Below, one piece after another: positions 1-33,991 of a stretch of DNA of 33,991 nt. The notes beneath the pieces were generated by a model. It had not been told where the DNA came from, searched no databases, and saw only the letters and a program-made list of their open reading frames with translations. The stretch's first letter is position 1; every line of letters begins with the position of its first letter. The stretch comes from a virus. A program made the translations under genes and the position numbers. The stretch lies in IMG/VR virus record IMGVR_UViG_3300036770_000781, positions 1 through 33,991 of that record. The stretch is one strand, 5' to 3'.

Positions 1-9
1 ATCATTGTT

Positions 10-24
10 TGGTTCATAGAACCA
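10..24. promoter_or_regulatory. Inverted repeat TGGTTC-ATA-GAACCA (palindrome B, copy 1)
   Basis: Six-base arms separated by ATA overlap the stop codon of the 65-aa gene. The half TTTGGTTCA (8-16) is identical to one half of the larger dyad at 5708-5727. It may be an operator for a leftward gene lying outside the window. Confidence 0.4.
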
Positions 25-211
25 CCTTTAGGACAGCGTCATAAACAAAGTCCCCATCGTCATTGAGTTCATCTAGCTCAGCAACGCTAAGCTCCTCGCC
101 CGTATCCTCCCAACGCGCATTGGCAATGTACGCATCACAAAAGTCGGGGTAGTCCCTCGTATCAATGTCTTCAACTTCAATGTCCGTAATACTTCGGTTT
201 TTAAATTTCAT
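14..211 (-). CDS. Hypothetical acidic protein, 65 aa
   Basis: I do not recognise this protein. It is short and strongly acidic, with clusters of Asp and Glu (for example DTGEELS and ELDELNDDGD) and no cysteine pairs, membrane segment or signal peptide. The start is supported by an AAGGAGAA ribosome site 8 bases upstream. The start ATG overlaps the stop of the upstream 123-aa gene as ATGA, so the two are probably translationally coupled. Its last codons overlap an inverted repeat at 10-24. It is the last leftward gene in the window, and the operon may continue to the left. Confidence 0.75.
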   Translation of the reverse strand: MKFKNRSITDIEVEDIDTRDYPDFCDAYIANARWEDTGEELSVAELDELNDDGDFVYDAVLKVVL

Positions 212-579
212 GTGCTCTTCTCCTTATGCAAAACTCCTGCTGTTGTGTCGAGTTTTGTATATGATGCGGCGTCATCATACAAACCCAGCCTTTGATTCTC
301 AGCAACCATCCTGTCCAGTGCCTCATGCGCTAGTGCTTTGCGTAGTGCTTCTACTGGGCCGCCTTTTAACTTGTGACCATCTGTTGTAATCATTGTGTCC
401 CATCGCTTCTTTTGTAATGCCTCGACACGCTTCCTATACCATGCATCGTTTTCCTTAGCCATGTCCGATGCTGTGTCAATGTCATCCAAGATGTCCCATA
501 GCGTTTCCAAAGCCTCCAACGCCATCTCTGCCGCTTTGCATAGGTCGTTTATTCCGTCACCTCCTTCTTTGTCTTTCAT
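208..579 (-). CDS. Hypothetical protein, 123 aa
   Basis: This is an unrecognised, probably alpha-helical cytoplasmic protein. The N-terminal half is rich in Ala, Leu and acidic residues (MALEALETLWDILDDIDT), and the C-terminal half has the look of a second helical hairpin. GGAGGAG lies 5 bases before the chosen ATG. The start overlaps the stop of the upstream 60-aa gene as ATGA, and its own stop overlaps the next start in the same way. The three genes from 758 to 14 therefore form a coupled chain. No catalytic motif is visible. Confidence 0.75.
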   Translation of the reverse strand: MKDKEGGDGINDLCKAAEMALEALETLWDILDDIDTASDMAKENDAWYRKRVEALQKKRWDTMITTDGHKLKGGPVEALRKALAHEALDRMVAENQRLGLYDDAASYTKLDTTAGVLHKEKST

Positions 580-758
580 CGGTTCTCCTCCATAAAAGCC
601 GCCTGAATGGCATCCGCAAACTTAAGGATCTCTGTCTTGTCGTCGCCAAGCTCAAAGCGTTCAGCAATCTCCAGCACCTTCTTGTCTGTCAGGGTGTACT
701 CCTCTGAGAAGGCGGCATCAAACTGTCGGTCAAAATGGTAATCAAGACTCATGCTCAT
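576..758 (-). CDS. Hypothetical protein, 60 aa
   Basis: This is an unrecognised small acidic protein. The order of segments (LTDKKVLEIAERFELGDDKTEILKF) suggests two or three short helices, but no known DNA-binding or enzyme motif is evident. AAGGAG lies 6-7 bases before the ATG at 758; a second in-frame ATG two codons later is less well placed. It is the first gene of a three-gene coupled chain and follows a small stem-loop at 777-790. Confidence 0.75.
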   Translation of the reverse strand: MSMSLDYHFDRQFDAAFSEEYTLTDKKVLEIAERFELGDDKTEILKFADAIQAAFMEENR

Positions 759-776
759 AGTGTTCTCCTTTCTGTG

Positions 777-790
777 GGGGCCGAAGCCCC
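777..790 (-). other. RNA stem-loop GGGGC-UUCG-GCCCC
   Basis: In leftward RNA this reads as a five-base G/C stem closed by a UUCG tetraloop. It sits between the 206-aa gene and the 60-aa gene. No U-tract follows, so it is more likely an mRNA-stabilising or processing hairpin than an efficient terminator. Confidence 0.55.
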
Positions 791-796
791 GGTTAA

Positions 797-1417
797 TTAA
801 ATGCCAGCTTCCTTCAGCGCCTTAGAAAGTTCGACGCGGGTTGCTTTAACCATAGGGTCGTAGTCAAAGTCGTCGCTTGTCTCCCACTTGCGCAGTAAGA
901 CTTCAAGGTCACGGGCCATTTCTAAAGCTCGTTGTTGGGCACAGTACTGGTCGTTCTTTTCTTTGGTGAGCAGTATCCCGTTGATTAGCGCCTGTACAAA
1001 AAAAGCATGAAACAACTGCTCCATGGACTTCTTACTACCGTTAACAGAAAAAGTTGCCGATCCGTCTTCGTGCTCCTCAACCATCTCTACATTAAAGCTG
1101 GGGCGATCTTCAGAATTTTCTCCCTCGTCTGCCTCTTCGTCTCCCGCCTCAAAGGCTTCTTGTTCGTAGTACTGCTCATCGGCTGCGCGTTGGGAAAATA
1201 GTTCGTCCAGTTCTGCTTTAAATTCTGCATCGTTGTAGGGACTCGTTTCATTTTTTAATCCTCCTTCATACGCTTTCATGGCATCCTCAAGTAACCCATC
1301 CACTGCCCAAAGTGCGGCAGTCAGGTGCTCATGCTTTGTGTTGGCATGTGCTTCTATTACGTTGTCTAAAATGCCTCGGGCTTTACAGATAGCGTTTTCA
1401 ATTTCCATATTCCACAT
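797..1417 (-). CDS. Hypothetical acidic protein, 206 aa
   Basis: I do not recognise this protein. It begins with a helical stretch (IENAICKARGILDNVIEAH) and has a very acidic middle (about residues 85-105, EAGDEEADEGENSED). It ends with a helical C-terminus rich in Lys, Arg and Glu. No cysteine motif, signal peptide or membrane span is seen. AAGGAG lies 6 bases before the ATG at 1417, inside the end of the upstream zinc-ribbon gene, which it overlaps by 20 bases. Translation is therefore probably coupled to that gene. Confidence 0.75.
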   Translation of the reverse strand: MWNMEIENAICKARGILDNVIEAHANTKHEHLTAALWAVDGLLEDAMKAYEGGLKNETSPYNDAEFKAELDELFSQRAADEQYYEQEAFEAGDEEADEGENSEDRPSFNVEMVEEHEDGSATFSVNGSKKSMEQLFHAFFVQALINGILLTKEKNDQYCAQQRALEMARDLEVLLRKWETSDDFDYDPMVKATRVELSKALKEAGI

Positions 1418-1598
1418 GAACTTCTCCTTTTAAAGTTTGCTCCCAGTTGGCTGTCGGAAGCTCTACAGTCCAGAAAATGTGCTGGCAGTCGTAACACCGA
1501 TGTCGACGTAGGGTGTAGTGAAAGTCTCCATTGGGGTCACGGTGCGAGCGTGTGTCAAGGGTTTTGGTTTTACTGCGGCGGCACGCCTCGCATATCAT
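1398..1598 (-). CDS. NrdR-like zinc-ribbon protein, 66 aa
   Basis: The protein has one zinc ribbon with C3-x2-C6 and C35-x2-C38. Between and after the pairs it shows TKTLDTR, a basic LRRHRC and an aromatic strand FWTVE. These match in order the N-terminal ribbon of the ribonucleotide reductase repressor NrdR (TKV-DSR, RRRREC, C, FTTFE). The ATP-cone domain of true NrdR is absent, so it is a stand-alone ribbon and may bind nucleic acid or partner proteins. ATG at 1598 is chosen because GGAGG lies 7 bases upstream and it overlaps the upstream stop as ATGA. The resemblance is from memory, not a search. Confidence 0.7.
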   Translation of the reverse strand: MICEACRRSKTKTLDTRSHRDPNGDFHYTLRRHRCYDCQHIFWTVELPTANWEQTLKGEVHVEYGN

Positions 1599-1894
1599 TC
1601 GCCACCCTCCCACGACTGTAAGTACCCAAGCCCCAGTTTTGTCAGGACAATGTAGGACTTACGTCTGTCGTGGTCGGTTGGGTGCGTGTAGTCCGCTACA
1701 AAACCTTTACCCTTTAATATGCCAAGCCGCTTGTAGGTTGTCGCTGGAGCCGCAATCTTCTCCTTATGACACTCAGCTACAAGCGTTTCAGTAGGGATGG
1801 GGTCACGATAGTCGCTCAGTAAATCAAGAACGCAGTCGCACCCCATGTCCATCTTGTGCTTGGTTTGGATTTGAAATACTCGAATCGGTCGCAT
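1595..1894 (-). CDS. Winged-helix (MarR-like) DNA-binding protein, 99 aa
   Basis: Residues about 20-95 have the layout of a winged helix: helices around VLDLLSDY and TETLVAEC, a probable recognition helix (PATTYKRLGILKGKGFV), then a wing. The wing carries DHDRRKSYIVLT and a closing helix KLGLGYL. This resembles the D-RRK-..LT..G pattern of MarR-type regulators. It is the only clear DNA-binding regulator seen in this arm, so it is a candidate to bind one of the palindromes described here, but nothing links it to them directly. GAGGT 4 bases before the ATG supports the start. It is coupled to the zinc-ribbon gene by ATGA. Confidence 0.65.
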   Translation of the reverse strand: MRPIRVFQIQTKHKMDMGCDCVLDLLSDYRDPIPTETLVAECHKEKIAAPATTYKRLGILKGKGFVADYTHPTDHDRRKSYIVLTKLGLGYLQSWEGGE

Positions 1895-1901
1895 GCTTAC
1901 C

Positions 1902-2453
1902 TCACTTCAAACGCAACACTTCAATCATCTTGGTTTTACGGTTGATAAATGAAGTCGCTGCTCCGCTCCCCCAATGCGTACCCGTCCACGCAGACACCGC
2001 AGAATTAAGGCCGGGGACAGAGAAATTGACACCCGTTAGAGAAGACTTGAAGGGGACCATTGCGACATCACCCACCTTTAAGTTCTCAAGCAACGGCTTG
2101 TAATGGGACGAGTAAGTGCCGACAGGCACACGAGTGGTACGCTTGGGTTTGGCAGGCGCAGCTTGCTGGCGTAATCTGGCAGGCATCTCCCCGTGCTCAA
2201 ACATGCGCCCGTCTTTGGTCGTGATGATGAACTCACAGCCAAGGTTTTTCAGAATGTCTACGCTGTCGTTGATGGTGCGCTGAATCACGCCCACGTCCGA
2301 GCCGAGGCTGTTGAGCTTTTTAGACGCACGGTTGCTCATCCCGTTGTTTGGGGTAGGCTTGAGGCGTTTAGCGGGTCTGTCGGTTACCGTACCCAGTATG
2401 TGGGTGTAAGGCGCGCCGTCGAATAAGTCAAGCTGGTTGGTATTTAAAGTCAT
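1902..2453 (-). CDS. Hypothetical protein, 183 aa
   Basis: I do not recognise this protein. The N-terminus reads TNQLDLFDG, and a basic stretch follows (RPAKRLKP). A middle helical part (SDVGVIQRTINDSVDILKN) leads to a basic linker (APAKPKRTTRVPVG). The C-terminal 75 residues (YKPLLENLKVGDVAMVPF onward) look like a compact beta domain ending in TKMIEVLRLK. The mixture suggests a two-domain protein that may contact nucleic acid. AAGGAG lies 7-8 bases before the ATG. A stem-loop at 2492-2509 separates it from the upstream peptidase gene. Confidence 0.7.
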   Translation of the reverse strand: MTLNTNQLDLFDGAPYTHILGTVTDRPAKRLKPTPNNGMSNRASKKLNSLGSDVGVIQRTINDSVDILKNLGCEFIITTKDGRMFEHGEMPARLRQQAAPAKPKRTTRVPVGTYSSHYKPLLENLKVGDVAMVPFKSSLTGVNFSVPGLNSAVSAWTGTHWGSGAATSFINRKTKMIEVLRLK

Positions 2454-2491
2454 GGTAATTCTCCTTTTGGGTTAGTAGAAACTAGATATTA

Positions 2492-2509
2492 AGGCCAGCA
2501 AGCTGGCCT
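2492..2509 (-). other. RNA stem-loop with CUUG tetraloop
   Basis: In leftward RNA this is AGGCCAG-CUUG-CUGGCCU, a seven-base stem with a CUUG tetraloop, followed by UUAAUAU. It lies just after the peptidase gene. It could be a weak terminator or a processing or stability hairpin. Confidence 0.55.
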
Positions 2510-2519
2510 GTCAAACCTT

Positions 2520-3572
2520 TTACATGTGATTTTTGTAATAGAACTCGTCATCTGTCCAGACGTAGTCATCGGGGTTGTCGTCTGTCCGCACAATCGCCTC
2601 ACCAAACAACTCCTCGCGCACCATAGCCACAAAGGTCTCCGGGTCTTCGTACGCCAAGTCAACCATCTGCAAACGGCTCATGTCTAGGATACTTAGGGGT
2701 TCGTTGGCGCTCTTGGTGCTGTACTTCTTGTAGCTACCCCATGAACCCCAGCCAGTCAGCTTGTTGCCATAGCCGTAGTCCAGATACTCCACAACCTTGG
2801 GGTCACGCTTGGTCGGCAGATTCTCCCAGTCAACAGTCAGGCATGCGTCCCGTAGGGCAAACACAGTGGGCAGGTGTAGTGTCTCTTTGCCTGTGTGCTC
2901 GTTCTGGTAGCCGCACGACACGTTGGTACACTCGGGGATAAGCTCGGTGTAGTTGGCAGTATCGGTAAACACCCCGCCATCGTCAGGCACATACATCAGC
3001 TCGTCATTGTGCGCATTGAGTGCGTCGCTTAGGGCTTGGGCAAAGTCGTCCGAACAGCAACGCTGGGAGCCTTGGTGCGTAATAACATCTGAAGAACCAC
3101 GACGGTCAAAGGCAATCGCCCTGTCAAACTTCTCAAGCCAATGCCCGAACTTACTCGCCATATGGCTAGACCCAATGCCGCCACGCTCCTCGCCTCGATG
3201 GAAGATGTACATGCCGGGTATGCCAGCGTCAATCATCTCCAACATAATCCACGCACCCGCACCATCGTCAGCACCCAACGGCTCATTGTCGTTCTTGAAG
3301 TAGCATTGTGTCTTGTGGTCATACTTGACCCGCTGCATACCCTCGTTGCGGTGAACCGTGTCGACGTGACACGAGAAGATTGTCTTTGACTGCGTACCAT
3401 CAGCAAGCGGCACCTCGATAAGAAACGCCGCCTCATCAATGTACTCCGTCTCGTACTTACCGAGAAACCTGTCGACCCATATGTGTTCTGTCTTACCTTC
3501 ATGGGGTCGCTTGTATCGAAGCATCTCGTGAAGTCGTTCGTCGTAGAAGTCTTTCTGTTTGGTATTTTTCAT
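2520..3572 (-). CDS. Dizinc metallopeptidase (M20/M28/M42-like), 350 aa
   Basis: All ligands expected for a co-catalytic two-zinc aminopeptidase or carboxypeptidase are present in order. They are H69-x-D71 in FSCHVDTVH, bridging D102 or D103 in LGADDGAGA, catalytic and ligand E128/E129 in HRGEERGGIGS, D156 in AFDRRG, and H226 in YQNEHTGKE. The last part is followed by a helical C-terminus. No signal peptide is present, so it should act in the host cytoplasm, perhaps trimming peptides. Length fits a single-domain enzyme without the large M20 dimerisation domain. AAGGAG 7 bases before ATG fixes the start. M28, M42 and peptidase-T branches cannot be separated by eye, and the substrate is unknown. 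Confidence 0.8.
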   Translation of the reverse strand: MKNTKQKDFYDERLHEMLRYKRPHEGKTEHIWVDRFLGKYETEYIDEAAFLIEVPLADGTQSKTIFSCHVDTVHRNEGMQRVKYDHKTQCYFKNDNEPLGADDGAGAWIMLEMIDAGIPGMYIFHRGEERGGIGSSHMASKFGHWLEKFDRAIAFDRRGSSDVITHQGSQRCCSDDFAQALSDALNAHNDELMYVPDDGGVFTDTANYTELIPECTNVSCGYQNEHTGKETLHLPTVFALRDACLTVDWENLPTKRDPKVVEYLDYGYGNKLTGWGSWGSYKKYSTKSANEPLSILDMSRLQMVDLAYEDPETFVAMVREELFGEAIVRTDDNPDDYVWTDDEFYYKNHM

Positions 3573-3596
3573 AATGATTCTCCTTGGTTAATTAAA

Positions 3597-5411
3597 TTAA
3601 GCTGCAACTGCTTGTGTGTCATTGAGCCTGCGCTCGACCATGTACGTGTTTACCCAGATGCCTGAGTGCTTGCGGAACAGCTCACAGCCATGCCCGATGC
3701 CGAAGTAGTGCACCAGCTCTGCCAACGTCATGTAGTCCGGCTTGACCAGATTGCCGAAGTCGTCGACCACGGTGCGTGCGTTCTCATACCGCTGAACAAA
3801 CGCCTCGTATGCCTCGTCCTCGTCAACATCAAGGCTGTGGTGAGGCTGGTACAGCCACCTTTTACAGTCGCCATCAACGCGCTCAAGCACCATCTCAAAC
3901 AGCCGGTCATGGTCTTGGTGGTACACATACGCCGTCTCGCCGCTGTTGACTGTGTTCTCCACCTCGTACGCATACTCCTCTGGGATGTCCTCGCCTCGTA
4001 CGTCTACCACAAGGTTGCGAGAGAACCTGTAGTCCTCGGTCGTCTCGCACCACACGATGCCGAACTCGTCAAGCATTTCTGTCACGTACCGCTCACCGTC
4101 ACAGGCACACTCCTCTGTATCCTCTAACCGCACCCAGTCCATTGAACCGCGCCGCCCAACATAGGCACGACAGAAGTTGTCGATACAGCAAGGCCCGATG
4201 GTCATGCCGTGATAGCTTGAGTACTCCATATCGTCCTCGCCGCATTGCACGCTGTCCTGACACTCATCGCAGTACTGCGTCTCTTCCTCCTCCCATATAC
4301 CGTGCTGTGTAGCCATATCAACATCCCCGTTACGGTCAACCACGAGCCACTCCTTGCCATCGTGATACTCGATGCTTCCGCTCTGCGTACGCCCGTCCAT
4401 GTACGGCACCACGACGTTGTCATCGTCGTCACGAATCAAGCGCAACCGAATCCCATCGTCCCAACCATTCTGCTCGGAGTAGCCCTTCTCCGTCAGGCGG
4501 TCTTGCAGGGTGTTCGCCTCACGACCGTAACAACGCACGAACACACGACTAGGCTCATACACCAAAGCCCGAGCACATATCTCGTTGTTGAACCCATCGT
4601 GCAGTAGCGCAACCTTGAACTCACCCGTCAGGTACACATCAACGGGATGGTAGGCGCCACGAATGGAGTAGTTACAATGCCCGACTGGGTGCGTCATGCA
4701 CGAAGTCACACCGTCACGCCCACCACGCAGATACGCCGCACGAATGTCCGAGTCAAACTCAAGGTCAAGCTGCTTGGTGCCATTCGCCATCGAACGAATC
4801 TGCTCGGAGGTAATCAGGTCGCCGTAGAACTGCTGAAGATAGCGACCGACTTTGGTACGCACCTGCCTGTCACGCACGCCGTACTCGGGGTTGGGAGTGT
4901 ATGCGACCATGCTTGGCTCGTCAATCGAGATGTGCGGAAAGTGCCACCATAAGGACTTAACGCGCGAACACAGCTCGTCGTTGCGGTCGGTGTCGGCAAT
5001 GCGGTGCAACTGACTGACAAGAAGCGCCGGTGTGTAGTTGCCGTTGATGAACCGATACGCCTCACGAAACAGCCACCAATGCTCGTGTGACAGATGCTTG
5101 TTGATGTAGGCTCGCCAGTTGGCTATGTTCTTCTCGGCTGATTCGACGGTGACGTCGGTAATATACTCAGGGTGGTCATTCAACCAAGACTCTTCGTACT
5201 TGTACGCATCGTCAAACCCAAGGTGCTCGTACATAACCTTGCCGTCATACACACGAGACACAAGCCACGAACTGTCAGAGACGTTATCAATTAGGCCAGC
5301 AGCGTCACGCATTGTAAAAAACTTACGCGCCCTGACGCTTGAGAAGTGCGTGCTTTCTGAAACTTCGTCAATCAGAAGTTCACGGCTGTCGATTTTATTT
5401 TCCATACTCAT
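3597..5411 (-). CDS. Large conserved phage protein with Cys cluster, 604 aa
   Basis: This is the largest leftward gene. Residues about 180-330 carry a pattern I associate with large uncharacterised phage proteins: KVGRYLQQFYGD, then SCMTHPVG near 237, HPVDVY, ICARALVY and RCYGRE with a helix ending EKGY. Near 378-415 there is a possible zinc site (YCDECQ, then QCGED, then GPCCIDNFC), with another ECAC near 435. The rest is acidic, without signal peptide or membrane segment. The function is unknown; a nucleic-acid or partner-binding role is only a guess. AAGGAG lies 7 bases before ATG 5411, and a copy of palindrome A lies 37-52 bases upstream. Confidence 0.75.
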   Translation of the reverse strand: MSMENKIDSRELLIDEVSESTHFSSVRARKFFTMRDAAGLIDNVSDSSWLVSRVYDGKVMYEHLGFDDAYKYEESWLNDHPEYITDVTVESAEKNIANWRAYINKHLSHEHWWLFREAYRFINGNYTPALLVSQLHRIADTDRNDELCSRVKSLWWHFPHISIDEPSMVAYTPNPEYGVRDRQVRTKVGRYLQQFYGDLITSEQIRSMANGTKQLDLEFDSDIRAAYLRGGRDGVTSCMTHPVGHCNYSIRGAYHPVDVYLTGEFKVALLHDGFNNEICARALVYEPSRVFVRCYGREANTLQDRLTEKGYSEQNGWDDGIRLRLIRDDDDNVVVPYMDGRTQSGSIEYHDGKEWLVVDRNGDVDMATQHGIWEEEETQYCDECQDSVQCGEDDMEYSSYHGMTIGPCCIDNFCRAYVGRRGSMDWVRLEDTEECACDGERYVTEMLDEFGIVWCETTEDYRFSRNLVVDVRGEDIPEEYAYEVENTVNSGETAYVYHQDHDRLFEMVLERVDGDCKRWLYQPHHSLDVDEDEAYEAFVQRYENARTVVDDFGNLVKPDYMTLAELVHYFGIGHGCELFRKHSGIWVNTYMVERRLNDTQAVAA

Positions 5412-5434
5412 AGTGATTCTCCTTTCAAGTTAAG

Positions 5435-5689
5435 TTACTGCTCGGTTTGTGTGCCAGCACACAAGACTTCAATCTCCCAACCCATCTCACGAATGACGCG
5501 CCGTATGGATGGGTCAGGCACAACACCGTCCTTAATCTGGACAGCTTTCCTACTCGGGTACGCCGTGACGATAGTCAACGAGCGTGGGATAACCCAACGC
5601 CCACCATCATTCAGACAGGTCAAGGCTTTCTCAGTCCAAGCAATGGCGTTCGCCATGCCTTCTTTTGTGTCGAGGTCATAGTTCTTCAT
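5435..5689 (-). CDS. Hypothetical protein, 84 aa
   Basis: I do not recognise this small protein. It contains a helical N-terminus (KEGMANAIAWTEKALTCLN), a beta-like middle (WVIPRSLTIVTAY) and a C-terminal LCAGTQTEQ. The LCAGTQ part is encoded by palindrome A at 5448-5463, so the tail may be a by-product of the operator sequence rather than functional protein. AGAGGAG lies 7 bases before the ATG. The start overlaps the upstream gene by 14 bases. Confidence 0.7.
   Translation of the reverse strand: MKNYDLDTKEGMANAIAWTEKALTCLNDGGRWVIPRSLTIVTAYPSRKAVQIKDGVVPDPSIRRVIREMGWEIEVLCAGTQTEQ
5448..5463. promoter_or_regulatory. Palindrome A copy 1, TGTGTGCCAGCACACA
   Basis: This dyad has seven-base arms TGTGTGC/GCACACA around CA, flanked by T and A (TT...AA). 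It lies in the last codons of the 84-aa gene and 37-52 bases upstream of the 604-aa gene start. Four near-identical copies and one variant lie between 7066 and 9488. Confidence 0.75.
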
Positions 5690-6107
5690 TGGCTGTCTCC
5701 TCTCTGTTTTGGTTCACCTGAACCAAAGTTTTCACAAGTTTCAATCCCTCAAATTCTTTAATGGCTTCCCTCTCCTTTCTCAATTCTTCTTCATATTCGC
5801 GTCGTTCTTCTCGTATTTTTTCCAAACCCGCACGCAACTCAGCCACAGAGTGGTAGCCCAGATTTGTAGAATGAACAAGACCATCGGGGTCGTCCTGTAC
5901 CACATTCACTTCTGTCTCCCAAATTGAGAACCCACAAGAGTTTTCAAAGTCATAGTCAATTTCTTCAAGCATGGGTATCAGCGGTTCAAAGATTGCCTGC
6001 GCTTGCTCGGCTTTCTCCCGTGAATCAAACACCCCTAGCTCCCTCCGTTCACATTCCCAAGGAGAAGACCCAATGGGGTAGTAAAAATTAAGTGTGTAAA
6101 TTTTCAT
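5676..6107 (-). CDS. Hypothetical protein with C-terminal coiled coil, 143 aa
   Basis: The N-terminal part (residues 1-80) looks like a small alpha/beta domain, starting KIYTLNFYYPIG with a helix KAEQAQAIFEPLIPM. Residues about 92-130 are a highly charged helix (EKIREERREYEEELRKER) typical of a coiled coil. No enzyme motif is seen. GAGGAGG lies about 7 bases before the ATG. Palindrome B copy 2 (5708-5727) lies within its final codons, just ahead of the next leftward gene. Confidence 0.72.
   Translation of the reverse strand: MKIYTLNFYYPIGSSPWECERRELGVFDSREKAEQAQAIFEPLIPMLEEIDYDFENSCGFSIWETEVNVVQDDPDGLVHSTNLGYHSVAELRAGLEKIREERREYEEELRKEREAIKEFEGLKLVKTLVQVNQNREETANEEL
5708..5727. promoter_or_regulatory. 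Palindrome B copy 2, TTTGGTTCA-CC-TGAACCAAA
   Basis: This dyad has perfect nine-base arms around CC, centred about 29 bases upstream of the 84-aa gene start. One half is identical to the dyad at 10-24. Its position at a gene boundary inside the upstream gene's last codons mirrors palindrome A, suggesting a second operator type. Confidence 0.55.
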
Positions 6108-6122
6108 TGCGTATCCTCCTCT

Positions 6123-6578
6123 TTAAAAGTTACCTTCAGCGACCTGCAAGCAGGTCAGTCCATTCTTACGCCACATATCAACAACCTGCTGTCTGTCATC
6201 CAGCACAAACAGCACACGCTCTTTGTCTATGTGGGCGTCGAGAATCTCTTGCTTAACGATGTTGTCGGCTCTGTAGTCCCCGTCTTTGCGCATGAGCAGT
6301 TGCGTGACGGACGGCTCCCAAACACCTGCCTCGTCCAACCACCAAATGGTGTCTTCTCTGCATCGCTCGGGTCTGCCTGAGCAGAAGATGATATTGAACG
6401 GGGTTGGTTCTCTGTTTAGAAACGCATCCAATATGAACAGCACGGGGGCGTTGACTTTATCTTCACGCACGCCTGCATAGAAGGCGTCCCAGTTCTTCGG
6501 CTTATCGCGGACATGGTGAACCCTGTGCTCGCAGTTGGCGAGCGTGCCATCTAGGTCACATACAATCGTGTCTCTCAT
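6123..6578 (-). CDS. HAD phosphatase, polynucleotide 3'-phosphatase-like, 151 aa
   Basis: The haloacid dehalogenase motifs are all present: D8-L-D10-G-T near the N-terminus, S67 and R69 in FCSGRPE, K109 in VKQEIL and D127-D128 in FVLDDRQQVVDMW. The arrangement and the ending (WRKNGLTCLQV) resemble the 3'-phosphatase domain of T4 polynucleotide kinase (PseT), without the kinase domain. It could remove 3' phosphates from nucleic acid ends; nucleotide substrates are an alternative. ATG 6578 is chosen because AGGAG is 7 bases upstream; the ATG at 6584 is too close to that site. A CUUG hairpin overlaps its 3' end. Confidence 0.8.
   Translation of the reverse strand: MRDTIVCDLDGTLANCEHRVHHVRDKPKNWDAFYAGVREDKVNAPVLFILDAFLNREPTPFNIIFCSGRPERCREDTIWWLDEAGVWEPSVTQLLMRKDGDYRADNIVKQEILDAHIDKERVLFVLDDRQQVVDMWRKNGLTCLQVAEGNF
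6141..6156 (-). other. RNA stem-loop GACCUG-CUUG-CAGGUC
   Basis: A six-base stem with a CUUG tetraloop lies in the last codons of the phosphatase gene, about 35 bases before the next start. It has the same loop as the hairpin at 2492-2509 but a different stem. There is no U-tract. Confidence 0.45.
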
Positions 6579-6589
6579 CTTCATTCTCC

Positions 6590-6688
6590 TTATCCAAAGA
6601 CCACAAAAAAGACGGCAATCATGAACCACAAGCAGATCAGTAAAGCCGCCGCGCCTAGGTACATCACAATCAGTTCTTTCAGGTTCAT
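6590..6688 (-). CDS. Small single-span membrane protein, 32 aa
   Basis: The frame encodes a short N-terminus (MNLKELIV) followed by a hydrophobic stretch covering about residues 7-31 (YLGAAALLICLWFMIAV then FFVVFG). AGGAG lies 7 bases before the ATG, and the gene sits in a fully packed leftward series. Its stop lies in the ribosome site of the phosphatase gene. A single inner-membrane helix is predicted. It could be a holin-like or membrane-targeting microprotein, but nothing shows the role. Confidence 0.7.
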   Translation of the reverse strand: MNLKELIVMYLGAAALLICLWFMIAVFFVVFG

Positions 6689-6689
6689 T

Positions 6690-6851
6690 TCACTTCTCCT
6701 CTTCGCACAGTTCACCCTCGTCACTTTCAAGGGCTATCAGGTTGTTGTCTTGGCTGAAGTGGTATTCAACCTCATCATGTAGTTCCTTCAATGCTTCCTC
6801 GGGGGTTTCCCCCCGTACCCATACAACACATTTGAATTGGTACACATTCAT
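6690..6851 (-). CDS. Hypothetical acidic protein, 53 aa
   Basis: Reading from ATG 6851 gives MNVYQFKCVVWVRGETPEEA and then a helix (ALKELHDEVEYHF) and a very acidic end (ESDEGELCEEEK). A beta strand followed by a helix resembles the small YQFKCVVWV-type microproteins common in phages. I know no function for these. AGGTGA precedes the ATG by about 4 bases. The stop is 1 base before the start codon of the next small membrane protein, whose ribosome site lies in these last codons. Confidence 0.68.
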   Translation of the reverse strand: MNVYQFKCVVWVRGETPEEALKELHDEVEYHFSQDNNLIALESDEGELCEEEK

Positions 6852-6855
6852 CACA

Positions 6856-7023
6856 TCACCTCGCTTTCTTGGTTAACACACACTCGGACTTCAGCTTCTG
6901 CCATGCGGACATGGCATCGGCCTCGGTTTTGTAACGCCTGCTTTCGGCAGGCTTGATAGCTAAGCCTTCAAAAGGTTTAGCTTTTACTGCGAGAAGTATT
7001 GCTCGGTTGCGTTCGTTTAGCAT
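6856..7023 (-). CDS. Hypothetical basic protein, 55 aa
   Basis: This is a small basic protein (MLNERNRAILLAVKAKPFEG at the N-terminus, then PAESRRYKTEADAMSAWQKL). It could be two helices, with no known motif. The longer frame back to 7080 is rejected because ATG 7023 has AAGGAG 7-8 bases upstream and the extra codons are read through palindrome A copy 2. The 3' end lies 4 bases before the next gene's start. Confidence 0.7.
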   Translation of the reverse strand: MLNERNRAILLAVKAKPFEGLAIKPAESRRYKTEADAMSAWQKLKSECVLTKKAR

Positions 7024-7025
7024 GG

Positions 7026-7619
7026 TCATTCTCCTTTGCTGGTTGATAAAGGTACTGCTGGGTTTTGTGTGCTGGCACACAAACTGGTTGGGTCACGCCC
7101 GTTTAGGCGTGCCACTTTTATCTGGTCTCGTTGTGAGCGTAGCGCGTGCGTCTTTTCTTCTAGGTTCTCGATGTAGTCATCGGGTTTGCTTGAGCGTCTG
7201 GCGTAGCGTAGGTGTTCGCTGGTTTTCCGCAATTGTTCTGCGGTGTCTTTTAGCATAGCTTGGTACTGCGCCTCGTAGCGTTCAGCCCGTGCCTTGGCCT
7301 GTTTTTGTTTGCGGCTGGCTTTGCCCTTGGCATAGTGTGCCTCGACCTTGGCTTGGATTTTTAGGGGATTGGCACCCTCGTTGACGAGGCGTTTGCGTAG
7401 TTCTTCAGGGGAGAGGTCGCTTGGCTTTCTTCTTTTTTGACACCCGTTGCACAGTTTCCCCTCGTAAAGGATGGGGCGTTTTAGCTCAGGGTTCTTAGTC
7501 CAGTTGCGTGATTCGGACAGCGTTGCCCGTCTTGTGAAGTCCGCAATTGGTTTGAGAGTGTGACAGCCAGAACAGTATGCACCGTCTGGTTTGTCGGGGT
7601 AGCGTATGTAGTAATCCAT
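7026..7619 (-). CDS. Zinc-finger protein with coiled coil, 197 aa
   Basis: The N-terminal 65 residues hold two CxxC pairs (C16-C19 and C57-C60) with a basic stretch between. This layout is common to phage zinc ribbons and to the metal-binding part of endonuclease VII-like or HNH proteins. No catalytic His-Asn-His set is visible. Residues about 75-175 are charged and helical (KIQAKVEAHYAKGKASRKQK, then AMLKDTAEQLRK), suggesting a coiled coil. The C-terminus LCASTQ is encoded by palindrome A copy 2. ATG 7619 is chosen over 7688 by context, and its ribosome site (AAGGGCAG) is weak. Confidence 0.68.
   Translation of the reverse strand: MDYYIRYPDKPDGAYCSGCHTLKPIADFTRRATLSESRNWTKNPELKRPILYEGKLCNGCQKRRKPSDLSPEELRKRLVNEGANPLKIQAKVEAHYAKGKASRKQKQAKARAERYEAQYQAMLKDTAEQLRKTSEHLRYARRSSKPDDYIENLEEKTHALRSQRDQIKVARLNGRDPTSLCASTQNPAVPLSTSKGE
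7047..7061. repeat. 15-base direct repeat, copy 1 (TAAAGGTACTGCTGG)
   Basis: This is identical to 8145-8159. Both copies lie just upstream of a leftward ribosome site and gene start, so they look like duplicated gene-boundary sequence. Confidence 0.6.
7066..7081. promoter_or_regulatory. Palindrome A copy 2, TGTGTGCTGGCACACA
   Basis: This copy is identical to copies 3 and 5, flanked by TTT and AA. It lies in the last codons of the zinc-finger gene, 43-58 bases upstream of the start at 7023. Confidence 0.75.
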
Positions 7620-7936
7620 GGTTCTGCCCTTAAAAAAGTGTCCAGCAATTCCGAAAGTGTCCAGCGGTAGTGGACGCATTTTCTCCATATGGGTACTGGG
7701 TTTGAGTGGGTTGCGTCAAGATGTACACCATTTTTCAAGTATACACCAAGGGAGACAGTCCAGCCAAGAAAAAGTGTCCAGAAGTCCATAGACCTATATA
7801 TATAATTATTTTTATTTTTATTTATATATATATAGGTAGGCGCAAAGTGGACGCCACTAGAATTGGCGCGGGTTTGGGAGAAGTAAGGGCGCAGGACAGT
7901 TGCGGAATAGTGGGACAAATGTCCCACGCCCTTTTT
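7620..7936. other. Origin-like non-coding region with GTCCAG repeats and A/T dyad
   Basis: No convincing gene lies here. GTCCAG occurs in the same orientation at 7640, 7659, 7758 and 7776 (18-19 base spacing within each pair). AAAGTGTCCAG surrounds three of them, and inverted TGGAC lies at 7671 and 7848. A 13-base inverted repeat (7792-7804 with 7825-7837) encloses a run that is pure A/T from 7795 to 7834. A small AGTGG-ACG-CCACT dyad follows at 7846-7858. Repeats plus an easily melted A/T segment resemble replication origins or complex promoters. Confidence 0.5.
7910..7936 (+). terminator. Candidate rightward intrinsic terminator
   Basis: GTGGGACA-AA-TGTCCCAC (7910-7927) is a perfect eight-base dyad, followed after GCC by CTTTTTT on the plus strand. 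In RNA the stem would be six or seven bases with a small loop. The U-tract faces rightward, opposite to all neighbouring genes, so it may end an antisense or small RNA. Confidence 0.4.
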
Positions 7937-7952
7937 TGTGTGCTGGCACACA
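7937..7952. promoter_or_regulatory. Palindrome A copy 3, TGTGTGCTGGCACACA
   Basis: This copy is flanked by TTTTT and AAAA. It lies between the stop of the 52-aa gene (7959) and the origin-like region, adjacent to the rightward terminator-like dyad. Confidence 0.75.
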
Positions 7953-7958
7953 AAAGAT

Positions 7959-8117
7959 CTAGTCATCCTCCTTTAAACGCCACTCAAGGCCACTCTTCCA
8001 GTCTCTACGGGGCTGGAACTCCCTTCTTAATACCTGCTCTACCTTGTGGCGGCGAAGCCCGCCATGGGTCTTTCTGACCCCTTGCTGAGGGGATGTGGGT
8101 TTCTTGGTTTTAGACAT
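7959..8117 (-). CDS. Hypothetical basic protein, 52 aa
   Basis: This is a small Lys/Arg-rich protein (MSKTKKPTSPQQGVRKTHGG at the N-terminus, ending WKSGLEWRLKEDD). The high charge suggests possible nucleic-acid binding, but no family is recognised. ATG 8117 is preferred over 8201 because AAGGAG lies 7 bases upstream and the longer frame would cover the neighbouring 45-aa gene. Its leader (8124-8137) repeats the leader of the next upstream gene. Confidence 0.65.
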   Translation of the reverse strand: MSKTKKPTSPQQGVRKTHGGLRRHKVEQVLRREFQPRRDWKSGLEWRLKEDD

Positions 8118-8123
8118 GGTAGT

Positions 8124-8137
8124 TCTCCTTAGGTTGT
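8124..8137. repeat. 14-base direct repeat, copy 1 (leader)
   Basis: TCTCCTTAGGTTGT at 8124-8137 is identical to 8289-8302. Read leftward both are ACAACCTAAGGAGA, a duplicated ribosome-site leader. Confidence 0.6.
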
Positions 8138-8143
8138 GGGTGA

Positions 8144-8281
8144 TTAAAGGTACTGCTGGTCTTGCCGCTTGAGTAAACGCCAAGCAACGAAGATTGACCA
8201 CAGGCTATAGCGCCGGTACAGACAATAGGCTAGCCCTTGTGAGCGAAGTGAGTCACGAATAACGAAGATGCTGGTGCGCAT
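8144..8281 (-). CDS. Hypothetical Arg-rich protein, 45 aa
   Basis: The frame from ATG 8281 encodes MRTSIFVIRDSLRSQGLAYC followed by LYRRYSLWSIFVAWRLLKRQ and DQQYL. It alternates aromatic or hydrophobic residues with arginines, so an amphipathic membrane-associating helix is likely. AAGGAG lies about 8 bases upstream, within a leader shared with its neighbour, and the gene fits exactly between its neighbours. It is unrecognised; the start and spacing are the main evidence. Confidence 0.6.
   Translation of the reverse strand: MRTSIFVIRDSLRSQGLAYCLYRRYSLWSIFVAWRLLKRQDQQYL
8145..8159. repeat. 15-base direct repeat, copy 2
   Basis: This is identical to 7047-7061 and lies at the end of the 45-aa gene upstream of the 52-aa gene. 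Confidence 0.6.
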
Positions 8282-8288
8282 GGTTGAA

Positions 8289-8302
8289 TCTCCTTAGGTT
8301 GT
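8289..8302. repeat. 14-base direct repeat, copy 2 (leader)
   Basis: This is the second copy of the ACAACCTAAGGAGA leader, ahead of the 45-aa gene start at 8281. Confidence 0.6.
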
Positions 8303-8309
8303 TGGTGGG

Positions 8310-8486
8310 TTAAATCCATTCGCCGTCAACGCGCACAAGTTCGCCGAATGTGGCTTTGTGCTCAGCTTTGAGGCGGTGCAGGGTTTCAAGGGCTTTGCCG
8401 AGGTCATCGTCATTGCCCCATTGGCTTGCGTTGATGTAGTTGGCGTAAGCGGCGTTGACCGCTTGGATAGAGGTTTGGTAGTTCAT
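8310..8486 (-). CDS. Hypothetical protein, 58 aa
   Basis: The protein starts MNYQTSIQAVNAAYANYINA, continues through a helix (DLGKALETLHRLKAEHKATF) and ends VRVDGEWI. It is probably a two-helix hairpin. No family is recognised. AAGGAG lies about 8 bases before ATG 8486, and an intrinsic terminator for the upstream gene lies immediately before that site. The gene therefore needs readthrough or its own promoter, for which I see no clear -35/-10 pair. Confidence 0.65.
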   Translation of the reverse strand: MNYQTSIQAVNAAYANYINASQWGNDDDLGKALETLHRLKAEHKATFGELVRVDGEWI

Positions 8487-8499
8487 GGTTGATTCTCCT

Positions 8500-8531
8500 T
8501 AAGAAAAGAAAAAGGGCGACCGAAGTCGCCC
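8500..8531 (-). terminator. Leftward intrinsic terminator with UUCG tetraloop
   Basis: The leftward RNA reads GGGCGAC-UUCG-GUCGCCC followed by UUUUUCUUUUCUU. The seven-base G/C stem and pyrimidine-rich tail make a textbook terminator after the 149-aa gene. Confidence 0.85.
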
Positions 8532-8539
8532 CGTGGGTT

Positions 8540-8555
8540 TGTGTGCTAGCACACA
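8540..8555. promoter_or_regulatory. Palindrome A copy 4, TGTGTGCTAGCACACA
   Basis: This is the fully symmetric version (centre TA). It lies between the stop of the 149-aa gene (8558) and its terminator, 54-69 bases upstream of the 58-aa gene start. Confidence 0.75.
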
Positions 8556-8557
8556 GA

Positions 8558-9007
8558 TTACTTCAAATTAAGCATGAGAGCGGCACGCTCTGCGGCGCTC
8601 AGGTCATAAATCGCTTTGAGTAACTCGGATACGCGCTGTGTCTTGCGTGGAGTTACCTTGGGCTCTTTCTTCTGCGCTTTGTTGGTGTTGCCTGAGCCTG
8701 ATACTAAGCCGGTTGATGCGACCAATGCCCGAAAGCGTGAAGTCGCTGTGTCATGCCTAGCATCACCATCATAGAAAGCAATGGTGCCGGTTCTGGTATA
8801 CCTCGCTTCGCACTTGTAATGCTTAGCGATTGGTTCGGCTACATCTTGCATCAAGTATGTCCATTGGGCCTCGGGCTTTCTCCGCTTGTTGACCTCGACA
8901 AAAATGTCAAGAATCAATTGCTCCCGATCAAGACAGAGCTTGTCAAGATCTGCGGAAAAAGAAACCACGCGAACCGCGATGGGTTGGTTGTTGATATTGA
9001 GTTTCAT
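8558..9007 (-). CDS. Hypothetical protein, 149 aa (first leftward gene)
   Basis: This is the first gene after the leftward promoter region, so it is likely expressed early. Residues 1-90 form a mixed domain (LNINNQPIAVRVVSFSADLD; TYLMQDVAEPIAKHYKCEAR). A basic linker follows (TNKAQKKEPKVTPRKTQR), and the C-terminal helical segment is VSELLKAIYDLSAAERAALM. The basic middle could contact nucleic acid. No family is recognised. ATG 9007 has AGAGGA 7 bases upstream; the longer frame to 9055 would be encoded by palindrome A copy 5 and is rejected. Confidence 0.7.
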   Translation of the reverse strand: MKLNINNQPIAVRVVSFSADLDKLCLDREQLILDIFVEVNKRRKPEAQWTYLMQDVAEPIAKHYKCEARYTRTGTIAFYDGDARHDTATSRFRALVASTGLVSGSGNTNKAQKKEPKVTPRKTQRVSELLKAIYDLSAAERAALMLNLK

Positions 9008-9021
9008 AGCAGTTTCCTCTC

Positions 9022-9037
9022 TGTGTGCTGGCACACA
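9022..9037. promoter_or_regulatory. Palindrome A copy 5, TGTGTGCTGGCACACA
   Basis: This copy lies directly upstream of the ribosome site of the 149-aa gene, 15-30 bases before its ATG. It is flanked by AAAA on one side. Confidence 0.75.
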
Positions 9038-9107
9038 AAACGGTGTTTGCCACACGACGGGAGTGTGGCTTTCCCATCGGCAGAGACATCCCCTACCGAC
9101 AACTATA

Positions 9108-9127
9108 TTTTACCATGTGAGGTAAAA
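9108..9127. promoter_or_regulatory. Inverted repeat TTTTACC-N6-GGTAAAA
   Basis: Seven-base arms lie around ATGTGA, about 100 bases upstream of the first leftward gene. On the minus strand a TATAGT hexamer lies just downstream with TTGCCT 19 bases before it. This is a weak promoter candidate whose spacer would contain the dyad. Confidence 0.4.
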
Positions 9128-9250
9128 GGCAACTTCCCAAACTTCAAGATTATGCGAGTTTTGCGGAACCCACCCACCCGGCACCCCCTATATCTGACAG
9201 CGACGGACGAGTGACCAAGAACAGTGTTTCGCAGCCGCAAATCGCAACTG

Positions 9251-9272
9251 TCAAATTTTCTATAAAAATCCG
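9251..9272. repeat. 22-base direct repeat, copy 1
   Basis: This is identical to 9356-9377. On the minus strand it includes the TATAGA -10 hexamer, but here no -35 match lies 17 bases upstream. Confidence 0.75.
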
Positions 9273-9351
9273 AACCCACCACACTTTAACGCGCATAAAT
9301 TTGCGCTTACCCCTCTTTACTGCGCATAAATAAAGCAAAGGAGGGAAACAT

Positions 9352-9399
9352 ATGCTCAAATTTTCTATAAAAATCCGCATAACCATTGTCAAAAAATAG
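9352..9399 (+). CDS. Possible 15-aa leader peptide
   Basis: ATG 9352 is preceded by AAAGGAGG at 7 bases, one of the best ribosome sites in the window. It opens a frame of 15 codons (MLKFSIKIRITIVKK) before TAG. The peptide is basic and amphipathic. It is oriented toward the head genes but overlaps the leftward promoter. It may be a leader peptide or a chance frame in regulatory DNA. Confidence 0.25.
   Translation: MLKFSIKIRITIVKK
9356..9377. repeat. 22-base direct repeat, copy 2
   Basis: This is the exact second copy, 105 bases from the first. It contains the -10 hexamer of the leftward promoter. Confidence 0.75.
9364..9392 (-). promoter_or_regulatory. Leftward sigma70-type promoter
   Basis: On the minus strand TTGACA (9392-9387) and TATAGA (9369-9364) are separated by exactly 17 bases, with an A/T-rich spacer end. 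Transcription would start near 9357 and run to the first leftward gene with a leader of about 350 bases. Confidence 0.7.
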
Positions 9400-9412
9400 A
9401 CAGCGGCAACCC

Positions 9413-9442
9413 AAAAAAAAGCCCCCGCCTGTGAACGGGGGC
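9413..9442 (-). terminator. Leftward intrinsic terminator upstream of the leftward promoter
   Basis: GCCCCCG-N8-CGGGGGC (9421-9442) is preceded on the plus strand by eight A residues, giving a U-tract in leftward RNA. No leftward gene lies to its right in the window, so it may insulate the leftward promoter from antisense transcription through the head genes. It lacks a rightward U-tract. Confidence 0.7.
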
Positions 9443-9473
9443 ATAAGGAGGAGAATACAGAAAGGAGAAACGC

Positions 9474-9488
9474 TTGTGTTGCACACAA
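9474..9488. promoter_or_regulatory. Palindrome A variant, TTGTGT-TGC-ACACAA
   Basis: Outer arms match palindrome A but the centre is three bases instead of four, so the two halves are one base closer. It overlaps the possible -35 of the rightward promoter, 40 bases upstream of the terminase gene. Confidence 0.55.
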
Positions 9489-9506
9489 ACGCATGATAAG
9501 TATAAA
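9479..9506 (+). promoter_or_regulatory. Candidate rightward (late) promoter
   Basis: TATAAA (9501-9506) lies 16 bases after TTGCAC (9479-9484). The -35 match is weak. It is the best A/T-rich candidate ahead of the head operon and overlaps the palindrome A variant, a position suitable for repression or activation. Confidence 0.4.
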
Positions 9507-9527
9507 CTAAATTAGAGGACTTACAAT

Positions 9528-10115
9528 ATGCTCGAACACCTACAAGAATCCGCGCCCCCACCGGAGGTACTTAACGTGCCCCTGGAAACTTTTTTGCCTA
9601 TGAAAAAAGCAAACGCCGAGCAAATTCTTGAAGCGCAGATCAATACAAGCGACTGGTTAACAGAGCTGGGCGCCAAAACCGAGGAAGAGATTCTTACGGA
9701 AATGGATCATCAGCGGGTCACGGAGGCGTTTAAAGATTCATTAGTGGATCAAGAGAAAGCGAAAACCAGCCTGACCCAGATCAAGACGCCTGCTGCAGTA
9801 CAGCGCTTGGTGGGGATGTTGACGGCCTACGACTGGCAGTTTGTGGAGCAGGCGCAGCATATACGTGGGATGGCGGTGGCAAAGATATTGGAAGAGACTG
9901 ACCACCCTGATGCCCGAATACGCCTAAAGGCACTTGAACTGCTGGGCAAGGTGACTGAGGTCGGGCTTTTCACAGAACGCATTGAGATTAAGAAATCGGA
10001 TTTAAGCGACGTGGAGCTGGATGAGCGGATTAAACAAAAGCTAGACGCCCTGCACAAGACGATTGAAGTCGAAGCCGAAGAGGTTGAGACCATTGAAGAT
10101 GAAGAGAATGACTGA
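9528..10115 (+). CDS. Terminase small subunit (probable), 195 aa
   Basis: The position directly before the large terminase and the helical, acidic make-up indicate the DNA-recognition subunit of the packaging motor. The middle helices (AAVQRLVGMLTAYDWQFVEQ; RIRLKALELLGKVTEVGLFT) resemble the oligomerisation core of small terminases, and the tail is strongly acidic (EVEAEEVETIEDEEND). A classical N-terminal helix-turn-helix is not obvious. AGAGGA lies about 8 bases before ATG 9528. The gene overlaps terL by 8 bases (ATGACTGA), implying coupling. Confidence 0.7.
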   Translation: MLEHLQESAPPPEVLNVPLETFLPMKKANAEQILEAQINTSDWLTELGAKTEEEILTEMDHQRVTEAFKDSLVDQEKAKTSLTQIKTPAAVQRLVGMLTAYDWQFVEQAQHIRGMAVAKILEETDHPDARIRLKALELLGKVTEVGLFTERIEIKKSDLSDVELDERIKQKLDALHKTIEVEAEEVETIEDEEND

Positions 10116-11616
10116 CGCTGAGTTGCAGGCGCTGCTTAAAAGCATGACGCCGCAGCAAAAGCTTGAATTTCTCGAAGAACTGGAAGAACAAGAACGCCGC
10201 CTACGGCTGCGTAACGCCCGAGGCGATATGATTTCCTTTGCAAAGGAGGTGTATCCTGGGTTTAAAGAGGGTGCGCACCACAGGAAACTGGCGAAGATTT
10301 TTGCGGACGTGGCTTCCGGTAAGAAAAAGAGGGTGATTATCAACATTGCCCCCCGTATGGGTAAGTCAGAGTTTGCTTCTTATCTGTTTCCGGCGTGGTT
10401 TTTAGGGCAGTACCCCGAGCAAAAGATTATTATGGCGACCCACACCGCCGGATTGTCGGAAGATTTTGGCCGAAGAGTGCGAAATCTCATTGAAGGAGAG
10501 GACTATGCGCAGGTTTTCCCCGGCACAAAGGTGGCTGATGACCAGAAAGCAGCAGGTAAATGGTCAACAAACGAGGGCGGACAATATTATGCGGTGGGTG
10601 TGGGTGGTGCACTTGCAGGACGTGGTGCCGATTTGTTTGTTATTGATGACCCACATTCCGAACAGGATATAAAAGCCAATTCCAGAGCCACATTTGACAA
10701 TGCCTGGTCGTGGTTTCAGACCGGACCGCTGCAGCGGTTGATGCCGGGGGGCCGAATTATCGTGGTAATGACACGATGGAGCCTGGTGGACTTAACTGGG
10801 CGGCTTCTCAGCTTTCAAGCACGCAACCCTGACGCAGATCCTTGGGAGATTGTGGAACTTCCGGCTATCCTTTTTGAAGATTCTGAGAAAGAAAAAAGCC
10901 TTTGGCCCGAGCAGTGGCCCTTGGAGCAGTTAAAACAGAAGAAGATGGCGATGGACCCCCGGTATTGGAACGCCCAGTACATGCAGCAGCCCACGCTAGA
11001 CTCGGCGGCGTTTATTAAGCGAAGCCACTGGCGGATATGGGAGGCAGAAGACCCACCGTCATGCGATTTTATTATTCAGTCCTGGGATACGGCGCACGAA
11101 GCCAAGACAACCGCTGACTATACGGCGTGTACAACCTGGGGCATTTGGTACAACGAAGAAGAGAACAATCGACCCAGTATTATCCTTCTGGATGCTTTTA
11201 AAGATAGAATGGAGTTTCCCGAATTAAAGGAAACAGCCTTTAAACAATGGAAAGAGTGGGAGCCTGATGCGTTTCTAGTGGAGAAAAAAGCTGCTGGCGC
11301 TCCATTAATTCAAGAATTACGCCGCATGGGGATACCTGTTGACGAATTTACCCCAAGCCGGGGCAACGATAAGATTACACGGGTTAACGCAGTATCTGAT
11401 TTATTTGCCAGTGGGTGCGTATGGGCACCTGATACACGATGGGCGCGGGACGTGATTGAGGAGATTGTGGCGTTTCCGGTTGGAGAGCACGACGACTACG
11501 TGGACACCATGACCCAGGCACTGTTACGCTTTAGAAATGGGGGGTTTATTACACTCCCTAGCGACGAGCAGGACGAACCAATGTACTTTCGTAGCCGCAA
11601 GGCGGCATACTACTAG
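10108..11616 (+). CDS. terL: Terminase large subunit, 502 aa
   Basis: This is the packaging ATPase and nuclease. Walker A is APRMGKSE (residues 81-88) and Walker B with catalytic acid is LFVIDDPHSE (176-185). The C-terminal RNase H-like nuclease has its first Asp in SWDTAHEAKTTADYTA, a second acidic site near DAFKDRMEFPELK, and the final Asp pair in DDYVDTMTQALLRF. Length is normal. ATG 10108, overlapping the small-subunit stop, is preferred; ATG 10099 and TTG 10063 are in frame, and the ribosome site is weak for all three, so coupling probably drives translation. Confidence 0.93.
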   Translation: MTDAELQALLKSMTPQQKLEFLEELEEQERRLRLRNARGDMISFAKEVYPGFKEGAHHRKLAKIFADVASGKKKRVIINIAPRMGKSEFASYLFPAWFLGQYPEQKIIMATHTAGLSEDFGRRVRNLIEGEDYAQVFPGTKVADDQKAAGKWSTNEGGQYYAVGVGGALAGRGADLFVIDDPHSEQDIKANSRATFDNAWSWFQTGPLQRLMPGGRIIVVMTRWSLVDLTGRLLSFQARNPDADPWEIVELPAILFEDSEKEKSLWPEQWPLEQLKQKKMAMDPRYWNAQYMQQPTLDSAAFIKRSHWRIWEAEDPPSCDFIIQSWDTAHEAKTTADYTACTTWGIWYNEEENNRPSIILLDAFKDRMEFPELKETAFKQWKEWEPDAFLVEKKAAGAPLIQELRRMGIPVDEFTPSRGNDKITRVNAVSDLFASGCVWAPDTRWARDVIEEIVAFPVGEHDDYVDTMTQALLRFRNGGFITLPSDEQDEPMYFRSRKAAYY

Positions 11617-11624
11617 GAGCCATT

Positions 11625-14096
11625 ATGGCTATTGATAAAGCACTGTACCAAGCGCCCAAGGGCATTGAAGAAGAAGCCGATGCGTTAATGGGCGAGCCCG
11701 ACATTGAGATTGAGATTGTAGATCCCGAGGCAGTTAAAATTGAAGCTGGGGGCCTGGAGATACTAATTGACCCAGACGCAGAAGGCCCTGACTTTTACAA
11801 CAACATCGCAGAAGAAATTGACGAATCTGAGCTACAAAGCCTGGGCGCCGAGCTGCTGGCATATGTACAAGATGATTTGGATTCCCGTAAAGACTGGGAG
11901 AGGACGTATAAGGAGGGATTAGTTCTTCTTGGCCTGAAGTACGAAGAGCGCACAGAACCGTGGGACGGGGCTTGTGGTGTATTCCACCCTATGATTACAG
12001 AAGCCGTGGTGCGGTTCCAGTCGGAAACCATCATGGAGACATTCCCTGCCCAAGGGCCGGTGAAAACCAAGATTATTGGTAAAGACACACGCCAGAAAGA
12101 AGAAGCTGCTGCCCGTGTAAAAGAAGACATGAACTACGAGCTGACCGAGCGCATGCCGGAGTTCCGCATGGAGCACGAAAGGATGCTGTGGAACTTACCA
12201 GCTACAGGTTCCGCATTTAAGAAAGTCTACTTTGACCCCAGCCTCCAGCGCCAGACATCGGTCTTCGTACCAGCAGAGGACATTATCGTAGCCTACGGCA
12301 CGGTGGGTTTGGAGAGCGCCGAGCGTGTAACACATCGTATGTACAAAACCAGCAACGAGATTCGTAAGTTGCAGGTGGCAGGCTTTTACCGTGACATTGA
12401 GCTGGGTGAGCCGACCCGATCAAAAAATGAGTTGCAGGAAAAGAAGGACAAAGAAAGCGGAATGTCGTCCATTAACGACGACCGCTATGTTCTGTATGAG
12501 ATCCACGCCAACCTGGATTTACCGGGCTACGAGGACATGGAGGACGACGAGCCGACAGGTATTGCCATACCGTATGTCATAACCGTGATTGAAGGGACAA
12601 ACGATGTCCTGTCGATACGGCGCAATTACTACGAAGACGACGATACAAAAAAGCGACGCGATCACTTCGTGCACTACGTCTACATCCCAGGCTTCGGGTT
12701 TTATGGTTTTGGTCTTTTTCACCTAATTGGTGGGTTTGCAAAATCAGCGACCTCAATCATGAGGCAGCTTGTGGATGCAGGGACACTATCTAACCTGCCA
12801 GGGGGACTGAAGTCCAGAGGGTTGCGAATCAAGGGCGATGACACACCGATTGCCCCAGGCGAGTTCCGAGATGTAGACGTTGGTTCTGGTGCACTGCGGG
12901 ATAATATTTTGCCGCTACCCTATAAAGAACCCAGCGCGACGCTGTATCAGTTGCTTGGAACGATTGTTGAAGAAGGGCGACGATTTGCCGCAACAGCGGA
13001 TATGAAGATTTCAGACATGTCCGCGCAGGCTCCTGTGGGTACCACGTTGGCCTTGTTGGAGCGGATGCTCAAGGTGATGTCAGCCGTTCAGGCGCGGGTG
13101 CACTACGCGTTCAAGCATGAGCTAAAGCTTTTGTCGGCAATTATTAGGGACTACACCGACGACGATTACGACTACGACCCTGCTTCGGGACCTCGTGTTG
13201 CCAAGCGTACAGACTACGACATGGTGGAGATTATCCCTGTGTCCGACCCCAACGCAGCCACAATGTCTCAAAGGGTGGTGCAGTATCAGGCGGTGATTCA
13301 GTTGGCCCAGATGGCGCCTCAGGTGTATGACATACCAGCCCTGCACCGTCAGATGCTTGAAGTGTTGGGAATACGCAACGCTGCCAAACTTGTACCGATG
13401 GAGGACGACCAGACGCCCAAGGACCCCATCACGGAGAACATGAACGCGCTGAAGCTCAAACCTTTGAAAGCGTTTATGTATCAGGACCACACGGCGCATA
13501 TTCAGACACACATGAATATGATGAACGACCCAGCGGTCGCTGCGCTTATCGGACAAAATCCGCAGGCAAGCCTTATTGTGGGTGCGCTACAGGCGCACAT
13601 CGCCGAACACTTGGGCTACCAATACAGGCGTCAGGTTCAAGATGCCATCGGTACACCGCTGCCCGGACCCGAGGAGAAAATCCCAGAGGCCATGGAGGTG
13701 CAGATTTCCAAGATGGTGGCAGAAGGTTCCCAGATTGTTCTGGCCCAAAGCCTACAAGCCAAGGCGCAGCAGCAGGCGCTGCAGAACGCACAAGACCCGA
13801 TCATGATGGCGGAGATGCAGAAACTGCAGATCCAACAGGCCGAGGTCCAGCGTAAAGCGCAGAAGGATCAAGCGGATACGCAGATAAAGATGCTGCAGTT
13901 GCAGCTTGACCAGCTAAAAGCACAGCAGCAGACAGAGCTTGAAGGGGCGCGTTTGGGAGTTGAAATCGAAGCATCTCAAAGTGAGATGGAACTGAAGCGT
14001 CAGATTGCGGAAGCAAAACAGGAGTTGGAAGGGACGCGCTTAGGCGTGGACATTGGCAAAACCTTTGCGGAATCGCAGGAGGCACCTAGAGAATGA
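11625..14096 (+). CDS. Portal protein, 823 aa
   Basis: The gene directly after terL encodes the dodecameric head vertex through which DNA enters. The N-terminal 60 residues are acidic. The core (about 75-640) includes FQSETIMETFPAQGPVKTKI, a wing and stem region (YIPGFGFYGFGLFHLIGG), and ISDMSAQAPVGTTLALLER. The last 130 residues are Gln-, Ala- and Lys-rich helix (QQAEVQRKAQKDQADTQIKM), with a repeated ELEG-RLGV-I. This fits a long helical barrel as in P22-type portals and is much longer than typical 450-550-aa siphovirus portals. GGAG lies 6 bases before the ATG. Confidence 0.88.
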   Translation: MAIDKALYQAPKGIEEEADALMGEPDIEIEIVDPEAVKIEAGGLEILIDPDAEGPDFYNNIAEEIDESELQSLGAELLAYVQDDLDSRKDWERTYKEGLVLLGLKYEERTEPWDGACGVFHPMITEAVVRFQSETIMETFPAQGPVKTKIIGKDTRQKEEAAARVKEDMNYELTERMPEFRMEHERMLWNLPATGSAFKKVYFDPSLQRQTSVFVPAEDIIVAYGTVGLESAERVTHRMYKTSNEIRKLQVAGFYRDIELGEPTRSKNELQEKKDKESGMSSINDDRYVLYEIHANLDLPGYEDMEDDEPTGIAIPYVITVIEGTNDVLSIRRNYYEDDDTKKRRDHFVHYVYIPGFGFYGFGLFHLIGGFAKSATSIMRQLVDAGTLSNLPGGLKSRGLRIKGDDTPIAPGEFRDVDVGSGALRDNILPLPYKEPSATLYQLLGTIVEEGRRFAATADMKISDMSAQAPVGTTLALLERMLKVMSAVQARVHYAFKHELKLLSAIIRDYTDDDYDYDPASGPRVAKRTDYDMVEIIPVSDPNAATMSQRVVQYQAVIQLAQMAPQVYDIPALHRQMLEVLGIRNAAKLVPMEDDQTPKDPITENMNALKLKPLKAFMYQDHTAHIQTHMNMMNDPAVAALIGQNPQASLIVGALQAHIAEHLGYQYRRQVQDAIGTPLPGPEEKIPEAMEVQISKMVAEGSQIVLAQSLQAKAQQQALQNAQDPIMMAEMQKLQIQQAEVQRKAQKDQADTQIKMLQLQLDQLKAQQQTELEGARLGVEIEASQSEMELKRQIAEAKQELEGTRLGVDIGKTFAESQEAPRE

Positions 14097-14287
14097 TTAA
14101 TAAATTCGTAGAAGTTCTACGCGAAAAGATTAGAGAAGACTTAAATAACTACGCCGACGACATTGCAGGCGGCGCTTGTCAAAATTTCGAGCAGTACCAA
14201 AAACTCTGCGGGGTCATCCAAGGTCTAGCCATGGCAGAGTCCTATCTTTTAGACCTTGCTAAGAAAGTAGAGGAAGCAGATGACTGA
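14093..14287 (+). CDS. Small helical protein of the head operon, 64 aa
   Basis: This is an all-helical acidic protein (VEVLREKIREDLNNYADDIA; a second helix QKLCGVIQGLAMAESYLLDL). Similar small proteins follow portal genes in related environmental phages, but I know no function. It could be a portal or scaffold cofactor. The start overlaps the portal stop (ATGA), and its own end overlaps the GroES-like gene by 8 bases. AGGAGG lies 10 bases upstream of the ATG. Confidence 0.8.
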   Translation: MINKFVEVLREKIREDLNNYADDIAGGACQNFEQYQKLCGVIQGLAMAESYLLDLAKKVEEADD

Positions 14288-14636
14288 CGAAACTCAGCAG
14301 GCAACCCAGTTGCCAAACCCCACAGGTTGGAAATTATTGTGTGCTATTCCTGAGGTCGAGGATAAGTTTTCCGGCACGGACCTGTTAAAGCCAGATTCCA
14401 TGGCAAAAATTGAAGAGCACAGCACAACTGTTTTGTTTGTCGTTAAAGTTGGCCCCGATGCCTACAAAGACGAAAGTAAATTTCCGCATGGCCCCTGGTG
14501 TAAAGAGGGTGACTTTGTGTTAGTGCGTGCTTACTCAGGAACTCGTTTTAAAATTCACGGCAGAGAGTTCCGCCTGCTTAATGACGATCAGGTTGAAGCC
14601 GTTGTCGAAGACCCACGTGGGTATACCCGCGCTTAA
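14280..14636 (+). CDS. GroES-like co-chaperonin, 118 aa
   Basis: The protein follows the chaperonin-10 layout. It opens with PTGWKLLCAIPEV, then has a variable loop where the mobile loop would be (FSGTDLLKPDSMAKIEEHST). Next come VLFVVKVGPDAYKD, GPWCKEGDFVLVRAYSGT, KIHGREFRLLNDDQVEAVV, matching the GroES strands VVAVGPG, VKVGD-V, YSGTE-K-dG-e--I--e-DILAVI. It would cap host GroEL to help fold capsid protein, as phage T4 gp31 does. Its place between portal and scaffold supports this. The C-terminus is extended by about 10 residues. Confidence 0.78.
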   Translation: MTDETQQATQLPNPTGWKLLCAIPEVEDKFSGTDLLKPDSMAKIEEHSTTVLFVVKVGPDAYKDESKFPHGPWCKEGDFVLVRAYSGTRFKIHGREFRLLNDDQVEAVVEDPRGYTRA

Positions 14637-14648
14637 TAGGAGCTAATC

Positions 14649-15584
14649 ATGGCAGAAAATTACAAATTTCCCGACGAAAAAGAACCCGAAGATAACGATT
14701 TTGAAGTTGAAACTGAAGAAGGTGATATTGAGCTAGAAATCGTAGACGATACGCCTGTAGAAGACCGTGGGCGTAAGCCTCTTGACCGTGAAGTTGCGGA
14801 TCCAACGGATGAAGAGGTCGCTGAGTACAGCGAAAAAGTACAAAAGCGAATGAAGGAGCTTACGCACGCACGTCATGACGAGCGTCGGGCAAAAGAAGCA
14901 GCTACGCGTGAGCGGGAAGAAGCAATCCGTATTGCGCAAAAACTAATCGAAGAAAACAAAGCACTGCGCCAAAACGTCAACACAAGCCAGAACACGGCAG
15001 TTGAAAGTATGAAGGCCCAGGCTGAGTCAAATTTGGTTATGGTTCGTAAAAAGCTCAAGGAAGCTCAAGAGAATTACGACACCGACGCGATTATTGCTGC
15101 CCAAGAAGAGTTGGCTGAAGCGAAGTTTAGTATAGAGCGTTTGAAAAATTATCGTCCAGCCCCTTTACAGGAACGAAAAGAAGAGGTATATAATCAAACC
15201 ACTACGCCGCAGGCACCTCCGCCCGACCCAAAAGCGATGAGCTGGCAACAGCAAAATCAATGGTTCGGTCAGGATGATGAGATGACCAGTCTAGCCTTAG
15301 CGGTGCACAAAAAATTGGTCGAATCAGGGGTTGATCCCCGCAGTGATGAATATTACGAGCGAGTAGACACTCGCATGCGCGAAGTGTTTCCGAGTCATTT
15401 CGGAGAGACAAAGAAGGAACAACCGAGTAAACGTTCGGCTAACGTAGTAGCCGCTGTAACACGATCTGCCAATGGCAAAACAAAAGTTAAATTAACAAAA
15501 ACCCAGGAAGCCCTGGCGAGAAAATTTAACTTGACCAATGAGCAGTACGCTAAAGAAGTCCTTAAACTTACATCGGAGTCCTAA
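14649..15584 (+). CDS. Head scaffolding protein (probable), 311 aa
   Basis: The position before the capsid genes and the composition indicate an internal scaffold that directs procapsid assembly and then leaves. The N-terminal 60 residues are very acidic. Residues about 60-180 form a long charged coiled coil (EYSEKVQKRMKELTHARHDE; RRAKEAATREREEAIRIAQK). A Pro/Gln-rich linker follows, and the C-terminus is basic and helical (GKTKVKLTKTQEALARKFNL), as expected for the part that binds coat protein. AGGAG lies before the ATG. Confidence 0.75.
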   Translation: MAENYKFPDEKEPEDNDFEVETEEGDIELEIVDDTPVEDRGRKPLDREVADPTDEEVAEYSEKVQKRMKELTHARHDERRAKEAATREREEAIRIAQKLIEENKALRQNVNTSQNTAVESMKAQAESNLVMVRKKLKEAQENYDTDAIIAAQEELAEAKFSIERLKNYRPAPLQERKEEVYNQTTTPQAPPPDPKAMSWQQQNQWFGQDDEMTSLALAVHKKLVESGVDPRSDEYYERVDTRMREVFPSHFGETKKEQPSKRSANVVAAVTRSANGKTKVKLTKTQEALARKFNLTNEQYAKEVLKLTSES

Positions 15585-15585
15585 A

Positions 15586-16062
15586 ATGTCTGAACGAATT
15601 AGCCGTGACGGCGCGCAAGAGCGCACGCCTAGAAACCTTCAAACACGTGAGAGTTCTGCTCGTAGCATGGAATATGCGCCACCGAGCACTCTTCCTGACC
15701 CCACCCCTCAACCGGGCTGGAAGTTTCGATGGATTGCAACTGCCCTTCTAGGCGCTGCTCTTCCTCAAAATGTTTCCAGAAAAACCCGTGAAGGTTGGGA
15801 ACCGGTCAAAGCTCTTGACCATCCCGAGCTTATGCTCGCAGGTGATAAAAACGGGAACGTTGAACTGGGCGGTTTAATTTTGTGCAAAATGCCAGAAGAA
15901 TTGGTGGATTCGCGCAATAACTTTTACCGCAAACAAAACGCATCCCAAATGGAGTCTGTGGATAACAACTTCATGCGTCAAAGTGATCCCCGTATGCCAC
16001 TGTTTAGTGAAAAGAAATCTTCAACTACCAGAGGCGTCGGATTTGGAAATGGTTCTAAATAA
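15586..16062 (+). CDS. Hypothetical head-operon protein, 158 aa
   Basis: This is unrecognised but consistently placed between scaffold and capsid genes, so probably virion or assembly related. The N-terminus is basic and disordered (RDGAQERTPRNLQTRESSAR). A middle compact part reads PQPGWKFRWIATALLGAALP and EGWEPVKALDHPELMLAGDK, then GLILCKMPEELVDSRNNFY. The tail is Ser/Gly-rich. ATG 15586 is chosen because CGGAG lies about 8 bases upstream; the longer frame overlaps the scaffold gene. Confidence 0.75.
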   Translation: MSERISRDGAQERTPRNLQTRESSARSMEYAPPSTLPDPTPQPGWKFRWIATALLGAALPQNVSRKTREGWEPVKALDHPELMLAGDKNGNVELGGLILCKMPEELVDSRNNFYRKQNASQMESVDNNFMRQSDPRMPLFSEKKSSTTRGVGFGNGSK

Positions 16063-16079
16063 ATTTTTAGGAGTTAAAA

Positions 16080-16733
16080 ATGGCTTATCCTACTGTTAGC
16101 AAGCCTTATGGCTTGCAACCGGTCAATTTGATCGGCGGTCAGGTCTTTGCCGGTGCAACTCGCTATCGTCGTATTGCCAGTGCTTATGCAACGGCAATCT
16201 TCTATGGCGATCTGGTGAAACTGACAACGGACGGCACTATTGTTCTGGCTAACGAAACCACCACAGGTCCTTCTACGGGCTTTGCTGGCGTTTTCCTCGG
16301 CTGCACATACACCGACCCCACAAGTAATCAAGTTCGTTTCCAACAGTACTATCCTGGTGGCATCACGCCTCCTACCGGTACGTTCATTAACGCCATTATT
16401 GCTGATGATCCCGACACCCTCTTTAAGATGGTTGTGGTCTCTGGCACAACGGTCGTTACTGGTATTCAGTACACAGGCATTGGTCAGAACTCAACCTTGG
16501 TTCAAAACACGGGTTCTACAATTACTGGAAACTCGGCAGTGGCCTTGTTGGATGCTACAGGTACGGCTAAGACGTTGCCTATTCGTATCGTTGACGTTGT
16601 TCAAGACACTTCATATATTTCTAGTGGTAACGTTTTGTTCCCAGAAGTGATTGTCAAAATCAATGCTCCTTCGATGGATGGTGATGGCGTATCGTCTGGC
16701 GGTCATATGTACAACAACCCGCTTGGCCTATAA
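16080..16733 (+). CDS. Putative capsid decoration protein, 217 aa
   Basis: This is a beta-rich protein with many Gly, Thr and Val and few charges, directly before the major capsid gene. It opens AYPTVSKPYGLQPVNLIGGQ, then RYRRIASAYATAIFYGDLVK and alternating strand patterns. It ends in a Gly-rich tail with HMYNNPLGL. This composition suits an outer head protein or a capsid accessory. No named family is certain. GGAG lies about 8 bases before the ATG. Confidence 0.7.
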   Translation: MAYPTVSKPYGLQPVNLIGGQVFAGATRYRRIASAYATAIFYGDLVKLTTDGTIVLANETTTGPSTGFAGVFLGCTYTDPTSNQVRFQQYYPGGITPPTGTFINAIIADDPDTLFKMVVVSGTTVVTGIQYTGIGQNSTLVQNTGSTITGNSAVALLDATGTAKTLPIRIVDVVQDTSYISSGNVLFPEVIVKINAPSMDGDGVSSGGHMYNNPLGL

Positions 16734-16744
16734 GGAGCTAACAA

Positions 16745-17656
16745 ATGGCTATTTCACGCGCACAACTACTTAAAGAACTCCTCCCAGGACTGAACGCTTT
16801 GTTTGGTCTTGAGTATGCACGCTACGGCGAAGAGCATAAGGAGATTTACGAAACCGAAACCTCTGAGCGTTCATTTGAAGAAGAAACCAAGCTGTCTGGT
16901 TTCTCTGCTGCCCCCGTTAAAAACGAAGGTGCCGCAATTTCTTATGACAACGCACAAGAGGCTTTCACTGCTCGGTACACACACGAAACCATTGCTCTTG
17001 GTTTTTCCGTGACTGAAGAGGCCGTTGAGGACAACCTCTATGACTCTCTTTCTGCTCGGTATACCAAGGCCCTGGCTCGTGCCATGTCGTACACCAAACA
17101 AGTTAAAGCCGCAGCCGTTCTAAACAACGGTTTCGACAGCAACTTCCCTGGTGGCGATGGTGTGCCTTTGTTCTCTGCTTCGCACCCCTTGGTGTCTGGC
17201 GGTGTTAACAGCAACGTTCCCACCACCCCTGCTGACCTGAATGAGACTTCTCTTGAGAACGCCGTTATTCAGATCGCTGCTTGGACGGATGAGCGTGGCC
17301 TGTTAATTGCAGCTCGTCCTCGCAAGCTTGTTATTCCTCCTGCATTGCAGTTTATTGCAACCCGCCTCCTTGAGACTGAACTTCGAGTTGGTACGGCTGA
17401 CAACGACATCAATGCGTTGAAGAATAACGGCTCAATTCCTGAGGGTTACACAATTAACCACTACTTGACCGACACCGATGCGTGGTTCCTTACCACGGAC
17501 GTTCCTAACGGCATGAAGCACTTTATTCGTACTCCGCTTCAGAACTCGATGGATGGTGACTTTGATACCGGCAACGTCCGATACAAAGCCCGTGAACGTT
17601 ATAGTTTTGGCTTCTCCGATCCTCTGGGCATGTTTGGCTCATCTGGCGCGGCGTAA
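16745..17656 (+). CDS. Major capsid protein, 303 aa
   Basis: The gene order and sequence fit an HK97-fold coat protein of the Mu gpT-like branch. The N-terminal arm is charged and includes EIYETETSERSFEEETKL. An E-loop-like part contains YDNAQEAFTARYTHETIALG. The core reads VPLFSASHPLVSGG, then LIAARPRKLVIPPALQFIAT, then WFLTTDVPNGMKHFIRTPLQ. The C-terminus holds RYKARERYSFGFSDPLGMFG. There is no obvious N-terminal prodomain. AAGGAG lies before the ATG. An intrinsic terminator follows the stop by 4 bases, suggesting that capsid mRNA is made in excess of downstream genes. Confidence 0.85.
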   Translation: MAISRAQLLKELLPGLNALFGLEYARYGEEHKEIYETETSERSFEEETKLSGFSAAPVKNEGAAISYDNAQEAFTARYTHETIALGFSVTEEAVEDNLYDSLSARYTKALARAMSYTKQVKAAAVLNNGFDSNFPGGDGVPLFSASHPLVSGGVNSNVPTTPADLNETSLENAVIQIAAWTDERGLLIAARPRKLVIPPALQFIATRLLETELRVGTADNDINALKNNGSIPEGYTINHYLTDTDAWFLTTDVPNGMKHFIRTPLQNSMDGDFDTGNVRYKARERYSFGFSDPLGMFGSSGAA

Positions 17657-17660
17657 TGAG

Positions 17661-17690
17661 AGGGGGCCTTGTGCCCCCTTTCTGTTTCAC
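17661..17690 (+). terminator. Intrinsic terminator after the major capsid gene
   Basis: AGGGGGC-CTTGT-GCCCCCT followed by TTCTGTTT on the plus strand. The seven-base stem and T-rich tail indicate a terminator, possibly partial because the same-direction genes resume 100 bases later. Confidence 0.8.
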
Positions 17691-17718
17691 TGTATTATTT
17701 AGCTACTAGGAATTTTTA

Positions 17719-17761
17719 CTCATACCGACTGACCTAGCAGACTTAGTAGAGACGGTATGAG
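17719..17761 (+). promoter_or_regulatory. Leader hairpin CTCATACCG-N25-CGGTATGAG
   Basis: Perfect nine-base arms around a 25-base loop lie 28 bases before the next gene start, in the 132-base gap after the capsid gene. A TATTAT hexamer (17693-17698) upstream could be a -10. It may be a leader RNA structure or an operator. Confidence 0.5.
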
Positions 17762-17788
17762 GATGTGCTACTACACGAAAGGAACGTC

Positions 17789-18517
17789 ATGGCACGTACG
17801 ACTTTTTCCGGCCCAGTGAGGGCTGGCTATCAAGGGGGCGACGCAAGCGCTCAACAACCCCTTACTCCCACCACAATTAATACTGGTTCGGTAATCCCCG
17901 TTGACGAGGGCACCGCAACCTCTGGTTTCTATGCTCGTGTAATGCCGACTGTCGGCTTTGGTTCAAGCGATTATCAGACTCCTGGTGAGGCTCTTGCCGT
18001 TTTTGGTCGCGTTCAAACAGGCGCACCCTTTGCGACGCTTCCCACTACTACGTTTAACCACATTGCTGGTGTAGCAGGTGAGTTTGCTGTTATCGGCTCC
18101 TACACCAATAACGCTCTTATGGCTGGTGTGATGGGCATTATTAACACCAACACCCTGTCTGGTGATGCTGCTGTTATGGCCTTCATGGATGGTGATGCTG
18201 GTACGACAACTTGTCGTGCGGCCTTCGGTGTTGCTATGGCTCAAACCACTGCTGCTTCTGGATTTACTTACGGCCTCGATCTTAAGATTCAAGACCCAGT
18301 TGCTGACGGCGGTGGTCCTTCGGGAGTTCAAGCCTATAAGACCGCTGAAATTCGTTTGGCTGATGACGCTAACGATGATCCTGTGGTTATTAAGGTTGGC
18401 AGCTTTACTGATGGCACAGCTTCTGGCCTTGGTATTGGTTCTCTTGGAATTAACAGTACGACCGGAAAACTGCTTGTGGTTGACTCAAGCGGCGACTGGC
18501 AAGAAGTTACTGTTTAA
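17789..18517 (+). CDS. Structural protein, beta-rich, 242 aa
   Basis: This is a low-charge protein full of Gly, Ala, Thr and Val, after the capsid gene and its terminator. Segments such as GFYARVMPTVGFGSSDYQTP and ATSGF are strand-like, and the C-terminus (GIGSLGINSTTGKLLVVDSS then GDWQEVTV) resembles the ends of phage fibre-like or decoration proteins. I infer a virion surface or head protein with no family assignment. ATG 17789 with AAGGA 6 bases upstream is preferred over GTG 17765. The stop overlaps the next start as TAATG. Confidence 0.72.
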   Translation: MARTTFSGPVRAGYQGGDASAQQPLTPTTINTGSVIPVDEGTATSGFYARVMPTVGFGSSDYQTPGEALAVFGRVQTGAPFATLPTTTFNHIAGVAGEFAVIGSYTNNALMAGVMGIINTNTLSGDAAVMAFMDGDAGTTTCRAAFGVAMAQTTAASGFTYGLDLKIQDPVADGGGPSGVQAYKTAEIRLADDANDDPVVIKVGSFTDGTASGLGIGSLGINSTTGKLLVVDSSGDWQEVTV

Positions 18518-18690
18518 TGTTGACCCATAAAGACCCAGAGGTCCAAGTCATGCTTGGGCTTCTGGAAAACCAAAGGGATTATTTAATGGGCCTTGTAGCA
18601 GTGCAAGCTAAACAGCTAGCCGAGTTAAACACAAAACTTGAAGCTGCTACGAAACAAGCGGAGAGCCAAGATGGCAAGTCAACAGTATGA
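18517..18690 (+). CDS. Small coiled-coil protein, 57 aa
   Basis: The frame starts at an ATG overlapping the upstream stop (TAATG) and ends within the next gene. The product (MLTHKDPEVQVMLGLLENQR then DYLMGLVAVQAKQLAELNTK) is a nearly continuous helix with heptad-like leucines. It has a polar tail QAESQDGKSTV. It may be an assembly cofactor, but that is a guess. The 20-base overlap with the following start suggests coupled translation. Confidence 0.65.
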   Translation: MLTHKDPEVQVMLGLLENQRDYLMGLVAVQAKQLAELNTKLEAATKQAESQDGKSTV

Positions 18691-19273
18691 TATTTGGTCA
18701 GTAACACCAGAGGCCGATGTCGATTTTTACCGAGCTGCTGCTACTATTGCTGCTGCGGGTCCTTTAACGTTACTTAAAACAATCCCAGGCCGCAATGGCT
18801 ATGGGTTTAAAGTTTCGGTTACTTCAAACGGTAATGACGCGACCACGATATTTACGATTACAGGAACAATTGTCGGGCAGACAACCAATGGCGGTATTGG
18901 TACTGAAACAATCACAGGCGTTAACGCCAACACCGTTTCTTCAACCAAGTACTTCTCTTCTGTCACAAGTGTTGTAGCAAGTGCAACTTCAGCAAACAGC
19001 GTAAGCGTTGGATACACCGCTGATTTGGCCCTCCCGCGCACGCGAATTAAGGGTTTGTACTATGTAGGTAGCGGAAGCCCAGGCAGCATTGTGATTACTT
19101 CAGCCAACGTAACAGCGCCTTTGTACAAGATCATTACCCCAACCAACGGCGCTAGTTTTGCCGATAGCCTGTTTATGCCTGCTGAAGGCATCCTGGTGGG
19201 TAACGACGCACGGGACGACTTTGCAACGGTAACGGTTACAAACGTAACTTCGTTTACTCTTCTGTGTGGCTAG
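18671..19273 (+). CDS. Structural protein, beta-rich, 200 aa
   Basis: The composition (Thr, Val, Ser, Gly, Asn; very few charges) and repeated strand-like segments (FKVSVTSNGNDATTIFTITG; VTSVVASATSANSVSVGYTA) suggest an all-beta virion protein. The N-terminus reads MASQQYDIWSVTPEADVDFY. No named family is recognised. ATG 18671 is selected because CGGAGAG lies about 7 bases upstream; the longer frame to 18638 runs through the coiled-coil gene. Confidence 0.72.
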   Translation: MASQQYDIWSVTPEADVDFYRAAATIAAAGPLTLLKTIPGRNGYGFKVSVTSNGNDATTIFTITGTIVGQTTNGGIGTETITGVNANTVSSTKYFSSVTSVVASATSANSVSVGYTADLALPRTRIKGLYYVGSGSPGSIVITSANVTAPLYKIITPTNGASFADSLFMPAEGILVGNDARDDFATVTVTNVTSFTLLCG

Positions 19274-19274
19274 C

Positions 19275-19559
19275 ATGGCTAAGGGCATGGGCATCAAAAC
19301 GTCGGTAAAAAGCGGTAACTTCCGACGAACAAAACAGGGTGCTGGCATGACGGAGAAAGGCGTAAAAGCCTACCGTAAGGCCAACCCTGGCTCTAAGCTA
19401 CAGACTGCCGTTACAGAAGATAGCCCCACAGGCAAGCGTGCAGCGCGGCGTAAATCGTTTTGCGCTCGTATGACCGGTATGAAGAAGCTGGCTAAGCCCG
19501 AAACACGTAAAGACCCCAACAGCCGAATTAATCAATCATTAAAAAGGTGGAAGTGCTGA
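19275..19559 (+). CDS. Small basic protein, DUF6321-like, 94 aa
   Basis: The lysine- and arginine-rich sequence carries GMTEKGVKAYRKANPGSKL, a middle GKRAARRKSFCARMTGMKK and the end DPNSRINQSLKRWKC. This combination matches a phage family I recall as DUF6321, common in T4-like cyanophages and environmental phages. Its function is unknown. The high charge suggests nucleic-acid contact or DNA condensation in the head. The start follows the previous stop by 1 base. The stop overlaps the next ATG (TGATG). Confidence 0.75.
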   Translation: MAKGMGIKTSVKSGNFRRTKQGAGMTEKGVKAYRKANPGSKLQTAVTEDSPTGKRAARRKSFCARMTGMKKLAKPETRKDPNSRINQSLKRWKC

Positions 19560-19789
19560 TGAGCGTCGAACGTGAACTAGCCGAACACGGCGTTGAAATC
19601 AAGCACATCCAGGACGACATGGACCGGATGATGAAGGATATTGATGAGATCAAGCGTTCTCTGGCAGAGATTAATCGCACTCTTTCAGAAGCCAAAGGCG
19701 GCTGGAAAACAATGATGGCTGTGGCAGGACTAGCCGCCGCAGTAAGCGGCACATTAGGGTTTTTACTACATTATTTAACAGGGAAATAA
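19559..19789 (+). CDS. Coiled-coil membrane protein, XhlA/holin-like, 76 aa
   Basis: Residues 1-45 form a charged amphipathic helix (ELAEHGVEIKHIQDDMDRMM; DIDEIKRSLAEINRTLSEAK). Residues about 51-72 are a single membrane segment (TMMAVAGLAAAVSGTLGFLL), then HYLTGK. This layout matches XhlA-type holin accessory proteins, which sit in the inner membrane. The gene lies far from the lysis cassette, so a role in another membrane step is possible. AGGTGGA precedes the ATG, which overlaps the upstream stop. Confidence 0.65.
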   Translation: MSVERELAEHGVEIKHIQDDMDRMMKDIDEIKRSLAEINRTLSEAKGGWKTMMAVAGLAAAVSGTLGFLLHYLTGK

Positions 19790-19791
19790 TC

Positions 19792-20181
19792 ATGCCTCTT
19801 GAAATAACACCCAAGACATTTGGCGCAGCTTTTAGTGCTGCTCGTAAACGTGGCGATAAAACCTTTGATTTCAAGGGTAAGAAATACACCACAGAAACTA
19901 AAGAAGAAAAAGTAACGCCCGAGGCTAAAAAAGTCATGGATCAGACGCGTAGAGATCGTGAAGGCAACTTCCGTGCTCAAGCCCGTAAATCTGACGTTGA
20001 CATGGAAACTCCTGAAGAGCGTGGCGCCATGAACCTTGAGGGTTTCAAGCGCGACAAAAAAGACATGGAAGGTTCTGGCGAGTATTCGCCGTTTAAAAAA
20101 GGCGGCTCAGTAAAGTCTTCCGCTTCCAAGCGTGCTGACGGGATTGCAATGCGCGGTAAAACTCGTGGAAAAATGGTCTGA
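19792..20181 (+). CDS. Basic phage protein with SASKRADG tail, 129 aa
   Basis: The N-terminus (ITPKTFGAAFSAARKRGDKT then FDFKGKKYTTETKEE) is a motif I recognise from many environmental phage proteins of unknown role. The middle is charged and probably disordered. The C-terminus (FKKGGSVKSSASKRADGIAM then RGKTRGKMV) is shared with the 68-aa protein at 20845. The protein is presumably virion- or DNA-associated given its charge, but there is no proof. The stop overlaps the next start. Confidence 0.72.
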   Translation: MPLEITPKTFGAAFSAARKRGDKTFDFKGKKYTTETKEEKVTPEAKKVMDQTRRDREGNFRAQARKSDVDMETPEERGAMNLEGFKRDKKDMEGSGEYSPFKKGGSVKSSASKRADGIAMRGKTRGKMV

Positions 20182-20840
20182 TGTATTTAACGAGCAACAT
20201 TCCGTACTTTAAATGTTGGGTTAGGAAAGAGTTTACTCATGCGCACAACGATTACCACGGCGAATACATACACGGCCTGGCAGTTGCTGTCACGACAATA
20301 CCTGACCGATGCCTCAGCTTTCAGATCATCTTCACAGGACTTGAAGCCGAGGGAGAGCAAAACCCTCATGGCGGGGCTATGTGGGCGCGTATGCCGATTA
20401 CTGCGCTTGTGGGGGACATACCTCTTGAAGAGTGGCCTGAGCGTATGCAGACTCATTTGGCGCAGCCTTGGGACTGTAGCTCGTACAACCACGGAATTAT
20501 TAAGATCGCCAGGGCACAGCCTTCGCCTTGGTTGTGCAAGATTGATAACGAGTTTCATACTGGAAGGTACCTGTTTACGGTGGACTACGCCGAGAGCGAT
20601 GTCTCTGAAGACCCCTCCCAGCATAAACAGAGCCATGTGTTAATTCTTACAGATGCAGGCAAATGGACAGGAAATGTAGTGGCGTTACCCAACAATCGAG
20701 TGCGAGCTACCAGCCCTGCCTATTGGCAGGTCGGTGAGGGAGCGCCTGATTTTAGACCGAGCCAATGGATTCACTGTGCAGAACAAGATGACTCGTACAT
20801 GGACCCCGAGGTGACTTTTAACAACTTGTACAAGGAGTAG
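20181..20840 (+). CDS. Conserved phage protein of unknown function, 219 aa
   Basis: This is an alpha/beta protein without signal peptide or membrane span. Notable segments are KCWVRKEFTHAHNDYHGEYI, then LSFQIIFTGLEAEGEQNPHG and GAMWARMPITALVGDIPLEE. A conserved-looking WDCSSYNHGIIKIARAQPSP and FRPSQWIHCAEQDDSYMDPE follow. Several His, Asp and Cys residues could bind metal, but no known active-site pattern fits. It is surrounded by small basic proteins and coupled upstream (TGATG). Confidence 0.72.
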   Translation: MYLTSNIPYFKCWVRKEFTHAHNDYHGEYIHGLAVAVTTIPDRCLSFQIIFTGLEAEGEQNPHGGAMWARMPITALVGDIPLEEWPERMQTHLAQPWDCSSYNHGIIKIARAQPSPWLCKIDNEFHTGRYLFTVDYAESDVSEDPSQHKQSHVLILTDAGKWTGNVVALPNNRVRATSPAYWQVGEGAPDFRPSQWIHCAEQDDSYMDPEVTFNNLYKE

Positions 20841-20844
20841 GAAA

Positions 20845-21051
20845 ATGATGAAAGCAAAAATGGGCGCTTCTAAAATGGGCAAAGTTAAAACAGCTACGCC
20901 TTCTAAAGGCAGTGCATCAAAGCGGGCTGACGGTGTTGCTGTAAAAGGCAAAACCAAAGGGACAATGATGTACGGTGGCGGCATGGCTAAAATGATGGCT
21001 GGTGGTGGCGTTGGCAAAGCCAAAATGATGAAGAGCGGCGGCAAGGTCTAA
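20845..21051 (+). CDS. Small Lys/Gly/Met-rich protein, 68 aa
   Basis: This is a very basic, low-complexity sequence (MMKAKMGASKMGKVKTATPS; SASKRADGVAVKGKTKG; MYGGGMAKMMAGGGVGKAKM). The SASKRADG block repeats the C-terminus of the 129-aa protein. Such Gly-Met-Lys tails occur in virion-associated phage proteins, and membrane or DNA contact is possible. AGGAG lies 7 bases before the first of two adjacent ATG codons. Confidence 0.72.
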   Translation: MMKAKMGASKMGKVKTATPSKGSASKRADGVAVKGKTKGTMMYGGGMAKMMAGGGVGKAKMMKSGGKV

Positions 21052-21053
21052 TC

Positions 21054-21335
21054 ATGATGGCGTCTCGGGGGATGGGGGCTATCACCCCCTCCAGAATGCC
21101 TAAAGCTCGGACGATTACCCGTAAGGATGATCCGAACGAGGTAACGGTTTTTAAAGCCGGAGGTAAGTCACGTGTTAACGAAGCTGGAAACTACACCAAG
21201 CCTTCCCTCCGAAAGCAGATATTTGAAAGAATTAAAGCGGGTGGTAAGGGTGGTGCCCCAGGACAGTGGTCTGCCAGAAAAGCCCAAATGCTTGCCCAAC
21301 AGTACAAAAAATCAGGCGGCGGGTACCGTGATTAA
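21054..21335 (+). CDS. Small basic protein, DUF5872-like, 93 aa
   Basis: The C-terminal half holds NYTKPSLRKQIFERIKAGGK, then GGAPGQWSARKAQMLAQQYK and KSGGGYRD. This matches the pattern KGG-PGQWSARK-Q-L--EY-K-GGGY of a widespread small domain I recall as DUF5872, function unknown. The N-terminus is basic (RMPKARTITRKDDPNEVTVF). It belongs to the run of small basic genes. The start lies 2 bases after the previous stop. Confidence 0.75.
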   Translation: MMASRGMGAITPSRMPKARTITRKDDPNEVTVFKAGGKSRVNEAGNYTKPSLRKQIFERIKAGGKGGAPGQWSARKAQMLAQQYKKSGGGYRD

Positions 21336-21336
21336 G

Positions 21337-21492
21337 ATGCCGACGTACGAGCCGAAGACAGACGGTAACGTATTTGAATGGGTCTTGTACTCCACGCAAA
21401 CGGTAAGAGAGCTTAGAAGGATAGAACGCCATGCCATTGAAAAAGCCGCAGCAGAGTCTGAAATCGTGGACTCAGCAAAAGTGGAGGACTAA
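21337..21492 (+). CDS. Hypothetical protein, 51 aa
   Basis: The product reads MPTYEPKTDGNVFEWVLYST and then a charged helix (QTVRELRRIERHAIEKAAAE), ending SEIVDSAKVED. It follows the DUF5872-like gene by 1 base and overlaps the next gene by 62 bases in another frame. That is unusually long for this region and lowers confidence. A GTG at 21328 is an alternative start. No function is recognised. Confidence 0.6.
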   Translation: MPTYEPKTDGNVFEWVLYSTQTVRELRRIERHAIEKAAAESEIVDSAKVED

Positions 21493-21682
21493 GAGTGGAA
21501 AGCCTTCTACTCAGGGGCCAAAGGCCACTGGTGAGCGTTATTTACCAGAATCAGCCATTAAGTCACTATCTCCCGCCGAATATGCAGCTACTTCAAGGGC
21601 AAAACGGGCAGGTAAAGCTGCGGGTAAGCAGTTTGTTAAGCAACCAAAGAGCATTGCTCGAAAGACAGCGAGGCACAGATAA
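21431..21682 (+). CDS. Small basic conserved phage protein, 83 aa
   Basis: The sequence opens MPLKKPQQSLKSWTQQKWRT, then KSGKPSTQGPKATGERYLPE. It continues LSPAEYAATSRAKRAGKAAG and ends KQFVKQPKSIARKTARHR. I recognise this arrangement from many marine phage genomes, where it is uncharacterised. The strongly basic C-terminal helix suggests DNA or RNA binding. AAGGA lies about 9 bases before the ATG. It overlaps the next gene by one base (TAATG). Confidence 0.75.
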   Translation: MPLKKPQQSLKSWTQQKWRTKSGKPSTQGPKATGERYLPESAIKSLSPAEYAATSRAKRAGKAAGKQFVKQPKSIARKTARHR

Positions 21683-21951
21683 TGGCTAAAAAGTTTCCTG
21701 ATTTGACCGGCGATGGTGAAACTACCCAAGCCGACATTCTTAAAGGCCGTGGCGTGTTTAAGAAGGGTGGCAAAGTAGGCGAAAAATGGATTCAGTCAGC
21801 AATCAAAAAACCAGGCTCTTTACGAAAATCGCTTGGTGTGAAAAAAGGCGAAAAAATCCCCGCAGGCAAATTAGCCAAAGCGGCAAAAGCTCCTGGAAAA
21901 ATGGGACAGCGTGCCCGACTTGCGCAAACCCTCAAAGGCTTAAAGAAATGA
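21682..21951 (+). CDS. Small basic protein with dockerin-like loop, 89 aa
   Basis: The N-terminus FPDLTGDGETTQADILKGRG contains an EF-hand or dockerin-like calcium loop (D-x-TGDG-x-TQADIL). The rest is Lys-rich (GVFKKGGKVGEKWIQSAIKK; LRKSLGVKKGEKIPAGKLAK) and ends with an Arg/Lys helix (GQRARLAQTLKGLKK). The same combination occurs in other environmental phage proteins of unknown role. It is translationally coupled on both sides. Confidence 0.73.
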   Translation: MAKKFPDLTGDGETTQADILKGRGVFKKGGKVGEKWIQSAIKKPGSLRKSLGVKKGEKIPAGKLAKAAKAPGKMGQRARLAQTLKGLKK

Positions 21952-22151
21952 TTGACTTCGTACAAAAGCAACTGGAGGCTTCAGAGCGTTTGTTCAAAAT
22001 GATGGCAGACGACCACAAAGAGCGTATGACAGGATTACAGGTCTGGATTGAAATGAATGAGAGTCATCAGAAAAAGCTAGCAGAAAGAGACGAAGAAATT
22101 GCGGAGCTTAAAGCCACAATCGCCGCATACAAAATAGCAGAGAAGTTGTAA
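21948..22151 (+). CDS. Small coiled-coil protein, 67 aa
   Basis: This is one long amphipathic helix (MIDFVQKQLEASERLFKMMA; ESHQKKLAERDEEIAELKAT) with heptad-spaced hydrophobics, ending AYKIAEKL. It overlaps the upstream stop as ATGA and the next start as TAATG. It is probably a small oligomeric assembly factor, which is inference from the coiled coil alone. Confidence 0.7.
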   Translation: MIDFVQKQLEASERLFKMMADDHKERMTGLQVWIEMNESHQKKLAERDEEIAELKATIAAYKIAEKL

Positions 22152-22297
22152 TGGAAATAACAGCCCACCTAATTACAGGCATGATGGTGGGTATTGAGCT
22201 TGTCCCTGGTGATGGAGAGTGGCAAAACTGTTTTGTAATTGACCTGTTCATTGTGCGAATTATGTTTCATTGGGGAGAGAGCAATGTGGATAGCTGA
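22151..22297 (+). CDS. Hypothetical protein, 48 aa
   Basis: The product (MEITAHLITGMMVGIELVPG; DGEWQNCFVIDLFIVRIMFH; WGESNVDS) looks like a small beta-hairpin protein, with hydrophobic segments too short and interrupted for a clear membrane span. It is recognised from the coupling TAATG upstream and the 14-base overlap with the next gene. The function is unknown. Confidence 0.6.
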   Translation: MEITAHLITGMMVGIELVPGDGEWQNCFVIDLFIVRIMFHWGESNVDS

Positions 22298-22493
22298 ATT
22301 TGTTCTTTGTACCTTGACGCAAGGATGCACGGGCATCGTGTTTGAAGACCAGACAAATTTTGTAACAAAAAATGAGTGCGAAACCTATACTGAGCAAAAA
22401 AGTGATTTGCTCGTAGAAACTATGAATGAGTACATGCAGATTGGTAAAATTTATTACGACTGCAAATTTAAAGGCACTGGGCTAAAAGTATGA
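22284..22493 (+). CDS. Small Cys-containing protein, 69 aa
   Basis: The N-terminus is hydrophobic (MWIAEFVLCTLTQGCTGIVF), and there are four cysteines overall. This suggests an exported or disulfide-bonded protein, although no basic residues precede the hydrophobic part as in a standard signal peptide. The rest is polar and acidic (TKNECETYTEQKSDLLVETM), ending YYDCKFKGTGLKV. ATG 22284 is chosen because GGGGAGAG lies 4-6 bases upstream. It is coupled to the next gene by ATGA. Confidence 0.65.
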   Translation: MWIAEFVLCTLTQGCTGIVFEDQTNFVTKNECETYTEQKSDLLVETMNEYMQIGKIYYDCKFKGTGLKV

Positions 22494-23227
22494 CTACTTC
22501 AGGCACCGCATCATTTAATTTAGACCTCAACGATATTATCGAGGAGGCGTATGAGCGCTGTGGCGTAGAGGTACGCACGGGCTACGAGCACCGGACTGCA
22601 AGGCGCTCTCTTAACCTTTTGTTTGCCGACTGGGCTAACCGGGGCATTAATCTTTGGACTATTGAGCAGGGTTCTCTTAACTTAGCGCAAGGCGTTGCCA
22701 CATATAGCCTTCCGGTAGACACAGTGGACCTTTTAGAACATGTTATTCGTACGGGCGCAGGCAATTCTGCAACTCAGGCAGACCTAACCATTTCCCGTAT
22801 TAGTGTTTCTACCTATGCCACGATTCCAAATAAATTAACGCAAGGCAGACCGATTCAGGTGTGGGTCAATAGGCAGTCAGGCGCCACCATACCAAACACG
22901 AACCCACCCCCTGACACAGTCGTAAACAGCCCTCAGATCAATGTGTGGCCTACTCCAGACGGTTCACAGGCATATCAGTTCGTTTACTGGCGTATGCGCC
23001 GTATTCAAGACGCTGGCAGCGGCACTTCTACTCAAGACATTCCGTTTCGATTTCTTACCTGCCTTGTATCAGGGCTAGCGTACTACTTAGCCTTGAAGAT
23101 TCCTGAAGCGCTAAACCGCCTTGAGCCGTTAAAGCAGATGTACGACGAGGCTTGGGACTTGGCAGCAGGTGAAGATCGTGAAAAGGCTCCAGACCGTCTG
23201 GTGCCCCGTAGGATGTACATATCGTGA
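22490..23227 (+). CDS. Putative neck/tail accessory protein (P22 gp4-like), 245 aa
   Basis: The N-terminus LNDIIEEAYERCGVEVRTGY leads to helices RRSLNLLFADWANRGINLWT. A beta part with ATYSLPVDTVDLLEHVIRTG, QINVWPTPDGSQAYQFVYWR and a C-terminal helical part (LALKIPEALNRLEPLKQMYD) follow. This helix-beta-helix plan is that of head-tail connector proteins such as P22 gp4, which plugs the portal after packaging. Position after the head genes agrees. The assignment is by pattern only. The end overlaps the next GTG start. Confidence 0.68.
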   Translation: MTTSGTASFNLDLNDIIEEAYERCGVEVRTGYEHRTARRSLNLLFADWANRGINLWTIEQGSLNLAQGVATYSLPVDTVDLLEHVIRTGAGNSATQADLTISRISVSTYATIPNKLTQGRPIQVWVNRQSGATIPNTNPPPDTVVNSPQINVWPTPDGSQAYQFVYWRMRRIQDAGSGTSTQDIPFRFLTCLVSGLAYYLALKIPEALNRLEPLKQMYDEAWDLAAGEDREKAPDRLVPRRMYIS

Positions 23228-23616
23228 GCAATCGGTTTTCTTCTGGCAAAAATGCGATTGCCCAGTGTGATCGTTGTAATTTTAGATTTCCACTAAAAGA
23301 ACTTAAGCAACTTGTTATTAAAACGAAAAACGTTAATATTTTGGTGTGCCCAGAGTGTTGGGATCCAGACCAGCCACAGTTACAATTAGGTATGTATCCA
23401 GTTTCGGACCCACAGGCGGTGCGAAATCCACGACCAGATGCAAACAGCTACATTACATCTGGAGTAGGGCCTGATGGCACAGAGTCTGGCGGTAGTAGAA
23501 TTTTTCAGTGGGGCTTTGCCCCTGTAGGGGGCGCTAGAGCAAATGCAGATGGGCTAACGCCAAACAACTTGGCGTTGGGTATAACACTTGGTACTGTTAC
23601 GGTATCTACGACTTAG
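23224..23616 (+). CDS. Zinc-ribbon virion-associated protein, 130 aa
   Basis: The N-terminal 50 residues form a zinc ribbon with C15-x2-C18 and C42-x2-C45. They are followed by a Pro-rich linker and a Gly/Ser/Thr-rich C-terminus (GTESGGSRIFQWGFAPVGGA). The GTG start overlaps the neck gene stop (GTGA), implying coupling and possibly a stoichiometric role with that protein. I recall similar proteins in uncultured phages at the same place; the function is not known. Confidence 0.7.
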   Translation: MSNRFSSGKNAIAQCDRCNFRFPLKELKQLVIKTKNVNILVCPECWDPDQPQLQLGMYPVSDPQAVRNPRPDANSYITSGVGPDGTESGGSRIFQWGFAPVGGARANADGLTPNNLALGITLGTVTVSTT

Positions 23617-23625
23617 GAGTTCAAA

Positions 23626-23787
23626 ATGAAAGACATTGCGAAAAAACTTAAAGAACACGCCGCTCAACCTGCAAGCAAAGCCCACAAAGGATTGCGTGCG
23701 GGTGGCAAAACTAACCTTGATATGAAGAAATACGGTCGCGGTATGGCTAAGGTCATGAACCAGCGTTCAGCCGGAAGGGGGCGATAA
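23626..23787 (+). CDS. Small basic protein, 53 aa
   Basis: The product (MKDIAKKLKEHAAQPASKAH; KGLRAGGKTNLDMKKYGRGM; AKVMNQRSAGRGR) is strongly basic with a Gly-containing middle. The segment DMKKYGRGMAKVMNQ resembles short proteins beside neck genes in other environmental phages. AGGAG lies 7 bases before the ATG, and the stop overlaps the next start (TAATG). Confidence 0.68.
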   Translation: MKDIAKKLKEHAAQPASKAHKGLRAGGKTNLDMKKYGRGMAKVMNQRSAGRGR

Positions 23788-23930
23788 TGTCTTCCCACAA
23801 CCAACCAAAACCGGTTCCGGTCCCTAACACAGCAGGGTACCCTAATAATGTTCCTAATACGCAAACTGTTAAGACTCGTGGTACGGGCGCAGCTACGAAG
23901 GGCACGAACTCTTCTACGAAGCTTGGATAA
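23787..23930 (+). CDS. Small Pro/Thr/Gly-rich protein, 47 aa
   Basis: A proline-rich beginning (MSSHNQPKPVPVPNTAGYPN) is followed by TVKTRGTGAATKGTNSSTKL. The RGTGAAT-G block is one I recognise from short cyanophage and marine phage proteins. It is probably disordered and the function is unknown. The gene is fully embedded between coupled neighbours. Confidence 0.65.
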   Translation: MSSHNQPKPVPVPNTAGYPNNVPNTQTVKTRGTGAATKGTNSSTKLG

Positions 23931-23935
23931 ACACG

Positions 23936-24610
23936 ATGAACTACGCTCAGCTCTTTGAAACCATCAAGGGATATTGCGAGAACGATTTCCCAAGCACCCA
24001 GTTTTCAGATCCGGCTGGGGCTACGGGTACTTTTACGTCCAAAGAGCAGATTGACACGTTCATCCAGCAAGCCGAGCAGCGGATATTTAACTCGGTTCAG
24101 TTTCCTAACTTCCGAAAAAATCAAACAGGCACGCTCACAGCCAATAACAAATACCTAGAAGCGCCGCCTGATTTTTTAGCTTCTTATTCCTTAGCAGTTA
24201 TCACGGACGGTAGCTTTGAATATTTGCTAAATAAAGATGTGAATTACATCCGAGCGGCGTACCCAAGCCCGACAGATACTGGGCTTCCGAAATATTACGC
24301 ACAGTTTGACGACAACACTTTTATTTTGGGACCTACGCCTGATGCTGCTTACACTGTTGAGATGCACTACTTTTTCTACCCTGAGTCTATCGTTACTGCA
24401 TCTACAACTTGGCTTGGGGATAACTTTGATTCTGCCTTACTGTACGGGTCATTGGTTGAGGCGTACACCTACATGAAGGGTGAAGCAGATATTGTGGCTG
24501 CATACAACAAACGCTATGAAGAAGCCATGATTCTGGCTAAACGCCTCGGTGATGGTATGGAGCGCAGAGACGCTTACAGGTCCGGTCAAGTAAGAATGAC
24601 GGTGAACTAA
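23936..24610 (+). CDS. Putative neck protein (tail tubular A-like), 224 aa
   Basis: Helical N-terminus (YAQLFETIKGYCENDFPSTQ; EQIDTFIQQAEQRIFNSVQF), then LEAPPDFLASYSLAVITDGS. A beta region follows (YYAQFDDNTFILGPTPDAAY; VEMHYFFYPESIV), and the C-terminal helices are SALLYGSLVEAYTYMKGEAD and YNKRYEEAMILAKRL. This order is typical of the adaptor proteins of short-tailed phages (T7 gp11-type). It would bridge portal and tail. By-eye assignment only. Confidence 0.68.
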   Translation: MNYAQLFETIKGYCENDFPSTQFSDPAGATGTFTSKEQIDTFIQQAEQRIFNSVQFPNFRKNQTGTLTANNKYLEAPPDFLASYSLAVITDGSFEYLLNKDVNYIRAAYPSPTDTGLPKYYAQFDDNTFILGPTPDAAYTVEMHYFFYPESIVTASTTWLGDNFDSALLYGSLVEAYTYMKGEADIVAAYNKRYEEAMILAKRLGDGMERRDAYRSGQVRMTVN

Positions 24611-25018
24611 ATGGCGTTTACTGGCAACTACACATGTAATTCTTTTAAATCTGGTCTGATTAACGGGGATTTTGACTTTGATACCGACACCATCAAGATG
24701 GCGTTGTACACGAACGCTGCGACGTTAGATGAAGATACAGCCGCCTACACAACCACAGGTGAGGTATCTGCGTCGGGGTACACAGCAGGTGGCGTTACTC
24801 TTACAGTCGAAAAAGGGCTTACAAATAACACCGCCTTCATTAGTTTTGAAAACGTCACAATCTCTGCCGCTTTTACTGCGAGGGGGGCGTTGATTTATAA
24901 AGATGGTGGCGCCGCTATTTGTGTCCTTGACTTTGGTTCAGATAAAGTTTCTACAAACACGTTTATCGTTACATTCCCCACGGCTTCCAGCGCTGATGCA
25001 CTCATAAGGCTGACTTAA
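24611..25018 (+). CDS. Small structural protein, 135 aa (paralogue 1)
   Basis: This is a beta-rich, low-charge protein: NSFKSGLINGDFDFDTDTIK, MALYTNAATLDEDT, EVSASGYTAGGVTLTVEKGL, then GALIYKDGGAAICVLDFGSD. Its plan (K-MALY/F, then Y-T-GG, then a strand before FG) is shared with the 155-aa protein at 26438, so the two look like diverged duplicates. It is probably a virion protein. The start follows the neck gene with no gap, and the end overlaps the next ATG. Confidence 0.7.
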   Translation: MAFTGNYTCNSFKSGLINGDFDFDTDTIKMALYTNAATLDEDTAAYTTTGEVSASGYTAGGVTLTVEKGLTNNTAFISFENVTISAAFTARGALIYKDGGAAICVLDFGSDKVSTNTFIVTFPTASSADALIRLT

Positions 25019-26436
25019 TGTTCACCTCCTTTCACTCTGACCCGCCGACAGTACAGATTAAGCCCATTCGCCCAGCCGAAAAGGACATCTATAAAACGAT
25101 GTGGAGCAAGCCGGAGTACCGGACTGTGGCCCCAGGTGAGCATTGTGCAATGGACTTTCTGGCTCAGGCCCAGCCCAAAAAGGGCGAAACGGTGCTTGAT
25201 CTAGGGTGTGGAACGGGCCGAGGCGGTTTGGCTTTGGCCTTCTTTGGTGGCTTAAACGTTACCCTGGTGGACTTTGCCGATAACTGTCTGGACGAAGATA
25301 TTCGCCCAATGCTTGAAACCCAAGCTCATGCTTTGCGGTTTGTTGAGCATGACCTGACAGAGCCGCTGACCCAAGGTGCCACCTACGGTTTTTGCACAGA
25401 CGTCTTAGAGCATATTCCGACCGAGGATGTGGATAAGGTTTTGGATAACTGCCTAGCGGCCTGTAAGCACGTTTTCTTCCAGATTTCCACGGTGGATGAC
25501 GTTATGGGGGGCATGATTGGGCACCCCTTGCATCTGACGGTCCAACCCTACGAGTGGTGGCTAAAGAAATTTACGGACCGGGGCTGCATTGTCCACTGGT
25601 CCAAGCAAGACAGTATCTCCTGCATGTTGTATGTCTCGGCCTGGGTGCCGATGGACAAGGTCGAAGTCTCTGGCAGGCTTAACATCGAGCTTGAGCAGGT
25701 TCGTGAGAACGTCAGGCAGAACATCAAAAAGGGCTTCCAACAGGTCGTGCCGCATCCCACCAACGATGTCGAGGTGATGATTGTAGGTGGTGGGCCGTCT
25801 TTGAAGCGGGATATTGAAAAGGTCCGGGAGCTGCGGGACCAGGGCGTCAAGCTGATCTGCATGAATAACGCCTACAGCTTTTGCCTTGAGCACGGTATAA
25901 CACCGTCTGCCTACATTCAGGTGGATGCTCGGGAGTTCAACACAAGGTTTGTTGAGAAGGTTATTCCTGAGTGCAAGTATTTTATTGCCTCGCAATGCCA
26001 CCCTTCGATGTTTGACAAGCTGCCCAAAGAACAGACATTTATCTGGCACACAAGCGCAGAAGATGTTAACGATGTACTGGCTGAAGAGTACAAGAATTGG
26101 TATCCTGTCCCTGGTGGCTCGACTGTCTTGTTACGAGCGCTGCCCTTGTTTAGAATGTTAGGGTTCAAACGTTTCCATATTTTAGGCTGTGATTCATGCC
26201 TAGAAGAGGGGGCGCATCATGCCTACGAGCAAAAAGAAAATGACGGGCAACCTGTTGTTTCTGTGCGCATCGGGGAAAAAGTTTTCTTCTGTCACCCTTG
26301 GATGGTTTCTCAAGCGCAAGAGTTTATTGACTTGATTGGCTGCATGGGGGACGTTATGGAGTTGGAAATTTACGGTGGGATGCTCCACCAAATTCTAGTG
26401 GATGGTGCTTCTCGCGCCGATTTAAAGGAGATTTAA
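25018..26436 (+). CDS. Methyltransferase-DUF115 fusion protein, 472 aa
   Basis: The N-terminal domain (about residues 20-220) is a class I SAM methyltransferase with motif I LDLGCGTGRGG at 60-70, VTLVDFADNCLDED next, and FCTDVLEHIPTEDVDKVLDN. The C-terminal domain (about 240-460) has GGGPSLKRDIEKVREL, NNAYSFCLEHGITPSAYIQV, an Asp-Ala-Arg, then PVPGGSTVLLRALPLFRMLG and HILGCDSCLEEGAHHAYE. These are signatures of DUF115/MptE-like proteins, a Rossmann family including pterin pyrophosphokinase and flagellin-glycosylation Maf proteins. The fusion could modify a sugar or virion component. No membrane segment is seen. Confidence 0.82.
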   Translation: MFTSFHSDPPTVQIKPIRPAEKDIYKTMWSKPEYRTVAPGEHCAMDFLAQAQPKKGETVLDLGCGTGRGGLALAFFGGLNVTLVDFADNCLDEDIRPMLETQAHALRFVEHDLTEPLTQGATYGFCTDVLEHIPTEDVDKVLDNCLAACKHVFFQISTVDDVMGGMIGHPLHLTVQPYEWWLKKFTDRGCIVHWSKQDSISCMLYVSAWVPMDKVEVSGRLNIELEQVRENVRQNIKKGFQQVVPHPTNDVEVMIVGGGPSLKRDIEKVRELRDQGVKLICMNNAYSFCLEHGITPSAYIQVDAREFNTRFVEKVIPECKYFIASQCHPSMFDKLPKEQTFIWHTSAEDVNDVLAEEYKNWYPVPGGSTVLLRALPLFRMLGFKRFHILGCDSCLEEGAHHAYEQKENDGQPVVSVRIGEKVFFCHPWMVSQAQEFIDLIGCMGDVMELEIYGGMLHQILVDGASRADLKEI

Positions 26437-26437
26437 A

Positions 26438-26905
26438 ATGGCTGCTTCAGCTTGGCAACTTTACAATTCTGGTAAAAGGTACATCGGCAACGGCACGATC
26501 ACGCTGGGTGCAGGTAGCTTCAAGATGGCTCTGTTTAATAGTGCCAGCAACACTTCGACTTTCACCCTAAGCACGTTTGCTTCGTTGACCGGGCAGATTT
26601 CGGCAACCGGCGGCTACACTTCTGGTGGTAAAGAGCTTGTGCCTGCTACGGGCCAATGGACGGTTGGTGCTTCCGCAAAGCAGATGAAGTTCACCTATTC
26701 AACGGTGGGCCTGACATTTACGGCTTCTGGCTCAGCACTTACAAACGTAAAATACGCTGTGTTGACCTTTGGTGCGTCGGCGGGTGTGGCTTCTGCACGT
26801 AAACTTCTGTGCTTCTGCCAGCTCTCTTCAAGTCAATTCACGGTGGCAAGCCCCAATACGTTAACGGTTCTACCTGCTGCAACTGGTGTGTTTACATTGA
26901 CCTAA
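26438..26905 (+). CDS. Small structural protein, 155 aa (paralogue 2)
   Basis: This is beta-rich with few charges: WQLYNSGKRYIGNGTITLGA, GSFKMALFNSASNTSTFTLS, then TGGYTSGGKELVPATGQW and VKYAVLTFGASAG. It shares the layout of the 135-aa protein on the other side of the methyltransferase-DUF115 gene. A virion role is likely. AAGGAG lies about 7 bases before the ATG. Confidence 0.7.
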   Translation: MAASAWQLYNSGKRYIGNGTITLGAGSFKMALFNSASNTSTFTLSTFASLTGQISATGGYTSGGKELVPATGQWTVGASAKQMKFTYSTVGLTFTASGSALTNVKYAVLTFGASAGVASARKLLCFCQLSSSQFTVASPNTLTVLPAATGVFTLT

Positions 26906-26914
26906 GAGGACTAA

Positions 26915-27763
26915 GTGGCTGCCGGCTATGGCATAACTCCCTATGGTATAGGCGACTGGGGATCTGAAAACACAATCATCCCCGGTACAGGGAGTGTAAC
27001 GACCCAGCACGGCTGGGGAATTGGTGCTTGGAACGGTAACTATGGTTGGGGCGAAGCAGACTTAAATACAGCTCCAACGATAGAACTTAGTAATATTATT
27101 CAGCCCGGAACAGGGGCAATTGCAGTAAGTGGTCAAACGCCTGAGACGATTTTTGCCGTATTCATAGCCCCAGGAAGCGGTGTTGTTTCGATTGTTGGGC
27201 AGGTTCCTCAGGTTGTAAGTGGTTTTGTTATTACTCCGGCGGTCAACGACCTTGTGTTTGTTGGGTCTGCGCCTGGAACGATTGAAGACGAGATTATCAC
27301 CCCTGCGGGTGGGGCAGTTTTAGTAGGATCTGCTCCCAGTGTGGTGGTCGCCGGTGAGATTAGGATCCCCGGCACGGGAAGTGTGGCGCTTGCTGGTGCG
27401 GCACCCACGTTAGACATAAGTAAGATATTTACACCAGCAACGGCGAATTTGTCGCTTGTCGGTCAGATTCCCGCACAGGATAAAACGGCGTCTCCTGCCG
27501 CTGGTGCAGTGGCACTTTTAGGTGCAGCACCGATTGTTCAACTAGGAATTGTTACAGGCCAGGCGAGCCTAAGTCTTGTTGGACACGCACCAAGCATATT
27601 ACGAGGTCATGTGGCACGTCCGGGTTCTGGAGCCTTGACACTCGTAGGGGCAGCCCCTGTTATTAAGAACCCGAACTGGATACCTGTTAATGACAACCAG
27701 ACCGCAAACTGGCAGAATGTAGTTGATTCGCAGACCGCCAATTGGGTCGCTGTAGCAGCTTAA
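26915..27763 (+). CDS. Repeat-containing virion protein, 282 aa
   Basis: The N-terminus is Gly/Trp-rich (AAGYGITPYGIGDWGSENTI; HGWGIGAWNGNYGWGEADLN). Residues about 60-260 consist of about nine repeats of 22-23 residues with consensus PGxGxxxLVGxAPxV. This is presumably a regular beta structure such as a fibre shaft. The C-terminus has two WxxVxDxQTANW units. The start is GTG with AGAGGA upstream. It is probably part of the tail tip or fibre complex, since two fibre genes follow. Confidence 0.72.
   Translation: MAAGYGITPYGIGDWGSENTIIPGTGSVTTQHGWGIGAWNGNYGWGEADLNTAPTIELSNIIQPGTGAIAVSGQTPETIFAVFIAPGSGVVSIVGQVPQVVSGFVITPAVNDLVFVGSAPGTIEDEIITPAGGAVLVGSAPSVVVAGEIRIPGTGSVALAGAAPTLDISKIFTPATANLSLVGQIPAQDKTASPAAGAVALLGAAPIVQLGIVTGQASLSLVGHAPSILRGHVARPGSGALTLVGAAPVIKNPNWIPVNDNQTANWQNVVDSQTANWVAVAA
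27060..27690 (+). repeat. Coding tandem repeats (about nine units of 66-72 bases)
   Basis: The DNA encodes about nine imperfect PGxG-LVG-AP units. They are recognisable in protein but diverged in nucleotide sequence, indicating old duplications. Confidence 0.65.
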
Positions 27764-27775
27764 AGGAACCGAAAA

Positions 27776-28753
27776 ATGGCAAGTACCTATTCCACCAATT
27801 TAAAGATCGAGCTGATCGGCACTGGCGAACAAGCCGGAACCTGGGGCACGACGACAAACAGTAACCTTGGCACAGCCTTAGAACAGGCAATTGTTGGAAA
27901 AGCCGACGTTACGATGTCGAGCACCACGATCACGCTCACGCTTTCTAACTCAAACGCTGCCCAAGACGCACGGGCTATTTACTTAAATCTAACGGGTTCT
28001 CCTGGCGGCGCTGCTGTCTTGGAAGTCCCGGCGGTTCAGAAGCCTTACATCGTTAAAAATGGCTCGGACCAGCAGGTTACGATTAAAGTCTCAGGTCAAA
28101 CCGGTGTACCTATCCCCACGCTCAAAACGGCGCTGGTCTACAACAACGGCACCGATGTCGTCACGGCGATTGACTTTATCCCCTCTTTGGTTCTTGGCGC
28201 AGCGCTTCCTGTGGCCTCGGGTGGTACGGGCATAACGTCTTTTGGTACAGGCGTAGCGACATTCTTAGGCACCCCGTCCTCGGCTAACTTAGCTGCGGCG
28301 GTAACAGATGAAACCGGCTCTGGTTCTTTGGTCTTTGCAACCTCACCTACTTTTGTAACCCCGGTTCTTGGGACACCGACCTCGGGCACACTTTCTGGCT
28401 GTACCGTTGACGGCACGGATGCGGTTGGCTTTAGGAACACGCCGGTCAACTCCCAGTCTGCGGCTTACACGTTGGTTTTAGCGGATTCTGGTAAGACGAT
28501 CCTCCACCCGGTGGCAGATGACAATGCACGGACATTCACGATCCCGGCTAACTCAAGTGTGGCGTATCCAGTAGGAACAGTGATTAGCTTTGTAAACCTT
28601 CAAAACACGGTGACGATTGCGATTACGACAGACACGATGTATTTAGCTGGTACTGGAACAACGGGGTCGAGGACGCTGGCTGAGTATGGTGTGGCCTCAG
28701 CAATGAAGGTTGCGAGTACGACCTGGATTATCTCTGGCAACGGCCTTACTTAA
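27776..28753 (+). CDS. Tail fibre protein, 325 aa
   Basis: The N-terminus (STYSTNLKIELIGTGEQAGT then WGTTTNSNLGTALEQAIVG) is a virion-attachment module I recognise in many environmental phage fibres. A Ser/Thr/Gly-rich shaft follows (PVASGGTGITSFGTGVATFL; TSPTFVTPVLGTPTSGTLSG). The C-terminal domain (about 220-325) is beta-rich (FTIPANSSVAYPVGTVISFV). It is likely trimeric and attached to the short tail. AAGGAA lies before the ATG. Confidence 0.8.
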   Translation: MASTYSTNLKIELIGTGEQAGTWGTTTNSNLGTALEQAIVGKADVTMSSTTITLTLSNSNAAQDARAIYLNLTGSPGGAAVLEVPAVQKPYIVKNGSDQQVTIKVSGQTGVPIPTLKTALVYNNGTDVVTAIDFIPSLVLGAALPVASGGTGITSFGTGVATFLGTPSSANLAAAVTDETGSGSLVFATSPTFVTPVLGTPTSGTLSGCTVDGTDAVGFRNTPVNSQSAAYTLVLADSGKTILHPVADDNARTFTIPANSSVAYPVGTVISFVNLQNTVTIAITTDTMYLAGTGTTGSRTLAEYGVASAMKVASTTWIISGNGLT

Positions 28754-28762
28754 GGGTAAACC

Positions 28763-30415
28763 ATGACTGGCATCTTAAATGCACTTTTTGCTTCTCTGGC
28801 GGGGCCACAGAATGTAACCGTCATCCAATCCTTTACCGCTACTGGTAGTTGGGTATGCCCTACAGGTGTTACAGAGGTGGAGTTTTTGGTTGTTGCTGGT
28901 GGCGGCGGCGCAGGTTCAGCGCAAGGTGGTGCTGGTGGTGCTGGTGGATACAGAACAGCATCAGGACAATCTGTTACAGCCGGAACGACTTACACTATTA
29001 CTGTTGGTGCAGGTGGCCCTGGTGGTGCATCTGGTGCAAAAAATTCAGGTTCTCAAGGATTTAGTTCTTCAATTGTTGGTGGTTCTTCATCACCATTTCA
29101 ATCTCCCGGTATTGTGTCTGCTGGCGGTGGATTTGGTGGATCGGCTCTTGGTGTAGGAGGAGATGGTGGTTCTGGTGGTGGAGGTGGTCCGGAATTTGCA
29201 AATGCAGGTGGTTTAGGAAACACTCCAAACACATCTCCTAGCCAAGGCAGTAACGGTGGTGCTGGTGGAAACTCTCCTAATTTTGGAAGCGGCGGTGGGG
29301 GAGGCGCAGGTGGTACAGGAGGAAACGGAACTACTTCAACGGGTGGAAATGGGGGGCTTGGATCGTCTTCAAGTATTACTGGAACAAGCGTACCTTATGC
29401 TTCGGGTGGCGCAGGCGGTTCATACGCCGGAGGAACGATTGGAACCGCATCTGCTGGTGGAGGAGGTGCAGCAGGAGCCTCCGGCCCTAGTGCAAACAAC
29501 CCAGGAACTGCTGGAGCCGCAAATACTGGTGGAGGTGCTGGTGGTAATAGTTGCTCTGGGGCTGGAGATATAAATGTCGCTGGGGTATCTGGCGGCTCTG
29601 GCATCGTCTTCCTAAAATACCTTGTACCTGTAGGAACAACTGTCACGCACATTTATAACGGATCGGGTTCGTGGGTTGCGCCTACGGGGGTGACTTCTGT
29701 GGACTGGCTTGTTGTTGCTGGTGGTGGCGGGGGTGGTAGGGTAGGTGGTGGCGGGGGTGCTGGCGGCTTTAGAACTGGCACAGGGTTAAGTGTTACCTCT
29801 GGAACTTCTTATCCTATTACTGTCGGTGCAGGTGGAACTGGTTCAAATACAGATAGCGTTGCAGCTGCAAGTGGTGGGAACTCAACATTTAGTACTATTA
29901 CATCAGCAGGTGGTGGTGGGGGTGGCTCTAACCCAAATCCTTCTGCTGGTGTAGCAGGTGGTTCAGGCGGTGGAGCAGGTTGCACAGGTGTAGCCTTAAA
30001 CCCCGGCGGTGCAGGAAATACACCAGTCACTTCTCCAAGCCAAGGCAATAGTGGCGGGAACAATAGTACTAGCCAGCCCAATCTTGGTGCTGGCGGTGGT
30101 GGTGGAGCAACTGATCCCGGAGCAAACGGAACAAGCACTACAGGCGGTAATGGCGGGAACGGTACTGCGTCATCAATTTCAGGAACTTCTACCCTTTATG
30201 CTGGCGGTGGGGGTGGTGGGACAATTGGTGGAGGAACTGCTGGTACGGGTGGCACAGGCGGCGGTGGAAACGCTGGTACGGCTGGTGGAAACAATCCCGG
30301 CTCTAATGGAACCGCTAATACTGGAGGTGGAGCAGGTGGATCAAGCTATCAGTCTGCACCTGTTGCAGGCGGCACAGGCGGCTCTGGCATCGTAATTATC
30401 AAATACACGACTTAA
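28763..30415 (+). CDS. Glycine-rich fibre/adhesin with internal duplication, 550 aa
   Basis: Two related halves (about residues 17-290 and 293-549) each begin with a strand module (GSWVCPTGVTEVEFLVVAGG and GSWVAPTGVTSVDWLVVAGG). Each continues through a long Gly-rich region and ends SGIVFLKY or SGIVIIKY. Runs such as GGAGG and GGGGGAGG suggest packed polyglycine-II helices as in the T-even-type S16 gp38 adhesin. It is likely the receptor-binding tip, since the hypervariable Gly loops suit host-range changes. It follows the fibre gene by 9 bases. Confidence 0.78.
   Translation: MTGILNALFASLAGPQNVTVIQSFTATGSWVCPTGVTEVEFLVVAGGGGAGSAQGGAGGAGGYRTASGQSVTAGTTYTITVGAGGPGGASGAKNSGSQGFSSSIVGGSSSPFQSPGIVSAGGGFGGSALGVGGDGGSGGGGGPEFANAGGLGNTPNTSPSQGSNGGAGGNSPNFGSGGGGGAGGTGGNGTTSTGGNGGLGSSSSITGTSVPYASGGAGGSYAGGTIGTASAGGGGAAGASGPSANNPGTAGAANTGGGAGGNSCSGAGDINVAGVSGGSGIVFLKYLVPVGTTVTHIYNGSGSWVAPTGVTSVDWLVVAGGGGGGRVGGGGGAGGFRTGTGLSVTSGTSYPITVGAGGTGSNTDSVAAASGGNSTFSTITSAGGGGGGSNPNPSAGVAGGSGGGAGCTGVALNPGGAGNTPVTSPSQGNSGGNNSTSQPNLGAGGGGGATDPGANGTSTTGGNGGNGTASSISGTSTLYAGGGGGGTIGGGTAGTGGTGGGGNAGTAGGNNPGSNGTANTGGGAGGSSYQSAPVAGGTGGSGIVIIKYTT
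28810..30412 (+). repeat. Tandem duplication of a Gly-rich module (about 830 bases each)
   Basis: The first copy runs to about 29625 and the second from about 29640. Shared markers include SPSQG, TGGNGG and SS-IxGTS in the same order. Confidence 0.65.
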
Positions 30416-30417
30416 CT

Positions 30418-30648
30418 ATGGACGCAAAACTTTACAGACTTTATGGCATCGACACAGCCATGCACTTACTTCGCCCCGGTGCTAAGTGGGAAATCTCAAA
30501 CTCAGTTATTACCAAGTGGGATGACCCAAGACCGCAACCAAGCATGGAAGAGGTCAAAGAAGTCATGGATAAGATTCAGGCGTTTGAGGACTCCATAAAC
30601 ACCATCTGGCTACCAGAGCAGATAGAAGAACTTACAGGAAGAAAATGA
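30418..30648 (+). CDS. Fibre-associated small protein, 76 aa
   Basis: The sequence (YRLYGIDTAMHLLRPGAKWE; NSVITKWDDPRPQPSMEEVK; FEDSINTIWLPEQIEEL) matches a small protein I repeatedly associate with the gene after fibres in environmental phages. Its location suggests a fibre chaperone or minor component; no function is shown. The start is 2 bases after the fibre stop, and the end overlaps the next gene (ATGA). Confidence 0.7.
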   Translation: MDAKLYRLYGIDTAMHLLRPGAKWEISNSVITKWDDPRPQPSMEEVKEVMDKIQAFEDSINTIWLPEQIEELTGRK

Positions 30649-31256
30649 TCCACAACCTATTTCCCACACCTGTTGCGATCTACAAGCTAGAGCGTGATCT
30701 AACCGCAAAGGAATTGTCGTTCATAAAGGGCCAAGAAACACGCCCGAACATGGGCAATGTCACCTCTACTAACAACACGATTCTCCGCAGTAAAGAGATG
30801 ACTAAGCTGCGGGACTTCATGGAGACTAAGGTTGCGGAATACTTTAAGACCATCCACAACCCTAAGCACGATGTAAGCCTACGCATCACGCAGTCGTGGA
30901 CGAACTACACAGAGCCGGGGCAGTTTCATCATAAACACGCACACCCTAATTCATTCGTTTCTGGTGTCTTTTACCCACAGGCCAACAGAGAAACAGACAA
31001 GATTTACTTCTACCGTGATGGGTTCCAGCAGATTAAGTTTCCCCCTGCGGAGTGGAATATCTGGAACTCGGAGAGCTGGTGGTTTGAAGTAGGAACAGGG
31101 GACTTGGTTCTTTTCCCATCGTCGTTGACCCACATGGTTGAAACGGTACAGGGCGATCAGACAAGAATCAGTCTGTCGTTTAATACTTTCCCCATAGGTT
31201 TGGTAGGGGATGAGATGAACCTTACGGGGTTGCAACTTGAATCTGTTAAAGGCTAA
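30645..31256 (+). CDS. 2-oxoglutarate/Fe(II) oxygenase, 203 aa
   Basis: The fold markers of the phage-type 2OG-Fe(II) oxygenase family (2OG-FeII_Oxy_5-like) are present. QFHHKHAHPNSFVSGVFY (residues 93-110) holds the first iron ligands. GDLVLFPSSLTHMVETV gives the distal His (H163), and R174 in TRISLSFNTF binds 2-oxoglutarate. It would hydroxylate a protein, nucleotide or small molecule in the host cell. Similar enzymes are frequent in marine phages. AAGAAA is a weak ribosome site; coupling to the upstream gene is likely. Confidence 0.83.
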   Translation: MIHNLFPTPVAIYKLERDLTAKELSFIKGQETRPNMGNVTSTNNTILRSKEMTKLRDFMETKVAEYFKTIHNPKHDVSLRITQSWTNYTEPGQFHHKHAHPNSFVSGVFYPQANRETDKIYFYRDGFQQIKFPPAEWNIWNSESWWFEVGTGDLVLFPSSLTHMVETVQGDQTRISLSFNTFPIGLVGDEMNLTGLQLESVKG

Positions 31257-31620
31257 GAACAATGAGTTTCCGCAGTTTTATGTTGAGTACCCAATTAGTG
31301 AGTTAAGCATTAGCGTAGTGCGGTTTGATGAGCAGATGGTTGAAAAGATTAAGCAAGACATTGTAGAAAAAGGATTGTTAAACCCGATTGTGGTCTGGTC
31401 ATTGGATGAACGGTATAGGACTGAACCAAACCCAGACACAAGCGGAATGGCAAGAAGTATTAGGCGCAAGGTATTTAATGTTCATGTGGGGAATAACCGA
31501 GTGAGAATTGCAAAAGAACTAGGCTACACCCACATCTCTGCTTACCATGTCTCTGAGTATGAAGACGCAAGCATGGTAAGTGGTCGAACACAAATGCGTG
31601 AATTTGTTACTAACTGGTAA
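31237..31620 (+). CDS. ParB-like domain protein, 127 aa
   Basis: The protein has VEYPISELSISVVRFDEQMV, IKQDIVEKGLLNPIVVWSLD and, after an insert, VFNVHVGNNRVRIAKELGYT and HISAYHVSEYED. This follows the ParB/sulfiredoxin N-terminal pattern (I-xxI-exGLlnPivV ... vhxGnxRvxaAkelG). The GNNRxRIA motif is the GxxRxxA box, which binds CTP in ParB proteins. No helix-turn-helix follows, so it is a stand-alone domain. TTG 31237 is used because the frame has no earlier ATG; the true start is uncertain. Confidence 0.7.
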   Translation: MNLLKAKNNEFPQFYVEYPISELSISVVRFDEQMVEKIKQDIVEKGLLNPIVVWSLDERYRTEPNPDTSGMARSIRRKVFNVHVGNNRVRIAKELGYTHISAYHVSEYEDASMVSGRTQMREFVTNW

Positions 31621-31630
31621 GGAGCAAGAC

Positions 31631-32017
31631 ATGGCACATTTCTGCCAACTGGACGAAAACAATGTTGTTACCCAAGTGATTGTGGTGGACAACAAAGACT
31701 GTGCGGATGCTACAGGTGTCGAGAAGGAAAGCATTGGTGTAGCCTTCTGCGAAAGACTGTTTGGCGGCACATGGAAGCAGACCAGCTATAACGCCAGTTT
31801 CCGCAAGAACTACGCAGGGATTAACTACACCTACAACGCTGATATTGATGCTTTTGTACCGCCTAAACCCTTTGCAAGCTGGTTATTAAACGAAGAAACT
31901 GCCCAATGGGATGCCCCAATAGCTATGCCTGAAGACGCTGGTACAGGCGAGCCACCTAAGCGATACACATGGGATGAAGCAACCACCTCGTGGGTTGAGG
32001 TCGAGCAAGGTGCTTAG
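31631..32017 (+). CDS. Conserved marine-phage-type protein, 128 aa
   Basis: The sequence MAHFCQLDENNVVTQVIVVD, then AFCERLFGGTWKQTSYNASF, RKNYAGINYTYNADIDAFVP and PKPFASWLLNEETAQWDAPI is one I recognise from many cyanophage and pelagic phage genomes, with no known function. It may be a virion component. The C-terminal WDEATTSWVEVEQ resembles a small carbohydrate-binding-like tail. ATG 31631 with AAGGAG 7 bases upstream is chosen over 31580. The stop overlaps the next GTG. Confidence 0.75.
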   Translation: MAHFCQLDENNVVTQVIVVDNKDCADATGVEKESIGVAFCERLFGGTWKQTSYNASFRKNYAGINYTYNADIDAFVPPKPFASWLLNEETAQWDAPIAMPEDAGTGEPPKRYTWDEATTSWVEVEQGA

Positions 32018-32538
32018 TGGACCCAATAACCATCCTCGCCGCCTGTACTGCTGTATGGAACGGGATAAAAAAGGCATCCGAGTTTGCTCAGGAGGCCGAA
32101 GGCGTTTGGTCACAACTTAGTAAATACGCAGGGCTTGCCGACCAGCTTGAGCAGCACATAACGACTGCCAAGAACAAGCCCCAGAAGCCCAAGCTCTTCG
32201 GTAATTTAGAGTTTGGCAACGACACGCAGGAAGCCTTCAACGCCTTTGAGGCCGAGCATAAGTTGATGCAGATGGAAGCGGAAATAAAACATGAGTTCAT
32301 CTACGGTGCCTTTGCCGATCTTGAGGGTGGTTACGGAAGCCTGGACGGGTACCGCAAGTTTTTAGAGATGCGCCGTAAGATCCGGGCAGACCGCATCCGC
32401 ATGAAGCAAGAGCAACAAGATATGCAAAAGAAGTTCTGGGACGACATGTTCCTTTATGGTGGCACCTCAACCATAGTCGTGGTCGGGTGCTTGTTACTCT
32501 ATATGGCAGTAGATTTTATTTTTAGGTACGCAAAATGA
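32017..32538 (+). CDS. C-terminally anchored membrane protein of the lysis cassette, 173 aa
   Basis: Most of the protein is soluble and helical (AAVWNGIKKASEFAQ-type N-terminus; FNAFEAEHKLMQMEAEIKHE; FLEMRRKIRADRIRMKQEQQ). Residues about 148-169 form one membrane segment (TIVVVGCLLLYMAVDFIF). It lies directly before the holin with an ATGA overlap. It could be an antiholin or spanin-like partner, but it lacks a lipoprotein signal or N-terminal anchor, so the role is unsettled. The GTG start overlaps the upstream stop. Confidence 0.68.
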   Translation: MDPITILAACTAVWNGIKKASEFAQEAEGVWSQLSKYAGLADQLEQHITTAKNKPQKPKLFGNLEFGNDTQEAFNAFEAEHKLMQMEAEIKHEFIYGAFADLEGGYGSLDGYRKFLEMRRKIRADRIRMKQEQQDMQKKFWDDMFLYGGTSTIVVVGCLLLYMAVDFIFRYAK

Positions 32539-32975
32539 TCCCATTAGCCGCAATCCTATCCATCGGGGAGAAAGTCCTCGACAAGGTGATGCCAAATCCT
32601 CAGGCTAAGGCAGAAGCCCAAGCCAAACTAATGGAGATGGCGCAGCGGGGTGAGCTAGCCCAGTTAGAGGCTCATGTCAAAGAGATGCAGTCTGCCCGTG
32701 ATCGGGAGGTTCAGATTGCCACCAGCGAGTTTGCCCCAATGCTGAGCAAGATTGTCACGCCCCTGCTTGCTTTAGGTACGGTAGGGTTAACCTTTATTCT
32801 GTTCGGGGTCATCATTTTTGTGGATGTGGATACCGATTCCAAGGACATCTTGATCTATGTACTGGGTGCGCTGACCTCTGCGGTCACGATGGTGTTGGGT
32901 TACTATTTTGGATCGAGCGCAGGAAGCAAGGAAAAGAGCGCCCAGCTTGATGACATCATGGAAAAGAAAAAGTGA
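32535..32975 (+). CDS. Holin (3TM/GTA-type), 146 aa
   Basis: The N-terminus (IPLAAILSIGEKVLDKVMPN) and the charged helix (QAKAEAQAKLMEMAQRGELA) precede two strong membrane segments at about 74-97 and 104-126 (LLALGTVGLTFILFGVIIFV; IYVLGALTSAVTMVLGYYF). They are followed by GSSAGSKEKS. This matches the holin family described for gene-transfer-agent release. It would permeabilise the inner membrane and lies directly before the endolysin, with overlaps on both sides (ATGA, GTGA). Confidence 0.8.
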   Translation: MIPLAAILSIGEKVLDKVMPNPQAKAEAQAKLMEMAQRGELAQLEAHVKEMQSARDREVQIATSEFAPMLSKIVTPLLALGTVGLTFILFGVIIFVDVDTDSKDILIYVLGALTSAVTMVLGYYFGSSAGSKEKSAQLDDIMEKKK

Positions 32976-33436
32976 ACCTGACTCAAAACTTCACCCTGTC
33001 GGAAATGACCAAGTCTGAGACGGCTTTGCGTTATGGCATGGCTAACGACCCAACGGCAACTGAGATTGAGAATATGCGGCTGTTGTGCGAGAAGGTTCTC
33101 CAGCCTGTGCGTAACTACTACGGCATGGGAGTCAAGGTCAACAGTGGATACAGGCATCCGCTTGTAAACGCCAAGGTTGGTGGCTCTGCAACATCAGACC
33201 ACTGCAAGGGCTTTGCCGCAGACATAGAGATCCCAGGGATAGCCAACGCTGATTTGGCTCAGTGGATAGCAGACAATTGCGATTTTCGTCAATTAATATT
33301 AGAATTTTATACACCGGGCATACCTGATAGCGGGTGGGTGCATGTTTCTTATGACCCCAATGATTTAAAAAAGCAGGTGATGACTGCTACAAAGCAAAAC
33401 GGCAAGACTGTTTACCTAACTGGACTTGTAGCCTAA
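32972..33436 (+). CDS. Endolysin, M15 peptidase (D-Ala-D-Ala type), 154 aa
   Basis: The M15 zinc motif set is clear: SGYRHPLVNA (58-67), then SDHCKGFAADI with H77 and D84 as zinc ligands. E111 lies in ILEFY, and H124 in GWVHVSY is the third ligand. The enzyme would cut peptide crosslinks of the cell wall after holin action. No signal peptide is present, so it needs the holin for export. The GTG start overlaps the holin stop. The length is typical for the M15_3 group. Confidence 0.9.
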   Translation: MNLTQNFTLSEMTKSETALRYGMANDPTATEIENMRLLCEKVLQPVRNYYGMGVKVNSGYRHPLVNAKVGGSATSDHCKGFAADIEIPGIANADLAQWIADNCDFRQLILEFYTPGIPDSGWVHVSYDPNDLKKQVMTATKQNGKTVYLTGLVA

Positions 33437-33991
33437 TGTCATTTTTAAAACTTGTTTTCAAGCCCGGAATTAACCGTGATCAGACAAACTACTCTGGTGA
33501 GGGTGGCTGGTGGGACGGCGATAAGATTCGTTTTTTCTCTGGGTTTCCACAGAAATTAGGCGGCTGGCAAAAAGCAACTCCAAATCCGTTTATTGGTGTG
33601 TGCCGTCAGGTCTGGAACTGGGTAACGTCTTTTACGGATAATTTTCTCGGGGTCGGCACCGACGTCAAACTTTATGTTGAAGTGGGTGGGCTTTTTTATG
33701 ACATTACCCCCCTGCGAACGACCCTAGCTACGCCAGCAACCGATAACTGCGTCGATACAACAAACACCTCAACAACAGTCAACATTAACGTCACAGCGCA
33801 CGGCTGCTTGTCTGGAGACTACGTCACAATTTCTGGCGTAACAGGCGATGTGGGTGGGGTGCCTGATGCTGAAATTAATACCGAGCATGTTGTGACTCGG
33901 GTGGACGCAGATAACTTCACTATTACCGTTACCACAGCAGCAACTTCTACAGCCACTGGTGGTGGCACGGCTATCGACATTGAGTGCCAGA
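33436..33991 (+). CDS. Tail/neck structural protein, N-terminal part (cut by window end)
   Basis: The frame starts at an ATG overlapping the endolysin stop (TAATG) and runs out of the window after 185 codons. The N-terminus (SFLKLVFKPGINRDQTNYSG then EGGWWDGDKIRFFSGFPQKL) is one I link with large structural proteins of short-tailed phages, possibly P22 gp10-like DNA-stabilisation or tubular proteins. A Thr/Val-rich Ig-like segment follows (VNINVTAHGCLSGDYVTISG). The product assignment is tentative because most of the gene is missing. Confidence 0.75.
   Translation, partial: MSFLKLVFKPGINRDQTNYSGEGGWWDGDKIRFFSGFPQKLGGWQKATPNPFIGVCRQVWNWVTSFTDNFLGVGTDVKLYVEVGGLFYDITPLRTTLATPATDNCVDTTNTSTTVNINVTAHGCLSGDYVTISGVTGDVGGVPDAEINTEHVVTRVDADNFTITVTTAATSTATGGGTAIDIECQ

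Follow-up and report, generated by a model that had tools for sequence, protein, structure and literature searches.

The window analysed in this study (a 33,991-bp virus record from IMG/VR, with genes for terminase, portal, head, adaptor and endolysin) contains a gene whose product joins an N-terminal methyltransferase (MT) to a C-terminal DUF115 domain (Table 1). We consider it rather probable that this protein is a bifunctional enzyme which attaches a sugar obtained from the host to a virion protein and methylates this sugar, the target being deduced from the position of the gene among virion genes. The type of enzyme and the partnership between MT and DUF115 are well supported. Phage proteins similar to this fusion of a Maf-like transferase domain with a complete MT, here within a phage virion module, are already present in UniProt under automatic names.

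Table 1. Position of the fusion gene, its domains and motifs, and conserved neighbouring genes in the window
Feature	Coordinates	Strand	Evidence
MT-DUF115 fusion gene, 472 aa	25018..26436	+	single uninterrupted ORF, Pfam, AF2 model
Class I SAM-dependent methyltransferase domain (predicted), residues 15-212	25060..25653	+	Methyltransf_25 2.6e-9; 11 invariant residues, 58/58 rows
SAM-binding motif I, DLGCGTGRG, residues 61-69	25198..25224	+	sequence motif, conserved in alignment
DUF115/MptE-like/Maf-type domain, about residues 225-460	25690..26397	+	PF01973 1.1e-23; profile against Maf 5mu5 3.5e-11
GGGPSL loop, residues 257-262	25786..25803	+	S261 in 59/59 rows; aligns with GPS of Maf and GPSL of Cst-II
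HHAYEQ, residues 400-405	26215..26232	+	H401 and Q405 invariant; HH aligns with HH of Maf
SU10-type adaptor (head-tail connector) protein	23936..24610	+	PF24175 1e-24; conserved neighbour
Upstream neighbour, phrog_644 family	24611..25018	+	phrog_644 8.6e-23; position kept across the whole IMG/VR family
Downstream neighbour, second phrog_644 protein	26438..26905	+	phrog_644 2.7e-12
Major head protein, same virion block	16745..17656	+	phrog_371 5.2e-24

Domain structure and conservation of the fusion protein

The fusion of both domains in a single ORF, which the initial annotation had read from short motifs, was recovered by Pfam with scores above the curated cut-offs: Methyltransf_25 matches residues 59-150 (E 2.6e-9), with further MT matches in NCBIfam, and PF01973 covers residues 229-396 (E 1.1e-23; 84.3 bits against a gathering cut-off of 34.6). 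All of those motifs are found in the protein, namely LDLGCGTG (residues 60-67), GGGPSL (257-262), NNAY (283-286), GGSTV (366-370) and LGCD (389-392). The ATG of the fusion gene shares one base with the TAA stop codon of the gene upstream, and 2 bp lie between its own stop codon and the start of the next gene, which makes it part of a tight string of genes. Purifying selection acts on both halves of the protein. In comparison with a relative that is 98% identical (L001), dN/dS is 0.016 for the whole gene, 0.019 for the MT half and 0.012 for the DUF115 half; synonymous sites are mostly saturated in pairs more distant than this one. The low dN/dS of the gene and its invariant sites (see below) rule out a chance or decayed fusion.

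The structure prediction that had been suggested for this protein yielded a confident AF2 model with a mean pLDDT of 91.5 and a pTM of 0.67 (the deeper of two models; the earlier one had a pLDDT of 72.9), and its top PDB match in Foldseek is the flagellin glycosyltransferase Maf (5mu5, E 1.5e-12), followed mostly by methyltransferases. Conservation was assessed in an alignment of 92 rows, comprising full proteins and domain pieces in both domain orders. Eleven residues of the MT half (D61, G63, G65, G67, D85, D112, D128, E131, H132, H172 and W181) are invariant in all 58 rows covering this domain; eight residues of the DUF115 half (S261, N283, D303, G382, G390, D392, H401 and Q405) show no variation in the 59-60 rows that include it. 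Key residues have thus been retained at both sites across 58-60 diverse rows, rather than lost at both, the outcome that would have spoken against the initial annotation. The MT half shows a Rossmann MT fold, motif I (DxGxGxG) and an acidic residue after strand 2 (D85), and its model matches SAM- or SAH-bound methyltransferases such as ChlM (4qdk). From these catalytic-type residues it is predicted to be an intact class I SAM methyltransferase.

Relationship of the DUF115 half to Maf, GT42 and MptE

By sequence, profile and fold, Maf is the best match of the DUF115 half. Searched against the PDB, the DUF115 profile hit Maf 5mu5 with an E value of 3.5e-11, MptE 8sd5 with 0.009 and Cst-II with 0.22. 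An hhalign comparison with the central domains of bacterial Maf proteins gathered by PF20157 gave Prob 97 and E 1e-10 and extended over the 'LGFK.....G.D' core up to the HH motif. The phage domain and Maf from Magnetospirillum (5mu5) or Clostridium botulinum (CbMaf) have in common PF01973, the GxGPS loop, the LGF...G-D core and the HH that follows it. In addition, NCBIfam reports a weak match of residues 239-407 to the flagellin modification protein PseD (3.9e-5).

The fusion protein nevertheless differs from Maf in several respects. PF20157 (Maf_flag10_N) is absent from its Pfam matches at E 0.1, and the helical C-terminal domain of Maf is missing, as the protein ends at residue 472 directly after DUF115; recognition of an acceptor in the manner of flagellin can therefore not be assumed. 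Unlike Maf, it contains a full SAM motif in its MT domain, and it is encoded among virion genes, whereas Maf is found in flagellar loci. In Maf, PF01973 is preceded by a Rossmann-like domain that PMC11339370 describes as weakly MT-like; comparison of the phage MT half with this N-terminal domain revealed no sequence link (hhalign E 0.28). The Foldseek alignment to Maf spans 491 columns but superposes poorly (TM 0.42, rmsd 18). We do not take this two-domain span as proof of a degenerate MT in the Maf N-domain, because other multi-Rossmann proteins span both domains too.

The PF01973 domain of Maf resembles the GT42 enzyme Cst-II, and CbMaf moves Neu5Ac and Kdo from the CMP donors CMP-Neu5Ac and CMP-Kdo to Ser/Thr (PMC11339370). 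The direct match of the phage domain to Cst-II is non-significant alone, and it aligns the GNGPSL and LGYKEIYLSGID stretches of a GxGPSL loop and core common to both. In a hand alignment the catalytic His of Cst-II, which we take to be His188, is unconserved and lacks a clear counterpart in the phage protein. Judged by homology, that is, by its closeness to Maf and the likeness of the Maf PF01973 domain to Cst-II, the DUF115 half is a putative Maf-like, GT42-related transferase, yet not a Maf.

Genomic location

SU10-type adaptor genes precede the fusion gene and further virion genes follow it, so that the earlier assignment of the gene to the tail region was roughly right. In the clade of the window the order adaptor, phrog_644, fusion gene, phrog_644 is constant wherever the contig is long enough and gene calling is sound (the neighbourhoods of L068 and L072 were mis-called because of a long, spurious ORF on the antisense strand). 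In the clade with the reversed domain order (DUF-MT) the gene is the second one after the major head gene, preceded by a putative scaffold, the head and a small virion protein, with phrog_9953 and phrog_29386 among these genes in one member (L085). The gene adjoins the major head gene in L082 and L083, and it stands directly behind it in L083 and in the metagenome-assembled record MW202621 (phrog_267, phrog_247). Retention of the enzyme in the virion block across unrelated head families favours a virion target over a target on the host surface or on DNA. The location also implies late expression, yet it is no proof of a virion target.

Several other genes in these regions deserve mention. Downstream of fibre-like genes the window encodes a 2OG-Fe(II) oxygenase (30645-31256; PF13759 1.7e-20, phrog_81 1.3e-45), which only two of the 18 related records share, one by a weak match, and which is thus outside the conserved set. 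A glycine-rich protein with two Gly_rich_2 (PF21722) matches (28763-30415) is probably fibre-related. Small basic proteins with a common SASKRADG...KGKT motif (19792-20181 and 20845-21051) occur in several copies per locus in relatives, and M28 peptidase-like and PNKP-phosphatase-like proteins are encoded in a leftward-transcribed region (2520-3572 and 6123-6629, minus strand). A GNAT-type acetyltransferase (phrog_4470; 12988-13398 in L085, and in relatives) is conserved a few genes after the DUF-MT gene and might be a further modifier.

Relatives and recurrence of the pairing

At least 80 IMG/VR loci encode relatives of the fusion protein in the first scan, mostly full-length and with 60-98% identity, and at least 80 loci were obtained in each of five scans; these counts come from the best 80 loci, overlap earlier scans in part and show variety, not abundance. 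Using HMMs of both halves, at least 82 nonredundant fused relatives were recognised at 90% identity (32 MT-DUF and 50 DUF-MT). The sole match in the phage collection is MW202621 (Manatee Spring), with no cultured phage among the matches. Genome contigs scanned with the sequence of the fusion protein alone gave no match; scanned with the alignment they gave 10 loci, several of which resemble phage contigs or prophages. Separately, nine loci (L306-L310, L312-L314, L324) were seen to encode bacterial proteins of the Maf type, about 940-1020 aa long, the majority of which match PF20157 twice within a single reading frame.

A scan led by divergent MTs demonstrated that the pairing is not peculiar to the window phage, but recurs fused, in swapped order and split. 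In 70 of the 78 loci listed, the MT is fused to, or adjoins, a domain of DUF115-like or sialyltransferase-like type: 37 are DUF-MT and 8 MT-DUF fusions, 2 are split into MT and DUF115 genes, 11 pair the MT with a separate GGxP protein of the MW202621/Lysobacter type (10 with the MT in front and 1 with the order reversed), and 12 (11 split, 1 fused) involve a third GxGPSL family. No partner was found at the other 8 listed loci; the sequence of L357 stops with the MT, and that of L341 stops 42 bases past it. The arrangement of an MT followed by a separate GGxP protein in overlapping reading frames is seen in MW202621 and in a contig of Lysobacter dokdonensis (L088) that seems to be a prophage. 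The GGxP proteins of these two loci share 38% identity and are related to the DUF115 family in a non-circular comparison (P0003 left out of A3; P 0.00077, score 31.7 against a shuffled maximum of 18.4). In the MT tree all MT-DUF proteins fall to the same side of a branch (99/95); the tree needs one change between the two fused orders, and the split pair has its own branch.

The partner modules include further enzymes of glycan metabolism. The third GxGPSL family matches phrog_4603, annotated as alpha-2,3-sialyltransferase (3.9e-21 for the member in L344), and occupies the DUF115 slot beside the same MT family; in several of these split loci the gene after the MT encodes a sulfotransferase (Sulfotransfer_3/4, Pfam up to 3.4e-13). 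Such cassettes of a sialyltransferase-like protein, a methyltransferase and a sulfotransferase were observed in the phage virion blocks of L344 (3415-5145), L347, L348 and L352; the one in L344 lies downstream of a major head protein of another family (phrog_1005). A 686-aa triple fusion in L386 (2546-4606) carries an N-terminal glycosyltransferase (GT; phrog_1962 4.8e-15) in front of DUF115 (4.9e-15) and MT, and is placed behind head genes with the same layout as in the DUF-MT clade. Proteins of similar size occur in L389 and L408 (686-688 aa across the three loci). The recurrent pairing and the GT, sialyltransferase and sulfotransferase partners constitute strong guilt by association, suggesting that the sugar made is methylated and, in some of the phages, also sulfated.

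Proposed function and alternative explanations

We propose that the fusion protein would act as a cytoplasmic, bifunctional glycan-modifying enzyme produced alongside the virion proteins. Its DUF115 half is very likely, judging from homology and partner genes, a glycosyltransferase-type enzyme that acts together with the MT on a sugar. This Maf/GT42-type domain would transfer the sugar to hydroxyl groups of a phage structural protein, perhaps a phrog_644 or head protein, and the N-terminal MT would methylate it with SAM before or after transfer. The sugar would most likely be drawn from a host-supplied CMP-activated ulosonic acid: a search of 18 records of related phages, 42-98 kb long and possibly fragments, revealed neither NeuB nor a CMP-sugar synthetase, so that the donor would have to come from the host. 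CMP-Kdo, which is present in Gram-negative hosts, is a guess by analogy with CbMaf, and our confidence in this or any other particular donor is low.

Of the outcomes envisaged by the initial annotation, a modified sugar built or attached on the virion is the best supported, because of the Maf-type DUF115 domain, the intact MT, the glycan-enzyme partner modules and the fixed location in the virion block; modification of the host surface found no support here, and a function in pterin metabolism is disfavoured. A surface glycan of the host, such as an LPS or capsule precursor, could be glycosylated and methylated during infection, blocking superinfection or freeing progeny from receptors, since GT42 and Maf-type enzymes act on bacterial surface sugars and Cst-II is an LOS sialyltransferase. 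Phage-encoded serotype conversion of the host is known as well (PMC12619734). This explanation is nevertheless unlikely given the fixed virion-block position, which holds for both domain orders and for phages with unrelated major head proteins, and in the neighbourhoods that were read we noticed neither a membrane nor a lipid-carrier gene; genes for seroconversion usually stand apart as accessory genes. A second possibility, to which we give little weight, is methylation of a protein by the MT, for instance on a side chain of the capsid, with DUF115 doing no more than recognising or binding a substrate or nucleotide. It would fit L358 and L360, in which the MT has no detected partner, and L385 (3980-5093) and L388 (4001-5143), where tandem methyltransferase-like genes were found and no DUF115 partner, but it leaves unexplained that S261, N283, D303, D392, H401 and Q405 of DUF115 are as invariant as the residues of the MT, and that other members have GT, sialyltransferase-type or sulfotransferase partners.

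The family name MptE-like and the weak profile match to MptE (6-hydroxymethyl-7,8-dihydropterin pyrophosphokinase, an archaeal cofactor enzyme), which belongs to the same Pfam family and has the GxGPS loop and G-D core, would be in line with transfer of the diphosphate of a nucleotide to a pterin or other small alcohol, coupled to methylation in a cofactor or small-molecule pathway. However, Maf is closer by eight orders of magnitude, the alignment to MptE ends before the HH stretch of the phage protein, and no other pterin gene was recognised among the window proteins examined, in addition to the location in the virion block; this makes such a pathway very improbable, and the profile comparison led us to reject pterin kinase as the main function. 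Hypermodification of DNA or nucleotides with a sugar and a methyl group is the least probable of these explanations. Methyltransferases can modify DNA, and so can phage GTs (Pyle et al. 2024, as cited in PMC12619734), but the gene is found in the virion block, away from replication genes, and sulfotransferase partners suit glycans or proteins better.

Comparison with known systems and implications

The combination of a GT and a SAM MT in one protein has a parallel in flagellin glycosylation islands, whose GT-MT fusions (GT41, GT2) belong to loci that decorate a filament protein; in contrast to the phage fusion these involve other GT families and are bacterial, outside a phage context (PMC4875605). 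Among viral proteins the top fold matches are 'MptE-like' proteins of uncultured Caudovirales phages in UniProt/BFVD (A0A6J5PVH5, A0A6J7XC21, A0A6J5L5C1), one of them over 554 columns; they are longer (540-700 aa), with automatic names and functions that are predicted only. A literature search for phage DUF115, MptE-like or Maf proteins retrieved no relevant paper. To our knowledge, glycosylation of virions is known in few phages, mycobacteriophages reportedly being among them (a 2023 paper in Cell Host Microbe).

Tentatively, we suggest that the fusion protein may belong to a system for virion glycosylation that is widespread and has so far been met in uncultured phages only. In this system a mix-and-match set of a Maf-like or sialyltransferase-like transferase, an MT and sometimes an extra GT or sulfotransferase might be inherited as a standard part of the head/adaptor block and use CMP-sugars of the host to decorate capsid or tail proteins with methylated and sulfated sugars. 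If this is true, a large group of uncultured environmental phages would carry a built-in particle-glycosylation enzyme that is without counterpart in any cultured phage of the searched collection, and the Maf/DUF115 family would extend from flagella to viruses.
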